A stretch of 64,000 bases of DNA, taken from assembly GCF_021228125.1 (NCBI RefSeq), contig NZ_JAJQQS010000002.1, positions 986,754-1,050,753 on the forward strand, written 5' to 3'. Position 1 is the stretch's first letter. Each line of letters starts with the position of its first letter. Below are positions 1 to 64,000 of this stretch, in pieces. Below the pieces are notes generated by a model. The model was not told where the DNA came from. It worked only from the letters and a program-made list of their open reading frames with translations, and did no database searches. Origin of the DNA: Streptomyces albireticuli (GTDB lineage Bacteria > Actinomycetota > Actinomycetes > Streptomycetales > Streptomycetaceae). A program made the translations under genes and the position numbers.

Positions 1-1097
1 GGGCCGCCGTCGCCCTCGGGGCCGCCGTCGTCCGGGTCCTCCGGCCCGGGCTCCGGGTCGGGCTCGGGCTCGTCGTCCTCGAACTGCCGCAGGATCTCGT
101 CGAGCTTGTCCTCGTCGAGGCCGGGGGCGTCGAAGGGATTGCGGCGCCGCCGGTGCGGCAGCGACAGCAGCGCGGCCTGCCGTACGTCCGCGGTGGTGAC
201 GTCCGTGCGCCCCGCCCAGGCGGCCAGCGCGGTCGCGGCGCGCGCGGTCACGATGTCCGCGCGCATGCCGTCCACCTCGAACCCGGCGCACACGGCGGCG
301 ATCCGGCGCAGCGCGCCGTCGCCCAGCCGCACGCCCGGCAGCAGCTCCCGGGCGGCGGCGATCCGCTCCCGCAGCGCGTCCTCCTCGGCCGTCCACTTGG
401 CGGCGAAGGCGGCCGGGTCCTCGTCGTAGGCGAGCCGGCGGCGTACGACCTCGACGCGCTCCTCGGTCTCACGGGACGCGGCGACCTCGACGGTCAGTCC
501 GAACCGGTCGAGGAGCTGGGGGCGGAGCTCGCCCTCCTCGGGGTTCATGGTGCCGACGAGGAGGAAGCGGGAGGCGTGACGGACGGAGACGCCTTCGCGC
601 TCGACGGAGGAGGAACCGGTGGCCGCCGCGTCGAGCAGCGAGTCGACCAGATGGTCGCCCAGAAGATTGACCTCGTCGACGTACAGCACACCGCGGTGCG
701 CGGCCGCCAGCAGGCCCGGCTCGAACGCCTTGACGCCCTCGCCCAGCGCCCGCTCGATGTCGAGCGCTCCCACGAGGCGGTCCTCGGAGGCACCGACGGG
801 CAGCTCGACCATACGGGCGGCGCGGCCCTCACCCGGCGCGTCCTCGTGCGGCCCGCCCGGGCAGGCGGGGTCCGGGGACGCCGGGTCGCAGGAGAACCGG
901 CAGCCCGTCACGGTCTCGACCCTCGGCAGGAGAGCCGTCAGGCCGCGGACCGTGGTGGTCTTCGCGGTGCCCTTCTCGCCGCGCACGAGCACGCCGCCGA
1001 TCGACGGCGCGATCGCGTTGAGCAGCAGGCCCAGCCGCATGTCGTCCATGCCGACGATCGCGGTGAACGGGTAGGCGGACGTGGCGGTCGAGGCCAT
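1..1097 (-). CDS. Putative cobaltochelatase / magnesium-chelatase-type AAA+ subunit (partial, C-terminus outside window)
   Basis: The reading frame stays open to the window edge, so 365 residues from the start are visible and the C-terminus is missing. It is an AAA+ ATPase of the ChlI/BchI type: Walker A GEKGTAKT at about residues 40-47 and a Walker [10 protein letters not shown] motif. The visible part ends in an acidic, proline-rich stretch, the kind of linker that usually joins an AAA+ domain to a VWA (ChlD-like) domain. Such proteins power metal insertion into a tetrapyrrole. Its ATG overlaps the cobQ stop (TGATG), so it is translationally coupled to cobQ, which favours cobalt and B12 synthesis over chlorophyll-type magnesium chelation. 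The exact metal is inferred from context. Confidence 0.9.
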
Positions 1098-2818
1098 CAG
1101 GCGTTACCCCCTTCGAGGGAATCGAATCGATCGGGCGTGTCGCCGGCCGCCGGGGCCGCCGGTGCGCCGACGTGTTCCGTGCCGGCGGTGGCGGGCGGAC
1201 CACCGCTGTCGGGGTCCCGCGGGCGCTGCGCGGGCAGCGCCGGCGCCCCCGGCGGTACGAACGGCAGCCCCTTCGGCACCCCGTCCTCGATCAGCCGCAG
1301 CAGCGCGTCCGTGTCCGCGTGCTCCTCGATCAGGTCGCCCAGCCGGTCCAGCTGCTCCTCGCGCAGCGCCCCGAACGACGTGTCGGGCGCCGGGACGAAC
1401 GCCCGGCCCGCCGCGTCCGCGACCCGGCGCAGGAACGCCCGCCGGAAGCCGTCGCTCTCCAGCGAGCCGTGCCAGTGCGTGCCCCACACCGCGCCCGACC
1501 GGCAGCCGTCCAGAAACGACTCGTCGCCGCCGCGCACCTCCGCCACGCCGTGGTGGATCTCGTAGCCCTCGACGCGCTCGCCCAGGGCCTCGCCCACCGG
1601 CCGGGCCAGGGTCTTCTCCACCGCGAACCGCACCCGCACCGGCAGCAGGCCGAGGCCCGGCACCGTCCCGGCCCTCGACTCGACGTCGTCGTCGATGCGC
1701 TCGCCCAGCAGCTGGTAGCCGCCGCAGATGCCCAGCACCGGGCGGCCCTCCGCCGCGCGGCGTACGAGCGCGTCGGCGAGGCCCCGCTCGCGCAGCCACG
1801 CCAGCGCCCGTACCGTGCCGCGCGTGCCCGGCACGATCACGAGGTCCGCGTCGGTGAGCTCCTCCGGCCGGTCCACGAAGCGCACGACGACGCCCGGCTC
1901 GGCGGCCAGCGCGTCGACGTCCGTGAAGTTCGACATCAGCGGCACCGCGCAGACCGCGACCCGCAGGACGTCGGCGCCGTGCGGCGGCGCCACCACCGAC
2001 TCGCGGACCGCGCCGCGCAGGGAGACGCGCAGGCCGTCCTCCTCGTCGATGCCGAGCCCGTGCGCGTACGGCAGCACGCCGACCGTCGGGCGGCCGGTCA
2101 GGTCGCGCAGCATGTCCAGGCCCGGTTCCAGCAGCGACACGTCGCCCCGGAACTTGTTGACCAGATAGCCCGCTATCAGCTCCTGGTCCTCCCGGGACAG
2201 CAGCGCCGTCGTGCCGAAGAAGGAGGCGAAGACGCCGCCCCGGTCGATGTCGCCGACCACGACGACGGGCAGCCGCGCGGCCCGCGCGATGCCCATGTTG
2301 ACGATGTCGGTGCGCCGCAGGTTGATCTCGGCGGGGCTGCCCGCGCCCTCGCAGATCACCGCGTCATGGGTGCGCCGCAGCTCCTCCAGACACTCCGTCA
2401 CCGTGCCGAGCAACTGCTCCCGCCGCCCCGCGTACAGGGAGGAGCCGCCGGCGGGGCTGCCCGGTCCGCCGAAGTAGCCACGGGCGCTCAGCTCGCCGAC
2501 GGGCTTGCCCATCAGCACCACCTGGCTGCTGCGGTCGCTGCCCGGCTTGAGCAGGACGGGGTTCATGAGCGCCGTCGGCTCGACGCGGGCGGCGGCGGCC
2601 TGCATCGCCTGCGCCCGGCCTATCTCCGCGCCCTCGCGGGTCACGAAGGAGTTCAGCGACATGTTCTGCGCCTTGAACGGCGCGACCTTGACGCCCTTGC
2701 GGACCAGCCAGCGGCAGATGCCGGCGGTGACCACGCTCTTGCCCGCGTCCGAGGTGGTCCCGGCCACCAGCAGGCCCCCGCCCGGCGGGCCCGTACGCCC
2801 GCTCCTGTCCGCTGTCAC
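1097..2818 (-). CDS. cobQ: Cobyric acid synthase (glutamine-hydrolysing)
   Basis: This enzyme amidates four carboxyl groups of adenosylcobyrinic a,c-diamide using glutamine and ATP. The N-terminal dethiobiotin-synthetase-like P-loop reads GTTSDAGKS at residues 20-28. The C-terminal half has the class I glutaminase nucleophile in [10 protein letters not shown] and a late THWHGS motif carrying the catalytic histidine. The GTG start is chosen because a GGAGGAG ribosome-binding site lies about 6 bases upstream and because it overlaps the cobD stop (GTGA). An ATG 20 codons upstream lacks a comparable site. The predicted length of 573 residues is somewhat above the usual 480-510; the excess is a low-complexity Pro/Ala-rich tail. 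Confidence 0.96.
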
Positions 2819-3819
2819 CGGCTGCTCCTCCTGGACGTGATGCTGGACGTGATGCCGGACCTGACGGCCCCGCCGCAAAGGCTGCCCACCGTGCGCGCCG
2901 CTATCGCGGTGCCCAGGGCCAGCAGCGACACCCGGCGCGAGAGCCGCACCGCGCGCTCGATGTCCGCGGCCTCCACCGGGCGGTTCTCGCCACCGAGCAC
3001 GGGCCGGTGCTCGACGCGGCCCGCGTAGGCGAGGGTGCCGCCGAGGCGGACGCCCAGCGCCCCGGCGAAGGCGGCCTCCACCGGGCCGGCGTTCGGGCTC
3101 GGGTGCCGGCCCGCGTCCCGGCGGGCCACCCGCCAGGCGCCGCGCCGGTCGGGGCCGGCGAGGACGGTCAGGGCGGCGGTGAGCCGGGCGCCCGGCCAGC
3201 CGACGACGTCGTCCAGCCGGGCGGAGGCCCAGCCGAACCGCCGCAGGCGCGGCGACTTGTGGCCGACCATCGCGTCCAGGGTGTTCACGGCCCGGAAGCC
3301 GGCCAGGCCCGGTACGCCCGCGACGGCGCCCCAGACGAGGGCGCCCACGACGGCGTCGGAGGTGTTCTCGGCGACGGACTCCACGACCGCGCGCGCGATC
3401 TGCTGCCCGTCCAGAGCCTGCGGGTCGCGCCCGCAGAGGTGGGGGAGCCGCTCCCGGGCGACCTCCAGGTCGCCGGCCTCGAGCGCGCCGCCGACGGCGC
3501 GCGCCTCACGGCCCAGGGAGGTGCCGCCCAGCACCGCCCAGGTGGTGGCGGCGGTCAGGGCCACTGTGGCGGGACGGGACGGGCGCAGGGCGCGGGCCAG
3601 CAGCGCGGCGCCGGCCGCGGTGCCGCCCGCGCAGAGCAGGGTGTGCAGGGCGCCGTAGCCGCGGTGGTCGCGCCACAGGCGTTGCTCGACGGCGTGCGCG
3701 GCCTTCCCGAAGGCGGCCACCGGGTGGCCGCGGCGGGGGTCGCCGAGGGCGAGGTCGCCCAGGAAGCCGAGCGCGGCGCCGCACGCGAAACCTAGGTGAC
3801 CGGCGTGCATGGGACGCAT
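2815..3819 (-). CDS. cobD: Cobalamin biosynthesis protein CobD/CbiB (adenosylcobinamide-phosphate synthase)
   Basis: An integral membrane protein of 334 residues that joins (R)-1-amino-2-propanol O-phosphate, or a related aminoalcohol, to adenosylcobyric acid. Family hallmarks are the N-terminal [18 protein letters not shown] segment, the [15 protein letters not shown] motif and the late [24 protein letters not shown] block. Several alanine/leucine-rich helices are visible. It is the first gene of the cob operon and sits just downstream of a cobalamin riboswitch. Its stop overlaps the cobQ start by 4 bases. A second in-frame ATG three codons in is an equally good start; neither has a strong ribosome-binding site. 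Confidence 0.95.
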
Positions 3820-3934
3820 CGGTCAGACCGCCGTCACGCCTCGGAAGGGGGTCCTTGGATCGCGCGGGGCGCGGGAGGATGGGCGGCGGCAGCCGGGCAT
3901 GGGGGTGTGTCCTCACTCAGGGTCCGCGCCCTGG

Positions 3935-4100
3935 CTCGACGTGACCGGCGACCAGAGTCTCCTGGCTCCCGGATCGGCGTCGTTCCGGCCTTCCGGCCCG
4001 GCGGGCGGACCGTGGCCCTCGGTGGAGGACGCTCCCCGGTGACAGTGGCGGGACCGCGCCGGACTCGCACCGGCTTCCTCTGCTGTCGCCGTTTGGCCCC
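3935..4100 (-). promoter_or_regulatory. Cobalamin riboswitch upstream of the cob operon
   Basis: On the minus strand the conserved core is readable: GAAGCCGGTGCGAGTCC, then GCGGTCCCGCCACTGTC, and about 65 bases later the 3' B12-box-like GAGCCAGGAGACTC. These are the signature blocks of the adenosylcobalamin riboswitch (AdoCbl class). The element lies 115-280 bases upstream of cobD on the same strand, so it most likely shuts off the operon when cobalamin is plentiful. The boundaries are approximate. The GC-rich inverted sequence CCAGGGCGCGGACCCTG just downstream may form part of the expression platform. Confidence 0.93.
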
Positions 4101-4170
4101 GGAAGTCCACCATGGGCCGTGAACGGCCGTCAACTCACCTCTGAGCTGGGCTTCGCTTCCCGGGACGCGA

Positions 4171-4210
4171 AACGCCGGACGGGCCGGAGTGAACCGGCCC
4201 GCCCGGCGTT
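4171..4210 (-). terminator. Hairpin terminator after the phosphate-transport genes
   Basis: A 17-base arm (AACGCCGGACGGGCCGG) and its near-perfect complement (one mismatch) surround a 6-base loop. It lies about 50 bases beyond the stop of the small membrane gene and separates that operon from the B12 riboswitch transcript. There is no U-tract, as is usual for streptomycete terminators. Confidence 0.75.
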
Positions 4211-4256
4211 CGAGGACATCGGGGGCATCGAGGGGAGGGGAGACCCCCGCCGCCCG

Positions 4257-4502
4257 CTAGGCGACGATCAGGTAGATGCCGTACCCGACGGCCGCCGCGC
4301 ACAGCGCGAAGCACGCGTACGCGCCGGTACGGGCCACCGCGGTGGGCGCCGCGCCCGTGACGTCACCGCCCGCCGCGCCCGCGCCCTCCGCCGGCTTGCG
4401 GGACGTACCGACGATGCCCAGCGTGAACACGCCGACCAGTCCGACCGTCACCACGAGGCTGACGCCGAAGACCTGGCCGAGAGCTGCCCAGTCGATCTGC
4501 AT
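4257..4502 (-). CDS. Small membrane protein linked to the phosphate transporter
   Basis: This 81-residue protein has two hydrophobic segments, about residues 12-33 and 60-80, with a short Gly/Ala-rich hydrophilic stretch between them. It follows the PiT transporter gene by 12 bases on the same strand, so the two are probably co-transcribed and the product may assist or modulate the transporter. I recognise no domain. The role is inferred from position only. Confidence 0.8.
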   Translation of the reverse strand: MQIDWAALGQVFGVSLVVTVGLVGVFTLGIVGTSRKPAEGAGAAGGDVTGAAPTAVARTGAYACFALCAAAVGYGIYLIVA

Positions 4503-4514
4503 GGTGTCTCTTCC

Positions 4515-5762
4515 TTAGCTCGCCGCGGCGGCGGGGGCGCGCCCGGCTTCGGGGGCCACGACGGCCACGGGGGAGAGGGGGCCGGCCGGCGGCGGGGCGA
4601 CGGCCTGGAGGGCGGCGGTGACGACACCGGTCGGCTCGGCGGGAGCGGCCTCCGGGGCGCCGGTCTCGTTGACGTTGTCGTGGGTGACCGGCTTGCGGCG
4701 CGAGGCCAGCCAGATGCCGGCCGAGACGGCCACACCGAGGACGGCGACCGTGGCGACGCCCCAGTCGCCCTGGTCGGCCAGGAGGGCCGCGCCACCGGCG
4801 ACCAGACCCGCGGCCGGGAGCGTCAGGCACCAGGCCATGACCATGCGGCCGGCGGTCGACCAGCGGACCACGCCGCCCTTGCGGCCGAGGCCGGCGCCCA
4901 TGATCGAGCCGGAGCAGACCTGGGTGGTGGAGAGCGCGAAGCCGATGTGCGAGGAGGCGAGGATCACCGTCGCGGCGCCGGTCTGGGCGGCGAAGCCCTG
5001 CGCGGGCTTGATGTCGGTGAGGCCCTTGCCGAGCGTCTGGATGATGCGCCAGCCGCCGAGGTACGTACCGGCCGCGATGGCCAGGCCCGCGGAGACGATG
5101 ACCCACATCGGCGGGTCGGAGTGCGGGGCGACCACGCCGCCGGCGACCAGCGCGAGGGTGATCACACCCATCGTCTTCTGGGCGTCGTTGGTGCCGTGGG
5201 CCAGGGAGACCAGGGCGGCCGAGGCGATCTGCCCGGTGCGGTAGCCCTTGGCGGTCTCCTTCTCGTCCCGGTTCTTCGCCAGGCGGTACGTGAGCCGGGT
5301 CGCCAGGGTGGCGGCCAGACCGGCGACCAGCGGGGCGGCGACCGCCGGGATGAGGACCTTCATGACGACCTTGTCGGCGTTGACCGCGTCGAAGCCCACC
5401 GAGACGATGGTCGCGCCGATCAGGCCGCCGAACAGGGCGTGCGAGGAACTGGAGGGGAGGCCGGCCAGCCAGGTCAGCAGATTCCACACGATGGCGCCGA
5501 TCAGACCCGCGAAGATCACTTCGGGTCTGATGCCCGCGGACTCGTCGATGATCCCGCCGGAGATGGTCTTGGCCACCTCGACGGAGAGGAACGCGCCGAC
5601 GAGGTTCAGCGCCGCTGACATGGCCACCGCGGTCTTGGGCTTGAGGGCCCCGGTGGAGATGGTGGTGGCCATGGCGTTGGCCGTGTCGTGGAAGCCGTTC
5701 GTAAAGTCGAACACCAAGGCCGTGACGATCACGATCCCGATGAGAAGCGTGATGTGTTCCAT
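4515..5762 (-). CDS. pit: Inorganic phosphate transporter, PiT family (low affinity)
   Basis: A 415-residue membrane permease for metal-phosphate or phosphate symport. The PiT signature FTNGFHDTANA is at residues 20-30, and its second-half counterpart ALVSLAHGTNDAQKTMGV is in the middle of the protein, as expected for the inverted-repeat fold. About ten hydrophobic segments are visible, plus a hydrophilic Ala/Pro-rich C-terminus. By gene order it resembles the S. coelicolor PitH2 locus. A PHO box lies 50-71 bases upstream, so PhoP probably controls it. The small membrane gene downstream is likely in the same transcript. Confidence 0.96.
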   Translation of the reverse strand: MEHITLLIGIVIVTALVFDFTNGFHDTANAMATTISTGALKPKTAVAMSAALNLVGAFLSVEVAKTISGGIIDESAGIRPEVIFAGLIGAIVWNLLTWLAGLPSSSSHALFGGLIGATIVSVGFDAVNADKVVMKVLIPAVAAPLVAGLAATLATRLTYRLAKNRDEKETAKGYRTGQIASAALVSLAHGTNDAQKTMGVITLALVAGGVVAPHSDPPMWVIVSAGLAIAAGTYLGGWRIIQTLGKGLTDIKPAQGFAAQTGAATVILASSHIGFALSTTQVCSGSIMGAGLGRKGGVVRWSTAGRMVMAWCLTLPAAGLVAGGAALLADQGDWGVATVAVLGVAVSAGIWLASRRKPVTHDNVNETGAPEAAPAEPTGVVTAALQAVAPPPAGPLSPVAVVAPEAGRAPAAAAS

Positions 5763-5811
5763 TCACCCAGGCAATCAGCTCGATGGTCAGTACAGCGGCG
5801 ACCGTAAAGAC

Positions 5812-5833
5812 CTTTGGTGAACGGAAGGTGAAC
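5812..5833 (-). promoter_or_regulatory. PHO box (PhoP operator), two 11-bp direct repeat units
   Basis: On the minus strand two adjacent 11-base units read GTTCACCTTCC and GTTCACCAAAG. This matches the Streptomyces PHO-box pattern of GTTCACC-type direct repeat units. A looser third unit (GTTCC) precedes them. The box is 50 bases from the phosphate transporter start and about 43 bases from the divergent aldolase start, so PhoP could act on both genes. Confidence 0.82.
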
Positions 5834-5875
5834 TGGAACGGGCGGAGCGGTGGCGTGAACCGGAGGCGAGAACCC

Positions 5876-6532
5876 ATGGAAGATCGGGAAAGCGTACGGA
5901 GCGTATGGGCGGAGGTCCTGGCCACGGCCCGGCGCACCGTCGCCGACGGGCTGGTCGTCGGCACCTCGGGCAATGTGTCCGCGCGGGCCGGCGACCTGGT
6001 GCTGGTGACCCCTAGCGGAATCCCTTATGACCGGCTGGGACCGGAGGACGCGGTCGCCGTCGACATGGCCGGCCGGCAGGTCCTCGGCGGGTTCCCGCCC
6101 ACCAGCGAGCTCCCGATGCACCTCGCGGTCTACCGCTCCACCGGTGCCTCCGCCGTCGTCCACACCCACGCCGTCCACGCCACGGCCGTCTCCACCCTCG
6201 TCGACGAGCTGCCCCCGGTCCACTACCTGACCGGCCTGCTCGGCGGGCCGGTCGGAGTCGCCGACTACGCCCTCTACGGCACGGACGAGCTGGCCGCGAA
6301 CATGCTCCGGGCGCTGGACGGCCGCAGCGGGTGCCTCCTGCGCAACCACGGCACGGTGACATACGGCACAGACCTCGACCAGGCCTACGACCGCACCGCC
6401 CAGCTGGAGTGGATGTGCCGGCTCTGGCTCACGGCGTCCGGCGTCCCGGGGCGGGTCCCGTCCTTGCTCACGCCGGGGCAGCTGGCCGAGGCGGCGGAGA
6501 AGCTGCGCGGCTACGGGGTCCCGCGGGGGTAG
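5876..6532 (+). CDS. Class II aldolase/adducin family protein (fuculose-phosphate-aldolase-like)
   Basis: A 218-residue metal-dependent aldolase-type protein. Visible family features are GTSGNVSARAGDLVLVTPSG near residue 30 (phosphate-binding loop), the SELPMH catalytic-glutamate region, the VVHTHAVHA zinc-binding histidines and a later LLRNHGTVT histidine. The family cleaves sugar phosphates such as L-fuculose-1-phosphate or L-ribulose-5-phosphate, or works in methionine salvage; the substrate cannot be read from sequence. The ATG is preceded by GGAGGCGAG at a good distance, so I start here and not at an upstream ATG that would overlap the PHO box. Confidence 0.92.
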   Translation: MEDRESVRSVWAEVLATARRTVADGLVVGTSGNVSARAGDLVLVTPSGIPYDRLGPEDAVAVDMAGRQVLGGFPPTSELPMHLAVYRSTGASAVVHTHAVHATAVSTLVDELPPVHYLTGLLGGPVGVADYALYGTDELAANMLRALDGRSGCLLRNHGTVTYGTDLDQAYDRTAQLEWMCRLWLTASGVPGRVPSLLTPGQLAEAAEKLRGYGVPRG

Positions 6533-6549
6533 GCGGTCCGGGCGGCGCC

Positions 6550-6720
6550 TTTTCCCCTACCCGCCCCTTCCCGGAACCGGGGGCAGCCCCCGGGCCCCCT
6601 TTTCCGCGCTGACGCGCGGTGTCCTCAAGCGCCGGACGGGCTGATTTCAGCCCGTCCGGCGTTTGAGGACCGGGGTCCGGGGCGGAGCCCCGGTTCCGGG
6701 AAGGGGCGGGTAGGGGAAAA
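6550..6720. repeat. Large palindromic intergenic element (copy 1), perfect 33-bp terminal inverted repeats
   Basis: The outer arms (6550-6582 and 6688-6720) are perfect 33-base reverse complements starting TTTTCCCCTACCCG. A central hairpin (about 6624-6667) has 20-base arms with one mismatch around CGCCGGACGGGCTG. Related elements occur at 18453-18669 and 59336-59621. No transposase and no clear target duplication were seen. It may end transcription of the upstream aldolase gene. Confidence 0.85.
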
Positions 6721-6785
6721 AGCAGCCCCCGCCCCGCCGGGCGCCCCACTGGCCGGCCCGCCCCGGGCGGACCACACTGGAAGAG

Positions 6786-7913
6786 ATGCGTGTACGTCCA
6801 GTGGCGGCCACGGCCGTCACCACCCTCATAGGTGCCGGAGCGGCCGCGGTGGCGGCCGGGCGGTACGCGAGCGACGTGGCCCTCCGCCCCGTCCCCGGCC
6901 GCCCGCTCCCCGGCGAGCCGGCGCTCACCGTCCACGCCGTCGACGGCGACCGCGTCACCCTCACCCGCTCCCTCGCCGCGCTGCGCCGCGGCACCTACGG
7001 CCTGACCGCGCGCGGCCTGCACGCTGTCGTCGGCCCCGTCGTCGAGGACGCCCCGCACCCCGCCGACTGCGTCGTACGCCGCCTGGAGCGCGTCACCCAC
7101 GGCGTCCTGGAGCCCGGCGCCAAGGTATGGCTCACGCCCCAGGTCCACCTCGGCAACCCCCGCGACGCCCTCGGCCTCGACCACGCCGACGTCGCCGTCC
7201 CCGGCGAGCTGGGACCCCTGCCCGCCTGGTTCGTCCCCGGCGACCGCGACACCTGGGTCATCACCGTGCACGGGCTGGGCACCACCCGGGAACACCCCAT
7301 GGTCGTGATGCCCTTCCTGCACGGGCAGCGGCTCCCCGTCCTCGACCTCGGCTACCGCGGTGACCCGGGCGCGCCCCGCTCCCCGGACGGCATAGGCCGC
7401 TTCGGCGCCGCGGAATGGCGCGACCTCGACGCGGCCGTCCGCTACGCCGTGCGCTACGGCGCCCGCCACGTCGTCCTGCACGGCTGGTCCACCGGCGCCA
7501 CCATGGCCCTCCTCGCGGCCTCGGAGTCCGGCGTGCGTGACCGCGTCGGCGGCCTCGTCCTCGACTCGCCGGTCCTCGACTGGCCCGCCACGCTGCGCGC
7601 CCTCGCCGCCGCCCGCCGGCTGCCCGCCGCGCTGGTCCCGCTCGCCGTCCGCGCCGCGCAGGGCAGGACGGGCCTGGACCCCGACGCCCTCGCCCGCGCC
7701 GTCGACCCCGCGCGCCCCGACGTGCCGACCCTGATCGTGCACGGCCCCGACGACACCCTCGCGCCCTGGCGGGCGTCCCGCGAACTCGCCGCCCGCCGCC
7801 CCGGCCTGATCCATCTGCACGCCGTCCGGCACGCCCCCCACGCCGCGATGTGGAATGCCCACCCGGCCGGTTACGAGGAGTCCCTGCGCCGATTCCTCAT
7901 ACCGCTGATGTGA
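6786..7913 (+). CDS. Alpha/beta hydrolase family protein
   Basis: A 375-residue hydrolase with an N-terminal hydrophobic segment (about residues 8-26) that probably anchors or exports it. The core shows the oxyanion-hole strand VITVHGLGTTREHP, the nucleophile elbow HGWSTGA (Ser in the middle), the acid loop VHGPDDTLAPW and a late histidine in RHAPHAAMWN. These complete a Ser-Asp-His triad. The substrate is unknown; similar proteins are annotated as lipases, esterases or peptidases. It is flanked by the palindromic element and by a conserved gene of unknown role, with no clear operon. Confidence 0.9.
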   Translation: MRVRPVAATAVTTLIGAGAAAVAAGRYASDVALRPVPGRPLPGEPALTVHAVDGDRVTLTRSLAALRRGTYGLTARGLHAVVGPVVEDAPHPADCVVRRLERVTHGVLEPGAKVWLTPQVHLGNPRDALGLDHADVAVPGELGPLPAWFVPGDRDTWVITVHGLGTTREHPMVVMPFLHGQRLPVLDLGYRGDPGAPRSPDGIGRFGAAEWRDLDAAVRYAVRYGARHVVLHGWSTGATMALLAASESGVRDRVGGLVLDSPVLDWPATLRALAAARRLPAALVPLAVRAAQGRTGLDPDALARAVDPARPDVPTLIVHGPDDTLAPWRASRELAARRPGLIHLHAVRHAPHAAMWNAHPAGYEESLRRFLIPLM

Positions 7914-8012
7914 GTCCTGGTCAGGCCGTATTCAGCGGTCGGTGAGGGTGGTGGACGGCCGCCCCGTTGATTCCGATTGGGTTTTCGGAGCGTCAACGGC
8001 AAGACTGCTCCT

Positions 8013-9437
8013 GTGACGTCCCGTACTCCGCGCGACTCCCGGCTCAGACTGGTCCCCCGACAGCCGATCGCCGCTGCCCGCCGGGCCGTGGCCAATCGTG
8101 GCTCCCGACCGGCACCCCGCCCACCCGCCGGCACCCCGGCACCGGCGGAACTCGCCCGTCAGGCGAGATGCGGCCTCATCGGCGCCGTCCGCGTGGCCCG
8201 CTGGGCCGCCGACGAGCGCGGCCGCGGCGCCGGACCACACCCGGGCGAGGGTGGCGGCCTCGCCGGCACGACGGCCGAGCGGGCCGCCGATGCCCTGGGA
8301 CTGACGGTCCGGCAGGTACGGTCCGACTGGGACCGGGCCCGGCTCGCCGGCCTCGTCGAGCTGCACGGCGACGCCGCGCGCCCCGGCTGGCGGCTGACCG
8401 CCTGGGACCGCGACGACGGCGCCGTCCTGCGCGGCTGGGTCGCCCTCTTCGACGCCTGGTCCCTCGCCCACCCGGCACCCGCCGGCACCGACCCGACCGT
8501 CGCCGCCGAGGTCGTCGAGGCCGCCCCGCAGCTGCTGTCCGTCATGCACCTGTCGGCCGGCCCGGTCGCCGTCGCGATGCTCCTCGACCTTCTCCAGCAG
8601 CGCGTGGCCGAGATCCGCGCCGAGCGCTGCGAGGTCCCCTACGGCACCCCGGTGCCCCCGCCCGCCCCCGACCCGGACGGCCCCGGCGGCCCCGGCGGTG
8701 CGGATCCGCTGCCGGAGCTGCTCGGCTGGGCGCTGGAGGGCCTCGCCTCCGTCGGCGCCCTCGTCATGCGCGGCCCCGGCCCCGGCACCGAGGCCCAGCT
8801 GACCCCGCTCGGCAACTGGGCGGTGTGGGTCAAGCTCGAACAGATCTGCGTCGCCGCCCAGAGCCCCGCGGGCAACATCGAGCTCTCCGCCGAGGCCATG
8901 CTGCGCGGCTGCGCCGACCTCACGCCCGGCCCGGCCCGCGCCGAGTACCGCGCCTGGCTCGCCGCCCGGCCCACCCGGGGCGCCCTCGACGAGCTCCTGG
9001 ACGCCGCGCGCGGCGACGACGCCCTGGTCCGGGGCCTGGCCTTCGAGGCGCTGCGCGCCGTCGGGGCGGCCGCCGAGCCCGCCGTCCGGGCCGTCGCCGA
9101 CGAGCCGGGCCTGCGCCCGTACGCCCTGCTCTGGCTCGCCGAGCACGAGGGCCGCGACCCGGAACAGGCGGCCGAGGTGCTCACCCGCGAGGAGGCCACC
9201 TGGCTCTGGGTGGACACCGCCGCGGCCGTCGCCGACCACGGCGAGAGCCGCCTCCTGGTCCGCCACCTCGACTCGGCGGTGCAGGGCACGGTCCCCGGCC
9301 TCCTGGAGGAGGTACGGGCCGTGGGGCACCCCCGCACGGTGCAGGTGCTCGTGGCCCTGGCCGCCGCCCACCCGGACCCGGCCCTGGCCAAGGCGATGCG
9401 CAGAGCGGCCTTCCAGGTCCACACGGGCGGGGTCTAG
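8013..9437 (+). CDS. Conserved actinomycete protein of unknown function
   Basis: About 474 residues with no domain I can name with confidence. Around residues 90-140 an Ala/Arg-rich stretch (TTAERAADALGLTVRQVRSDWDRA) looks like a winged-helix or helix-turn-helix reader. The C-terminal third consists of short alanine-rich helical repeats (ALRAVGAAAEPAVRAV and similar) reminiscent of HEAT repeats. The GTG start is a guess: an in-frame TTG 12 codons upstream is possible and neither has a clear ribosome-binding site. It converges on the VOC gene. The function cannot be assigned from sequence. Confidence 0.85.
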   Translation: MTSRTPRDSRLRLVPRQPIAAARRAVANRGSRPAPRPPAGTPAPAELARQARCGLIGAVRVARWAADERGRGAGPHPGEGGGLAGTTAERAADALGLTVRQVRSDWDRARLAGLVELHGDAARPGWRLTAWDRDDGAVLRGWVALFDAWSLAHPAPAGTDPTVAAEVVEAAPQLLSVMHLSAGPVAVAMLLDLLQQRVAEIRAERCEVPYGTPVPPPAPDPDGPGGPGGADPLPELLGWALEGLASVGALVMRGPGPGTEAQLTPLGNWAVWVKLEQICVAAQSPAGNIELSAEAMLRGCADLTPGPARAEYRAWLAARPTRGALDELLDAARGDDALVRGLAFEALRAVGAAAEPAVRAVADEPGLRPYALLWLAEHEGRDPEQAAEVLTREEATWLWVDTAAAVADHGESRLLVRHLDSAVQGTVPGLLEEVRAVGHPRTVQVLVALAAAHPDPALAKAMRRAAFQVHTGGV

Positions 9438-9458
9438 GCCCGCCCGCCCGGCACGCGA

Positions 9459-9485
9459 GGACCGGGGCCCCGACGGGGTCCCGGT
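9459..9485. terminator. Bidirectional hairpin terminator
   Basis: A 12-base stem (GACCGGGGCCCC pairing with GGGGTCCCGGTC, one G-U pair) with a 3-base loop sits between two convergent genes, so it can serve both. Confidence 0.7.
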
Positions 9486-9549
9486 CGGGCACGGCCTACC
9501 CGGCCGGGCGCGACTCACCCATGGGCGCGGCCCGCCCGCCGGCCGCGGC

Positions 9550-9957
9550 TCAGCCGCCGGGCACGTACGTCCCGAAGCTCCACACGTTCCCCTCCAGGTC
9601 CCGCGCCATGTAGTCCCGCGACCCGTAGTCCTGGTCCGTCGGCGGCATCAGGATCTCCACCCCGTACTCCGCCGCCCTGCGGTGGTGCGCGTCCACGTCC
9701 TCGACGACCACGTAGACGCCCGTCGGCCCGTTGTCCGCCATCGCCTCGGCGAACACCCCGACCCGGCCCTTCGAGCCGAGCATCACCACGCCGTTGCCGA
9801 AGGCGAGCTCGGCGTGCAGGACGGTGCCGTCCTCGGACTCGTACAGCGCGGCCCGCGTGAAGCCGAAGCCCTTGGTGAGCTGCTTGATGGCCGCCTTGGG
9901 GTCGCGGTAGAGCAGTGTGGGGTAGAGGGAGGGCGGTCCCGCGTGGGTGTCTGCCAT
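9550..9957 (-). CDS. VOC (glyoxalase/bleomycin-resistance fold) family protein
   Basis: A 135-residue single-domain VOC protein. It shows the paired beta-alpha-beta-beta-beta units: YPTLLYRDPKAAIKQLTKGFGF at the N-terminus and VYVVVEDVDAHHRRAAEYGVEI then YGSRDYMARDLEGNVWSFGTY at the C-terminus. The DPEGN-type turn is typical of the PhnB/YdfO-like subgroup. Members bind a divalent metal or small ligands; the substrate is not predictable. The ATG is preceded by GAAGGAG eight bases upstream, so longer readings through the intergenic region are rejected. It is on the same strand as, and downstream of, the zinc peptidase gene. Confidence 0.9.
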   Translation of the reverse strand: MADTHAGPPSLYPTLLYRDPKAAIKQLTKGFGFTRAALYESEDGTVLHAELAFGNGVVMLGSKGRVGVFAEAMADNGPTGVYVVVEDVDAHHRRAAEYGVEILMPPTDQDYGSRDYMARDLEGNVWSFGTYVPGG

Positions 9958-10021
9958 GACGGTCGCTCCTTCGGGTCGCTGGGGGGAAGCGAATCCAGGA
10001 TCCGCTTCCGGATCCACGGGC

Positions 10022-10909
10022 TCAGCGGAAGGTGTCGCACCGCGCCACGTCGCCCGTGCGGAACCCGGTGCCGAACCACTCCTGCCGCTGCGCGGCCGAG
10101 CCGTGCGTCCAGCTCTCCGGGGTGACACGGCCCTGGAACTTCTCCTGGATCCGGTCGTCGCCGACGGCCGCCGCCGCCGACAGGCCGTCGTCGATGTCGG
10201 CCTGCGTCAGCTGCTTGAGCAGCGGCCGGCCGGTGGACTTCTCCGGGGTCGTGGTGGCGTGCCGGGCCCAGACCCCGGCGTAGCAGTCGGCCTGGAGCTC
10301 GACCTTCACCGCGTTGCTGTCGGCGCCGGTGCGCCGGTCCTGCGAGCGGCCGAGCGTGCCCAGCAGGTTCTGGACGTGGTGCCCGTACTCGTGGGCGACG
10401 ACGTACGCCTGTGCGAAGGGGCCGCCGCTCGCGCCGAACTTGCTCTTGAGCTCGTCGAAGAACCCCAGGTCCAGATAGACCTTCCGGTCGGCGGGGCAGT
10501 AGAAGGGGCCGACGGCCGAGGTGGCGGCGCCGCAGGCGGTGTTCACCCGGCCGGTGAAGAAGACCGTCGAGGCCGGGGTGTAGGCGCGGGAGCGGCGGGC
10601 GAACTCCTGGCTCCAGAACGACTGGGCGCTGTTGACCACGGCGACGATCCGGCAGTCCTCGCGGGTGTTGGCGTCCCGGCCGGTGCGGCAGTGCTGGGAG
10701 ACCTGCGCGTCCGTGCTGGAGGTCGCCGTGGGCGCCGGCCCGGAGCTCAGCCCGAGCTCCTGCGGGCCGATCCCGAAGAACAGCCCTAGCACCAGGGCGA
10801 CCAGGCCCACGATCCCGCCGCCGATGGTCGCCCCGCCGCCCGGGATGCGGCTGCCCCGGGAGTCCTGCACCTGCGAGGTATCCAGGTCCGCGTCGTCGTC
10901 GAACTGCAT
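10022..10909 (-). CDS. Neutral zinc metallopeptidase (YpfJ/KPN_02809 family), membrane anchored
   Basis: A 295-residue protein with a cytoplasmic hydrophilic N-terminus, one membrane segment at about residues 29-47, and a peptidase domain that faces outward. The zinc-binding HEYGHHVQ motif (HExxH) lies in AYVVAHEYGHHVQNLLGT, and a following ELQADCYAGVWA segment supplies the further metal ligand typical of the family. Paired cysteines (CRTGR..EDCR, ACGA..YCPAD) suggest disulfides outside the cell. Physiological substrates of this family are not known. Confidence 0.93.
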   Translation of the reverse strand: MQFDDDADLDTSQVQDSRGSRIPGGGATIGGGIVGLVALVLGLFFGIGPQELGLSSGPAPTATSSTDAQVSQHCRTGRDANTREDCRIVAVVNSAQSFWSQEFARRSRAYTPASTVFFTGRVNTACGAATSAVGPFYCPADRKVYLDLGFFDELKSKFGASGGPFAQAYVVAHEYGHHVQNLLGTLGRSQDRRTGADSNAVKVELQADCYAGVWARHATTTPEKSTGRPLLKQLTQADIDDGLSAAAAVGDDRIQEKFQGRVTPESWTHGSAAQRQEWFGTGFRTGDVARCDTFR

Positions 10910-11001
10910 GCGGCCACCGCCCTTCCCACCCTGAGTATCGGGGAGCTCACTCCCCGCCGCCCCCGGAAATCGGCTTGCGCTCCACCGTTAGACTGGTCCT
11001 C

Positions 11002-11025
11002 ATGGCATTCCTCCTCGTGCATTAG
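11002..11025 (+). CDS. Leader mini-ORF (MAFLLVH) upstream of the ABC-F gene
   Basis: Seven codons, ATG to TAG, encode MAFLLVH. A TAGACT -10-like hexamer at 10989-10994 would place transcription start at or beside the ATG, so the peptide would be translated without a leader. The 118 bases to the ABC-F start are very GC-rich with several possible hairpins. ABC-F genes are often controlled by ribosome stalling on short upstream ORFs, which makes this a plausible attenuation leader. It could also be a chance ORF. Confidence 0.5.
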   Translation: MAFLLVH

Positions 11026-11142
11026 ACGGCGTCGGCCGGCCCCGCCCGCCGCCGCAGGCCCCGGCAGGGCCGCGGTGCGCCCGCGCGCGGCTGTGTTCAT
11101 CACCCGTCCCCCTCGCCGTCCACCCGCCCAGGAGTAATTCCC

Positions 11143-12741
<1,599 letters not shown>

Positions 12742-12748
12742 CCGGGCT

Positions 12749-12792
12749 CTGTCCAGGACTTGTCCAGGGCCTGTCCGGGGCCTGTCCAGGGC
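12749..12792. repeat. Four tandem 11-bp repeats (CTGTCCAGGGC)
   Basis: Units read CTGTCCAGGAC, TTGTCCAGGGC, CTGTCCGGGGC and CTGTCCAGGGC, directly adjacent, starting seven bases after the ABC-F stop. A decayed fifth unit (CTGGATATGCC) may follow. The period of one helical turn places every unit on the same face of DNA. Confidence 0.85.
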
Positions 12793-12828
12793 CTGGATAT
12801 GCCTCTGACAGGCAACGGCTCCCCGGGT

Positions 12829-12866
12829 GATCAGTGCGATCCCGATCATTCGGCCGACAGGTGATC
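12829..12866. promoter_or_regulatory. Cluster of four GATCR sites upstream of gbn
   Basis: GATC occurs at 12829, 12838, 12844 and 12863, and a fifth time at 13122, about 40 bases before the gbn start. Each matches GATCR on one strand. GATCR is the published preferred site of the nucleoid protein Gbn, so this looks like an autoregulatory binding region. The remaining sequence up to the gene holds no other feature I can name. Confidence 0.55.
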
Positions 12867-13164
12867 CATCATCTGAGTGAGGGCGGCTCGTACCACGGCG
12901 CCCCCTACCGCCCCGGCGCACGCCCCGTGCGATGCGCCGGGGCGTTCGCATCGGCTCTCGGCGGTGCCCCGCCTGACCTGCCTCTTCGCTCCGCCACCCG
13001 TACGGCCGTACGAGCTGGACAGTTCGGAATTGCCTGTTCCAGCCGTTGCCGGCCCGGAAAATCGCCGAAACCTCATCCCATCGACCTTGTCGAATGGGTG
13101 GCCAGGAGGCCGTGTAGGGGTGATCATGAGAGTCAAGAGGCGCATCTCCCATGAGGAGGCACGG

Positions 13165-13386
13165 GTGGCCGAGACTCTGAAGAAGGGCAGCCGGGTAACC
13201 GGCGCCGCGCGCGAAAAGCTCGCGGCAGACCTGAAGAAGAAGTACGACTCCGGTGCGAGCATCAGGGCGCTGGCCGAAGAGACCGGCCGCTCCTACGGCT
13301 TCGTCCACCGGATGCTGAGCGAGTCCGGCGTGATCCTTCGCGGTCGCGGCGGAGCGACGCGCGGCAAGAAGGCCGCCTCGGCCTGA
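13165..13386 (+). CDS. gbn: GATC-binding nucleoid-associated protein Gbn (helix-turn-helix)
   Basis: A 73-residue basic protein. Residues 14-55 form a helix-turn-helix: KLAADLKKKYDSGASIRALAE then ETGRSYGFVHRMLSESG, followed by an RGRGGATRGKK basic tail. Sequence and position match the small Streptomyces protein SCO1839 (Gbn), described as an abundant nucleoid-associated protein that binds GATC-containing sites and affects timing of development. The GTG start has a GAGGAGG site five bases upstream; an ATG 13 codons earlier is possible but lacks this. GATC sites cluster upstream, suggesting self-control. The identity is from memory of the family. Confidence 0.9.
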   Translation: MAETLKKGSRVTGAAREKLAADLKKKYDSGASIRALAEETGRSYGFVHRMLSESGVILRGRGGATRGKKAASA

Positions 13387-13423
13387 CGCCACGCATCCCA
13401 GGGCACCGTCGGTGCGGGCAGTG

Positions 13424-13455
13424 CCACCCGGTCGGTCGAGCAGTCGACCGGGTGG
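13424..13455 (+). terminator. Hairpin terminator after gbn
   Basis: Perfect 11-base arms CCACCCGGTCG and CGACCGGGTGG separated by 10 bases, 38 bases past the gbn stop. Confidence 0.8.
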
Positions 13456-13514
13456 TTACTGTGCAGTTAACTTAGCGACTGCAGCTGCCGGTACTGAAGC
13501 CGATCGGAGCCCCG

Positions 13515-14306
13515 ATGACAGCCCGTAAGACCCTGCTCGACCAGGACGGCGTACAGCTCACCGTGGAGGAGGCGGTCGCGACCGTCACCCTCACCAACCC
13601 CACCAAGCGCAACGCTCAGTCGCCCGCGCTCTGGCGGGCGCTGGCCGAGGCCGGACGGCTGCTGCCGGGCAGTGTGCGGGTCGTGCTGCTCCGAGGGGAA
13701 GGCAAGTCCTTCTCCGCCGGGCTCGACCGGCAGGCGTTCACCCCCGAGGGCTTCGAGGGCGAGCCGTCCTTCATCGACCTGGCGCGTGGCACGGACGAGG
13801 CCCTCGACGCCGAGATCGCCACGTACCAGGAGGCATTCACCTGGTGGCGGCGGAACGACATCGTCTCCATCGCCGCGGTGCAAGGCCACGCGATAGGCGC
13901 CGGCTTCCAGCTGGCCCTCGCCTGCGACCTGCGCGTCTGCGCGGAGGACGCCCAGTTCGCCATGCGTGAGACCAGCCTGGGCCTGGTCCCCGACCTCACC
14001 GGCACACAGCCGCTGGTGTCGCTGGTGGGCTATGCCCGCGCCCTGGAGATCTGCGCCACCGGGCGGTCCGTCCACGCGGCGGAGGCCGAGCGCACGGGCC
14101 TCGCCAATCTCGTCGTGCCGGCCGAGGAGCTCGACGCCGCCGTCCAGGACCTGGCCGCGGCCTTGCTGGCCGCGCCGCGCGACGCCGTCGTGGAGACCAA
14201 GGCCCTGCTGCGCGAGGCGGGCGGCCGGACGTTCGAGGAGCAGCGCGTCGCCGAGCGCGCCGCGCAGGGCCGCCGGCTGCGCGACCTGGCGGGTCTGGGC
14301 GAGTGA
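13515..14306 (+). CDS. Enoyl-CoA hydratase/isomerase family protein (crotonase fold)
   Basis: A 263-residue crotonase-fold protein. The oxyanion-hole region reads FSAGLDRQAF and the second signature IAAVQGHAIGAGFQLALACDLRVCAEDAQFAM is typical. The family acts on acyl-CoA thioesters as hydratase, isomerase or dehydrating enzyme. The usual catalytic glutamates of fatty-acid enoyl-CoA hydratase are not clearly both present (the position after GLVPDL is variable), so the exact reaction is open. The ATG is preceded by CGGAG. It directly follows gbn and its terminator and probably has its own promoter. Confidence 0.9.
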   Translation: MTARKTLLDQDGVQLTVEEAVATVTLTNPTKRNAQSPALWRALAEAGRLLPGSVRVVLLRGEGKSFSAGLDRQAFTPEGFEGEPSFIDLARGTDEALDAEIATYQEAFTWWRRNDIVSIAAVQGHAIGAGFQLALACDLRVCAEDAQFAMRETSLGLVPDLTGTQPLVSLVGYARALEICATGRSVHAAEAERTGLANLVVPAEELDAAVQDLAAALLAAPRDAVVETKALLREAGGRTFEEQRVAERAAQGRRLRDLAGLGE

Positions 14307-14367
14307 GCCCCGGCGCGCGGGGCGTCGTACGCCGGTCGGCGTGTGCCGTCCGTACGCCCCCGCGCGC

Positions 14368-15153
14368 TCAGCCCCGTATCCGCACGCCGTAGCGGGTGCG
14401 GAGCACGTGCAGCTCCCAGTAGGAGACGGCGGTCACGGACAGCGGGCCGCCCAGCACCGCGGCGAGCTGCACCGCGAGCGGGCCGTTCGGCAGCCCGTCG
14501 CCCAGGGAGACCAGGTTGAGCACCCAGACCAGCACGGCCGTGAGCACGGCCGGGAGCGAGGCGTGCACGTCGGCGGTGTTGAAGGCGTAGCGGGCCGCCG
14601 CACCGGAGGCGAAGGCGAGGAAGGCCACCAGCCAGACGGCGAAGGGGACGCCCGTCACCAGGATCGCCAGGTAGAGCAGCAGCCCCAGCACATACGAGAC
14701 GTCGCTCAGGAACCGGGCCAGGAAGAGGATCCCGACGGCCGCGGCGACCGCGCCGACGGGGATGCCGAGGTACCAGCCGACGGCCTTGAGCGGGTAGCGC
14801 AGCCGGGAGCGCAGCAGGGGACGGTGCTCCGCCGGCGCGTACAGGATGAAGCCGCCTATCACGAGCGGCCCGACGAGTATGAGGAGCAGGGGTGCCAGGA
14901 AGACCTTGGTCACCCCGTCCTCGAACACCTCGCTCCAGCCACCGTCCACGCCGTACGTCCAGATCATCAGGAACGTCGTCACGGCGCCCACGGCGGCGCG
15001 CGTCTTCTGGACGCGGCCTATGACGGGGTCGGTGACGCGGCCGGGGCTCGGGGTGGCGAAGATGGCCGCCGCCTGGGCGCGCGCGGTGCCCAGGAACACC
15101 AGACAGCCCGGCGCGTCGCTCGAGAACCCCGATTGCTGCCGCCTGCTCACCAT
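14368..15153 (-). CDS. Multi-pass membrane protein of unknown function
   Basis: About 261 residues with six or more hydrophobic segments and no catalytic motif that I recognise. The start is the ATG seven bases after GGGGGGAGG on the minus strand; the longer reading lacks such a site. It is the downstream member of a minus-strand pair that begins near the Asp23 cluster. Its 3' end converges on the enoyl-CoA hydratase gene, with only about 60 bases between the stops. It is likely a conserved streptomycete protein. No function is proposed. Confidence 0.8.
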   Translation of the reverse strand: MVSRRQQSGFSSDAPGCLVFLGTARAQAAAIFATPSPGRVTDPVIGRVQKTRAAVGAVTTFLMIWTYGVDGGWSEVFEDGVTKVFLAPLLLILVGPLVIGGFILYAPAEHRPLLRSRLRYPLKAVGWYLGIPVGAVAAAVGILFLARFLSDVSYVLGLLLYLAILVTGVPFAVWLVAFLAFASGAAARYAFNTADVHASLPAVLTAVLVWVLNLVSLGDGLPNGPLAVQLAAVLGGPLSVTAVSYWELHVLRTRYGVRIRG

Positions 15154-15229
15154 GACATGGCCTCCCCCCATGGGGGACACCTGTGCCTGGTCGACTCTCC
15201 CCCGATCCCGGTCGATGACGCGGGGGAGT

Positions 15230-16042
15230 CTATCCACGGTCCGGGGCGGCGCTCTCCGGGGGTGCCGCGACCGCGGTGACCAGCACGGACACGGTTACCG
15301 GACCTTGTTCCGCGGCGGTCACGGCCTCCCGTACGGCGAGGGCCACGTCGAGCGGGCGACGGCCCGCCGAGACGGCGATCTGGATCTGTACATGACGGAC
15401 ATCGCCCGGGGCGGGAGGGGGAGGGGCGCCGAGTACGGGGGCGATGCGGGCGACGCCGGGGACGGAGAGGGCGGCGCGGGAGGGCGTGTCGGAGGGGGCG
15501 GAACGCGAGGGGGCGGCATGCGAGGGGGCGGGCTCCTCGCCGTCGTCGTTCGCTTCGACGGCCCGGCCGCCCCTGTCCGACCTGCCGGTTTCCGCTGTTC
15601 CCGGGGCTCCGGCCGTCCCCTCGGGCTCGTCCGTGGCCCCCTCCAGCAATGCCGTCACCCGCAGGTCCACGGCCCCGACCACCAGCCCCAGCTCCCGCTC
15701 GGCCGCCGACCACAGTGCCGAGCGCAGCCGCTCCGCCACGGCGGGCAACGGCTCGTCGGCCGGGGCCGCGAACTCGGCCGTCACCCGTAGCGGGCCCGGG
15801 GGCGACCCGCTCGGCGGGGCCGGCACCGCCGGGCGGGCCGCGGCGGCGGGGTCGGCGAGGGTGATCCGCAGCCCGCCCAGGCGGAGCCCGGGCGAGGCGG
15901 CGGCGCCCGCGCGCCGCAGCACGCCGGTCGCGGCGGACTCCGCGATCCAGGCGCCGTCCGCCGGGCCGCCGAGCGGGAGCAGCCTGCCGAGGCCGAGTTG
16001 CGCCCGTACCGCCTGTGTCCACCGGTCCGCGACCACCGTCAC
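15230..16042 (-). CDS. Conserved streptomycete protein beside the Asp23 cluster
   Basis: A 270-residue protein. The N-terminal half (MTVVADRWTQAVRAQLGLGRLLPLGG, then WIAESAATGVLRRA) looks globular. Next comes an ELGLVVGAVDLRVTALLE segment. A disordered Pro/Ser/Ala/Glu-rich stretch (about residues 135-195) then leads to a C-terminal domain with a valine-rich strand pattern, which vaguely resembles the Asp23 fold. It is transcribed divergently from the Asp23 gene, about 190 bases away, so a shared promoter region is likely. Homologues are usually left as hypothetical. A link to envelope stress is inferred only from position. Confidence 0.75.
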   Translation of the reverse strand: MTVVADRWTQAVRAQLGLGRLLPLGGPADGAWIAESAATGVLRRAGAAASPGLRLGGLRITLADPAAAARPAVPAPPSGSPPGPLRVTAEFAAPADEPLPAVAERLRSALWSAAERELGLVVGAVDLRVTALLEGATDEPEGTAGAPGTAETGRSDRGGRAVEANDDGEEPAPSHAAPSRSAPSDTPSRAALSVPGVARIAPVLGAPPPPAPGDVRHVQIQIAVSAGRRPLDVALAVREAVTAAEQGPVTVSVLVTAVAAPPESAAPDRG

Positions 16043-16233
16043 CCCTCAGCCGTCGGCTCCGCCGTCGTCCCCAGCCTGCCGCACCCGGGCGCGCCCGGCC
16101 GGGAGACTCACTCGGACAGCGGCCCGTACCCGGCCCCGGCCCGGATGTCCCGAGCGGTACCGGGGAACCCCACCTAAGGTGGCAAATGGAGCCGTAGACG
16201 TTTTTCCTCCCCCTGGGAAAGAGGCGATCGACG

Positions 16234-16656
16234 ATGACCGACACCACTTCGAAGGAGTCTCCGGCCGCGCCCGCCGACCGCGGCCGGACGACCATCGCCG
16301 ACGGCGTCGTGGAGAAGATCGCCGGCCTCGCGGCCCGGGACGTGGTCGGGGTGCACGCGATGGGCGGCGGCCTCGCACGCACCTTCGGGGCGGTGCGCGA
16401 CCGGGTGCCCGGCGGCGGGAAGTCCGTGGCCCGGGGCGTCAAGGCGGAGGTCGGCGAGGTCCAGACGGCGCTCGATCTGGAGATCGTCGTGGATTACGGG
16501 GTCGCGATCGCGGATGTCGCCCGCGCGGTGCGGGAAAACGTCATCTCGGCGGTGGAGCGCATGACGGGCCTGGAGGTCGTCGAGGTCAACATCGCCGTGA
16601 GCGACGTGAAGTTGCCGGACGAGGAAGAGGACGAGCCGGAGCAGAGGCTCCAGTAG
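16234..16656 (+). CDS. Asp23/Gls24 family envelope stress protein
   Basis: A 140-residue protein with the family core: GRTTIADGVVEKIAGLAARDVVGVHAMGG at the start and LDLEIVVDYGVAIADVARAVRENVISAVERMTGLEVVEVNI later, ending in an acidic tail. In firmicutes, Asp23 forms a membrane-associated layer anchored by AmaP and affects the cell-wall stress response. An AmaP-like protein is encoded at the end of this same operon. It is the first gene of a five-gene plus-strand run with gaps of a few bases up to about 50. Confidence 0.93.
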   Translation: MTDTTSKESPAAPADRGRTTIADGVVEKIAGLAARDVVGVHAMGGGLARTFGAVRDRVPGGGKSVARGVKAEVGEVQTALDLEIVVDYGVAIADVARAVRENVISAVERMTGLEVVEVNIAVSDVKLPDEEEDEPEQRLQ

Positions 16657-16667
16657 AGGAGCGCGCG

Positions 16668-16859
16668 ATGAGCATGGCCGTGGTCGGCATGATCGCCGGT
16701 ATGGCCCTCGCGTTCGCCGGGTACTTCGGCGGATTCGGAGCCTTCCTGCTGGTGGCTGCCCTGGGTGCGATCGGGTTCGTGGTGGGGCGCTTCATGGACG
16801 GCGATCTGGATCCGGGGGAGTTCTTCCGCCCGCGCGAGCGGGACGAGCGACGGAGATGA
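16668..16859 (+). CDS. Small membrane protein of the Asp23 operon
   Basis: A 63-residue protein: a hydrophobic N-terminal two-thirds with glycine zippers (GMIAGMALAFAGYFGGFGAF, then LGAIGFVVGRFMDGDLDPGEFF), ending in a charged RPRERDERRR tail. It follows the Asp23 gene by 11 bases and has GAGGAG six bases before the ATG. It resembles the DUF2273-type small membrane proteins that accompany Asp23 in other bacteria. Probably an assembly or anchor partner. Confidence 0.85.
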   Translation: MSMAVVGMIAGMALAFAGYFGGFGAFLLVAALGAIGFVVGRFMDGDLDPGEFFRPRERDERRR

Positions 16860-16906
16860 CGGACACGAGGGGCGCGTGGGACGCGTGAGGGGTGTGGTGA
16901 GGACGC

Positions 16907-17245
16907 GTGGTGGAACCGGCTGAGCGCGGCGCGACCCGGATCGCCGACCGCGTCGTCGCGAAGATCGCCTCCCAGGCGGCGCGCGAAGCGCTCGGCGACG
17001 AGGCGACGGAGGGACACGCGCCGCCGTACGCGACGGTGACGGTGCACGAGGAGGCGGCCCGCGTGCGGGTCTCGGTGGAGCTGGGCTACCCCGCGGACCT
17101 CGGCGCCCGCTGCGCCGAGGTCCGGCGGCGGATCGTGGAGCGGGTGCGGGCACTCGCGGGCATGGAGGTGCCGGAGGTGGCCGTCACCGTGGAACGGCTG
17201 CACTCGGCGCAGACGCGCGCACGGCGTGGGGAGCGGGTGCGATGA
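16907..17245 (+). CDS. Second Asp23/Gls24-like protein
   Basis: A 112-residue protein with the same pattern as the first Asp23 protein: GATRIADRVVAKIASQAAREAL at the start and VRVSVELGYPADLGARCAEVRRRIVERVRALAGMEVPEVAVTVERL at the end. It starts at one of two adjacent GTG codons. Its stop overlaps the next gene by 4 bases (ATGA), indicating translational coupling. Two divergent Asp23 paralogues in one operon suggest a hetero-oligomer; this is inference. Confidence 0.88.
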   Translation: MVEPAERGATRIADRVVAKIASQAAREALGDEATEGHAPPYATVTVHEEAARVRVSVELGYPADLGARCAEVRRRIVERVRALAGMEVPEVAVTVERLHSAQTRARRGERVR

Positions 17246-17838
17246 AGGGGGCGGCGCCGGGTGCGGACCCGGACGGCACGGAGGACGGCCCCGCCGGGCG
17301 GGCCGGGCGGTTCTGGTCGGTGCGGCGGCTGCCCGCCGCGCTCGTCGCGGCCGTGGTGCTCGGCACCGCCGGTCTCTTTCTCTATGACGTGGCGGCCGTA
17401 CGGGCCGGGCGCCCCGCGATGGGCTGGCGGCGGCGCCTCGCGCACGAGCTGGCGAGCCGGCGGCTCGACGACGTCTGGATCCTCGCCGGCGCCGCGGTGG
17501 CCGTGCTCGCCGGGCTGTGGCTGATCGCCCTCGCCGTCACCCCCGGGCTGCGCCGGGTGCTGCCGATGCGGCGCGAGGACGCGGACGTCCGGGCCGGCCT
17601 GGACCGCGGGGCGGCGGCGCTGGTCCTCCGCGACCGGGCCATGGAGGTCGCCGGGGTCCGCTCCGTCCGGGTGGACGTGGGACGCCGCCGCGTCAGGGCC
17701 CGGGCGCGGTCCCACTTCCGGGACCTGGACGAGGTGCGGGCCGATCTGGACACCGTGCTGGCCGACGGAGTACGGCAGTTGGGCCTCGCCCGGCGGCCCG
17801 GCCTGTCGGTCTCCGTACGCCGGCCGGCGAAGAGGTGA
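17242..17838 (+). CDS. DUF6286-like membrane protein of the Asp23 operon
   Basis: A 198-residue protein with two hydrophobic segments, about residues 30-52 and 77-100, and a cytoplasmic C-terminal domain (residues 110-198) with an alternating Val/Arg pattern (VRSVRVDVGRRRVRARARSHF). That pattern is typical of small alpha-beta domains that pair with Asp23-type folds. It is translationally coupled to the preceding Asp23 gene and 7 bases from the AmaP-like gene. The family label is from memory of annotation in related genomes. Confidence 0.82.
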   Translation: MKGAAPGADPDGTEDGPAGRAGRFWSVRRLPAALVAAVVLGTAGLFLYDVAAVRAGRPAMGWRRRLAHELASRRLDDVWILAGAAVAVLAGLWLIALAVTPGLRRVLPMRREDADVRAGLDRGAAALVLRDRAMEVAGVRSVRVDVGRRRVRARARSHFRDLDEVRADLDTVLADGVRQLGLARRPGLSVSVRRPAKR

Positions 17839-17845
17839 GCGCGCG

Positions 17846-18442
17846 GTGCTGAGAGGGGTGAACCGGATCCTGACCGGCCTGGCCGGCGTCGTGCTGGTGG
17901 CCTTCGGCGCCGCGGTGCTCATCGGCTCGCTGGACCTCCAGCGGCGCTGGGGCTTCACGCTGCCGTCCGCGTGGCCCTTCGACGCGCCCGGCGACGTCCT
18001 GCTCGGCCGGGCCGAACGGCGTAAGTGGCGCGCCGAGGGCTGGTGGTGGCCCGCGGTGATCGCGGCGCTCGCCCTCGTGGTCCTGCTGGCGCTGTGGTGG
18101 CTGCTGGCGCAACTGCGGCGGGGCCGGCTGCGGGAGGTCCTCGTGGACAGCGGGGACGGCGAGGCCGTCGTGGTGCGGGGGAGCGCCCTGGAGGAGGTGC
18201 TGTCCGCGGAGGCGGAGTCCTCGGCGGGCGTGCAGCGGGCACTGGTGGTGCTGCGGGGGCGGCGACCGGCACCGGAGGTACGGGTGGGGCTGACGCTGGA
18301 GCCGCACGGGTCGCCGGAGGCGGCGGTCCGGGGGTTGTCGGCGGAGGTGCTGGCGCATGCGCGGGCGTCTACGGGGGTGGCGCGGATTCCCGCGGAGGTG
18401 CGGGTGCGGGTGGTGCGGCACCGGGCGGAGCGGGTGGGGTGA
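17846..18442 (+). CDS. amaP: AmaP-like alkaline shock response membrane anchor protein
   Basis: A 198-residue protein with two N-terminal membrane helices (about residues 8-28 and 70-92) and a cytoplasmic C-terminal domain ending VRGLSAEVLAHARASTGVARIPAEVRVRVVRH. This is the layout of AmaP, which tethers Asp23 to the membrane. It is the last gene of the operon. A large palindromic element begins 10 bases after the stop and probably serves as terminator. Confidence 0.85.
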   Translation: MLRGVNRILTGLAGVVLVAFGAAVLIGSLDLQRRWGFTLPSAWPFDAPGDVLLGRAERRKWRAEGWWWPAVIAALALVVLLALWWLLAQLRRGRLREVLVDSGDGEAVVVRGSALEEVLSAEAESSAGVQRALVVLRGRRPAPEVRVGLTLEPHGSPEAAVRGLSAEVLAHARASTGVARIPAEVRVRVVRHRAERVG

Positions 18443-18452
18443 CCGGGGGCCG

Positions 18453-18669
18453 TTTCCCCAGCGCCGCCCCTTCCCGCGGCATCCGATGTGCGGCTCCGCC
18501 GCGTGGCGGGGCTCCGCCCCGGACCCCGGTCCTCAAGCTCCCCCGGCTACCTCCCCCAGCTACCGCTGGGGGTGCCCCCAGGGTGCCCCCAGGAGGTGCC
18601 CCCGGACGGGCTGATTTTCAGCCCGCCCGGCGCTTGAGGACATTCGGGAAGCGGCGGGGCTGGGGAAAA
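18453..18669. repeat. Large palindromic intergenic element (copy 2)
   Basis: The outer arms TTTCCCCAGCGCCGCCCCTTCCCG and TTCGGGAAGCGGCGGGGCTGGGGAAA are imperfect reverse complements. The interior shares long stretches with copy 3 (GCATCCGATGTGCGGCTCCG, AGCTACCGCTGGGGGTGCCC) and the central GGACGGGCTGATTTTCAGCCCG core with copy 1. It fills the whole gap between two convergent genes. Confidence 0.82.
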
Positions 18670-18684
18670 GGCCCGCCGCAGGCG

Positions 18685-19440
18685 TCAGAACCCGTGCCGC
18701 GCGCCCCCGTCCACCGGCAGCATCAGCCCCGTCAGATACGACGCCGCGGGCGACAGCAGGAACGCCGCGGCCCGCCCGAACTCCCCCGGCGTCCCGTACC
18801 GCCGCAGCGGGATCTCCGCCGAGTGCCGCGCCCGCGCGGCGTCCGCGTCGCCGGAGAGCGCGTCCAGCTCCCGCACCCGGTCGGTGTCGATGCGCGCCGG
18901 GAGGAGGCCGACCACGCGGATGCCGCGCGGGCCGAGCTCCACGGACAGCGACTTGGCGAAGCCCGCGAGCCCCGGGCGCAGGCCGTTGGAGACGGTCAGG
19001 CCGGGGATCGGCTCGTGCACCGAACCGGAGAGGACGAAGCCGATCACCCCGCCCTCGGAGAGCTCCGCGGCGGCGGTCCGGGCCATCCGGACCGCGCCGA
19101 GGAAGACGGAGTCGAACGCCGCCCGCCACTGCTCGTCGGTGTTGTCGGCGGCCGAGCCGGGCGGCGGCCCGCCGACGCTGACGAGGACGCCGTCGAAGCG
19201 GCCGAAGCGCTCCCGCGCGGTGGCGATCAGGCGCGCGGCCACCTCGGGGTCGGCGTTGTCCGCCGCCACCCCCACGGCGCGCTCGCCCAGCTCCTCGGCG
19301 GCGGCCGTCACGGACTTCTCGTCCCGCCCGCTGAGCACCACCTTCGCCCCGTCGGCCACCAGCTCACGGGCCGCCGCGTTGCCCAGCCCCCGGCTCGCGC
19401 CGGTGAGCACGTACACCCGGTCCTTCAGTCCAAGATCCAT
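18685..19440 (-). CDS. Short-chain dehydrogenase/reductase-like protein lacking the YxxxK motif
   Basis: A 251-residue Rossmann protein with the cofactor motif TGASRGLG at residues 10-17 and a VSVGG strand in place of NAG. The catalytic serine strand reads GFVLSGSVHEP, but where Tyr-x3-Lys is expected the sequence is SNGLRPGLAG, giving Ser and Arg in place of Tyr and Lys. It therefore belongs to a divergent SDR subgroup and may not act as a normal reductase. The ATG is four bases after the GH15 stop, so the two are coupled. Confidence 0.88.
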   Translation of the reverse strand: MDLGLKDRVYVLTGASRGLGNAAARELVADGAKVVLSGRDEKSVTAAAEELGERAVGVAADNADPEVAARLIATARERFGRFDGVLVSVGGPPPGSAADNTDEQWRAAFDSVFLGAVRMARTAAAELSEGGVIGFVLSGSVHEPIPGLTVSNGLRPGLAGFAKSLSVELGPRGIRVVGLLPARIDTDRVRELDALSGDADAARARHSAEIPLRRYGTPGEFGRAAAFLLSPAASYLTGLMLPVDGGARHGF

Positions 19441-19444
19441 GGCG

Positions 19445-21229
19445 TCAGTCTGCCGTGCCCGCACCGCCGAGGGCCAGGGCCGTGCCGACCAGTCCGATGT
19501 GGCTGAACGCCTGCGGGAAGTTGCCGAGTTGGCGCAGGGCGACGGGGTCGTACTCCTCGGAGAGCAGCCCGACGTCGTTGCGCAGGGACAGCAGCCGTTC
19601 GAAGAGTTCCCGGGCCTCCTCGGGGCGGCCGGTCAGGTGCAGCGCGTCGGCCAGCCAGAACGAGCACACGAGGAAGACGCCCTCGCCGCCGGGCAGCCCG
19701 TCGACGGGCTTGTCGTCGAGGCTGTAGCGGCGGACCAGCCCGCTGTGCCCGAGCTCCCGGCGGACGGCGTCCACGGTGCCCACGACGCGGGGGTCGCCGG
19801 GCGGCAGGAAGCCGACGCGGGGGATGAGCAGGGTGGCCGCGTCGAGCTCGGCGGAGCCGTAGGACTGGGTGAAGGTGCCGCGCTCCGCGTCGTAGCCGTG
19901 CGCGCAGACCTCGCGGTGGACCGCGTCCCTTATGGCCCGCCAGCCGTCCAGGTCGCCCCGGAGCCCGGGGTGCGCCTCCAGGGCGCGGACGGCCCGGTCG
20001 GCCGCGACCCAGGCCATCACCTTGGAGTGGACGAAGTGCCGGCGCGGGCCGCGGACCTCCCAGATGCCCTCGTCGGGCTCGCGCCAGTGCCCCTCGATGA
20101 ACTCCATGAAGCTGCGCTGGAGGTTCCAGGCGTGCGCCTCGGCGGCGATCCCGCCCTCGCGGGCGACGTGCAGGGAGTCCATGACCTCGCCGTAGACGTC
20201 GAGCTGGAGCTGGCCGACGGCGCCGTTGCCGACGCGGACCGGGAAGGACCGCTCGTACCCCGCCAGCCAGGGCAGCTCGGTCTCGGGCAGCCGTCGCTCG
20301 CCCGCGAGGCCGTACATGATCTGGAGGTCGGCGGGGTCGCCGGCGACCGCGCGCAGCAGCCAGTCGCGCCAGGCGCACGCCTCGTCGGCGTAGCCCGCGG
20401 AGAGCAGGGCGCCGAGGGTGAGGGTGGAGTCGCGCAGCCAGCAGTAGCGGTAGTCCCAGTTGCGGACGCCGCCGAGCTCCTCGGGCAGGGAGGTGGTGGG
20501 GGCCGCGACGATGCCGCCGGTCGGCGCGTAGGTGAGCGCCTTGAGCGTGATCAGCGAGCGGAGGACGGCCTCCCGGTGCGGGCCGTCGTAGGTGCACCGG
20601 GCCGCCCACGCGCGCCAGTCCTCCAGGCTGTGCCGGAGCGACTCGGCCGGGTCGATCAGGGCCGGCCGGGGCTCGTGCGAGGGGTGCCAGGTCATGACGA
20701 AGGCGACCCGCTCGCCCTCGGCGACGGTGAACTCGCAGCGGGTGCTGAGGCCCTTGCCGTAGGTGCGCACGGGCGGTTCGCCGCGCAGCCAGATCGAGTC
20801 GGGGCCGGCGACGGCGACGTGGTGGCCGTCGCAGCGGCGCATCCACGGCACCACGCTGCCGTAGTCGAAGCGCAGCCGGAGCACGCCGAGCATGTCGACG
20901 GAGCCGGAGACGCCCTCGACGATCCGGACGAGGTCGGGGGCGGTGTCGCGCTGCGGCATGAAGTCGGTGACCTTGACGGTGCCGGTCTCCGTCTCCCACA
21001 CCGTCTCCAGTACGAGGGAGTCCTTCAGGTAGGAGCGCCGGGTGCACGCCCCGGCGCCGTCGGGCGCGAGCCGCCAGTGGCCGTTCTCCTTGTCGCCCAG
21101 GAGGGCGGCGAAGCAGGCCGCGGAGTCGAAGCGGGGCAGGCAGAGCCAGTCGATCGAACCGTCCCGGCCGACGAGGGCGGCGGTCTGGAGGTCGCCGATG
21201 AGCGCGTAGTCCTCGATGAGTGCTGACAC
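19445..21229 (-). CDS. Glycoside hydrolase family 15 protein (glucoamylase/trehalase-like)
   Basis: A 594-residue cytoplasmic protein with an N-terminal beta domain and a C-terminal six-hairpin barrel. GH15 marks are IEDYALIGDLQTAALVGRDGSIDWLCLPRFDS at the start, the central NWDYRYCWLRDSTLTL block, and the C-terminal LLSEEYDP...QLGNFPQAFSHIGL that carries a catalytic glutamate. Actinomycete members include trehalases, so trehalose or a short alpha-glucan is the likely substrate. It is co-transcribed with the atypical SDR gene. The ATG is clear and there is no signal peptide. Confidence 0.93.
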   Translation of the reverse strand: MSALIEDYALIGDLQTAALVGRDGSIDWLCLPRFDSAACFAALLGDKENGHWRLAPDGAGACTRRSYLKDSLVLETVWETETGTVKVTDFMPQRDTAPDLVRIVEGVSGSVDMLGVLRLRFDYGSVVPWMRRCDGHHVAVAGPDSIWLRGEPPVRTYGKGLSTRCEFTVAEGERVAFVMTWHPSHEPRPALIDPAESLRHSLEDWRAWAARCTYDGPHREAVLRSLITLKALTYAPTGGIVAAPTTSLPEELGGVRNWDYRYCWLRDSTLTLGALLSAGYADEACAWRDWLLRAVAGDPADLQIMYGLAGERRLPETELPWLAGYERSFPVRVGNGAVGQLQLDVYGEVMDSLHVAREGGIAAEAHAWNLQRSFMEFIEGHWREPDEGIWEVRGPRRHFVHSKVMAWVAADRAVRALEAHPGLRGDLDGWRAIRDAVHREVCAHGYDAERGTFTQSYGSAELDAATLLIPRVGFLPPGDPRVVGTVDAVRRELGHSGLVRRYSLDDKPVDGLPGGEGVFLVCSFWLADALHLTGRPEEARELFERLLSLRNDVGLLSEEYDPVALRQLGNFPQAFSHIGLVGTALALGGAGTAD

Positions 21230-21258
21230 GCGGAGCGTCTTCCCGCCGGGCGGCGGGG

Positions 21259-22110
21259 CTACTCCGCTGAGCCGCCCGTTCGGACGGTGCCCGTGGACCC
21301 GGCGGGCCCGGCCTCAGCCGCTCCGGTCACCCCGGGCTCGCCGGCCCCTTCCGCCTGCCGGGCCGCCTCGGCGGCACGGTCGCGGCGCTCGCGGCGGACG
21401 AGGATCACCCAGCCGACGGGCACGAAGGCGGTGAAGAGCCACCACTGGACGGCGTAGGCCATGTGCGGGCCGATGCTGTCGTGGTCCGGGGCCGGTACGA
21501 GCACCGGGCCGCGGTCGCCGGGCTCGGGGGCGGTCTGCTCGATGTAGCCGGCGAGGACCGGCCGGTGCAGCTCCTTCGCCTGACGCTCGCTGTTGACCCG
21601 CATGACCTGACGGGGCGGCAGCCCGGCGGTGTCCTTGATGCCGCTCGAGTCCGTCTCGTCGGCCCGCAGCCGGCCGGTGACGGTGACCTTCCCGGACGGC
21701 GGGGCCGGGACCTCGGGGAAGCGGGTGAGATCGCCGGTGGCCGGGATCCAGCCCCGGTTGACGAGGACGGCGCGGCCGTCCGCCAGCACCAGGGGGGTGA
21801 GGACCCAGTAGCCCGACTTGCCGTTGGCGTCGGTCCGCATCCGGACGACGACCTCGCCCTTGGTGTCGTACGTACCGCTCGCGGTGACCTGGCGCCACAC
21901 GTCCTCGCGGGGCACCGTCCGGCCGGGCCGCGTGAGCTCGGTGACGGGCACCGGGTCGGCGGAGAGGCTGCGGGCCACCAGGTCGTTGCGGGCGACCCGG
22001 TGCTCATGGCGGTGGAACTGCCAGAAGCCCAGTTTGATCATCACCGGGATGAGCACGAGCCCCACGAGCGTGAGGATCACCCATTGCCGGGACAACAGGA
22101 AGCGATACAC
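21259..22110 (-). CDS. SURF1-family cytochrome oxidase assembly protein
   Basis: About 283 residues with one N-terminal helix (RQWVILTLVGLVLIPVMIKLGFWQFHR) and one C-terminal helix (YAVQWWLFTAFVPVGWVILVRR), with an extracytoplasmic domain between. Family blocks are LVNRGWIPA and HMAYAVQWWLFT. SURF1 helps insert haem into the aa3-type cytochrome c oxidase. The GTG start giving MYRFLLSRQW matches the usual streptomycete N-terminus; ATG codons 11 and 13 codons earlier are alternatives. It sits between GH15 and the exonuclease gene without obvious functional linkage. Confidence 0.9.
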   Translation of the reverse strand: MYRFLLSRQWVILTLVGLVLIPVMIKLGFWQFHRHEHRVARNDLVARSLSADPVPVTELTRPGRTVPREDVWRQVTASGTYDTKGEVVVRMRTDANGKSGYWVLTPLVLADGRAVLVNRGWIPATGDLTRFPEVPAPPSGKVTVTGRLRADETDSSGIKDTAGLPPRQVMRVNSERQAKELHRPVLAGYIEQTAPEPGDRGPVLVPAPDHDSIGPHMAYAVQWWLFTAFVPVGWVILVRRERRDRAAEAARQAEGAGEPGVTGAAEAGPAGSTGTVRTGGSAE

Positions 22111-22195
22111 GCGTTTGACGGTACCTGGCGGGGTTCGCCCCATTGGCATCGGGTCGCGGCAGCCGGCCGCCCGGCGGCTGCCCGCGCAGCGCCCG

Positions 22196-23209
22196 TCAGC
22201 CGTTCGTGGCCGTGCCCGCCTTGCCGCCCGGGGCCGGGACCACGTGCGAGAGCAGCTGCATGAACGCCGCCTCGTCGATCACCGGAGTGCCGAAGGAGCG
22301 CGCCTTGGTGGTCTTGGAGGTGGGGGAGTCGGGGTCGTTGGTCACCAGGAGGCTGGTGAGCCGGGACACACTCGTGGCGACGTGCAGCCCGGCCTCGACG
22401 GCCCGGTCCTCCAGGAGCTCGCGGTCGACGGAGGTGTCACCGGAGAACGCCACCCGCATGCCCTGAATGAGCTGTTCACCCGATTTATACCTACCGGGGT
22501 TGGGGTACGGGCAGGCCGGCCGCTTACGGCTCGGCCGCCAGGTCCCCGACCGGTAGGACGGCTGATAGCCGACCGACGCGGGGCGCGGGGCCGCGGGACC
22601 GTCGGACCACTCCGTCAGCGGCTGGCAGGCCAGCAGCGGCAGCCGCAGCCCCGCCTCGGCCGCCAGCCGCAGGCTGGGCCGGAACGCCTCGGCGAGCACC
22701 CGGGCGTCGTCCAGGGCGTGGTGGGCGCGCTGCTGCACGACGCCGTAGTGCGCGGCCAGGGACTCAAGCTTGTGATTGGGCAGCGGCAGGCGCAGCTCCT
22801 TGGAGAGCGCGATGGTGCACAGCCGCTGGCGCACCGGGGCGGTCACCCGCGCGCGGGCGTACTCACGGGCGAGCATCGACCAGTCGAAGGCGGCGTTGTG
22901 CGCGACCAGGACCCGGCCGTCGAGCCGCTTCGCCAGCTCACCGGCGATCTCCGGGAAGAGCGGCGCGTCGGAGAGGACTTCGGTGGTGAGGCCGTGGATC
23001 CACACCGGACCGGGGTCCCGCTGCGGGTTGACCAGGGTGTACCAGTGGTCCTCCACCCGGCCTCTGGCGTCCAGCTGATAGACCGCGGCCGACACTATCC
23101 GGTCGTCCCGGGCGAGCCCGGTGGTCTCCACGTCGACGACCGCGTACCCCTCGGGATAGGCGGCCGGCCACGGGGTCGGCGAATCGGCGGCGGCGCGGTC
23201 TACGAGCAT
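22196..23209 (-). CDS. DnaQ-like 3'-5' exonuclease with C-terminal BRCT domain
   Basis: A 337-residue protein. Residues about 20-190 are a DEDDh exonuclease: VVDVETTGLARDD (motif I), VAHNAAFDWSML (motif II) and HHALDDARVLAEAF (motif III). After a linker, residues 245-325 form a BRCT domain (GMRVAFSGDTSVDRELLEDRAVEAGLHVATSVSRLTSLLVTND). The layout suggests DNA repair or proofreading away from the main polymerase. There is no ribosome-binding site, but a TATTCT -10-like hexamer about nine bases before the ATG suggests a leaderless transcript. Confidence 0.92.
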   Translation of the reverse strand: MLVDRAAADSPTPWPAAYPEGYAVVDVETTGLARDDRIVSAAVYQLDARGRVEDHWYTLVNPQRDPGPVWIHGLTTEVLSDAPLFPEIAGELAKRLDGRVLVAHNAAFDWSMLAREYARARVTAPVRQRLCTIALSKELRLPLPNHKLESLAAHYGVVQQRAHHALDDARVLAEAFRPSLRLAAEAGLRLPLLACQPLTEWSDGPAAPRPASVGYQPSYRSGTWRPSRKRPACPYPNPGRYKSGEQLIQGMRVAFSGDTSVDRELLEDRAVEAGLHVATSVSRLTSLLVTNDPDSPTSKTTKARSFGTPVIDEAAFMQLLSHVVPAPGGKAGTATNG

Positions 23210-23224
23210 GGTCACAGAGAATAC

Positions 23225-23249
23225 GGGCCCGCACTGACAGCGCGGGCCC
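23225..23249 (-). terminator. Hairpin between the RING/TerD gene and the exonuclease gene
   Basis: Eight-base arms GGGCCCGC and GCGGGCCC with a 9-base loop lie about 85 bases past the RING-protein stop and next to the exonuclease promoter. It probably stops read-through. Confidence 0.55.
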
Positions 23250-23334
23250 CGGCCGGTCCCGTAACACGGGGTCAGGCCGGCCCGGACGGCCGCGCCGGCG
23301 GGACGCGCGCCGTCCGGCACGCCCCGCCGCGGCG

Positions 23335-26052
23335 TCAGGAGAGCGCGGCCAGGAGGTCGCCGGCCGTGACCCGCGCCACGTCCTCGCACCCGTCGACGAG
23401 CCCGGGGAAGAGGCGGTACGCCACGCCGGTCGCCTTCTCGGGCGCGATGTCGCCCTCGCGCAGGGCGAGCAGGACGCGGCGCCCGTCGGCCGCGCGGGCC
23501 GCGCGCCCGGCGGCCTCCCCGGGGCCGCCGGCCCGCCACCGCTCCCCGGCCGCGCCCGGCACGCGCAGCCGCGCGGCGAAGGCCGCCACCTCCTCGTCCG
23601 CCCGGCGGCGGAAGACCCGCACCTCGTCCGGCGCCCGCCCGACGACGACCACCTCGTCGGCGCGCGCCGCCGCGTGCCAGCACGCCAGGTCCCACAGGCT
23701 GACGCGGGCCCCTCCGGTGAAGTACTCCCACAGCCCGAGGCCGAGCCGGCCCAGTCGCTCCGTGTGCCGCCCCGCGCTGTGGAAACCCCCATCACCCGGA
23801 AGGTGGACGTCCGTCCACAGCGCGCGGCCGTCGGCCAGGTCGACCACCATCGGCACACAGATCCGGGAGTCGCCGGTCAGGTCGAACCGCTGCCGCACCG
23901 CACGCGGGTCGTACGAGGCGTCGCGCGCCCGCCGGTCCGGCAGCGCCATGTACCCCGCGAAGGCGTCCGGCAGCGCCTCGAACGGAATGTCGTTGAAGCT
24001 CAACACGACGGGCACCGCGTAGCGGACGCCGGCCGCGGCCAGCCCGGCCGGGTCCAGGTCGACGTACTCCGTCGCGCCGTCGGGCGCCGGGGCCGACGTC
24101 AGATCGCCCGAGTGGACGGCGGCGTCGTCGCGGCGGCGCAGCGAGGTGTAGTCGCACAGGCCGGTGAACCGCCACTCCTCGTCGAAGAACACCACCGACA
24201 GATCGAGGTCCACCCGGGTGCCGGCGGGCTCCGTCCAGTGCAGGAACAGCCGCAGCACCTCGCCCTCCGGCAGCGGGAAGAAACTGCCGCGCGGCACCGC
24301 GACGAGCGAGGACGCCGCCGACCGCTCGGCGAACGGCACCGGGATCCCGGCCAGACCGGAGTCGAGCACCGCGAGGTCGAAGCGGGACTCCTTCCCCAGC
24401 CGTCGCAGCGCCTCCGCCTCCAGCAGCGCGCACACCTCCGCCACGGTCCCCCCGGGGAGGGGTGCGCGGTCGTCGTCGGCGCGGAACGGGCGGCTGACCC
24501 GCCCGCGCGGGAAGAACACCCGCCGCTCCCCGGCGAGATGCCGGCCGCGCAGCTCGCCCAGCGCGGACAGCAGGGGGCCGGGGCCCACCGACGGCAGCCC
24601 GCGCCGCAGCACCCGGCCGAGCTCCTCCGCGGGAAGGCCGGCCCCGTACCGCCGCAGCAGGTGGTCCAGCCGCCGGACCAGCTCGCCGGGCCGCTCCCCC
24701 AGCAGCCGGAGCGCCGCCGCCGGGTCGTCGCCGCGCAGCGCCTCCTCCGCCCGCGCGGCCCAGGTGCGGGCCACGATCCGGACGCGGGGCACCGAGCGGC
24801 GGACGGGCCCGCGGTCGTACAGGCCGCGCGGCCCGACCCGCACCGGGACGGTCGTGGGCCGCGCCGTCCGCGCGGTCCCGGCCCGGACGGTCACCGCCTC
24901 CGGGTACGCGGCCGCCGTGCGCAGCAGCGCCTCGCCCAGGTCGCCGGTGGCGCTGGTCTCCGTGGCGCGCAGCGTGGCGAAGGCGAGGGCCGCGCGCGGG
25001 TGGCGGGCGTGTTGCTCGTAAGGGTGAAGGACCTCGCCCGCCCGCTTCCAGGCGCGCGGGTGGCGGTGGACGTCCTCGACGAGCGCGGGGACGTCCAGGC
25101 CGTCGAGCACCGCGAGGAGCGCGCGGCGCAGGCCGCGCGGCACGCTCCGCATGCGCGGCGCCCCGCGCGGATCGGGGTCGCCGCCCGACCACACGCACAG
25201 CAGCCGCAGCACGTCCGTGGCGGTCGTCAGCAGCTCCGGCAGCCGCCGGCGGGCGGCCTCCGCGGTGCGGGCGTCGCGCAGCAGGGCGCCGAGCACCAGC
25301 GCCTTGGCCTCGCGTACGGGCACGTCGGCGGGGAGCCAGCCGAGCCCGTCGGGCGCGTGCGCCACGAGCACGGCGAGGTCCGCGCGGTCCTGGGGGGAGA
25401 GCGGTGTGCGCCGGGCCAGCAGAGCCGTGAGCTCGGCCGCCGCGTCGGCGGTCCGGGAGGAGCCGAGGCACAGCAGGCGCAGCGGCCCGCCGGGGGTTCC
25501 GGTGCGCGGCGCGTCGTGATCGCCGGGAGGAACAGGCCGCAGGAAGGGGGCCGCCCGGTCGATCCGGCGGTGGCAGATCGGGCAGCCGTTGTAGCCGGCG
25601 CCGTCCCAGCAGCTCCCGCACACCAGGTGCGCGCACGGGGACACCGGGCGCACCCGGCCCGCCGTGCCGCACAGCACGCACGGCTGCTCGGGCTCCTGGA
25701 GCAGCAGGGCGAAGACCCGGTCCACGTACAGGGCGTCGGTGTCCCGGGGAACCGAGCCGGGGAAGCCGCCGAAGAGCGGCATGTGCGTACGGTCCGCGCC
25801 CAGCAGTTCGTCGATCTCCCGCAGCAGCCGCCGTCCGGCCTCGCCGAGGGCCTCGGCGCCGGCGGCGGCCAGCGCCCCGCGCAACGGCTCCGTCAGGGCG
25901 TACCCCCGGTCGAGCAGCTCCGCCTCCAGGGCGGTCAGACCGCTGTCGGCCTTCCTCGCGGAGCGCGGCCGGAACCCCCGGGCGGTGGCCGGTTCATGGT
26001 CGACGTGGACGATCCGGGCGCGGCGGAGCAGCACGGACTGGAGTGTGGGCAC
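23335..26052 (-). CDS. RING-finger protein with TerD-like domain (MXAN_6230/SCO0854-type family)
   Basis: A 905-residue protein. Residues 125-160 hold a complete C3HC4 RING pattern: Cys125-x2-Cys128, Cys140-x-His142, Cys145-x2-Cys148, Cys157-x2-Cys160. A long Leu/Arg/Ala-rich helical middle follows. Around residues 580-760 a TerD-like domain is visible (RLFLHWTEPAGTRVDLDLSVVFFDE, then AVHSGDLTSAPAPDGATEYVDLD), and a final 100-residue region ends VTAGDLLAALS. TerD domains bind calcium in tellurite- and stress-response systems. RING fingers are rare in bacteria and mediate ubiquitin transfer in eukaryotes; whether this one does is unknown. The GTG start follows GGGGGAA. Confidence 0.9.
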   Translation of the reverse strand: MPTLQSVLLRRARIVHVDHEPATARGFRPRSARKADSGLTALEAELLDRGYALTEPLRGALAAAGAEALGEAGRRLLREIDELLGADRTHMPLFGGFPGSVPRDTDALYVDRVFALLLQEPEQPCVLCGTAGRVRPVSPCAHLVCGSCWDGAGYNGCPICHRRIDRAAPFLRPVPPGDHDAPRTGTPGGPLRLLCLGSSRTADAAAELTALLARRTPLSPQDRADLAVLVAHAPDGLGWLPADVPVREAKALVLGALLRDARTAEAARRRLPELLTTATDVLRLLCVWSGGDPDPRGAPRMRSVPRGLRRALLAVLDGLDVPALVEDVHRHPRAWKRAGEVLHPYEQHARHPRAALAFATLRATETSATGDLGEALLRTAAAYPEAVTVRAGTARTARPTTVPVRVGPRGLYDRGPVRRSVPRVRIVARTWAARAEEALRGDDPAAALRLLGERPGELVRRLDHLLRRYGAGLPAEELGRVLRRGLPSVGPGPLLSALGELRGRHLAGERRVFFPRGRVSRPFRADDDRAPLPGGTVAEVCALLEAEALRRLGKESRFDLAVLDSGLAGIPVPFAERSAASSLVAVPRGSFFPLPEGEVLRLFLHWTEPAGTRVDLDLSVVFFDEEWRFTGLCDYTSLRRRDDAAVHSGDLTSAPAPDGATEYVDLDPAGLAAAGVRYAVPVVLSFNDIPFEALPDAFAGYMALPDRRARDASYDPRAVRQRFDLTGDSRICVPMVVDLADGRALWTDVHLPGDGGFHSAGRHTERLGRLGLGLWEYFTGGARVSLWDLACWHAAARADEVVVVGRAPDEVRVFRRRADEEVAAFAARLRVPGAAGERWRAGGPGEAAGRAARAADGRRVLLALREGDIAPEKATGVAYRLFPGLVDGCEDVARVTAGDLLAALS

Positions 26053-26192
26053 GGAAGATTCCCCCTGGGAAAACGGAAGCGGGGGCGGAGAGTGGGCGCA
26101 CTGGATTCTGGAGAGGAATGGAGAAGGAAGCACGCCGCGGAGCCGCCCCCGCGCCTCGATTGTAGTTCCGGCCCGATCAGCGGGACCACCGG

Positions 26193-26256
26193 ATTACCCC
26201 CGGTACCGGGAGCGGCGGCGAACGCCGGGTAACACTGTCCGGTACCCAACGGTAAC
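26193..26256. promoter_or_regulatory. Divergent promoter region with repeated GGTA(C/A)C boxes
   Basis: Between the divergent RING/TerD and sterol-desaturase genes lie five related boxes: ATTACC (26193), GGTACC inside the 12-base palindrome CCCGGTACCGGG (26199-26210), GGTAAC (26228), GGTACC (26241) and GGTAAC (26251). The pattern suggests a regulator binding region serving one or both genes. The regulator is unknown. Confidence 0.45.
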
Positions 26257-26298
26257 AACCCCTAGCGGAGGGCCCGTCGGCGCGTTTATGGTGCGGCC

Positions 26299-27222
26299 AT
26301 GCCGCACCTTCCCGACGTCGTGCTGTGGTCCTTACCCGCCTTCCTCCTGCTCACCGCGCTGGAGCTGGTGAGCTACCGGCTGCGCCCGGCGGAGCGGACG
26401 GGCGCGGCCGGCTACTCCGTCAAGGACGCGGCGACCAGCGTCGGTATGGGCGTCGGCAGCATGGCCTTCGACGCCCTCTGGAAGATCCCGATCGTCGCCG
26501 TCTACACCGCCCTCTACGAACTCACCCCGCTGCGCGTGCCCTTCCTGTGGTGGACGCTGCCGCTGATGCTGCTGGCGCAGGACTTCTGCTACTACTGGTC
26601 GCACCGGGGCCACCACGTCGTACGGATCCTCTGGGCCTGCCACGTGGTGCACCACTCCAGCCGGAAGTTCAACCTCACCACCGCGCTCCGCCAGCCCTGG
26701 ACGACGCTGACGGTCTGGCCGTTCTACCTGCCGATGATCGCGGCCGGGGTGCACCCGGCGGCGGTGGGCTTCTGCGCGTCGGTGAACCTCGTCTACCAGT
26801 TCTGGGTGCACACCGAGCGCGTCGGGAAGCTGCCCCGACCACTGGAGTACGTGCTGAACACGGCCTCCCACCACCGGGTGCACCACGCCTCGCAGGGCGG
26901 CTACCTCGACCGCAACTTCGGCGGCATCCTCATCGTCTGGGACCGGCTCTTCGGCTCGTTCGTCCCCGAGGGCGAGCGCCCCGTCTACGGCCTGACGAAG
27001 AACATCGACACCTTCAACCCGCTGCGCGTCGCCACCCACGAGTACGCGGCCGTCCTGCGCGACCTGCGGCGGGCGCGGAGCTGGCGGGAGCGGGCCGGAC
27101 GGGTCTTCCGCGGCCCCGGCTGGCAGCCCGCCCCGGCACCCGCCGCGGAACACGCACCGGCACCGGCCAAGGATCCGGCACCGGCCCCGCACCCCGCATC
27201 GCCCCGCGAGCGGGCCGCGTGA
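26299..27222 (+). CDS. Sterol desaturase / fatty acid hydroxylase superfamily protein
   Basis: A 307-residue membrane di-iron enzyme candidate. The three histidine boxes are present: HRGHH after WS, HVVHHSSRKFN, and HHRVHHA, placed among hydrophobic helices as in the family. Members insert oxygen into lipid or sterol substrates. The C-terminal 40 residues are a low-complexity Ala/Pro tail. The stop overlaps the start of the lysoplasmalogenase-type gene by 4 bases (GTGA). The pairing suggests ether-lipid or plasmalogen-like chemistry; this is inference. Confidence 0.92.
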   Translation: MPHLPDVVLWSLPAFLLLTALELVSYRLRPAERTGAAGYSVKDAATSVGMGVGSMAFDALWKIPIVAVYTALYELTPLRVPFLWWTLPLMLLAQDFCYYWSHRGHHVVRILWACHVVHHSSRKFNLTTALRQPWTTLTVWPFYLPMIAAGVHPAAVGFCASVNLVYQFWVHTERVGKLPRPLEYVLNTASHHRVHHASQGGYLDRNFGGILIVWDRLFGSFVPEGERPVYGLTKNIDTFNPLRVATHEYAAVLRDLRRARSWRERAGRVFRGPGWQPAPAPAAEHAPAPAKDPAPAPHPASPRERAA

Positions 27223-27908
27223 GACGCCCCCGGGCGGCCTCCGCGCCGCTCGTGGCCTTCGCCCTGGCCGCCCTCGCCCATCTGACCGCCCTCCTCGCGG
27301 GATCCGCCGTCGCGACGGTCACCAAGCCCGCGCTGATGCCCCTCCTCGCCGCCCACGTCCTCGCCCGGGGCGGGCCCCGGACGCTCGCCGGCGCGCTGCT
27401 CCTCGGCTGCGGCGGCGACACTCTGCTGCTGATCGGCGGGGACACGCCGTTCCTGCTCGGCATGGCGTTCTTCGCCGCCGGGCACGTCTGCTACCTGCTG
27501 CTGTGCGCCCGGCACGGCACGCCGGGCGGCCGCCGGACGTACGGGCTGGGCGGTGTGTACGCGGTGGCCTGGCTCGGCACGGTGGCGCTGCTCTGGCCCG
27601 ACCTGGAGCCGGGGCTGCGGGTGCCGGTCGCGCTCTACAGCCTGCTGCTGACCGCGATGGCGCTCGGGGCGAGCCGCGTCCGGCCGCGCACCGGTGCGGG
27701 CGGGCTGCTCTTCCTGGCCTCGGACACGCTCATCGCGAGCGGTGCCGCCGACTGGCCGCAGCCGCCCGTACCCCAGTTCTGGATTATGCTCGGCTATCTG
27801 CCCGCGCAGCTCCTCCTGGTGGACGGACTGCTGCGGGCGGCCCCTCGGGGCCCGGCGGGCGCCGAGCCCCCGGCGAGGGCGTACGGGGCGGTGCGTACGA
27901 CCCCTTGA
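27219..27908 (+). CDS. Lysoplasmalogenase (YhhN/TMEM86 family)
   Basis: A 229-residue integral membrane protein of about eight short helices. Family marks are KPALMPLLAAHVL near residue 35, LLLGCGGDTLLLIGGDTPFLLGMAFFAAGHVCYLLL with the conserved Asp pairs, and LFLASDTLIASG near residue 165. YhhN proteins hydrolyse the vinyl-ether bond of lysoplasmalogens. The GTG start overlaps the sterol-desaturase stop, so translation is coupled. Confidence 0.9.
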   Translation: MRRPRAASAPLVAFALAALAHLTALLAGSAVATVTKPALMPLLAAHVLARGGPRTLAGALLLGCGGDTLLLIGGDTPFLLGMAFFAAGHVCYLLLCARHGTPGGRRTYGLGGVYAVAWLGTVALLWPDLEPGLRVPVALYSLLLTAMALGASRVRPRTGAGGLLFLASDTLIASGAADWPQPPVPQFWIMLGYLPAQLLLVDGLLRAAPRGPAGAEPPARAYGAVRTTP

Positions 27909-27974
27909 GCCCGGAGGGGCGCCGGGGCGTCGCGGCGGCGGGGCGTCGCGGCGGCGGGGAGAAGCAACGGAGAA

Positions 27975-28008
27975 GGGCCCGGCCGCTGGTGGAGATGCGG
28001 CCGGGCCC
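27975..28008. terminator. Bidirectional hairpin terminator
   Basis: Perfect 12-base arms GGGCCCGGCCGC and GCGGCCGGGCCC with a 10-base loop lie between convergent stops. Just before it a 16-base unit (GGCGTCGCGGCGGCGG) is repeated twice in tandem. Confidence 0.85.
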
Positions 28009-28034
28009 CTCGCCCTTCACTTACGACCGGTGCG

Positions 28035-29579
28035 TCACTTCTGGACCGCGTCCAGGGCGTCGACGATGCCGTAGCCGTAGAAGTTGTTCACGTGCTTGGT
28101 GCCGGTGCAGGTGCCGTCGATCTTGCCGTCACCGTCCGGGTCGTACGGGGTGGTGGAGCAGCCCGGGTTGTCGGCCTGCGCCTTGAGGAGCCACTGGATC
28201 TCCTGCGGGCTCGACTTGGGGTGCGTGCTCTTCAGCAGCGCCGCCACACCGGCCACGTGCGGGCCGGCCATCGAAGTGCCCTGGAGGTAGGCCCAGTCGC
28301 CGCCCGGCATCGTGGAGAGGATGCGGCCGTCCTTGGCGGGCAGCTCGGGGACCTGGTACTTGTCGCCACCGGGGGCGGCCACGTCGATCTGGTTCAGACC
28401 GTAATTGGAGTAGTACGACTTCAGCGCCTTCGGGCCGGTCGCCGAGACCGTGACCACACCCGGCAGCTGGGCCGGGACGTCCAGGCACTTCGACGGGTCC
28501 ACCTTGCGCGGCACCGGCGTGGTGTCGTTGGGGCTGGAGGTGTCGTTGATCTCCTTGGCCGCCAGGTCGAAGTTGGAGTTGCCGGCGGAGGCGACGTTCA
28601 CGATGCCCTTGCCCTGGGCGTACTTCGCGGCCCGGCCGACGGCCTCGCCTATCGCCTTCTGGTCGGCGTCGTCCGCGCAGTTGAACAGCCACGGGTCGAC
28701 GTAGTAGCTGTTGTTCGTCACCGCGACGCCGTGGTCGGCGGCGAAGACGAAGGCGCAGACCACGCTCTCGGCGTAGAAGAGGCTCTTCCCGGGCGTGGAG
28801 ACCTTTATCGCGGAGACCTTCACGTTCGGCGCGACACCGGCGATGCCGGCGCCGTTGCGGGCCGCGGCTATGGAGCCGGCCACGTGCGTGCCGTGGTAGT
28901 CCTCTTCGGGGTCGAACGGACGCCACGAGCCGGGCGTGGTGTCGGCCTTGCCGGTGACGCAGCTGGCCGACTGGGCGGCCGAGAAGTTCGGCGCGAGGTC
29001 GGGGTGGGTGTCGTCCACGCCCGTGTCGATGACGCCGACGGTGACCTTGCGGCTACCCGGGTTGATCTTCGCCGCCTGGTCCGCCTTGATGGCCGGCAGG
29101 TCCCACTGGAGGCTCTCCAGGGGCTCCTTGCCGTCGGCGGCCTGGCGGTTCGCGCTCAGCGCGCTGCCCTTGGGCAGCTTCAGCTTCTCGGGCTTGCCGA
29201 CGTCCGTGGTGGCGGCCGGGGTGAGCGGCGCGGTGCGGGTGGCGCCCGCGGAGGCGACGCCCGGGACGGCACGGAGCGTCTTCGCGAACTCCGGGTTGCC
29301 GGAGTGGGCGACTATGACGCCTATCCGGTCGTAGCTCTCGACGATGGAGCCGCCGGCCGCCTTGACGGCCTTCTTCACCTTGGTGAGCGTGGCGCGGTCG
29401 GTGCCGGTGTTGACGACGTACGACAGCTTGGGGCCGTCCGTGGTGACCGCGGTCTTCGCCGTCGTGTCCCGCGGGGCGGCGGACGCCGCCCCGGGCAGGA
29501 AGCCGAGCGAGGCGGTGAGGGCGATTCCGACGGGGACGGCCAGCAGGGCGTGGCGCCGTCTGGAGCGCAGATGAGCCAT
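28035..29579 (-). CDS. Secreted S8-family serine peptidase (subtilase)
   Basis: A 514-residue precursor. A basic N-terminus and hydrophobic core give a signal peptide cleaved near GAASA at about residue 35. A propeptide-like region follows to about residue 150. Catalytic residues are visible: Asp in GVIDTGVDDTHPDL, His in YHGTHVAGSIA, the oxyanion Asn in NVASAGNSN and Ser in QGTSMAGPHVAG. Near the C-terminus DPDGDGKIDG is a calcium-binding-type loop, with flanking cysteines. It is a single-gene unit convergent with the lysoplasmalogenase gene. Confidence 0.95.
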   Translation of the reverse strand: MAHLRSRRRHALLAVPVGIALTASLGFLPGAASAAPRDTTAKTAVTTDGPKLSYVVNTGTDRATLTKVKKAVKAAGGSIVESYDRIGVIVAHSGNPEFAKTLRAVPGVASAGATRTAPLTPAATTDVGKPEKLKLPKGSALSANRQAADGKEPLESLQWDLPAIKADQAAKINPGSRKVTVGVIDTGVDDTHPDLAPNFSAAQSASCVTGKADTTPGSWRPFDPEEDYHGTHVAGSIAAARNGAGIAGVAPNVKVSAIKVSTPGKSLFYAESVVCAFVFAADHGVAVTNNSYYVDPWLFNCADDADQKAIGEAVGRAAKYAQGKGIVNVASAGNSNFDLAAKEINDTSSPNDTTPVPRKVDPSKCLDVPAQLPGVVTVSATGPKALKSYYSNYGLNQIDVAAPGGDKYQVPELPAKDGRILSTMPGGDWAYLQGTSMAGPHVAGVAALLKSTHPKSSPQEIQWLLKAQADNPGCSTTPYDPDGDGKIDGTCTGTKHVNNFYGYGIVDALDAVQK

Positions 29580-29804
29580 GGGTTCTCCACATCATCCGAA
29601 AACCGCCGGGCGCGTGCCGCGCGCGGACGGGTACATGACGAGTGAAGCTAGCGCCGATCACCGGTCCGGAGCAATGAATTCCGGGGACAAAGACCGGTGA
29701 TGGGCCCGCACGGCACCGAATCGGTATCAAATGAAGGCCCTTCGGGCCCGCGAAAGGGCCGGTGGCGGGTCCCCGCGCTTCCCGGCGTCCCGCCCCGCCC
29801 CGGC

Positions 29805-30011
29805 TCAGGGTGACAGGCCCGCGTCGCGCAACGCCTCGATGCTCAGCGGCGGCAGCGGCACCCGCGGCCCGTACCAGCGGCCCGCTCTCGGGATCGCGGC
29901 CGCCCGCCCGGAGGACGGTCCGGCCACCGACGCTATGGGCGCCGTCAACCTGACGATCCCGAACGGCCGGCGACCGGGGGACGGCGGGGGAGGGGGTGAC
30001 GCGTCGCTCAC
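29805..30011 (-). CDS. Possible small protein in a 600-base gap (doubtful)
   Basis: A 68-codon GTG-initiated frame with a Pro-rich start and a LPPLSIEALRDAGLSP end. Codon use is plausible for Streptomyces, but there is no clear ribosome-binding site or recognised domain. The rest of the 29580-30177 gap shows only promoter-type sequence and the GTG-proximal AGGAG of the DUF485 gene. Treat as unproven. Confidence 0.25.
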   Translation of the reverse strand: MSDASPPPPPSPGRRPFGIVRLTAPIASVAGPSSGRAAAIPRAGRWYGPRVPLPPLSIEALRDAGLSP

Positions 30012-30177
30012 ACCAGGGTCAACGAGGGGGCGGGCGGGCGGTGTCGCCCGTACGGCGGCTCTTGACGAATTCGTTCACCGCCCCCCTGTCGCCATACTGC
30101 GACCTGGCTCTACGATGCGTGATCCGAATCACAAGCCCGACGGCTCGCGCCCGCGCACCCCTTTGTCAGGAGAGATC

Positions 30178-30558
30178 GTGGACACCGCACCGACCGCCAC
30201 CCAGGAGCCGGAGGAGCCGGGCTGCCCCGGTGTCCCGGGCCCCTCGGCCGAACCCGACCGCTTCAGCGACGTACAGGCGAGCGCCGAGTTCGGTGAACTG
30301 CGCCGCGCCCAGCGCTCGTTCGCCTTTCCGCTCACCCTCGCCTTCGTCACCTGGTACCTGCTGTACGTCCTGCTCTCCAATTACGCGGGCGACTTCATGG
30401 ACACCACCGTCGTCGGTCATATCAACGTCGCCTTCGTTCTCGGCCTCGGCCAGTTCCTCACCACGTTCCTGATCGCCTGGTGGTACTCCCGGCACGCCGC
30501 CGCGAAGCTCGACCCCAGGGCCGAGGCCCTCCGGGCCCGTCTGGAGGGCGGCGAATGA
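30178..30558 (+). CDS. DUF485 family membrane protein (YjcH-like partner of acetate symporter)
   Basis: A 126-residue protein with a disordered N-terminus (about 45 residues, Pro/Glu-rich) and two membrane helices: SFAFPLTLAFVTWYLLYVLLSNY and VAFVLGLGQFLTTFLIAWWYSRHA. The second helix and its basic end are the DUF485 signature. The gene overlaps the symporter start by 4 bases, the yjcH-actP arrangement seen in many bacteria. The GTG start has AGGAG five bases upstream. Confidence 0.93.
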   Translation: MDTAPTATQEPEEPGCPGVPGPSAEPDRFSDVQASAEFGELRRAQRSFAFPLTLAFVTWYLLYVLLSNYAGDFMDTTVVGHINVAFVLGLGQFLTTFLIAWWYSRHAAAKLDPRAEALRARLEGGE

Positions 30559-32201
30559 CCGGCGACCTGCACACCCTTGCCCTCGGTCACCCCCTGGCCG
30601 CCACCGCCGGGGCCGGGGAACACCGCACATTGATCATCACGCTCTTCTCGGTCTTCGTCGCCGCGACCCTCGCCATCACCGTCTGGGCCGGCCGGCAGAC
30701 CAAGGACGCCACCGACTTCTACGCCGGCGGCCGCTCCTTCACCGGATTCCAGAACGGCCTGGCCATCTCCGGCGACTACATGTCCGCCGCGTCCTTCCTC
30801 GGCATCGCCGGTGCCATCTCGCTCTTCGGCTACGACGGCTTCCTCTACTCCATCGGCTTCCTCGTCGCCTGGCTCGTCGCCCTCCTGCTGGTCGCCGAAC
30901 CCCTGCGCAACTCCGGCCGCTTCACCATGGCCGATGTGCTCGCCTACCGGCTCAAGCAGCGGCCCGTACGCACCGCCGCGGGCACCTCGACCATCGTCGT
31001 CTCGATCTTCTACCTGCTCGCCCAGATGGTCGGCGCCGGCGCCCTCGTCGCCCTCCTGCTGGGCGCCACCGGCGAGGGGTCACGTCGCTGGATCATCGGC
31101 CTGGTCGGCCTGGTGATGGTCCTCTACGTGACCATCGGCGGTATGAAGGGCACCACCTGGGTGCAGATCGTCAAGGCCGTCCTGCTGATCGCGGGCACCC
31201 TGCTGATCACCGTCCTCGTGCTCAACAAGTTCAACTGGAACATCTCCTCCCTCCTCGGCGAGGCCGCCAAGCAGAGCGGCAAGGGCGAGGCGTTCCTCGA
31301 ACCCGGCCTCCAGTACGGCAAGGACGGCACCTCCAAGCTGAACTTCATCTCGCTCGGCCTGGCGCTCGTCCTCGGCACCGCGGGCCTGCCGCACATCCTC
31401 ATCCGCTTCTACACCGTGCCCACCGCCAAGGCCGCCCGTAAGTCCGTGAACTGGGCGATCGGCATCATCGGCGCCTTCTACCTGATGACCATCGCGCTCG
31501 GCTTCGGCGCCGCCGCGCTCGTCGGCCCCAAAACAATCACCGCCTCGAACGAGTCCGGCAACACCGCGGCCCCGCTGCTCGCCGAGGAGATCGGCGGCGG
31601 CGCGGGGTCCACCGGCGGCGCGATCCTCCTCGCCGTGATCTCGGCCGTCGCCTTCGCGACCATCCTCGCGGTGGTCGCCGGGCTCACCCTCGCCTCGTCC
31701 GCGTCCTTCGCCCACGACCTGTGGGCCAACGTCATCCGCCGGGGCCGCACGAGCGAGAAGGAGGAGATCCTCACCGCCAAGTGCGCGGCCGTCGTCATCG
31801 GCGCCGTCTCCATCGCGCTCGGGATCTTCGCCCACCGGCTCAACGCCGCGGCCCTGGTCGCCCTGGCCTTCGCCGTGGCCGCCTCCGCCAACCTCCCCAC
31901 GATCCTCTACAGCCTCTTCTGGAAGCGCTTCACCACCCAGGGCGCGCTGTGGTCGATCTACGGCGGGCTGATCTCCTCCGTCACCCTGGTGATCTTCTCG
32001 CCGGTCCTCTCCGGCAACCCCAAGGCGCTCTTCCCCGGGATGAGCTTCGACTACTTCCCGCTCGCCAACCCGGGCCTGGTCTCCATCCCGCTCGGCTTCC
32101 TGCTCGGCTGGCTCGGCTCCCTGCTCAGCCGGGAGCAGCCGGACGCCAAGAAGTACGCCGAGCTCGAGGTCCGCTCGCTCACCGGATACGGCGCGCACTG
32201 A
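30555..32201 (+). CDS. Sodium:solute symporter family transporter (acetate/monocarboxylate type, ActP-like)
   Basis: A 548-residue SSS-family symporter with about 13 membrane helices. Family motifs include DFYAGGRSFTGFQNGLAISGDYMSAASFLG near residue 55, LGTAGLPHILIRFYTVP in the middle, and AVISAVAFATILAVVAGLTLASSASFAHDLW later. ActP homologues import acetate and other short carboxylates with sodium or protons. It is translationally coupled to the DUF485 gene. A perfect hairpin follows 21 bases after the stop. Confidence 0.93.
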   Translation: MTGDLHTLALGHPLAATAGAGEHRTLIITLFSVFVAATLAITVWAGRQTKDATDFYAGGRSFTGFQNGLAISGDYMSAASFLGIAGAISLFGYDGFLYSIGFLVAWLVALLLVAEPLRNSGRFTMADVLAYRLKQRPVRTAAGTSTIVVSIFYLLAQMVGAGALVALLLGATGEGSRRWIIGLVGLVMVLYVTIGGMKGTTWVQIVKAVLLIAGTLLITVLVLNKFNWNISSLLGEAAKQSGKGEAFLEPGLQYGKDGTSKLNFISLGLALVLGTAGLPHILIRFYTVPTAKAARKSVNWAIGIIGAFYLMTIALGFGAAALVGPKTITASNESGNTAAPLLAEEIGGGAGSTGGAILLAVISAVAFATILAVVAGLTLASSASFAHDLWANVIRRGRTSEKEEILTAKCAAVVIGAVSIALGIFAHRLNAAALVALAFAVAASANLPTILYSLFWKRFTTQGALWSIYGGLISSVTLVIFSPVLSGNPKALFPGMSFDYFPLANPGLVSIPLGFLLGWLGSLLSREQPDAKKYAELEVRSLTGYGAH

Positions 32202-32222
32202 CCCGCCCGCACCGGCCCCGCC

Positions 32223-32265
32223 GATGCCCCTGGGGTTCAACGATCTGTTGAACCCCAGGGGCATC
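32223..32265. terminator. Perfect 18-bp inverted repeat between symporter and moaA
   Basis: Arms GATGCCCCTGGGGTTCAA and its exact complement flank the 7-base loop CGATCTG. It starts 21 bases after the symporter stop and ends about 60 bases before moaA, so it most likely terminates the symporter transcript, though a regulatory role for moaA cannot be excluded. Confidence 0.8.
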
Positions 32266-32325
32266 GCGTACGCTGCGGAGCATCGAACGCATCGCCGTCG
32301 CCAGTCCGCGGGAGGGGCCGTCACC

Positions 32326-33315
32326 GTGCTCATCGACACCTACGGCCGCACCGCCACCGATCTACGCGTCTCCCTCACCGACCGCTGCAACCTCCGCTGC
32401 ACCTACTGCATGCCCGAGGAAGGCCTGAGCTGGCTGGCCAAGCCCGACCTGCTCACCGACGACGAGATCCTCCGCCTCATCCGCGTCGCGGTCACCGACC
32501 TCGGCATCACCGAGGTCCGCTTCACCGGGGGCGAGCCCCTGCTCCGCCCCGGCCTCGTCTCCCTCGTCGAGCGCTGCGCGGCCCTGCGGCCCCGCCCCCG
32601 GATGTCCCTCACCACCAACGGCATCGGGCTGGCCCGTACCGCCCAGGCGCTCGCGGACGCCGGCCTGGACCGCGTCAACGTCTCCCTCGACACCCTGCGC
32701 CCCGACGTCTTCCGGACGCTGACCCGGCGCAAGCGCCACCAGGACGTCCTGGACGGCCTCGCCGCGGCCCGCGCCGCGGGGCTCACCCCGGTCAAGGTCA
32801 ACGCCGTCCTGATGCCCGGCCTCAACGACGACGAGGCGCCCGACCTCCTCGCCTGGGCCGTCGACAACGGCTACGAGCTGCGCTTCATCGAGCAGATGCC
32901 GCTCGACGCCCAGCACGGCTGGAAGCGCGACGGCATGATCACCGCCGAGGACATCCTCGCGAGCCTGCGCACCCGCTTCGAGCTGACCCCCGAGGGCGGC
33001 ACCGAGCGCGGCTCCGCCCCCGCCGAGCGCTGGCGGGTCGACGGCGGCCCCGCCCGGGTCGGGGTGATCGCCTCCGTCACCCGCCCCTTCTGCGCCGCCT
33101 GTGACCGCACCCGTCTCACCGCCGACGGCCAGGTGCGCACCTGCCTGTTCGCGCGCGAGGAGTCCGATCTGCGCGGAGCGCTGCGCTCCGGCGCCACGGA
33201 CGAGGAGATAGCCGGGCTGTGGCGGCGGGCCATGTGGGGCAAGAAGGCCGGCTCCGGCCTCGACGACCCCGCGTTCCTCCAGCCGCAGCGGCCGATGTCG
33301 GCGATCGGCGGCTGA
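32326..33315 (+). CDS. moaA: GTP 3',8-cyclase MoaA
   Basis: A 329-residue radical SAM enzyme that makes 3',8-cyclo-GTP in the first step of molybdenum cofactor synthesis. The N-terminal radical SAM cluster motif is CNLRCTYC at about residues 24-31; the second iron-sulphur cluster ligands are in FCAACDRTRLTADGQVRTC. The SAM-binding RFTGGEPLLR motif is present, and the protein ends in Gly-Gly, needed for MoaA activity. The GTG is preceded by GGGAGGGG. An upstream in-frame reading would cross the hairpin and is rejected. Confidence 0.97.
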   Translation: MLIDTYGRTATDLRVSLTDRCNLRCTYCMPEEGLSWLAKPDLLTDDEILRLIRVAVTDLGITEVRFTGGEPLLRPGLVSLVERCAALRPRPRMSLTTNGIGLARTAQALADAGLDRVNVSLDTLRPDVFRTLTRRKRHQDVLDGLAAARAAGLTPVKVNAVLMPGLNDDEAPDLLAWAVDNGYELRFIEQMPLDAQHGWKRDGMITAEDILASLRTRFELTPEGGTERGSAPAERWRVDGGPARVGVIASVTRPFCAACDRTRLTADGQVRTCLFAREESDLRGALRSGATDEEIAGLWRRAMWGKKAGSGLDDPAFLQPQRPMSAIGG

Positions 33316-33339
33316 CGGCTCCCGCCGCCCGGACCACAG

Positions 33340-33393
33340 CCACGAGGAGGACCCCGGCCACGAGGAGGGCCGCGGCTACGAGGAGGGCCGTGC
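33340..33393. repeat. Three tandem 18-bp repeats
   Basis: Units CCACGAGGAGGACCCCGG, CCACGAGGAGGGCCGCGG and CTACGAGGAGGGCCGTGC are directly adjacent. The third unit overlaps the last codons and stop of the 74-residue gene on the minus strand. They lie in the short gap between convergent genes. Confidence 0.85.
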
Positions 33394-33600
33394 CTCCCAC
33401 TCGGCCAGCGTCACCACGTCCTTGAGGAACCCCCGGAGATCAAGGAAGTTGGACAGGTGCTCACGGTGCTCCTCGCACGCGAGCCACGTCTTGCGGCGCT
33501 CGGGGGTGTGCAGCTTCGGGTTGTTCCACGCCAGCACCCACACCGCCGCGGCGCGGCAGCCCTTGGCGGAACAGATCACGGCGTCATCAGGGGAGTTCAC
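33376..33600 (-). CDS. Small conserved actinobacterial protein with putative metal-binding Cys/His
   Basis: A 74-residue cytoplasmic protein. Cysteines and histidines are arranged as ICSAKGC near residue 10 and LACEEHREH near residue 42, a pattern that could bind zinc. The block VWVLAWNNPKLHTPERRKTWLACEEHREHL is strongly conserved in actinobacteria in my memory, although some databases give it the unsupported name acetone carboxylase. No function is known. Its end is built from an 18-base tandem repeat. Confidence 0.85.
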   Translation of the reverse strand: MNSPDDAVICSAKGCRAAAVWVLAWNNPKLHTPERRKTWLACEEHREHLSNFLDLRGFLKDVVTLAEWEARPSS

Positions 33601-33891
33601 ACCCCGACTGTACGTCCCGGCCCCATGTCCCCCGAAAGTCCCGGCCGGTCACGGTGGCCCGTGCGCGGACGCACGGCCCGGAGGGACACACACCCGGGTG
33701 GACACACGGCGACGCCGGGCAGCCACGGGGGGAGCCGCCCGGCGTCGGTCTGTCGCTCCGACGGGGGATGCGGAGCGCTTAGGAAGTATGTCACGGGGTG
33801 CCCGGCGCGCGGCACTGAAACCACATGATTGATCTGAGGTTTTCTTGAGCTTGGCGCAGTGCCCGCGGGCGCTTTCCGCCCCCGCGGCGCA

Positions 33892-34281
33892 TCAGTCGTG
33901 GTCACGCCCCTGATCGCCGGAGGGCGACGCCGCCGCCCGGCGGCCGGATTCCGACCCCGATTCCGCCATGTCCGCGGGCGGCGGGGGCGGCAGCACCGGA
34001 CGGGTCGGCGCGGGCACGAACGTACCGGGCAGCGAAGGGGCGTTCTCCCGGCCCGCGTTGGCGATCACGACCGCCACGTAGGGCAGCAGCGCGCCCAGGA
34101 CGAGCGTGCCTATGGCCACATAGCGCTCGACGTTCCACAGCACCACGGTGAGCACCACCGAGAGGGTGCGGATCAGCATCGAGACGACGTACCGGCGCTG
34201 GCGGCCGCGTACGTCCTCGGCCAGCCCACGACGGGCCCCGGTGATCCTGAAGACCTCCGCCCCGCCCTGCTTCCGCATCAC
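33892..34281 (-). CDS. DUF3099 family membrane protein
   Basis: A 129-residue protein: an N-terminal FRITGARRGLAEDVRGRQRRYVVSM stretch, then two adjacent hydrophobic segments (about residues 35-53 and 57-75), and a disordered Pro/Ser/Asp-rich tail. The N-terminal ITGARRGLAEDVRGRQRRYV pattern and paired helices match DUF3099. The role is unknown. The 290 bases between it and the next minus-strand gene hold a hairpin (ACGCCGGGC...GCCCGGCGT) but no recognisable gene. Confidence 0.85.
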   Translation of the reverse strand: MMRKQGGAEVFRITGARRGLAEDVRGRQRRYVVSMLIRTLSVVLTVVLWNVERYVAIGTLVLGALLPYVAVVIANAGRENAPSLPGTFVPAPTRPVLPPPPPADMAESGSESGRRAAASPSGDQGRDHD

Positions 34282-34512
34282 GTTCCACCACCCGATCGCC
34301 GCGACGAAGCGCCTCTGTCCAGGACGTATTCCACGTTACGCCCGGCCCGGTCCGGCGACGAGACCGGGGCACCCCCGGATCCCCCGGGGACCGCCGCCAC
34401 GACCTGGGACGAAGCCCGTACGGACGGTGTACGCCACGGTCCGAAGTGCGGCGTAGGGACAGCGGCCCCAGAATGGCGGAGCACGCCATATCGCGCCGCA
34501 CGAGGAGGCGAC

Positions 34513-34791
34513 ATGAGCTGGTTGTGGGCAATCATCGTGGGTCTGGTCCTGGGCCTCATAGCCAAGGCGATCCTGCCGGGCAAACAGCAGATCCCACTCT
34601 GGCTGACGGTCATCTTCGGCATGATCGGCAGCGTTCTCGGGAACTGGGCGGCCACCGGGCTCGGCATCAACGAGACCAAGGGCGTCGACTGGGGCAGGCA
34701 CCTGCTCCAGCTGGCGGGCGCGGTCCTCGTGGTCGCCATCGGCGACCGGCTGTGGGTCGGGATGCGAGGCGGGAAGAGAACCCACGCCTGA
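34513..34791 (+). CDS. GlsB/YeaQ/YmgE family stress-response membrane protein
   Basis: A 92-residue protein with three hydrophobic segments and the family pattern WAIIVGLVLGLIAKAILPGKQ...LTVIFGMIGSVLGNW. Members are induced by general stress and their biochemical role is unknown. The ATG is preceded by GAGGAGGCGAC. It is a single gene, divergent from DUF3099 and convergent with tyrS. Confidence 0.93.
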   Translation: MSWLWAIIVGLVLGLIAKAILPGKQQIPLWLTVIFGMIGSVLGNWAATGLGINETKGVDWGRHLLQLAGAVLVVAIGDRLWVGMRGGKRTHA

Positions 34792-34833
34792 GCCCGCGCC
34801 CCGGATCACGGGCGCGAGGGCGGGCACGGAACG

Positions 34834-34880
34834 CCAGGGGCGGCCCGGTACGCACCGCACGCGTACCGGACCGCCCCTGG
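34834..34880. terminator. Bidirectional hairpin terminator before tyrS 3' end
   Basis: Twenty-base arms (CCAGGGGCGGCCCGGTACGC and its complement, with one G-U pair) and a 7-base loop lie between convergent genes. Confidence 0.85.
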
Positions 34881-34940
34881 ACCCGTGGAACCACTGTCCC
34901 GGCGGGCTCCGTAGAGCCCGCTCGGACGCCGTTGAGCCGC

Positions 34941-36365
34941 TCAGACGCCGCCGAGCTGCGCGATCTTCCGGCCGGCCTTGAGGTACACCCCGGTGACCTC
35001 GGCCGCACCGGCCCCGGCCGCGGTGGCCAGGGTCTCCTTGACGACCTCCGCCAGCGGGCGGATGGCCGCGGCCTCGGCCAGCACGACCGACTCCTGGCCG
35101 CCCGAGTGCTCCACGATCAGCCGCAGACCGTTCTGCTTGGCGACCCGGCGCGCGGCCGAGGCGCTCGGCTGGAAGCCCAGGACCTGGCTGAGCACCGTCG
35201 TCGCGGCCTCCGCGCCGTGCTCCGCCAGCTCCACCACGGGCAGCGACTCCACGTCGGTGAAGCTCTTCTTCGAGAACTGCGCGACGAACCCGGCCCGCGC
35301 CGCCATGGCCGCCTCGACGCCGTACAGCGCCGTCACGACCTCGCCGGCCAGGACCTTCTTGAGGTCCATCGGGTGCAGCGACCGCTCCTCGACCCGGGCC
35401 AGCACCAGGGCGACCTCCTGGTCCGTCCACTCGGTCCAGGCCTTGAGGTAGGGCTCCATCAGCCGGTCCGGCACCGACATGATCTTGCCGAAGACATCGT
35501 CGGCCGGGGCGGTCAGACCCACGTAGTTGCCCTTGGACTTGGACATCTTCGCGCCCGTGCCGTCCGTGCCCTCGATCAGCGGCATCGTGACGACGAGCTG
35601 CGGCTTCTGGCCCCGCAGCTCCATCAGCTTGCGGCCCATCTGGAGGTTGAGCAGCTGGTCCGCGCCACCGAGCTCGACGTCGCAGTCCAGCGCGACCGAG
35701 TCCAGGCCCTGTGCGATCGGGTAGAGCAGCTCCGCCATGGACAGGCCCGAGCCGGCCGCCAGCCGGGTGCGGAAGTCCTCGCGCTGGAGCAGCTGCGAGA
35801 CCGGCACCTGGGAGAGCAGACCGAGCAGCTCCGGGAAGGTGTACGGCGCCAGCCAGGAGCTGTTCTGGACGAACGTGACCTTCTCGAAGTCGAAGAACGG
35901 GCGGACCTGCTCGCGGTAGCCCGCGAGGTTCTTCGCGATGTCCTCGTCGGTCAGGGGCGGGCGCTCCGCCGTACGGCCCGTGGGGTCGCCGATCTTGGCC
36001 GTGAAGTCACCGATGAGCAGGGTGACGTCATGGCCCATGCGCTGGAACCGGCTGAGGATGATCACCGGCACGGCGTGCCCGAGGTGGACGTCGGCCGCGG
36101 TGGGGTCGATGCCCAGCTTGATCGAGAGGCCCTTGCCCTCGGCCTTCCGCGCGTCGATGCGCTCGGCGAGCTTCGCCACGCCCGGCAGCACCTCGACCGT
36201 GCGCGAGGCGATCAGCTCGGCCTGCTCCTTCGCCGACAGATCCGTCAGATCGAGATAGCGCCGCGCGCCCGTCTCCGTGAGCAGCCGCTGGACGGTCTGG
36301 TCGGAGGAGAGGTCCTGCGCGAGGAGCTCGCTGGCGCGGGCGACGGATTCGCCGAGGCGTGTCAT
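34941..36365 (-). CDS. tyrS: Tyrosine--tRNA ligase
   Basis: A 474-residue class I aminoacyl-tRNA synthetase. The HIGH-type motif is HLGH in LGIDPTAADVHLGHAVPV, and the KMSKS motif is in GAKMSKSKGNYVGL. The C-terminal 70 residues have the S4-like RNA-binding pattern seen in bacterial TyrRS. The N-terminus carries an extra helical stretch before the catalytic domain, typical of the longer TyrZ-like branch. A TAGACT -10-like hexamer about 100 bases upstream on the minus strand could be its promoter. Confidence 0.97.
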   Translation of the reverse strand: MTRLGESVARASELLAQDLSSDQTVQRLLTETGARRYLDLTDLSAKEQAELIASRTVEVLPGVAKLAERIDARKAEGKGLSIKLGIDPTAADVHLGHAVPVIILSRFQRMGHDVTLLIGDFTAKIGDPTGRTAERPPLTDEDIAKNLAGYREQVRPFFDFEKVTFVQNSSWLAPYTFPELLGLLSQVPVSQLLQREDFRTRLAAGSGLSMAELLYPIAQGLDSVALDCDVELGGADQLLNLQMGRKLMELRGQKPQLVVTMPLIEGTDGTGAKMSKSKGNYVGLTAPADDVFGKIMSVPDRLMEPYLKAWTEWTDQEVALVLARVEERSLHPMDLKKVLAGEVVTALYGVEAAMAARAGFVAQFSKKSFTDVESLPVVELAEHGAEAATTVLSQVLGFQPSASAARRVAKQNGLRLIVEHSGGQESVVLAEAAAIRPLAEVVKETLATAAGAGAAEVTGVYLKAGRKIAQLGGV

Positions 36366-36495
36366 GACGTTCCTGGTGATCGGTGGGAAGGATCGATGAA
36401 GGTGAAGCGGGTGGGGCGCGGGGCACGGAGTGCCCGGCGGCGGGGACGGGGCGGACGCGGACCAGTCTATTCGGACCGGTCGCGCGCCCCGCCTG

Positions 36496-37887
36496 TCACA
36501 CCCCCTGGCTGACCGAGCTCATGTTGAAGTCCGGCACGCGCAGGGCGGGCATCGCGGCACGGGTGAAGTAGTCGCCCCACTCGCGCGGCAGCGTCCGCTC
36601 CGTCCGCCCGGCCTCGGTGGCGCGGGAGAGCAGCGAGACCGGCGACTCGTTGAAGCGGAAGTTGTTGACCTCGCCGACGACCTCGCCGTGCTCCACCAGA
36701 TAGACGCCGTCCCGGGTCAGCCCGGTGAGCAGCAGCGACGCCGGGTCGACCTCGCGGATGTACCAGAGGCACGTCAGCAGCAGGCCGCGCTCGGTGGCGG
36801 CGACCATCTCGTCCAGCGAGCGGGTGCCGCCCCCGTCCAGGATCAGGTTGTCGACGAACGGGGCCACCGGCAGGTCCGTCAGGGCGGCGCTGTGCCGGGT
36901 GGTCACCAGGTGCTCCAGCACCCCGTCGCGGATCCAGTCCGTACGGCCCAGGGGCAGGCCGTTGTCGAACACGGACGCGTCGTCGCCGGAGCTCGCGGTG
37001 AGCACGAAGGGCGCGCACTCCAGGCCCTCGGCGGCCGGGTCGCTGCTCAGGGTCAGCGGCAGCCGCGACAGCTTCTCGCCGATCCGGGTGCCGCCGCCCG
37101 GCTTGGAGAAGACCGTACGGCCCTCGGCCGCGTCCCGGGCCGCCGCCGACCACTGCTGGTAGATCAGCAGGTCGGCCACGGCGGTCGGCGGCAGCAGCGT
37201 CTCGTACCGCCCGGCGGGCAGCTCGATCCGCCGCTCCGCCCAGGAGAGCCGGCGCGCGAGGTCCGCGTCCAGCGCCGACGGGTCGACGTCGCGGAAGTCC
37301 CGGGTGGCCCGGCCCGCCCAGGCGGAGCGCAGCCGGTCCGGGGACTTGGCGTTCAGCTCCAGCGTGCCGGTGGGCTGGTCGTGACGGAGCCGGAGGCCGG
37401 TCGAGGTGCCGAGGTAGTGCGAGGAGACCTCGTGGTGGGCGAAGCCGTAGAGCTCGCGGCCCTCGGCGCGGGCACGGGCGAAGGACTCGCCGAGCGCGGG
37501 CGCGAAGGCGTCGAAGACCGCGGAGGAGGTCTCCGCGGGCCCCTCCGTGAAGTCGGCGGATCCGGGCACGCCCGTCACCAGCGGCCGGGCGTCCTCGGCC
37601 GGCCCGGCCTGCCGCGCGGCGTCCTCGGCGGCCCGCACCAGCGGCTCCAGCTCCGCCGCGGTGACCGCCGACCGGGAGACGACACCGGATGCGGTGCCCT
37701 CCGCGCCGTCGACGGTCGCGATCACGGTGAGCGTACGGCCGCGGGTGACGCCGTTGGTGGTCAGGGCGTTGCCGGCCCAGCGCAGATTGGCGGTGGACTC
37801 CTCGCTCGCGATCACCACACAGCCGTCGGCGCGGGACAGCTCCAGGGCACGCTCGACGATCTCGTGGGGCTTGTTCCGACGGCTCAC
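36496..37887 (-). CDS. Metallopeptidase TldD-related protein (TldE/PmbA-like)
   Basis: A 463-residue TldE-type partner of TldD. In the characterised complex TldE lacks the zinc site but is needed for the TldD/TldE peptidase, which processes peptides such as microcins and modified RiPP precursors. Conserved features are the N-terminal [39 protein letters not shown] and the C-terminal [11 protein letters not shown] region. The GTG start overlaps the TldD stop by 4 bases (GTGA). Confidence 0.92.
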
Positions 37888-39452
37888 TGACCCGCCTCCT
37901 CGGTGGTGTTCAAGATGTTGACGCCCTGGAAAAGGGCCGACGGGCAGCCGTGCGAGACCGCGGCGATCTGCCCCGGCTGTGCCTTCCCGCAGTTGAACGC
38001 GCCGCCGAGGACATAGGTCTCCGGCCCGCCGACGGCCGTCATGGAGCCCCAGAAGTCGGTGGTCGTCGCCTGGTAGGCGACGTCCCGCAGCTGCCCGGCC
38101 AGCCGCCCGTCGCGGATCGCGTACGCCCGCTGCTGGGTGAACTGGAAGTTGTACCGCTGCATGTCGATGGACCAGGACCGGTCACCGACCACATAGATAC
38201 CGTTCTCCACCCCGGAGATCAGCTCCTCGGTCGAGGGGCCGTCCGGCGCCGGCCGGAGCGAGACGTTCGCCATCCGTTGTACGGGCACGTGCGCGGGGGA
38301 GTCGGCGTAGGCGCAGCCGTTGGACCGGCCCAGGCCGGTGAGCTTCGCGATCCGGCGGTCCAGCTGGTAGCCGGTGAGGACGCCGTCCTTGACGAGGTCC
38401 CAGGACTGGGCCGCCACGCCCTCGTCGTCGTAGCCGACGGTCGCCAGGCCGTGCTCGGCGGTCCGGTCGCCCGTCACGTTCATGATCTCCGAGCCGTACT
38501 TCAGGGTGCCCAGCTTGTCGGGCGTCGCGAACGACGTGCCCGCGTACGCCGCCTCGTAGCCGAGGGCCCGGTCGAGCTCGGTGGCGTGGCCGATCGACTC
38601 ATGGATCGTCAGCCACAGGTTGGACGGGTCGACCACCAGGTCGTACGCCCCGGCGCGGACGCTCGGCGCGCTCATCTTCTCCGCCAGCAGCGAGGGGATC
38701 TCCGCCAGCTCCGCGTCCCAGTCCCAGCCGGTGCCCGTCAGGTACTCCCAGCCCCGGCCGGCCGGCGGCGCCAGGGTGCGCATCGCGTCGAAGCCGCCGC
38801 CCGCCGGGTCCACCGCGACCGCCGTCAGCTGCGGGTGCAGCCGGACCCGCTGCTGGGTGGTGGTCGTGCCGGCGGAGTCCGCGTAGAACTTGTTCTCCTG
38901 CACCGTGAGCAGCGACGCGTCCGCGTGCGCGACGCCCTCGCCCGCCAGCAGCCGCGCGCTCCACTCCGCCAGCAGGGCGGTCTTCTCCGCGTCCGGCACC
39001 TCGAAGGGGTTGACCTCGTAGGAGGAGACCCACGTCCGGTCGGCGTGCACCGGCTCGTCGGCCAGCTCGACCCTCTCGTCGGACCCGGCCGCCGCGATGA
39101 CCTTCGCGGACAGCTTCGCCATCGCCACGGCCTGCCCGGCCACCCGCGCCGCGGCGTCCATCGTCAGGTCCACACCCGCCGCGAAGCCCCAGCAGCCCCC
39201 GTGCACGACGCGCACGGCGTAACCGACGTCGGTGGTGTCCGAGGAGCCCGACAGCCGGGCGTCGCGCAGCCGCCAGGAGGCGCTGCGCACCCGCTCGAAG
39301 CGGAAGTCCGCGTGCTCGGCGCCCAGCGCGCGGGCACGCGCGAGCGCCGCGTCGGCCAGCGGCCGCAGCGGCAGGGCGAGGAATGACTCGTCGACGGAGT
39401 GGGGTGTCGGATGGGGCACAGGGTCCTCCCAGGGGTCGTCGCTGTGAATCAT
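37884..39452 (-). CDS. tldD: TldD family metallopeptidase
   Basis: A 522-residue zinc peptidase. The HExxxH motif reads LWLTIHESIGHATELDRALGYEAAYAG, and the following C-terminal glycine-rich region (GGAFNCGKAQPGQIAAVSHGCPSALFQGVNI) holds a cysteine, as in actinobacterial TldD. With the overlapping TldE gene it forms a two-gene operon. The substrate in Streptomyces is unknown. An internal GTG a dozen codons in is an alternative start. Confidence 0.94.
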   Translation of the reverse strand: MIHSDDPWEDPVPHPTPHSVDESFLALPLRPLADAALARARALGAEHADFRFERVRSASWRLRDARLSGSSDTTDVGYAVRVVHGGCWGFAAGVDLTMDAAARVAGQAVAMAKLSAKVIAAAGSDERVELADEPVHADRTWVSSYEVNPFEVPDAEKTALLAEWSARLLAGEGVAHADASLLTVQENKFYADSAGTTTTQQRVRLHPQLTAVAVDPAGGGFDAMRTLAPPAGRGWEYLTGTGWDWDAELAEIPSLLAEKMSAPSVRAGAYDLVVDPSNLWLTIHESIGHATELDRALGYEAAYAGTSFATPDKLGTLKYGSEIMNVTGDRTAEHGLATVGYDDEGVAAQSWDLVKDGVLTGYQLDRRIAKLTGLGRSNGCAYADSPAHVPVQRMANVSLRPAPDGPSTEELISGVENGIYVVGDRSWSIDMQRYNFQFTQQRAYAIRDGRLAGQLRDVAYQATTTDFWGSMTAVGGPETYVLGGAFNCGKAQPGQIAAVSHGCPSALFQGVNILNTTEEAGQ

Positions 39453-39624
39453 GTCGCGCCGGATCCGCCACTGACCAGTGTTTTCTGTAGGGACCCAACA
39501 GTGACCACGATGCGCTCCTGTTTGAGGCGGGCTGCACGTAGCGTGCTCCGGCCAGATAGTTTTCGTACGGTACAGACGATCAGCAGTCCGATATGGCAGC
39601 TATACGTGAAGGAAGGGTGGTCCC

Positions 39625-40344
39625 TTGAGCCGCTCGGTTCTCGTCACCGGAGGAAACCGGGGCATCGGCCTCGCCATCGCGCGCGCCTTCGCCGAAGCGG
39701 GCGACAAGGTCGCGATCACCTACCGCTCGGGTGAGCCGCCGGCCGCCCTCGTGGATCTGGGGTGCCTGGCCGTGAAGTGCGACATCACGGACCCCGAGCA
39801 GGTCGAGCAGGCGTACAAGGAGATCGAGGAGAAGCAGGGCGCGGTCGAGGTGCTGGTGGCCAACGCCGGCGTCACCCGCGACCAGCTGCTGCTGCGCATG
39901 TCGGAGGACGACTTCACCTCCGTCGTCGACACCAACCTCACCGGCACCTTCCGGGTCGTCAAGCGCGCCTCCCGGGCCATGCTGCGCGCCCGTAAGGGCC
40001 GCATCGTGCTGATCTCCTCCGTGGTCGGCCTGCTGGGCTCGGCGGGTCAGGCCAACTACGCCGCCTCCAAGGCCGGCCTGGTCGGCTTCGCCCGCTCGAT
40101 CGCCCGTGAGCTCGGCTCCCGGAACATCACCTGCAACGTCGTCGCCCCCGGCTTCGTCGACACCGACATGACCCGCGTGCTCAGCGACGAGCAGCGCGAG
40201 GGCATCACCAAGCAGGTTCCGCTCGCGCGCTACGCGCAGCCCGAGGAGATCGCCGCCTCGGTCCGCTTCCTCGCCTCGGACGAGGCCGCATACATCACTG
40301 GAGCCGTCATTCCTGTCGACGGCGGATTGGGCATGGGTCACTGA
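39625..40344 (+). CDS. fabG: Beta-ketoacyl-ACP reductase
   Basis: A 239-residue SDR that reduces 3-oxoacyl-ACP with NADPH. The cofactor motif GGNRGIG is at residues 9-15. The catalytic set is complete: Asn in NANAGVT, Ser in VLISSVVG, and YAASK. Immediate linkage to fabI supports the fatty-acid synthase role. The start is a TTG with GAAGGAAGG upstream, as in the S. coelicolor homologue I recall. Confidence 0.95.
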   Translation: MSRSVLVTGGNRGIGLAIARAFAEAGDKVAITYRSGEPPAALVDLGCLAVKCDITDPEQVEQAYKEIEEKQGAVEVLVANAGVTRDQLLLRMSEDDFTSVVDTNLTGTFRVVKRASRAMLRARKGRIVLISSVVGLLGSAGQANYAASKAGLVGFARSIARELGSRNITCNVVAPGFVDTDMTRVLSDEQREGITKQVPLARYAQPEEIAASVRFLASDEAAYITGAVIPVDGGLGMGH

Positions 40345-40349
40345 ACGTC

Positions 40350-41120
40350 ATGAGTGGAATCCTCGCAGGCAAGCGCATCCTGGTCACCGGCGTCCTCACG
40401 GAGTCGTCGATCGCCTTCCAGGCCGCCAAGGTCGCCCAGAACGAGGGCGCCGAGGTCATCCTGACCGGTTTCGGCCGCCTCTCCCTGGTCGAGCGGATCG
40501 CCAAGCGACTGCCGAAGCCCGCCCCGGTCATCGAGCTGGACGTCAGCAACCAGGAGCACCTCGACGGCCTGGCCGACAAGGTGCGCGAGCACCTCGGCGA
40601 GGGCGTGGCCCTCGACGGCATCGTGCACTCCATCGCCTTCGGCCCGCAGGGCGCCTTCACCTTCCTCGACGCCACCTGGGAGGACGTCTCCACGGCCGTC
40701 CAGGTCTCGGCGTACTCCTACAAGTCGCTGGCCATGGCCCTGCTCCCGCTGATGCGCGAGGGCGGCTCGATCGTCGGTCTGACCTTCGACGCGCAGATCG
40801 CCTGGCCGAAGTACGACTGGATGGGCGTGGCCAAGGCCGCCCTCGAGGGCACCAACCGCTACCTCGCCCGCGACTTCGGTCCCAAGGGCATCCGCTGCAA
40901 CCTGGTCTCCGCCGGTCCGATCAAGTCGATGGCCGCCAAGTCCATCCCGGGCTTCGAGGAGCTCGCGGACGTGTGGAACCACCGCGCCCCGATCGGCTGG
41001 GACCTGGCCGACCCGGAGCCGGCGGGCCGCGGCGTCGTCGGTCTGCTGTCCGACTTCTTCCCGCGCACCACGGGCGAGATCGTCCACGTCGACGGCGGCG
41101 TGCACATGATGGGTGCCTGA
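40350..41120 (+). CDS. fabI: Enoyl-ACP reductase (NADH), FabI/InhA type
   Basis: A 256-residue enzyme that carries out the last reduction of fatty-acid elongation. The NADH motif GVLTESSIAFQAAK differs from classical SDRs as expected for FabI/InhA. The catalytic Tyr-x6-Lys is in KYDWMGVAKAALE, and the substrate loop NLVSAGPIKSMAAKSIPGF is present. It follows fabG by 5 bases and is followed by a perfect hairpin terminator. It belongs to the InhA-like actinobacterial branch. Confidence 0.96.
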   Translation: MSGILAGKRILVTGVLTESSIAFQAAKVAQNEGAEVILTGFGRLSLVERIAKRLPKPAPVIELDVSNQEHLDGLADKVREHLGEGVALDGIVHSIAFGPQGAFTFLDATWEDVSTAVQVSAYSYKSLAMALLPLMREGGSIVGLTFDAQIAWPKYDWMGVAKAALEGTNRYLARDFGPKGIRCNLVSAGPIKSMAAKSIPGFEELADVWNHRAPIGWDLADPEPAGRGVVGLLSDFFPRTTGEIVHVDGGVHMMGA

Positions 41121-41134
41121 CCCCCGGCACCTCG

Positions 41135-41174
41135 GGAAGGCCCGCCCGGACGGAGACGTCCGGGCGGGCCTTCC
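41135..41174 (+). terminator. Hairpin terminator after fabI
   Basis: Perfect 18-base arms GGAAGGCCCGCCCGGACG and complement with a GAGA tetraloop, 14 bases past the stop. Confidence 0.9.
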
Positions 41175-41254
41175 ACGTTCCCGGGTCGTGCGGCCGGGCC
41201 CGCGCCCGCACACTGGGGGAGGGGACCCTCGGGGCGGGAGGAGGCGCACCGGCG

Positions 41255-41569
41255 ATGAGGAACCCGTTCCGCCGTACGGCCGCGCTGCTGTGCACCGCCG
41301 CCGCGCTCACCGTGACCCTGGGACCCGCCGCCCGCGCGGCGCCGCAGGCCGAGTGCGGCACCCGCGTCCACGGCTCGCACGCCAGGGCCGACTGCTTCAA
41401 CGGCAACTCCACCCCCGACCGTGTGCAGCTGCACGTCGAGTGCGCCCGCTGGTGGGACCCGGACATGGACACCGCCCCGGCCGCCGTCGAACCGGCCCGG
41501 CACGTCTCCCTCACCCAGCGCTGCTGGCTGGAGATACGCCGGGCCTGGGTGACGCACCAGCCCGGTTGA
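41255..41569 (+). CDS. Small secreted protein of unknown function
   Basis: A 104-residue precursor. RRTAALLCTAAALTVTLGPAARAA is a Sec signal peptide ending about residue 28. The mature part has four cysteines (ECGT, ADCF, VECA, RCW), probably two disulfides, and two WW/W-containing segments. GGGAGGAGG lies 10 bases before the ATG. No family name is known to me. Confidence 0.8.
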   Translation: MRNPFRRTAALLCTAAALTVTLGPAARAAPQAECGTRVHGSHARADCFNGNSTPDRVQLHVECARWWDPDMDTAPAAVEPARHVSLTQRCWLEIRRAWVTHQPG

Positions 41570-41713
41570 CCCCGCCGGTTCGAGTGACCGGCCCGCCCGT
41601 CCGCCTGTCCGTCCGTGCGTGCGTGCTCCTGTCCCGCCGGCCCGGCCGCGGGCGATCGGCCCGCCCTCCCCTCGTCTTCGTCCCCCGGATGACAACGCGG
41701 GCATGATGCGTTC

Positions 41714-43006
41714 ATGGCACACATGGACGAAGAACTGATCTCGCCCCGGCCCGCCGCCCCTCCCCCGGACGGCGTAACGCGCCCCGGCCCCGACGGCACG
41801 GACTCCCGGCCCTCCGGCGGCGCGCGGGGCGGTCTCCTCGTCGTGGCCCTCGTCATCGCCGCGCTCAACCTCCGGCCCACCGTCACCAGCCTCGGCCCGC
41901 TCCTGAAGGAGGTGCGCGCCGGCCTCGGCATGAGCGGCGCCGTCGCGGGCCTGCTCACCTCCGTGCCCGCCCTCTGCTTCGCCGCCTTCGGGCTCGCGGC
42001 ACCCCGGCTGTCCCGCCGCTGGGGACCGGCCGGGGTGGTGTGCGCCGGGATGGCCGCGACCGCCGCGGGCCTCGCCCTGCGGCCGTTCCTGGGCGGCGTC
42101 CCCGGCTTCCTCGCGCTCAGCGCGCTCGCCCTCGCCGGCATAGCCGTCGGCAACGTCCTGATGCCCGTGGTCGTCAAGCGCTGGTTCCCCGATCGCATCG
42201 GACCCATGACCGGGCTCTACACGATGGCCGTCGCCGCCGGCACCTCGCTCGCCGCCGCCACGACCGTCCCGCTCACCGGGGCGCTGGGCGGCGGCTGGCG
42301 GCTCGGGCTCCTCGCCTGGGCCGCGCTCGCCGTCCTCGCGGTGCTGCCCTGGGCCGTGATCACCGTCCGGGACCGCAGGAACCGGGCCGCGACCCCTGCC
42401 CCGGGAGCCGCGGAGGGCACCTCGCGCACCCGCATCACCCGCAGCCCCACCGCCTGGGCCCTGACCGCCTTCTTCGGCCTCCAGGCCACCAGCGCCTACA
42501 TCGCCATGGGCTGGCTGCCGGCGATCTTCCGGGACGCGGGCGTCCCCGCCGCCACCGCCGGGGTGCTGCTCGCGGTGACGATGCTGATGGGCGTCCCCCT
42601 CTCCTTCCTCCTGCCGCGCCTCGCCGCGCGGCTGGCCCACCAGGGCGTCCTGGCCGTCGCCCTCGCGGTCTGCGGCCTGGCCGGGTACGCGGGGCTGTGG
42701 CTGGCCCCGGCCGGCGGCGCCTGGGCCTGGGTGATCCTGCTGGGCCTCTCCAACTGCGCCTTCTCCCTGGCCCTGACCATGATCGGGATGCGGGCGCGGA
42801 CCGGCGCCGGCGTCGTCCGGCTGTCCGCCTTCGCCCAGAGCGTCGGCTACCTCCTCGCCATGCCCGGCCCGCTGCTCGTCGGCTGGCTCAACGAGACCAC
42901 CGGCGGCTGGGACGTGCCGATCGCCCTGATGGCCGCCCTGATGGTGCCTCAGGCGGTGGCGGGCGTACTGGCGGGCCGCGACCGCGTCGTCGAGGACGAG
43001 ATCTGA
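41714..43006 (+). CDS. CynX/NimT-family MFS transporter
   Basis: A 430-residue, 12-helix major facilitator. After a Pro-rich cytoplasmic start of about 40 residues, the first helix ALVIAALNLRPTVTSLGPLLKEVRAGLGMS matches the cyanate-permease-like subgroup (ALNLRPxxTSxGPLL). The substrate is unknown; relatives move cyanate, nitroimidazoles or other small compounds. A 38-residue transporter-associated protein gene follows on the same strand. Confidence 0.92.
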   Translation: MAHMDEELISPRPAAPPPDGVTRPGPDGTDSRPSGGARGGLLVVALVIAALNLRPTVTSLGPLLKEVRAGLGMSGAVAGLLTSVPALCFAAFGLAAPRLSRRWGPAGVVCAGMAATAAGLALRPFLGGVPGFLALSALALAGIAVGNVLMPVVVKRWFPDRIGPMTGLYTMAVAAGTSLAAATTVPLTGALGGGWRLGLLAWAALAVLAVLPWAVITVRDRRNRAATPAPGAAEGTSRTRITRSPTAWALTAFFGLQATSAYIAMGWLPAIFRDAGVPAATAGVLLAVTMLMGVPLSFLLPRLAARLAHQGVLAVALAVCGLAGYAGLWLAPAGGAWAWVILLGLSNCAFSLALTMIGMRARTGAGVVRLSAFAQSVGYLLAMPGPLLVGWLNETTGGWDVPIALMAALMVPQAVAGVLAGRDRVVEDEI

Positions 43007-43143
43007 CGCCGGCGGCGGGACCCGCCGCGGTGGCGGGAGTCCGGGCCCCGGCCCGCGGGACCGCCCCGGCCGAGGGATATGCCCCCGACCGTGAGGTATG
43101 ACCCTGCTGTCCGGCGCCCGTCGGCCGGTGCGACACTGGAGCC

Positions 43144-43260
43144 ATGCCAGTCCTGGACCCGAACCCCAAAAACGGGCAGAAGATGCTGCTCACCATCCTC
43201 GGCGCGATGCTCGGCATCACCGTCGTCATCGCGGTCATCGCGACCCTCGCGTCCCCCTGA
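43144..43260 (+). CDS. SGM_5486-type transporter-associated small membrane protein
   Basis: A 38-residue protein: MPVLDPNPKNGQKMLL, then one hydrophobic helix ending IATLASP. The PNPKNGQKM start and single helix match a tiny conserved streptomycete family found next to CynX-like transporters. It may be a small regulatory subunit of the transporter; this is inference from position. A hairpin (GGTGGGG...CCCCACC) follows the stop. Confidence 0.8.
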   Translation: MPVLDPNPKNGQKMLLTILGAMLGITVVIAVIATLASP

Positions 43261-43409
43261 CGCGAGGGTGGGGGTAGCCCCACCGTCCCTTAGGGGGCTG
43301 GGCTCAGGGTGAAGTGGGTGGTCCTCCGGATGGGAGCGGGGCGCCGCGCTCCGTAGGTTCGTAGTGCACCGCGAAGAAGCGGTGCGCCGAACCCCTCGGA
43401 GGAGATTCC

Positions 43410-43637
43410 ATGTCCGCCGGTACGAAAGCCCGGATCCGCCCCGGCACCGCGCAGACCAGGCTGCCCTGGTGGGCCCTCGTGCTGCCCGTGGTGGCGTTCG
43501 TGACCCTGCTCGCCCTGCTGACGTCACCGGCCTCGGCCACCGACGCCGTGGAACCGGGTGCCGGGACCGCGGGGCCCGGCACCGTCGCCCGCGTCGTGGA
43601 CTTCGTCCAGCACGCGCTCGGCCGCCTGGCCGCCTGA
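43410..43637 (+). CDS. Small membrane-anchored or secreted protein
   Basis: A 75-residue protein with one hydrophobic helix (LPWWALVLPVVAFVTLLALLTSPASATDAV). The helix is either a signal peptide cleaved near ASA-TD or a membrane anchor. A short amphipathic end (VARVVDFVQHALGRLAA) follows. The ATG has GGAGGAG five bases upstream. Conserved in Streptomyces as far as I recall; function unknown. Confidence 0.82.
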   Translation: MSAGTKARIRPGTAQTRLPWWALVLPVVAFVTLLALLTSPASATDAVEPGAGTAGPGTVARVVDFVQHALGRLAA

Positions 43638-43762
43638 CGGTCGCGCCGGCGGCCGGCGGGGGAGGCCGGACGGAGGCCGGGGGGAGGTTCCGTGGAGGTC
43701 AGGGGGAGGAAGCCTCCCAACACCCCGCGCCTCGCCGTGCTTTTCATGCGAAGCTGGAAAAC

Positions 43763-44281
43763 ATGAGCGCCGAACCGACCCGCAGGATTGTTCTTCTCCG
43801 GCACGCCAAGGCCGAGTGGTCCGACGCGGACGACCATGAGCGTCCCCTCACGGACCGCGGCCGCAAGGACGCCCCGGTCGCGGGCCGCTGGCTCGCCGGC
43901 TCCGGCATCGTCCCCGACCTCGCTCTCTGCTCCACCGCCGTCCGCACCCGCGAGACCTGGAAGCTCGCCGTCCCGGAGCTGCCGCAGCGCCCCCGGACGG
44001 TCTATGAGGACAGGCTCTACGAAGCCTCGCTCGGCGAGCTCATCGCGGTGGTCAACGAGGTGTCCGACGAGGTCGGGGACCTGCTGCTGATCGGGCACAA
44101 CCCCGGGATGCACGCCCTGGCCGACGCCCTGGCGGGGGAGGCGGAGGCCGATCTGCTGCCGCGGATGAACCGTTCCGGGTTCCCCACGTCCGCGATGGCG
44201 GTCCTGACGTTCACCGGCTCCTGGAAGAGCGTCGAGCACGGCGTGGGCCGGCTGGTCGCGTTCTGGAGCCCGAACGCCTAG
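43763..44281 (+). CDS. sixA: SixA-type phosphohistidine phosphatase (histidine phosphatase superfamily)
   Basis: A 172-residue protein with the catalytic RH motif VLLRHAKAEW at residues 13-14 and a second histidine in LLLIGHNPGMHAL. Short size and the LTDRGRKDAPVAGRWL region place it in the SixA group, which removes phosphate from histidine of phosphotransfer domains. The in-vivo target is unknown here. Confidence 0.9.
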   Translation: MSAEPTRRIVLLRHAKAEWSDADDHERPLTDRGRKDAPVAGRWLAGSGIVPDLALCSTAVRTRETWKLAVPELPQRPRTVYEDRLYEASLGELIAVVNEVSDEVGDLLLIGHNPGMHALADALAGEAEADLLPRMNRSGFPTSAMAVLTFTGSWKSVEHGVGRLVAFWSPNA

Positions 44282-44416
44282 CGCGTCGTACGCGCTGCCG
44301 CCGGACGCCGGACCGGTTCGGTGATCGCTCCCGGACCGGGCCCGTCCGGCCCTCCGGGGGCGGTCCGCCCGGGGCCCGGCCGCCGGTGGGTGTGGACCGG
44401 CCCCGGCGACCCGAGG

Positions 44417-44445
44417 ACCGGTTCCGGGCGGTCCCCGGAACCGGT
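44417..44445. terminator. Hairpin terminator between sixA and serB
   Basis: Perfect 12-base arms ACCGGTTCCGGG and CCCGGAACCGGT, with a 5-base loop, lie between convergent stops. Other GACCGG repeats nearby make the region rich in structure. Confidence 0.75.
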
Positions 44446-44468
44446 GATGCCCGTTCCGGCCCGCGCCC

Positions 44469-45701
44469 TCACTCGTGCGTGTTCGCCGCCTCGACCTCTT
44501 CCCGGGTGACGCCCAGCAGATACAGCACCGTGTCCAGGAACGGCACGTTCACCGCCGTGTGCGCCGCCTGCCGCACTATCGGCTTCGCGTTGAACGCCAC
44601 TCCCAGACCCGCCGCGTTGAGCATGTCCAGGTCGTTCGCGCCGTCCCCGATCGCCACGGTCTGGGCGAGCGGGACGCCCGCCTCGGCGGCGAACCGGCGC
44701 AGCAGCCGGGCCTTGCCCGCCCGGTCCACGATCTCCCCGGTCACCCGGCCGGTCAGCCGGCCGTCCACCACCTCCAGGGTGTTGGCGGAGGCGAAGTCCA
44801 GGCCCAGCCGCTCCTGGAGGTCGTCCGTGACCTGCGTGAAGCCGCCGGAGACCACTCCCACCTGGTAGCCGAGCCGCTTCAGCGTCCGGATCAGGGTGCG
44901 GGCGCCGGGCGTGAGCCGGACCTCGGCCCGCACCTTGTCCACCACGGACTCGTCCAGCCCGGCCAGCAACGCCACCCGGGCGTGCAGCGACTGCTCGAAG
45001 TCCAGCTCGCCGCGCATCGCCCGCGCGGTGACCTCCGCGACCTCGGCCTCACAGCCCGCGTGCGCCGCGAACAGCTCGATGACCTCGTCCTGGATCAGCG
45101 TCGAGTCGACGTCCATCACGATCAGACGCTGGGCCCGCCGCTGGAGACCCGCCGCCACGACCGCCACATCCACCCCGCGCGCCGCGGCCTCGGTGGCCAG
45201 CGCGGTGCGCAGCTCTTCCGTCTCCGCGCCCGACACCGCGAACTCCACGGCCGTCACCGGGAACTTCGCCAGCCGGAAGATGCGGTCGATGTTGCCGCCG
45301 GTGCCGGTGATGCGCGCGGCGATGGCCGCGGTCGACTCGGCGGTCAGCGGATGACCGAGGACGGTGACATGGGAACGTCCCGTGCCGCGCGGCCGGTTGT
45401 CGCCCCGGCCCGAGATGATCTCCGCCTGGAGGTGCAGCGACTCCGCCCAGCTGTGCACGGTCGCCCGCAGTTCGCCCTCCGCCGTGGCGCCCCCGGAGGG
45501 CGCGACGACCAGGGCGCACAGGGTGATCCGGCCCCGGGTGACGACCTGCTCGATGTCGACGACGTCGACGGCGTAGGCGGCGAGGGTGTCGAAGAGCCCG
45601 GCGGTGATGCCCGGCCGGTCCTTCCCGAAGATCTTGACGAGGAGAGTCGGTACGTCGTCACCGGTGACGGAGGTGGCAGGCGAGGTCTGCGATGCACTCA
45701 T
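44469..45701 (-). CDS. serB: Phosphoserine phosphatase SerB with N-terminal ACT domains
   Basis: A 410-residue enzyme for the last step of serine synthesis. The first 170 residues carry two ACT-type domains (TLLVKIFGKDRPGITAGLFDTL and HVTVLGHPLTAESTAAIAARI), likely serine sensors. The HAD domain has DVDSTLIQDEVIELF (nucleophile Asp), VGVVSGGFTQV and VAIGDGANDLDML. The length and ACT pair match actinobacterial SerB2-type enzymes. Confidence 0.95.
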   Translation of the reverse strand: MSASQTSPATSVTGDDVPTLLVKIFGKDRPGITAGLFDTLAAYAVDVVDIEQVVTRGRITLCALVVAPSGGATAEGELRATVHSWAESLHLQAEIISGRGDNRPRGTGRSHVTVLGHPLTAESTAAIAARITGTGGNIDRIFRLAKFPVTAVEFAVSGAETEELRTALATEAAARGVDVAVVAAGLQRRAQRLIVMDVDSTLIQDEVIELFAAHAGCEAEVAEVTARAMRGELDFEQSLHARVALLAGLDESVVDKVRAEVRLTPGARTLIRTLKRLGYQVGVVSGGFTQVTDDLQERLGLDFASANTLEVVDGRLTGRVTGEIVDRAGKARLLRRFAAEAGVPLAQTVAIGDGANDLDMLNAAGLGVAFNAKPIVRQAAHTAVNVPFLDTVLYLLGVTREEVEAANTHE

Positions 45702-45784
45702 GGTCCTCTAACCGTATCCGCACCCGCACCGGAACCGTACGGGTGTCCCACCGGCCGGACGGCGAAGACTGGACGGACTCGGCG

Positions 45785-47503
45785 TTAACGACGCCCCGGC
45801 GGTGGCCCCGGAGGTCCCGGTGGCCCCGCGGGCCCCTGTGGTCGCTGTGGCGGTGCCGGTGGCGGACCCGGAGGCGGCGGCCCCCCGTCCGGCATGGAGG
45901 TGCCGTACGCGTAACCGCCCCGGGACCGCCGCCGGGGCCGGAGCGGCGGCACCGGGCGGCCGGTCTGGGTGGGCGCGCTGGAGCGGTCGTCGAGCGGCTG
46001 CCGCGGGTCCGGGCGTTTGTACGGGTTGGTGTCGTCGTGCGCGGGCCGGTACACCGGCGAGGGGTTGTACGGCCCCGGCAGATAGGCCAGGGCCGGATAC
46101 GTACGGGAATCCGCGTGCCCCGGCGCGAACCGGGTCGCGCGCCGCCCCGCCGCCCCGGCCGCGAACGCCAGCAGCCCGCCGGCCGCCCCGGCCCCGGCAC
46201 CCCAGACCGCGCCCAGGCCCACGGCCGCGGGAACGCTGCCCCGCAGGTCCAGCCCGGCCCCGAAGGCGTCGAAGCCGAGCACGGACAGCCCGGCGTCCAC
46301 CCGTACCCGGGTCACCAGCACCAGCACCGGCAGCGCCACGGCCGTCGCCGCCCCCAGCGCCACCGCGCACCGGGCGGCGAACCGCGCCGGCGTCAGCGCG
46401 CCCCGGGGCGTACGGACGGCGGTGAGCACCCCGGCCGCGAGCATCAGCAGCGCGCAGCCCACGGCCAGCAGCCACACCCGGGGATCCAGCTCCGCGAGCC
46501 GCCCCAGCGTCACCGACTCGTTCATACGGGCGGTCAGCAGCTCGTCGAGCGGGGACGGCAGCATCCGCGCCAGCGCCCCGGTCGCGGTGCCGCGCCAGGG
46601 GACGAGCATCCCGAGCGGCAGCCCCAGCCACACGCCGTTCGGCGCGCCGAGCAGCGCCGCCCCCAGCACCCGTCCCGGGTGGTCGTCGGAGGCCGCCGCG
46701 TAGAGCGCCGCCGCCAGCCCGGCGCCGACCGCGAGGACCAGCACGGCGCACAGCGCCGAGACCGCCGGGCGCACGCTCCGGTGCAGAAGCTCCCAGCCAC
46801 GCGGGAGCGGGGCCCGGCGCGCGGCCAGCAGCGTGATCAGCAGGACGCCCAGCACCCAGCCGGCGCCACCGGCCAGCGAGGGCCCGGTCCGCACCGAGAA
46901 CCCGACGGACGCCTTGGCGTCGGCCAGCCCCGCGAGCCGGTCGGGGAGACCGCCGATGTTCCCCAGGTCGCCTATGCCGGGGATCACCGGACCCGGCCCG
47001 CCGCCGGTGCCGCCCCCGGTCCCGCCGAGGCCGAGGCCCGCCCCGTCGATGGTGACGCTGTCCTCCCCGGCCCAGGCCAGCCCGCCGAGCAGCAGCAGGA
47101 AGAGCACGGCCACCGCGCCCATGCGCAGCACGAGCTCACCGGCGCGCACCGTGGCCCCGGCCGACCGCAGCGATCGCGCGAAGATCGTTCCCAGCAGGAG
47201 CGCGCCCGCCAGGCTCACGCCCAGTGGCGCGATCTCGATGGCGGTGTGCGCCGCCGCGCCCTTCAGACCGAAGGCTTCCACCGCACCCGATGGGGTGACG
47301 GATCCGCCCACCGCCAGGACGACGACCGCCGCCGTCATCGGACCGAGCGCGCCCGCCGTATCCGCCCCCAGAAGATGCAGACCCAGCGCCGAAATTCCGG
47401 CCATGGCGAGAAAAGCCCAGCTCACAGCCGCTATGGAGGAAAGGAGAAGCTCCGCGGCGGATATCCGGCCGCGTGGTTGCCGCACATCGCTGCCCTTGGT
47501 CAT
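45785..47503 (-). CDS. Streptophobe family membrane protein
   Basis: About 572 residues with ten or more hydrophobic helices, a Gly-rich extracytoplasmic-type loop (GGTGGGTGGGPGPVIPGIG) and a long Pro/Arg/Gly-rich cytoplasmic C-terminal tail. This corresponds to the streptomycete-specific streptophobe family; the function is unknown. I start at the ATG that follows GGGGGGCGCC; a longer reading would add 17 residues. It is divergent from the FHA-ABC gene, about 200 bases away, which may hint at a shared promoter region. Confidence 0.82.
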   Translation of the reverse strand: MTKGSDVRQPRGRISAAELLLSSIAAVSWAFLAMAGISALGLHLLGADTAGALGPMTAAVVVLAVGGSVTPSGAVEAFGLKGAAAHTAIEIAPLGVSLAGALLLGTIFARSLRSAGATVRAGELVLRMGAVAVLFLLLLGGLAWAGEDSVTIDGAGLGLGGTGGGTGGGPGPVIPGIGDLGNIGGLPDRLAGLADAKASVGFSVRTGPSLAGGAGWVLGVLLITLLAARRAPLPRGWELLHRSVRPAVSALCAVLVLAVGAGLAAALYAAASDDHPGRVLGAALLGAPNGVWLGLPLGMLVPWRGTATGALARMLPSPLDELLTARMNESVTLGRLAELDPRVWLLAVGCALLMLAAGVLTAVRTPRGALTPARFAARCAVALGAATAVALPVLVLVTRVRVDAGLSVLGFDAFGAGLDLRGSVPAAVGLGAVWGAGAGAAGGLLAFAAGAAGRRATRFAPGHADSRTYPALAYLPGPYNPSPVYRPAHDDTNPYKRPDPRQPLDDRSSAPTQTGRPVPPLRPRRRSRGGYAYGTSMPDGGPPPPGPPPAPPQRPQGPAGPPGPPGPPPGRR

Positions 47504-47720
47504 GGCGCCCCCCGTTGCCGACCGGTGCCCGGATTGCGCATGATCCGTACGCATCCGTGGCGGTACCTACTCTCAGGGCGTGTTTCGCCGCCGTCAACGG
47601 CGCCTGTTACACGGTTGCGTCAGTCCCGAGTTTCGGTTCGGCGACTGTGCCTGAAATAGTTCCTCCCGATGTTCGCCATCCCTAGACTCCCTGTGCAGGG
47701 GGCTCATCGGGGGACAAGTA

Positions 47721-50348
47721 GTGGGGCATGGAGTGCCGGAACTCGTACTGGAATTGAATGGACAGACCTGGACGCTCGATCCGTCCAGGTCGTACACCCT
47801 GGGTCGTGATCCGCAGGGCGACATGGTGCTGCAGGACGCCCGTGTCTCATGGCGGCACGCCACCGTGCGGTGGGGCGGCCGCGGTTGGGTCATCGAGGAC
47901 CACGGCAGCACCAACGGCACCTATGTGCAGGGCCAGCGGATCCACCAGATGGAGATCGGCCCCGGCTCAAGCGTCCACCTGGGCAACGCGACGGACGGCC
48001 CGCGGCTGAATCTCACCGCCGCCGGTGCCGGGATCGGAGCTCCCGCCGGGGACCTCTACAGCGCTCAGACCGCGATGGCCCCGCAGGTACCCGGGCACCA
48101 CCAGCCCCAGCACCAGCAACCGCAGCACCAGCAGCCCGGCGGCTGGCAGCAGCAGCCCCCGTACCAGCAGCCGGCGCCGGACGCGTGGCAGCAGCAGGCG
48201 CACCAGCAGCATCAGCAGGCCCAGCACCAGGCGCACCAGCAGGCGCACCAGCAGGCGTACGTCCCGCACCAGAGCCCCGAGCCCGCGCACCAGCCCCCGG
48301 CACACGGCGGTGCCCCCTCGCAGGGCGGCACCCCGCCCGTCTACGGCGACCGCAGCCCGACCAGCTTCCACCAGATGGCCGTCGGCCGGGTGATGCGCAT
48401 CGGTCGTGCCCTGGAGAACGAGCTGGTCGTCTCCGACCTCCAGGTCTCCCGGCACCACGCCGAATTCCGGGCCACCGGCGACGGCCGCTTCGAGATCGTC
48501 GACCTCGGCAGCCACAACGGCACCTATGTCAACGGTCAGCCGGTCCGCCAGCAGATCATCGGCCCCCACGACATCGTCGGTGTCGGTCACTCCACCTTCC
48601 GCCTCGTCGGCGACCGGCTGGAGGAGTTCGTCGACACCGGCGACGTCTCCTTCTCGGCCCGCCACCTCACCGTGACGGTCGACGGCGGCAAGCAGATCCT
48701 CAAGGACGTCTCCTTCGGCGTCCCCGAGAAGTCGCTGATCGCGGTCATCGGCCCGTCCGGCTCCGGCAAGTCCACCCTGCTGAAGGCGCTCACCGGCTAC
48801 CGCCCGGCCAACGAGGGCGACGTCCTCTACGACAACCGGAACCTCTACAAGCAGTTCGCCGAGCTGCGCCAGCGCATCGGTCTGGTCCCGCAGGACGACA
48901 TCCTGCACAAGGAGCTCACCGTCCGGAAGGCACTGCGCTACGCCGCCAAGCTCCGCTTCCCCGGCGACACCGCGGCCTCCGAGCGCGAGGCCCGGATAGG
49001 CGAGGTGCTCACCGAGCTCAAGCTCGACATCCACGCGGAGAAGAAGGTCACCTCCCTCTCCGGCGGTCAGCGCAAGCGCGTCTCCGTCGCCCTGGAGCTG
49101 CTCACCAAGCCCTCGCTGATCTTCCTGGACGAGCCCACCTCCGGCCTCGACCCGGGCATGGACCGCGACGTCATGCAGCTGCTGCGCGGCCTCGCCGACG
49201 ACGGCCGCACGGTCCTGGTGGTCACCCACTCCGTCGCCGAGCTGGCGATCTGCGACAAGCTCCTGGTGATGGCGCCGGGCGGCTCGGTCGCCTACTTCGG
49301 CCCGCCCGAGGAAGCACTGAACTTCTTCGGCTACGAGACCTGGGCGGACGTCTTCTCGGCCTTCGAGAACTACCGCGACTACGACTGGTCGGGCCGCTGG
49401 CGCGGCTCGCAGCACTACCAGATGTACGCCGCGGACATCGATGCCGTCGCCCCGCAGTCGGTGCACGTCCAGCCGCAGATGATCCAGCCGCCCAAGGCCC
49501 AGAGCTGGGGCTCCCAGCTGTGGACGCTGATGCGCCGCTATTCCTCGGTGATCGCCTCCGACCGGGGCTTCCTGGCCCTGATGCTGATCCTGCCCGCCGT
49601 GCTCGGCGCGGTGAGCACGGTCATCCCGGCCGACTTCGGCCTCGGCCCCGGTCCGGCGAAGAACCACTTCACCAACCGCGACTCCGGCACCATCCTGCTG
49701 ATCCTCGCGGTCGGTGCCTGCTTCGCGGGAGCGGCCAACTCCGTCCGTGAGCTGATCAAGGAACGGGTGATCTACGAACGCGAGCGCGCGACGGGCCTCT
49801 CCCGCTCGGCGTACCTGATGTCGAAGGTCGTCGTCCTGGGCTTCATCACCGTCCTCCAGGGCGCGCTCATCAGCGCGATCGGCTTCGGGGTCCGCGGCGA
49901 GAAGATGCCGAAGGAAGGCGTCATCCTCACCAACCTGCCGGCGGTCGAGATGACCCTGGTGATCATGGCCCTGGGCTTCACCTCGATGATGTTCGGCCTG
50001 ATCATCTCCTCGCTGGTGAAGACCGCCGAGAAGACCATGCCGCTGCTGGTGATGTTCGCGATCGTCCAGGTCGTCTTCACCGGCGTGCTCTTCCAGATCT
50101 TCGACAAGGTCGGCGTGGAGCAGGTCGCCTGGCTGATGCCCTCCCGCTGGGCGATCGGCGCCGCCGGTGCCACGGCCGACCTCAATGTGCTGATGCCGTG
50201 GCCGGGCGCCGGCCCCGACCCCCTGTGGGAGCACACCGCGGCCCAGTACCTGCTGGACATGGGCGTTCTGCTCGGCATCGGCGTCGCCTGCGGCTTCGTC
50301 GTCGCCCGCCTGCTGCGTCGGCACGAGCCCGAGGTCATGCGGAAGTAA
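47721..50348 (+). CDS. FHA-domain ABC-2 type transporter (fused ATPase and permease)
   Basis: An 875-residue protein. Two FHA domains (about residues 5-95 and 220-295; RDPQGDMVLQDARVSWRHA and RALENELVVSDLQVSRHHAEF) flank a Gln/His/Pro-rich linker of about 90 residues. Then comes an ABC domain (Walker A IGPSGSGKST, signature LSGGQRKRVSVAL, LIFLDEPTSGLDPGMD) and a six-helix ABC2 permease. The layout is that of mycobacterial Rv1747, whose FHA domains bind phosphothreonine from Ser/Thr kinases. The cargo is unknown; an export role is likely. Confidence 0.93.
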   Translation: MGHGVPELVLELNGQTWTLDPSRSYTLGRDPQGDMVLQDARVSWRHATVRWGGRGWVIEDHGSTNGTYVQGQRIHQMEIGPGSSVHLGNATDGPRLNLTAAGAGIGAPAGDLYSAQTAMAPQVPGHHQPQHQQPQHQQPGGWQQQPPYQQPAPDAWQQQAHQQHQQAQHQAHQQAHQQAYVPHQSPEPAHQPPAHGGAPSQGGTPPVYGDRSPTSFHQMAVGRVMRIGRALENELVVSDLQVSRHHAEFRATGDGRFEIVDLGSHNGTYVNGQPVRQQIIGPHDIVGVGHSTFRLVGDRLEEFVDTGDVSFSARHLTVTVDGGKQILKDVSFGVPEKSLIAVIGPSGSGKSTLLKALTGYRPANEGDVLYDNRNLYKQFAELRQRIGLVPQDDILHKELTVRKALRYAAKLRFPGDTAASEREARIGEVLTELKLDIHAEKKVTSLSGGQRKRVSVALELLTKPSLIFLDEPTSGLDPGMDRDVMQLLRGLADDGRTVLVVTHSVAELAICDKLLVMAPGGSVAYFGPPEEALNFFGYETWADVFSAFENYRDYDWSGRWRGSQHYQMYAADIDAVAPQSVHVQPQMIQPPKAQSWGSQLWTLMRRYSSVIASDRGFLALMLILPAVLGAVSTVIPADFGLGPGPAKNHFTNRDSGTILLILAVGACFAGAANSVRELIKERVIYERERATGLSRSAYLMSKVVVLGFITVLQGALISAIGFGVRGEKMPKEGVILTNLPAVEMTLVIMALGFTSMMFGLIISSLVKTAEKTMPLLVMFAIVQVVFTGVLFQIFDKVGVEQVAWLMPSRWAIGAAGATADLNVLMPWPGAGPDPLWEHTAAQYLLDMGVLLGIGVACGFVVARLLRRHEPEVMRK

Positions 50349-50361
50349 CCCGCTCGCGCAC

Positions 50362-50404
50362 ACGCCGAAGGGCGGCACCCGGTCCGGGTGCCGCCCTTCG
50401 GCGT
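50362..50404. terminator. Long perfect hairpin terminator
   Basis: A 21-base perfect inverted repeat (ACGCCGAAGGGCGGCACCCGG and complement, one base between) lies between the convergent FHA-ABC and SLT genes. Confidence 0.9.
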
Positions 50405-50431
50405 AGCTGTGGCGCGGTGCGTGCCCTCGGC

Positions 50432-51127
50432 CTAGTAGGCGGAGTTCACGTTGTCCATCGAGCCGTAGACCTTCCACGCGTAGTTGCACGCGGCGGTGAT
50501 GTTGGCGACCGGGTCGTAGATGTCCCAGGAGGTGCCCTCGACGTGGTACGCCTTGAAGGTCGGGTCGATCACCTGGAGCAGGCCCTTGGAGGGGATGCCC
50601 TTGGCGGCGTTGGAGTCCCAGTTGTTGATCGCCCGGGGGTTGCCGGTCGACTCGCGCATGATGTTGCGCTTGATGCCCTCGTAGGAGCCGGGGATGCCCT
50701 TGGCCTTCATGACGTCCAGGGCCTCGCGGATCCAGCCGTCGAGGTTGTTCGCGTAGACCGGCTTCGCGGGGGCGGCGGGGGCGGCCTGGACCGGCTTGCG
50801 CTCCTCGGAACGGCTCGCGGCCTCCTTGTCGGCGCGCTCCTTGTCGGCCTTGGCCTTCGCCTCGGCGCGCTGCTTGGCCTCGGCCTCCGCCTTCGCCAGC
50901 TTCGCGGCGTTGTCGGACTGCTTGCCGAGCTGCTCCTGCTGGTCCTGAACACCCAGGGTGGTGGAGCTCCAGGCGACCGGCTTCACGGCGATGGACTTGT
51001 TCTCGGCGTCCGCGGAGCCGGGCAGGGCGGCGAACGTCAGTGCCGCGACGCCCGCGGCGGCGATGCCGGCGGCGGAGAACTTGTGGACCTTGGTGAGGCG
51101 GCTATAGCCAGAGAGGGGGGAGCGCAT
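50432..51127 (-). CDS. Secreted transglycosylase SLT-domain protein
   Basis: A 231-residue precursor. The N-terminus has a basic start and hydrophobic core cleaved near GSADA at about residue 40. A coiled-coil-like Lys/Ala/Glu stretch (about 60-110) follows. The C-terminal 100 residues are an SLT-type lytic transglycosylase domain: the catalytic glutamate is in NIMRESTGNP, with KGIPSKGLLQVIDPTFKAYH and the ending YGSMDNVNSAY. It would cut peptidoglycan glycan strands. The upstream leader contains a hairpin followed by six Ts. Confidence 0.93.
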   Translation of the reverse strand: MRSPLSGYSRLTKVHKFSAAGIAAAGVAALTFAALPGSADAENKSIAVKPVAWSSTTLGVQDQQEQLGKQSDNAAKLAKAEAEAKQRAEAKAKADKERADKEAASRSEERKPVQAAPAAPAKPVYANNLDGWIREALDVMKAKGIPGSYEGIKRNIMRESTGNPRAINNWDSNAAKGIPSKGLLQVIDPTFKAYHVEGTSWDIYDPVANITAACNYAWKVYGSMDNVNSAY

Positions 51128-51178
51128 GCTGAGCTGAACCTTCCGATCGCTTGAGTCGCAGTGGCCCGGATCGGCGCG

Positions 51179-51220
51179 AAAAAAGACGCCGCGTCTCGAT
51201 CGACGGCGCCCTGCGACGTC
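51179..51220 (-). promoter_or_regulatory. Hairpin with U-tract in the SLT gene leader (possible attenuator)
   Basis: On the minus strand GACGTCGC can pair with GCGGCGTC (one G-U pair), followed at once by TTTTTT, about 50 bases before the SLT start. U-tracts are unusual in this GC-rich genome. A possible promoter TTGCCA-N17-TAAGAA lies just upstream. I do not see the conserved blocks of the c-di-AMP (ydaO) riboswitch. Confidence 0.45.
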
Positions 51221-51396
51221 GCAATTCTTAGCGGCAGCAAAAAGTTCTGGCAAAGAAGCTGAGTACTACCCGGCATCGTTGCGGAGGGGCCTGCGGAGAA
51301 GCCGCGAAAGAGGGCGTGAACGGGCCTGCTGCCCGCTTACGGAGGCCTTACACATCCACTAGCCGAGGTCGTAGGTGACCTGGGTCCTATGCCCGG

Positions 51397-51435
51397 CGTC
51401 ACACCGGGGGCCCGGCGGCCTCACCCGGTGTGACG
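51397..51435 (-). terminator. Hairpin terminator after the nitroreductase gene
   Basis: Perfect 12-base arms CGTCACACCGGG and CCCGGTGTGACG with a 15-base loop, about 30 bases past the nitroreductase stop. Confidence 0.8.
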
Positions 51436-51466
51436 GCGTTCGTGCTTTGCGTATGTGATCGTTTGC

Positions 51467-52168
51467 TCAGATCTCGACCAGTACCTGGTCCAGGCTCTTG
51501 CGGATCAGATCGGGCACCTGGCAGTCCGCCGCCGGATATCCCACCGGGATCACCGCGAAGGCCTTCTCGTTCGCCGGCCGCCCCAGCACCTCCGACAGGA
51601 ACCGCATGGGGCTCGGGGTGTGCACCAGCGCCGCCAGCCCCGACAGGTGCAGCGCGGACAGCAGCATCCCCACCGCGATGCCGACCGACTCGTCCACGTA
51701 GTAGTGCTTGCGCTTGTCACCGGCCTCGCCCAGCCAGTAGCGCTGCTGGAAGACCACGATCAGCGCGGGCGCGTCCGTCAGGTGCGGCTTGACCTCGTCC
51801 GTGCCCAGCGGCCGCAGCGCCGCCAGCCACTCCTCGCCCAGCCGCCCCTCGTAGGAGACCCGCTCCTCCGCCTCCGCGGCCTCCCGGATCCGCCGCCGCA
51901 CCCCGGGGTCCCGCACCAGGACGAACGTCCACGGCTGCTGGTGCGCCCCCGACGGAGCGGTGGCCGCGCACGCGATCGCGTCCCGCACCACCTGCTCCGG
52001 CACCGGGTCGGCCGAGAACTGCCGGACGGTCCGGCGCCGGTCCATCCGCTCCCGGAGCTCCGCCGCGCGGGCGAGGGACTCGGCGGCCGGCATCCGCTCG
52101 GGGCGGTAGGGAACCGGCCGGTAGGGATCGCCGTGGGTCGGTGTCCACTGTGTCGTTGGTATAGACAT
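51467..52168 (-). CDS. Nitroreductase family protein
   Basis: A 233-residue flavin (FMN) enzyme. Family marks are MDRRRTVRQFSADPVPEQVVRDAIACAATAPSGAHQQPWTFVLV near the start, and GLAALVHTPSPMRFLSEVLGRPANEKAFAVIPVGYPA near the end. The PSGAHQQPW block and the late tyrosine-rich KHYYVDESVGIAVG region resemble the iodotyrosine-deiodinase-like branch. Substrates are unknown. The ATG was chosen because the N-terminal extension of a longer reading looks non-coding. It is divergent from the histidine kinase gene. Confidence 0.9.
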   Translation of the reverse strand: MSIPTTQWTPTHGDPYRPVPYRPERMPAAESLARAAELRERMDRRRTVRQFSADPVPEQVVRDAIACAATAPSGAHQQPWTFVLVRDPGVRRRIREAAEAEERVSYEGRLGEEWLAALRPLGTDEVKPHLTDAPALIVVFQQRYWLGEAGDKRKHYYVDESVGIAVGMLLSALHLSGLAALVHTPSPMRFLSEVLGRPANEKAFAVIPVGYPAADCQVPDLIRKSLDQVLVEI

Positions 52169-52371
52169 GTTCCGAGTCTGGCCGCCGGCCGCACCCGGTG
52201 AGGGCCACATGCGGGAACTCGTCGCCCCGTCCGGCCGTCCGGGCCGGTAGCGGACTCCGGCCACGGCACCCGGCGGGCGCCCGCCGGGCCGTCCGGCCTA
52301 GGCCACGAGCCCTAGGCGCCTGCCGCCGTCGGTCCGATACGCCCCTTCCCTCACCTCGGTACCGTGAAGTC

Positions 52372-53622
52372 ATGACCAACGGCCCACGCTCCGGCCTGAC
52401 CGCCGTGAGCACCGCGCTCCTCTCCATGAGCCGGCACCTCCAGGTGCGCGACGTCCTCAAGACGATCGTCGTCTCCGCCCGGGAGCTGCTCGACGCCGAG
52501 TACGCGGCCCTCGGCGTCCCCGACGACCACGGCGGGTTCGCCCAGTTCGTCGTCGACGGCGTCAGCGAGGCGCAGTGGAAGGCCATCGGACCCCTGCCCC
52601 GCCAGCACGGCATCCTCGCCGCGATGCTCCAGGACGCCACCCCGCAGCGTCTGGCCGACGTCAGCAAGGACCCCCGCTTCGGCGGCTGGCCCGCCGCGCA
52701 CCCGCCGATGCACGACTTCCTCGGCGTACCGGTCGCCGACGGGGAGGAGATCCTCGGCGCGCTCTTCCTGGCCAACAAGAAGGGGAGGGACCCGGCGGCG
52801 AAGCCCGGCTGCGGCTTCACCGCGGAGGACGAGGAGCTCCTGCGCGTCCTCGCCCAGCACGCCGCGATAGCCCTCACCAACGCCCGCCTCTACGAGCGCA
52901 GCCGCGAGCTGACCATCGCGGGGGAGCGGGCCCGCCTCGCCCACGAGCTGCACGACGCCGTGGCACAGAAGCTCTTCTCCCTCCGGCTCACCGCCCAGGC
53001 CGCCACGGCCCTCGTCGACCGGGACCCGGCCCGCGCCAAGGAAGAGCTGCACGAGGTGGCCCGGCTCGCCGCCGAGGCCGCCGACGAGCTCCGCGCCGCC
53101 GTCGTGGAGCTCCGCCCGGCGGGCCTCGACGAGGACGGCCTCGTCGCCACCCTGCGGACCCAGATCCAGGTCCTGGACCGGGCCCACGCCGCCCACGTCA
53201 CCTTCGACTCCCCGGGCGTACGGGCGCTGCCGGCGGCCCAGGAGGAGGCGCTCCTGCGCGTCGCCCAGGAGGCCCTGCACAACGCCCTGCGGCACTCCGG
53301 GGCCGGCCGGGTCGCCGTCACCCTCCACCGTGTGGGAGCGGACGGCGGGGACGGCGCGGACGGCGGAAAGGGGAACAAGAGGGGGGCGGGGGCCAAGGCC
53401 GGCCGGACCGGCGGCAAGGACACCAAGGGGTGCTGCCAGGGCGTCGTGCTGCGCGTGACCGACGACGGGTGCGGCTTCGACCCCTCCGCCGTCCGCCGGG
53501 CGGGCCGCCACCTCGGGCTCGTCTCCATGCGGGACCGCGCCGGCGGCGTCGGCGGCGGCCTGACCGTTACCTCGGAGCCCGGGAAGGGCACCACGATCGA
53601 GATGGAGGTCCCCGGTGGCTGA
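52372..53622 (+). CDS. GAF-domain sensor histidine kinase (NarL-type)
   Basis: A 416-residue soluble kinase. Residues about 15-175 are a GAF domain (LLDAEYAALGVPDDHGG...FLGVPVADGEEILGALFLANK). The DHp/HisKA_3 region is ERARLAHELHDAVAQKLFSL, with the phosphoacceptor His near residue 194. The ATPase domain has the N box EALHNALRHSG and VTDDGCGFDP, interrupted by a glycine/lysine-rich insert of about 35 residues. The response regulator gene overlaps its end by 8 bases. No membrane segment is seen, so the signal is likely cytoplasmic or gaseous. Confidence 0.93.
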   Translation: MTNGPRSGLTAVSTALLSMSRHLQVRDVLKTIVVSARELLDAEYAALGVPDDHGGFAQFVVDGVSEAQWKAIGPLPRQHGILAAMLQDATPQRLADVSKDPRFGGWPAAHPPMHDFLGVPVADGEEILGALFLANKKGRDPAAKPGCGFTAEDEELLRVLAQHAAIALTNARLYERSRELTIAGERARLAHELHDAVAQKLFSLRLTAQAATALVDRDPARAKEELHEVARLAAEAADELRAAVVELRPAGLDEDGLVATLRTQIQVLDRAHAAHVTFDSPGVRALPAAQEEALLRVAQEALHNALRHSGAGRVAVTLHRVGADGGDGADGGKGNKRGAGAKAGRTGGKDTKGCCQGVVLRVTDDGCGFDPSAVRRAGRHLGLVSMRDRAGGVGGGLTVTSEPGKGTTIEMEVPGG

Positions 53623-54259
53623 CGGAGTCATCAGGGTGGTGCTGGTGGACGACCACCAGGTGGTCCGCAGAGGGCTGCGCACCTTTCTGGAGGTCCAGGA
53701 CGACATCGAGGTCGTGGGGGAGGCCGCGGACGGCGCCGAGGGCGTGGAGCGGGCCGAGGAGCTGCGCCCCGACGTCGTCCTCATGGACGTGAAGATGCCG
53801 GGCACCGACGGCATCGAGGCACTGCGCAGGCTCCGCGAGCTGGCGAACCCGGCCCGGGTGCTGGTCGTCACCAGCTTCACGGAGCAGCGGACCGTGATCC
53901 CCGCCCTGCGCGCGGGCGCGGCCGGCTACGTCTACAAGGACGTCGACCCGGACGCCCTGGCCGGCGCGATCAGGTCCGTGCACGCGGGGCACGTCCTGCT
54001 CCAGCCCGAGGTGGCCGGTGCCCTGCTGTCCCAGCCCGAGGCGGGCGGCGGCAACGGGCGGGGCAACGCCCTCACGGAGCGGGAGCGCGAGGTGCTCGCG
54101 CTGATCGCGGACGGGCGGTCCAACCGGGAGATCGCCCGGGCGCTCGTCCTGTCCGAGAAGACTGTCAAGACCCACGTCTCGAACATCCTGATGAAGCTGG
54201 ACCTCGCCGATCGCACCCAGGCGGCCCTATGGGCCGTGCGACATGGGATCGGAGCATGA
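53615..54259 (+). CDS. LuxR/NarL-family response regulator
   Basis: A 214-residue regulator. The receiver has the acidic pair VLVDDHQ, phospho-acceptor Asp58 in VVLMDVKMPG, and the conserved lysine in GYVYKDV. The C-terminal LuxR helix-turn-helix reads LTEREREVLALIADGRSNREIARALVLSEKTVKTHVSNILMKL. It starts with GTG inside the kinase gene and is clearly its partner. Chaplin genes lie directly downstream, but regulation of them is not shown. Confidence 0.94.
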   Translation: MADGVIRVVLVDDHQVVRRGLRTFLEVQDDIEVVGEAADGAEGVERAEELRPDVVLMDVKMPGTDGIEALRRLRELANPARVLVVTSFTEQRTVIPALRAGAAGYVYKDVDPDALAGAIRSVHAGHVLLQPEVAGALLSQPEAGGGNGRGNALTEREREVLALIADGRSNREIARALVLSEKTVKTHVSNILMKLDLADRTQAALWAVRHGIGA

Positions 54260-54410
54260 TCGCGACCGTAGCGGAATGTCGTCTTCCTATCAGAGATTCA
54301 TACGGTCGTGTGGCGATCGACCTGGCCCCGCAACCTGACCGAACGTGACCCGTTTTCCATGGCGTACCGCGGCGGCTGGCCGTGGCAACTCCAGGAAGGT
54401 CACAAGAAGA

Positions 54411-54650
54411 GTGAAGAACATGAAGAAGGCCGCTGCCGTCACGATCGCCGCCGGCGGTCTCGCCCTCGCGGGCGCCGGTGCGGCCTCCGCCCACGCCCAG
54501 GCCGACGGCCACGCCCAGAACTCCCCGGGCGTCGTCTCCGGCAACGTCATCCAGGTGCCCGTCAAGGTCCCGGTGAACGTGTGCGGCAACACCATCAACG
54601 TGGTCGGCCTGTTCAACCCGGCCGTCGGCAACCACTGCGTCAACAACTAA
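54411..54650 (+). CDS. Short chaplin (hydrophobic aerial-hyphae surface protein)
   Basis: A 79-residue precursor. A signal peptide (KKAAAVTIAAGGLALAGAGAASA) is followed by a short mature part with one chaplin domain: SPGVVSGNVIQVPVKVPVNVCGNTINVVGLF...GNHCVN, including both cysteines. Secreted chaplins assemble into amyloid-like films that let aerial hyphae break the water surface. GTG at the given start yields the usual MKNxKKAAAVT N-terminus; an ATG three codons later is the alternative. It occupies the same locus as S. coelicolor chpE by gene order, though this protein has cysteines. Confidence 0.92.
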   Translation: MKNMKKAAAVTIAAGGLALAGAGAASAHAQADGHAQNSPGVVSGNVIQVPVKVPVNVCGNTINVVGLFNPAVGNHCVNN

Positions 54651-54762
54651 GCAACCGCTCCCCCGCTCCGCGGGGCGGCCCAGCAGTTGCATCCGGTCTG
54701 CCTGGCTCCGACACCACGTAGCCGGGCAGACGAGGGCGATCAATCGTCCGAAAGAGGGCAAA

Positions 54763-54791
54763 CACCGCCGATGGCCGTGCCATCGGCGGTG
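54763..54791. promoter_or_regulatory. Perfect 13-bp hairpin between the two chaplin genes
   Basis: Arms CACCGCCGATGGC and GCCATCGGCGGTG flank a 3-base loop, 112 bases after chaplin 1 and 70 bases before chaplin 2. It may be a terminator, or lie in the chaplin-2 leader. The remaining gap shows nothing else. Confidence 0.6.
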
Positions 54792-54860
54792 CGCTGGCGT
54801 TCATCACTACGCGACCCCGCGGCTGGGGTCGTCAAGGACATCAGCAGAAGGAAGACCCTC

Positions 54861-55127
54861 ATGAACAGTGTCAAGAAGGCCGCCGTCGTCCTGGCCGTGT
54901 CCGGCCTGGCCGCCGGTGCCTCTGTCAGCGCCGCGACCGCCAACGACGACGGCCCTCGTCACAAGGGTGCCATCGCCCACGGTGTCGCCAAGGGCTCGCC
55001 GGGTGTCGTATCCGGCAACGTCATCCAGGTCCCGGTCCAGGTCCCGCTGAATGTCTGCGGCAACACCATCGACATCCTCATCGGGCTCCTCAACCCGACC
55101 TTCGGCAACACCTGCGTCAACGCCTGA
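54861..55127 (+). CDS. Second short chaplin
   Basis: An 88-residue precursor: signal peptide VKKAAVVLAVSGLAAGASVSAATA, a short charged spacer (NDDGPRHKGAIAHGVAKG), then a chaplin domain SPGVVSGNVIQVPVQVPLNVCGNTIDILIGLLNPTFGNTCVNA with both cysteines. The domain shares the block SPGVVSGNVIQVPV with its neighbour, so the two likely arose by tandem duplication. AGAAGGAAG precedes the ATG. A strong hairpin terminator follows. Confidence 0.93.
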   Translation: MNSVKKAAVVLAVSGLAAGASVSAATANDDGPRHKGAIAHGVAKGSPGVVSGNVIQVPVQVPLNVCGNTIDILIGLLNPTFGNTCVNA

Positions 55128-55163
55128 CCCCAGGCACCGACGCGCACGACGTACACGCGGTAC

Positions 55164-55203
55164 GGGGAAGGCCCCGCGGACTCCGGTCCGCGGGGCCTTC
55201 CCC
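55164..55203. terminator. Hairpin terminator after the chaplin pair
   Basis: Perfect 17-base arms GGGGAAGGCCCCGCGGA and complement with a 6-base loop lie between convergent genes. Confidence 0.9.
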
Positions 55204-55211
55204 GCGTCGGG

Positions 55212-56018
55212 TCAGCGCGAGCCGCGCTCCCGCTCCTCCACCATCGCGTTGTACGCGGCCACCTGGGCCCGCCGGGCCGTCCGCTCCACCGGGCGCAGCG
55301 CCTGGGCCCGGGCGGCCATCTCCGACGCGCTCACGGCCCCGCCGTGCTCGCGGCCTTCGTGGCCCCCCGGGGCGTAGGCGATCGCGATCAGCGCGCCCAC
55401 CCGCTGCGCCAGCTCCAGCACCCGCACCGCGCGCGGCGGATAGCCCGGGGCCAGCACCTCGCGCCCGGCCTCCGCCCGCGCCCGGTAGGCCTCCAGGGCG
55501 GCCTGCGCCACGGGTCCGGATCCGGCCACGTCCAGCCGGGTGAGCACCGCGGTCGCCTCCCGGAGCGCCTCGGCGAGCTCCCGCTCGGCCTCGCCCAGCG
55601 AGGGCACGTCGGCCGGCGGCGCGTCCCGCACGGCCATGCAGTGCCACTCCACCTCGACGTGCGCATCGCCCTCGGGCCCCGCCTCGCGCACCTCCGGTAC
55701 GAGCCCGAGCGCGGCCCCCGTGGCGACGACCGCCTCCTCGGCCTCCAGCGCACGCGCGTTGAACTCCGGCGGGCCGCTCAGCCCCAGCGGGTGGCCGGGC
55801 ACCGGCAGCGCGAGCCGCAGGCCGGTCGCCCCGAGGGCGCGGAGGCGGCCGAGCGCCAGGGTGAGGCCGACGGGTCCGGACTCGCCGGGCAGTCCGGTGA
55901 CGCGGTGCGCGGCGTCGTCACCCTTGATGTGATGGGCTACGTCATCGGGTGAGGCAAATCCGGCAATGAGGGCATTCCCCCATGCGGTGAGCCGTCCTGA
56001 GCGGTGTTCATCCAGCAT
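55212..56018 (-). CDS. Conserved streptomycete protein of unknown function
   Basis: A 268-residue cytoplasmic protein. The N-terminal half has an alternating strand/helix pattern (GNALIAGFASPDDVAHHI, then VGLTLALGRLRALGATGLRLALPVPGHPLGL) and the C-terminal half is helical (LAEALREATAVLTRLDV and so on). No catalytic motif is evident. The ATG follows a TTAGGCT -10-like hexamer by seven bases, suggesting a leaderless transcript. That hexamer sits inside the inverted repeat CACCAG...CTGGTG, which could be an operator. Homologues are usually hypothetical. Confidence 0.82.
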   Translation of the reverse strand: MLDEHRSGRLTAWGNALIAGFASPDDVAHHIKGDDAAHRVTGLPGESGPVGLTLALGRLRALGATGLRLALPVPGHPLGLSGPPEFNARALEAEEAVVATGAALGLVPEVREAGPEGDAHVEVEWHCMAVRDAPPADVPSLGEAERELAEALREATAVLTRLDVAGSGPVAQAALEAYRARAEAGREVLAPGYPPRAVRVLELAQRVGALIAIAYAPGGHEGREHGGAVSASEMAARAQALRPVERTARRAQVAAYNAMVEERERGSR

Positions 56019-56128
56019 GGGCACCAGCCTAAGGACTGGTGCCGACAACCGGTGGCGTAGGTTTTCCCTAGGGGGCTTCGCCTACAGGCGCAAGCGACGA
56101 CGACACTGCAATGGGAGACAACGCGCTC

Positions 56129-56920
<792 letters not shown>

Positions 56921-56987
56921 CCCCGCGCGCCCGCCCGGCGCGCCGCGCGCACTGTCCGGCCACGGCCACCGCCCCTACCATGAACAC

Positions 56988-57410
56988 GTGGACACTTGGG
57001 TGTGGTGGCTCGTGGCCGCCGTCGGACTGGGCATCCCGCTGGTCGTCACCGCGATGCCCGAGTTCGGGATGCTCGCGGCCGGCGCCGTCGCCGCCGCCGT
57101 CACCTCGGCCCTCGGCGGTGGGGCGGTGGCGCAGTTCGTCGTCTTCGCCGCCGTCTCGGTCGCCCTCATCGCCGTCGTGCGCCCCATCGCCAACCGGCAC
57201 CGCGACCGGCGCCCGGAGCTGGCCACCGGGGTGGACGCCATCCGGGGCCGGCAGGCCGTCGTGCTGGAGCGGGTCGACGGCCAGGGCGGACGCGTCAAGA
57301 TCGGCGGTGAGATCTGGTCGGCGCGCTCCCTCGACACCGAGCGCAGCTTCGACCCCGGCCAGCAGGTGGACGTCGTCGAGATCGACGGCGCGACGGCGGT
57401 CGTCATGTGA
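56988..57410 (+). CDS. NfeD-like membrane protein
   Basis: A 140-residue protein with three adjacent hydrophobic segments (WVWWLVAAVGLGIPLVV, MLAAGAVAAAVTSALGGG, VVFAAVSVALIAVVRPI) and a C-terminal OB-fold (GVDAIRGRQAVVLERVDGQGGRVKIGGEIWSARSLD). NfeD proteins pair with stomatin/SPFH proteins, and an SPFH gene follows about 105 bases later. The GTG start lies seven bases after a TACCAT hexamer, suggesting a leaderless transcript. Confidence 0.9.
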   Translation: MDTWVWWLVAAVGLGIPLVVTAMPEFGMLAAGAVAAAVTSALGGGAVAQFVVFAAVSVALIAVVRPIANRHRDRRPELATGVDAIRGRQAVVLERVDGQGGRVKIGGEIWSARSLDTERSFDPGQQVDVVEIDGATAVVM

Positions 57411-57516
57411 CCGGCCGCCGCCCGGACCGCCATCTGCCCCCAAAGCCTGCACGGCGACGGCGTGTTCTGAAAGACTTCAGGAATTCGATCAACCACAACA
57501 GGCGCGGGGAGCCACG

Positions 57517-58470
57517 ATGGAACCGATCATCATCGTCCTGATCATCTTGGTGGTGCTCGTCTTCATCGCCCTGATGAAGACGGTGCAGGTCATCCCACAG
57601 GCCAGCGCCGCGATCGTCGAGCGCTTCGGCCGGTACACCCGGACGCTCAACGCCGGCCTGAACATCGTCGTCCCCTTCATCGACTCCATCCGCAACCGCA
57701 TCGACCTCCGTGAGCAGGTCGTGCCGTTCCCCCCGCAGCCCGTGATCACCCAGGACAACCTGGTCGTCAACATCGACACCGTCATCTACTACCAGGTGAC
57801 CGACGCCCGGGCCGCCACCTACGAGGTGTCCAGCTTCATCCAGGCCATCGAGCAGCTCACCGTCACCACCCTGCGCAACATCATCGGTGGCATGGACCTG
57901 GAGCGGACCCTCACCTCCCGCGAGGAGATCAACGCCGCCCTGCGCGGCGTCCTCGACGAGGCCACCGGCAAGTGGGGCATCCGCGTCAACCGCGTCGAGC
58001 TCAAGGCCATCGAGCCGCCCACCTCCATCCAGGACTCGATGGAGAAGCAGATGCGCGCCGACCGTGACAAGCGCGCCGCCATCCTCACGGCCGAGGGCAT
58101 CCGCCAGTCGCAGATCCTCACCGCCGAGGGCGAGAAGCAGTCCGCGATCCTCCGCGCCGAGGGCGAGGCCCGGGCCGCCGCCCTGCGCGCCGAGGGCGAG
58201 GCCCAGGCCATCCGCACGGTCTTCGAGTCCATCCACGCCGGCGACCCCGACGAGAAGCTGCTCTCCTACCAGTACCTCCAGATGCTGCCGAAGATCGCCG
58301 AAGGCGACGCCAACAAGCTCTGGATCGTCCCCAGCGAGATCGGTGACGCCCTCAAGGGCCTCAGCGGCGCCGTCGGCAACTTCGGCCCGATGGGCCCGCC
58401 GCGCCCCGGCAGCTCCGACGCCCGGCCCGCCAAGGAGTCGCCCCGCCGGGAAGCACCCCCGATCGACTGA
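57517..58470 (+). CDS. SPFH/Band 7 (stomatin-like) membrane protein
   Basis: A 317-residue protein with an N-terminal membrane hairpin or helix (IIIVLIILVVLVFIALM) and the SPFH domain (VQVIPQASAAIVERFGRYTRTLNAGLNIVVPFID, LREQVVPFPPQPVITQDNLVVNIDTVIYYQV). A coiled-coil region rich in ILTAEGE repeats follows, then a Pro-rich tail. It forms membrane ring scaffolds and works with the NfeD neighbour. GGGGAG precedes the ATG. Confidence 0.95.
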   Translation: MEPIIIVLIILVVLVFIALMKTVQVIPQASAAIVERFGRYTRTLNAGLNIVVPFIDSIRNRIDLREQVVPFPPQPVITQDNLVVNIDTVIYYQVTDARAATYEVSSFIQAIEQLTVTTLRNIIGGMDLERTLTSREEINAALRGVLDEATGKWGIRVNRVELKAIEPPTSIQDSMEKQMRADRDKRAAILTAEGIRQSQILTAEGEKQSAILRAEGEARAAALRAEGEAQAIRTVFESIHAGDPDEKLLSYQYLQMLPKIAEGDANKLWIVPSEIGDALKGLSGAVGNFGPMGPPRPGSSDARPAKESPRREAPPID

Positions 58471-58541
58471 CGAGCGCCCCCTCTCCTGCATGATCAGCGT
58501 GGCCCCCCGACCTTCCACGGCGGGGAGGCGACACCCTGACC

Positions 58542-59327
58542 ATGAAGGAGATGGCCTTGTCCATCTGGGAAGCACTCGCGGTCCTCGCCGCCGGCATCGG
58601 CGCGGGCACCATCAACACCATCGTCGGATCGGGCACCCTCTTCACCTTCCCGGTGCTCCTCGCGATCGGCATCCCGCCGGTCACCGCCAACGTCTCCAAC
58701 ACCCTCGGCCTCGTCACCGGCAACATCAGCGGAGCCATCGGCTACCGCCGTGAGCTCCGGGGCCAGCGCCGCCGCCTCATACGCCTCGGAGGCACCGCGT
58801 TCGCCGGCGGCCTCGCCGGCGCGATCCTGCTCCTCGCGCTCCCGTCGGAGGCGTTCGACGCGATCGTCCCCGTCCTGATCGGCCTCGCGCTCGTCCTGGT
58901 CGTCCTCCAGCCCACCCTCGCCAAGGCCCTCGCCCGCCGCCGCGAACGCCGCGGCGAGGCCGCCGTCCCGACCGACGGCGGCCTCGCCCTGCTCCTCGGC
59001 CTCCTCCTCGCGAGCGCCTACGGCGGCTACTTCGGCGCGGCCCAGGGCGTCCTCTACCTCGCCCTCATGGGCCTGCTGCTCGACGAGGACCTCCAGCGCG
59101 TCAACGGCATCAAGAACGTCCTCGCGCTCGTCGTCAACGGCGTCGCCGCGGTGTTCTTCCTCTTCGTCGCGGACTTCGACTGGACGGCGGTCCTGCTCAT
59201 CGCCGCGGGGTCCGCGCTGGGCGGTCAGATAGGCGCGAAGGTGGGGCGGCGGCTGCCGCCGGTGGCGATGCGGGGGGTCATCGTGGCGGTGGGGGCCGTG
59301 GCGATCGCGCAGATGCTGCTGAGGTGA
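58542..59327 (+). CDS. TauE/SafE family sulfite/anion exporter
   Basis: A 261-residue membrane protein with about eight helices. The family pattern appears twice: GAGTINTIVGSGTLFTFPVLLAIGIPPVTANVSNT near the start and ASAYGGYFGAAQGVLYLALMGLLL...VNGIKNVLALVVN in the second half. Members export sulfite, sulfoacetate or related anions; the actual cargo is unknown. It follows the SPFH gene by about 70 bases. A palindromic element starts nine bases after the stop. Confidence 0.92.
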   Translation: MKEMALSIWEALAVLAAGIGAGTINTIVGSGTLFTFPVLLAIGIPPVTANVSNTLGLVTGNISGAIGYRRELRGQRRRLIRLGGTAFAGGLAGAILLLALPSEAFDAIVPVLIGLALVLVVLQPTLAKALARRRERRGEAAVPTDGGLALLLGLLLASAYGGYFGAAQGVLYLALMGLLLDEDLQRVNGIKNVLALVVNGVAAVFFLFVADFDWTAVLLIAAGSALGGQIGAKVGRRLPPVAMRGVIVAVGAVAIAQMLLR

Positions 59328-59335
59328 CCGGCGGT

Positions 59336-59621
59336 TTTTCCCCGGCCCCGCCCCTTCCCGAAGCATCCGATGTGCGGCTCCGCCGCGTGAGGGGCTCCGC
59401 CCCGGACCCCGGTCCTCAATCTCGCCCAGCTACCGCTGGGGTGCCCCCAGGAGGTGCCCCCGGACGGGCTGAGTTGTTGCCCGGAACCGGGCTGGAAAGG
59501 CAGCCTCGGACAGGGGCGACATCCAGCCCGGCCGGCGTTTGAGGCCACCGCGCGGCAGCGCGGAACCGGGGGGCCCGGGGGCGTCAGCCCCCGGTTACGG
59601 GAAGGGGCGGGGTGGGGAAAA
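59336..59621. repeat. Large palindromic intergenic element (copy 3), reaching into an HNH gene
   Basis: Outer arms TTTTCCCCGGCCCCGCCCCTTCCCG and CGGGAAGGGGCGGGGTGGGGAAAA are near reverse complements. The left half shares long blocks with copy 2 (CATCCGATGTGCGGCTCCGC, AGCTACCGCTGGGG). The right end lies inside the 3' end of the HNH endonuclease gene and supplies its last codons. Confidence 0.82.
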
Positions 59622-60096
59622 GCTCCTCCCGCCCCGACAACCCCACCGCCAGAACCATCGCATCCCCCGGAGACGGCTCGAACGGCAGCGCCAGCATCCG
59701 CATACCGGCCTGCTCCGGCGTCCGGTCCGCCTTCCGGTGGTTGTCCTCCGCGCACGCCGCCACCGTGTTCAGCCAGCTGTCCGCGCCCCCGCGCGACCTC
59801 GGCACCACGTGGTCCACCGTCGTCGCCCGCCGCCCGCAGTACACGCAGCGGTGCCCGTCCCGTACGAGCACGCCCCGCCGCGACCAGGGCGCCCGTCTTC
59901 GGAACGGCACCCGTACGTACCGGCAGAGTCTGATCACCTGGGGCACCGGCACTTCGACGGTCGCGCCCCGCACCCGCAGCTCCGGCCTGGCCCGCTCGAC
60001 GACGGCCTTGCCCTGGAGCACCAGCACCACCGCCCGTCGCAGCGACACCGTCGCCAGCGGCTCGAAGCTCGCGTTGAGGACCAGCGTCTCCCGCAT
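59584..60096 (-). CDS. HNH endonuclease family protein
   Basis: A 170-residue protein. The N-terminal MRETLVLNASFEPLATVSLRRAVVLVLQGKAVV block and the HNH nuclease motif RCVYCGRRATTVDHVVPRSRGGADSWLNTVAACAEDNHRKADRTP (CxxC zinc ligands, catalytic His) identify it as the common actinobacterial HNH protein. Its role is unknown; such proteins may nick DNA in repair or defence. The ATG follows GGGAGGTGG. The last residues (about ELFPTPPLPVTGG) and the stop come from the palindromic element. Confidence 0.9.
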   Translation of the reverse strand: MRETLVLNASFEPLATVSLRRAVVLVLQGKAVVERARPELRVRGATVEVPVPQVIRLCRYVRVPFRRRAPWSRRGVLVRDGHRCVYCGRRATTVDHVVPRSRGGADSWLNTVAACAEDNHRKADRTPEQAGMRMLALPFEPSPGDAMVLAVGLSGREELFPTPPLPVTGG

Positions 60097-60263
60097 GTCG
60101 TCCACCTCCCGGACCGTCCCCGCCCCAGCGGCGAAGTGGCTCAACTGTGCCTTCGGGCACGGCCGGAAACAACGCAATTTCCCTGATGGAAAAGGGAGTT
60201 GAAGAAGAGGAGGGAAGAGGGAAGTGGGAAGCGGGAGGAGCGCAGCCGGCCGAACGGGGGGCG

Positions 60264-60308
60264 ACGCTCCGGGCCCTTCCCCCGTAATGACACACGGGCC
60301 CGGAGCGT
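60264..60308. terminator. Hairpin in the 400-base gap upstream of the HNH gene
   Basis: Perfect 13-base arms ACGCTCCGGGCCC and GGGCCCGGAGCGT with a 19-base loop. It probably ends the YbhB transcript. The same gap (60097-60502) holds a purine-rich tract at 60189-60241 and no recognisable gene. Confidence 0.6.
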
Positions 60309-60502
60309 ACGGCAGCGGACGCGGTCACCCGGCCCAACACCCGGTTCCGGCAAGCGGCCGGAGCGCGAAAACGCCCCGCCACCCCCGCCACTGCGGTGCC
60401 CGCTGCCCGACGGCCATGCGGAGCCGTCAGCCATGCACCACTCTGCGATCCGGGGCGGCGGGGCGCAACGGATTTTCCGGTCGCCCGCCTCGCTCCGAGG
60501 CC

Positions 60503-61042
60503 TCAGCCCCCGGCTGGCACCTCGTACTCACCGATCAAGTGGGCCCGGCCCAGGGAGTGGAACCGCAGGTTGAAGCCCACGACCGCCGGCGAGGCGGACT
60601 CGTCCGGACCCAGCTTCTCCTGATCCACCGCGTACACCGTGAACACGTAGCGGTGCGGGCCGTCCCCGGGCGGCGGCGCCGCGCCGCCGAAGTCCCGCGT
60701 GCCGTAGTCGTTGCGCACATGCACCGCGCCCTCGGGCAGCCCCCTCATGTCGCCCGAACCGGCACCGGCCGGCAGCTCCGTCACCGAGGCGGGAACGTCG
60801 AAGAGCACCCAGTGCCAGAAACCGCTGCCGGTCGGGGCGTCCGGGTCGAAGCACGTGACGGCGAAACTCTTGGTCTCCGCCGGGAAGCCCTCCCAGCGCA
60901 GCTGCGGCGAGACATTGCCCTCGGCGAACACCTGGGCGCCGGTGAGCTTCCCACCCTCCGTCAGGTCCTCGCTCACCACCGTGAACGAGGGCACCGGCGG
61001 ATGGAAATCATGGGGGAGCGGCGGACGCTTCTGCTCGGACAC
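60503..61042 (-). CDS. YbhB/YbcL family Raf-kinase-inhibitor-like protein
   Basis: A 179-residue PEBP-fold protein. Motifs: NVSPQLRWEGFPAETKSFAVTCFDPDAPTGSGFWHWVLFDVPASVTELPAG, and GPHRYVFTVYAVDQEKLG. These form the anion-binding site of bacterial PEBPs. The biological role of bacterial members is unclear. The GTG start has AGGAGG seven bases upstream. Confidence 0.94.
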   Translation of the reverse strand: MSEQKRPPLPHDFHPPVPSFTVVSEDLTEGGKLTGAQVFAEGNVSPQLRWEGFPAETKSFAVTCFDPDAPTGSGFWHWVLFDVPASVTELPAGAGSGDMRGLPEGAVHVRNDYGTRDFGGAAPPPGDGPHRYVFTVYAVDQEKLGPDESASPAVVGFNLRFHSLGRAHLIGEYEVPAGG

Positions 61043-61126
61043 CTCGACGCCTCCTGAATACGCGCGGAACACTGAGAGCGCCAGCCTAACCAGGTACGGG
61101 CGGCCCGGGCTGAGACGATACGAAAT

Positions 61127-61585
61127 GTGCTTCGACTGCTTGGACCATTCGGACGACGACCGGCCGGCCGCACCCTGCGCGCGCTGACCGTCCTCCTCGC
61201 CGCCCTCCCCCTGCTCCTCCTGCCCGCGTGCTCCTCCGACGGGAAGACCAGCGGCGGCGGTGCCACCTCGGCCGCCGCCACGCCCGTCCCCTCCTGGGCG
61301 AAGGGCATGAAGACCATCCCCCGGGACCGGCTGCCCGCCGAGGCCCGCAAGACCCTCGACCTCATCGACAGGGGAGGGCCCTTCCCCTACGACAAGGACG
61401 GCACCGTCTTCGGCAACTACGAGAACCGGTTGCCGAAGCAGACCCGCGGCTACTACCGCGAATACACCGTCCCCACCCCCGGCGCCCGCAACCGCGGCGC
61501 CCGACGCATCATCACCGGCACCCACGCCGAGCGCTACTACACCGGTGACCACTACGAGACCTTCGAAGCGGTGGTACAACCATGA
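61127..61585 (+). CDS. Extracellular guanyl-specific ribonuclease (N1/T1/barnase-Sa superfamily), lipobox
   Basis: A 152-residue precursor. A hydrophobic N-terminus ends in LLPAC at Cys35, matching a lipobox, so the enzyme may be a lipoprotein. The mature domain carries the microbial RNase motifs: Glu112 in YYREYTVPTPG, Arg126/127 in RGARRIITG, and His142 in GDHYETF, the catalytic set of RNase Sa/barnase-type enzymes. It overlaps the barstar gene by 4 bases (ATGA), so RNase and inhibitor are co-translated. No ribosome-binding site is seen before the GTG. Confidence 0.92.
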   Translation: MLRLLGPFGRRPAGRTLRALTVLLAALPLLLLPACSSDGKTSGGGATSAAATPVPSWAKGMKTIPRDRLPAEARKTLDLIDRGGPFPYDKDGTVFGNYENRLPKQTRGYYREYTVPTPGARNRGARRIITGTHAERYYTGDHYETFEAVVQP

Positions 61586-62013
61586 CCGGCCTGCTGCCCG
61601 CGCCCGGACTCACCGGGCTCCTCCTCGGCACCACCCCGCCCGGTGTCTACCGGCTGCCCCCGACCGACACCGCCCCCCGCGTCGCGGCCCTCGCCGCCGA
61701 GGCCGAATGGCGGGCCGCCCCGCTGCACCTCGGCGGTGTGACGACCAAGAAGGCCTTCCTCGACAGGTGCGCGACCGACCTGGAGTTCCCCGAGTGGTTC
61801 GGGCGTAACTGGGACGCCCTCGCCGACTGCCTCACCGACCTCTCGTGGTGGCTGGAGGAGGGCAAGGCCCGCGGCTATCTCCTGGTCACGGAGGACTGGG
61901 AGACCTTCCGCAAGGCGGCGCCGAAGGACGCGCGCACGGCCGAGGCGATCTTCGGCGACGCCGTCGACCACTGGGCCGACGCCGAATCGCCCCTGGCCGT
62001 GCTGCTCGGCTGA
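61582..62013 (+). CDS. Barstar-family ribonuclease inhibitor
   Basis: A 143-residue protein. The C-terminal two-thirds match barstar: LHLGGVTTKKAFLDRCATDLEFPEWFGRNWDALADCLTDLSWW (the RNase-binding acidic helix and loop), followed by YLLVTEDWETFRKAAP. The N-terminal 45 residues are an extra segment not found in classical barstar. It would protect the cell from the RNase encoded immediately upstream. Its stop is followed by a strong GC palindrome. Confidence 0.92.
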   Translation: MTGLLPAPGLTGLLLGTTPPGVYRLPPTDTAPRVAALAAEAEWRAAPLHLGGVTTKKAFLDRCATDLEFPEWFGRNWDALADCLTDLSWWLEEGKARGYLLVTEDWETFRKAAPKDARTAEAIFGDAVDHWADAESPLAVLLG

Positions 62014-62017
62014 GCCG

Positions 62018-62039
62018 CCGGGGGCCCCGGGGCCCCCGG
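62018..62039. terminator. GC palindrome between convergent barstar and spo0M genes
   Basis: CCGGGGGCCCC immediately followed by its exact complement GGGGCCCCCGG; likely acts as a bidirectional terminator. Confidence 0.65.
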
Positions 62040-62059
62040 GGCTCCCGGCGCCCGGCCCG

Positions 62060-62842
62060 TCAGAGCCAGTTGCGCCGGCCGCCGACCTCGGCGAGCCACT
62101 GGTTGAGGTAGGCGGCCCAGTCCGTCTGACCGTACGCGTGCAGGTCGACCGTGAACGACCGGTATGTGTCGCTGCCCTCGGTGAACAGCCCCGGCTTCTT
62201 GTCCATCTCCAGCACGACGTCCATCTCGCGGTCGTCCGCGACGAACGACAGCTCGACCTCGTTCAGCCCGCGGTACTGCGACGGCGCGTGGAACTCGATC
62301 TCCTGGTAGAAGGGCAGCCGCTGCCGCGTGCCGCGGATGTGCCCCTTCTCCAGGTCGGCGGCCTTGAAGCCGAAGCCCAGCTGACCGAAGGCGTCGAGAA
62401 TGGCCTGCTGCGCCGGCAGCGGGTGCACGTTCACCGGATCGAGGTCGCCGGAGTCCACCGCGCGCGCGATCGCGAGCTCCGTGATCACCCCGACGTTCAT
62501 ACCGGTGAGGTGCCGGCCCAGGAAGGTGGTGATCGGCGTCTCCCACGGGATCTCCAGACCGAACGGCACCGTGTGCACCGCCCCCGCCTGCACCTCGAAG
62601 GCCCCGCCCAGCTGTACGCGCGTGAACTCGACGTCCTGCTTGTACTCCTCCTCGCCGCCCTCGACCTCGACCCGGGCCTGGAGCCCGACGGAGAGGCCCT
62701 GGATCTGCTGGGCGACCGAACCGCCCTGGATCCGCACCTCACCCTGCACGACGCTGCCGGGGACGACGTTCTCCTCGAAGAGCACCGTCTCGACGGAAGC
62801 GCCTCCGGCACCGAGGCTCGCCAGCAGTTTCTTGAAACCCAT
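62060..62842 (-). CDS. spo0M: Sporulation-control protein Spo0M family
   Basis: A 260-residue soluble protein with the arrestin-like double beta-sandwich of Spo0[22 protein letters not shown] at the start, [32 protein letters not shown], then [34 protein letters not shown]. In Bacillus Spo0M affects sporulation and cell division; its role in Streptomyces is not established. The ATG has GAGGAAGAGGAAG upstream, so the longer reading is rejected. Confidence 0.94.
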
Positions 62843-62906
62843 GCTTCCTCTTCCTCCCCGGGTCCGCCTGGCGGACCCTTCCCACACTCGATTACGCTCG
62901 ATCGGC

Positions 62907-63575
62907 ATGATCGCCGCGCCTGACCGTATGCCAATCGCCCGGCACTTCTTCGACCGTCCCGTCCTGGAGGTCGCCCCGGATCTGCTGGGCCGCACCCTGG
63001 TCCGTACGGGCCCGGACGGACCGATCGAGCTCCGCATCACGGAGGTGGAGGCCTACGCGGGCCAGGCCGACCCCGGATCACACGCCTACCGGGGCCGGAC
63101 CGAGCGGAACGCCGCGATGTTCGGACCGCCCGGCCACGCCTATGTCTACTTCATCTACGGCATGTGGTTCAGCCTGAACCTCGTATGCGGCCCGGAAGGC
63201 ACGGCCAGCGGAGTGCTGCTGCGCGCGGGAGAGGTCGTCAAGGGAGCGGATCTCGCTCGCGCACGCCGTCCGAAGGCACGTAAGGACCGCGAGCTCGCCC
63301 AGGGCCCGGCCCGCCTGGCCACGGCCCTCGACGTGGACCGGGGCCTCAACGGCATCGACATCTGCGCCGGCCCGGACGCCCCGCTGAGGGTGCTCAACGG
63401 TCACCCGGTTCACCCGGACCGGGTGCGTAGCGGCCCGCGCACGGGGGTAGGAGGCGAGGGAGCGACGCACCCGTGGCGCTTCTGGGCGGACGGGGATCCC
63501 ACGGTCAGTCCGTACCGGGCCCATGTGCCGCGCCACCGGGGCGCGAAGGCGGGCAGGACGGTGCTTGACTCCTGA
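62907..63575 (+). CDS. DNA-3-methyladenine glycosylase (AAG/MPG family)
   Basis: A 222-residue base-excision repair enzyme. Motifs: [69 protein letters not shown] (catalytic Glu in TEVEAY and the minor-groove YVYFIYG strand), and [11 protein letters not shown]. It removes alkylated purines. Two ATG codons seven residues apart are possible starts; there is no clear ribosome-binding site. It is divergent from spo0M. The rRNA-operon leader follows. Confidence 0.94.
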
Positions 63576-63677
63576 GCGCGGAAGACCTAACGTAGCCCGA
63601 GCCGCTTGAGACGGACGCGCTGTGTGCGCGATCCGAGAGGGCGGCACAATCACTACTACGAGGTCGCCCCTGGCGGG

Positions 63678-63705
63678 GTCATATTTCGCTGTGCCGAAAT
63701 ATGAC
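63678..63705. promoter_or_regulatory. AT-rich perfect 11-bp inverted repeat just upstream of the rRNA promoters
   Basis: GTCATATTTCG and CGAAATATGAC are separated by six bases. The element stands out against the local base composition and ends about 15 bases before the likely -35 region of the first rRNA promoter. It may be a terminator for the glycosylase gene or a regulator site. Confidence 0.6.
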
Positions 63706-63711
63706 GTCGAT

Positions 63712-64000
63712 CGGCTCGATTAGGAGCCGGCAGGAAAAGCCGCTAAAGTAGTGAACACGCCGGAAGGCGCGAAACACCCCGCTCCAACAGGGGGCCGGAA
63801 ACGGAATTCGGACCGACTGCTTCTTTTAAGAGGCGGGGGGAACGGAAAACGGATCTGGTAAGGTTGGAAACAACGAAGGGAAGCGCCCGGAGGAAAGCCC
63901 GAGAGGGTGAGTACAAAGGAAGCGTCCGTTCCTTGAGAACTCAACAGCGTGCCAAAAGTCAACGCCAGACTATAAAATACCCCGTCTCCGGCCTTCTGGT
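63712..64000 (+). promoter_or_regulatory. Ribosomal RNA operon promoters and leader (16S gene beyond window)
   Basis: The sequence is the standard streptomycete rrn leader: AGCCGCTAAAGTAGTGAACACG with a TAAAGT -10 (63744), a second TAAGGT -10-like hexamer (63859), the GGAAGCGCCCGGAGGAAAGC region, the conserved antitermination and processing block CCTTGAGAACTCAACAGCGTGCC (from 63931), and a TATAAAAT stretch near 63972. The mature 16S rRNA should start shortly after the right edge. Multiple promoters are usual for these operons; exact start sites cannot be fixed by eye. Confidence 0.88.

Follow-up and report, generated by a model that had tools for sequence, protein, structure and literature searches.

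We find that a 905-residue protein, encoded at 23335..26052 on the minus strand of the window (the whole 64,000-nucleotide stretch of Streptomyces albireticuli DNA analysed here), combines a complete RING finger with a divergent TerD domain. We tentatively propose, at a probability of roughly 0.4, that this protein, with its predicted Ro60-like helical array and vWA-like end, is a platform for RNA repair or decay to which damaged or structured RNAs, chiefly tRNAs, would bind. Handling of damaged RNA is the likelier role, rather than ubiquitin attachment, because tRNA genes surround many viral relatives of the protein and RNA-repair genes adjoin a few of the bacterial ones.

The protein belongs to NCBIfam NF041916 (MXAN_6230/SCO0854 family), scoring 1087.9 bits against a curated cut-off of 600 across profile positions 2-842 of 842. 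It shares 98% identity with a protein of Streptomyces albireticuli, and a search with it gives a single match in the window genome. A literature search gave no study that links RNA repair to TerD and to this family, and an earlier report of a RING-TerD fusion may exist. The sequence-only reading had proposed an unexplored protein-modification role; "unexplored" agrees with that search, which gave no study of the family, while the role itself is now read as likely RNA repair. PADLOC returned 0 matches for three proteins (E up to 0.01).

The RING finger occupies residues 125-170 (25543..25680, minus strand), with its ligands at residues 125-160. The C3HC4 pattern is present near residue 125 exactly as first described, PF14447 matches at E 1.4e-19, and both PF14447 and PF13920 score above cut-off; in the window genome this gene is the sole PF14447 match. 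The conservation of the cysteines and histidine, which the same reading had left to be checked, is borne out by 81 of 85 relatives, which keep all eight zinc ligands in RING order. In the full-protein structure model the region has a pLDDT of 65-74, and the VIA-align rows name no RING fold, a result that carries no weight against a RING. We note that five Streptomyces loci (L099, L100, L102, L104, L105) have extra RING cysteines (e.g. CCEDC) after C6; L099 is the one in which we read a later CPIC pair.

The TerD domain spans residues 583-770 (23743..24306, minus strand). It contains a DLDLS motif at residues 615-619 (24196..24210, minus strand), a putative TerD calcium-site motif, and an HSGD motif at residues 647-650 (24103..24114, minus strand). 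D615, D617, L618 and S619 are invariant in all 43 aligned rows, RING-less proteins included, and HSGD is invariant in the same alignment. The expectation that this region would match TerD in a profile search holds for profile-profile comparison and for the family profile, which also hits TerD genes, and structure agrees, but it fails for Pfam, where PF02342 gives 0 match in the protein at E up to 1. We therefore regard it as a divergent domain of the TerD superfamily and not as a member of PF02342.

The model predicts that the TerD domain sits between a helical array and an alpha/beta tail. The predicted helical repeat region covers residues 190-505 (24538..25485, minus strand), and its likeness to the HEAT array of Ro60 is seen in the model only; Ro60 chains take ranks 7-13 in the structure comparison, right behind rows aligned to the TerD part. 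A strand at residues 560-569 (24346..24375, minus strand; model strand 560-564), in which D564 is invariant, may correspond to beta-1 of a vWA-like domain, and the alpha/beta region at residues 780-905 (23338..23715, minus strand), assigned from model secondary structure and lying inside the Ro60 alignment range, is possibly the remainder of that domain after the TerD domain. The vWA MIDAS motif DxSxS is absent, residues 561-570 reading AVLDSGLAGI. Kinship with Ro60 was also sought by sequence and set aside: Pfam gives no TROVE match for protein P0002, and hhalign comparison of 43 and 164 family sequences with 1, 8 or 9 TROVE proteins was not significant. Rfam Y RNA models gave no match in the window or in seven loci of relatives. 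Separately, six Streptomyces genomes (L138-L141, L143, L144) have a TerD-domain gene and a TROVE-vWA (Ro-like) gene no more than about 4 kb apart; the two form no operon, being on opposite strands or parted by unrelated genes, and we judged this proximity weak.

Viral relatives bring the tRNA context into view. By tblastn, relatives occur in phages and plasmids from several phyla, and with a Variovorax relative as query 214 protein matches were obtained (7,992 candidates scored). tRNA genes lie within the fetched 10-kb flanks in 58 of 79 viral loci and within 3 kb in 50, against 3/24 and 3/80 random viral loci and 0/5 thymidylate-synthase loci; random viral loci on contigs longer than 40 kb have tRNA in 2/19, yet these hold 32 tRNAs in 147 kb. 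Across the 79 loci (1,489 kb) there are 593 tRNAs, 589 of them on the strand of the family gene, and their density is 0.37-0.61 per kb within 5 kb of it versus 0.23 at 9-10 kb. RNA-repair genes accompany them: RNA ligase in 8 loci, Pnkp in 10, Thg1 in 7 and RtcB in 1, together 25 loci versus 0/29 controls, with RlaP in three more versus 1/109 controls. When the 79 loci are collapsed at 90% nucleotide identity, 44 of the 61 clusters retain tRNA and 17 retain repair genes. Individual relatives lie near RtcB and tRNAs (Rhodococcus phage Weasels2), RlaP and tRNAs (Rhodobacter phage RcXuper), an annotated nucleotidyltransferase 1.4 kb away (phage XacN1) and an RNA ligase 3.2 kb away (a Vibrio plasmid).

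Other genes recur at the viral loci (L154-L232) as well, among them genes of NAD-salvage type, one NAMPT-type (11/79) and one nucleotidyltransferase-NUDIX (8/79 by clustering, 3 by tblastn), and an HNH endonuclease gene (12/79 by tblastn). The window itself contains a stretch resembling this endonuclease at 59656-60084 (32% over 154 aa, E 3.6e-14), and its minus strand carries a cobalamin riboswitch aptamer at 3956-4079 (62.4 bits against Rfam RF00174).

Among bacterial relatives, that of Variovorax sp. WDL1 diverges from a cluster on the minus strand in which rtcR (PF06956, 1.7e-66) is the fourth gene. An exact sigma-54-type site lies at 7710-7725 and ends 56 bp before the ATG; with up to one mismatch allowed, 0.24 chance occurrences of the pattern are expected in the locus. 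RtcB has no match there. In Salmonella, according to PMC7790460, RtcR is encoded beside and opposite the rtcBA operon, which includes rsr and Y RNAs, controls this rsr-yrlBA-rtcBA operon with its Ro60 homologue, and is switched on by tRNA fragments. Within the full-RING clade, Nonomuraea dietziae has an RlaP gene (E 7.2e-31) whose start overlaps the end of the RING gene by 4 bp and which is followed by a second, similar-looking frame; in Actinacidiphila glaucinigra, RtcB lies 3.2 kb downstream. By tblastn, none of the queried RNA-repair genes showed up in the remaining 78 of the 80 actinobacterial loci or in the window.

The zinc module itself varies across the family. Among 164 aligned family proteins all eight ligands are found in 34, the second-site pattern only in 68 (one of which, P0060, is a RING with W at C125) and neither in 62. 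The 121 wider relatives, made up of the Variovorax protein and the 120 best of the 214 proteins that match it, have the C3-H4-C7-C8 pattern only (67) or neither pattern (54). On a tree built without the RING columns, four changes explain the three RING states versus at least 64 in 200 shuffles; this tree holds sequences returned by our own searches, has weak deep support and does not include Myxococcus. The full RING is confined to one actinobacterial clade in the sample; the family name also refers to Myxococcus, a genus outside the sample. Judging from these sequences, the wider family can do without the RING, which sister proteins lack. In Streptomyces the RING form scores above cut-off in 35 of 246 genomes, and 70 have weaker matches only, mostly the RING-less sister; three candidates were scored per genome, and a few of the 70 have fragmented matches. 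The second pieces listed start mostly at profile position 170-175, after the RING. Both forms occur together in one of the 35 genomes (G468, all candidates scored) versus 10 expected (35 x 70/246), an arithmetic that ignores kinship. In that genome a TAG breaks the sister gene (C2:202622-203744); both forms also seem to be present in S. hiroshimensis (P0234 and L051).

We consider an RNA-handling platform the most economical account, with a context that is plain in viruses and a few bacteria and absent or lost in Streptomyces. The helical array would bind RNA, a calcium or nucleotide-like ligand would tune the array via the TerD domain, and the RING, stabilised by zinc, would be the place where a partner docks and not a ubiquitin ligase; in Streptomyces this partner might be the adjacent DEDDh exonuclease. 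More speculatively, the family may be a second, widespread class of Ro60-like platforms for RNA repair, in which a TerD sensor replaces the MIDAS loop of the vWA-like domain and the zinc module passes from none through half to full RING, and by which bacteria and tRNA-rich phages would guard or mend tRNAs, as an RtcR target in at least one lineage.

A still more doubtful account, though one to be taken seriously, makes the protein a Ter-type stress sensor with no direct role in RNA, its TerD domain binding calcium or a nucleotide-like ligand and its RING and helices recruiting partners under envelope, metal or phage stress. The TerD fold and motifs speak for it, as do the surroundings of three relatives: TerB is encoded near the one from Deinococcus, VWA-like and MoxR proteins near a second, and DISARM and caspase proteins near a third. 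Some further relatives have no telling neighbours. TerD is also counted among the nucleotide-binding domains of conflict systems in PMC7159879. Against such a sensor stand the tRNA and RNA-repair context of the relatives and the distance of about 40 kb or more between the window gene and every PF02342 match in its genome.

The exonuclease invites a different account, in which the protein is a structural scaffold for processing of DNA, not RNA. This DEDDh 3'-5' exonuclease gene with a BRCT domain (22196..23209, minus strand; PF00929 6.1e-24, PF16473 2e-6, PF00533 6.7e-6) lies 125 bp downstream of the RING gene; in 40 of 80 actinobacterial loci it comes next in the same orientation, with a median gap of 119 bp by tblastn ends; the 80 are drawn from 88 stretches found and are not all Streptomyces. 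That adjacency and the BRCT domain favour a scaffold, but the gene was not found in the other 40 loci, some cut by contig ends, and where present it belongs to a conserved Streptomyces block, mostly with SURF1 and SDR and often GH15. We hold this account to be improbable. A conserved operon partner across the actinobacteria was rejected: among 43 clustered loci no neighbour family recurs beside the gene in different lineages, and 40 of the 80 loci share a Streptomyces block read as vertical.

The sole hint of ubiquitin-type processing we saw comes from Hymenobacter, where a gene of the Mov34/MPN/PAD-1 family (L236, 14891-16079) lies about 5.7 kb from the relative. Of 81 RINGs, 74 carry L at C2-1 and 75 carry W, F or Y at C6+1, both positions of an E2-type surface, counted with a regular expression that misplaces C7 in L099 and probably in four similar loci. 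The ubiquitin-type role first suggested finds no backing in our search of two E2 families, which gave 0 PF00179 and 0 PF14461 in the 35 RING-bearing Streptomyces genomes. PF14461 matches 5 of 296 phylum genomes used as control; PF00179 matches none of the controls either, so its 0/35 does not establish absence. Pup, which had been proposed for a co-occurrence search, lends no support either: all 19 genomes tested have it, 10 of them holding the RING form and 9 lacking it. The 43-locus neighbour clusters carry no annotation and have no bearing either way on conjugation genes. A bacterial RING E3 ligase moving a ubiquitin-like protein is, despite complete C3HC4 ligands, conserved E2-facing positions (which leave room for a hidden conjugation partner), CBL, IAP and RNF4 RINGs as closest PDB sequences and the Hymenobacter gene, a very improbable and putative activity, set against E2 families that go unmatched in 35/35 genomes (one without positive control), a half or absent RING in 121/121 wider relatives examined, and RING-less sisters in other genomes.

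Should the family be such a second class of Ro60-like platforms, TerD, whose chemistry is largely unexplained, would gain a job in RNA repair, and a bacterial RING would be employed outside ubiquitin signalling. A named, unexplained family now carries a testable RNA-repair hypothesis, a TerD-bearing family is linked to viral tRNA islands, and three natural zinc states (none, half and full RING) offer a probe of bacterial RING function where no E2 was found.

Compared with known systems, the protein is a full-length member of NF041916, a family with a name and no stated function, to which we add the TerD domain, a structure model resembling Ro60 and the RNA-repair context seen around relatives. 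The Weasels2 protein is a member of phrog_33734 (function unknown) at 1267.8 bits, and the window protein matches this family at 2.1e-41 over residues 572-763, its TerD part only. Relative to the TerD superfamily (PF02342; structures 3ibz and 2kxt), TerD is here one domain within 905 residues, with no Pfam match and no PF02342 gene inside about 40 kb. Relative to Ro60/Rsr (TROVE plus vWA; 1yvp, 2nvo, 9nfa), the protein has no significant sequence similarity and differs in its missing MIDAS, its internal TerD domain and the lack of any Rfam Y RNA match in the window and seven loci of relatives. From the Salmonella rtc operons (RtcR, RtcB, Rsr, Y RNAs), as described in PMC7790460, the Variovorax locus differs in having no RtcB match and the window in having none of these genes by tblastn; the likeness lies in a Variovorax family gene that diverges from an rtcR cluster behind a sigma-54-type site.
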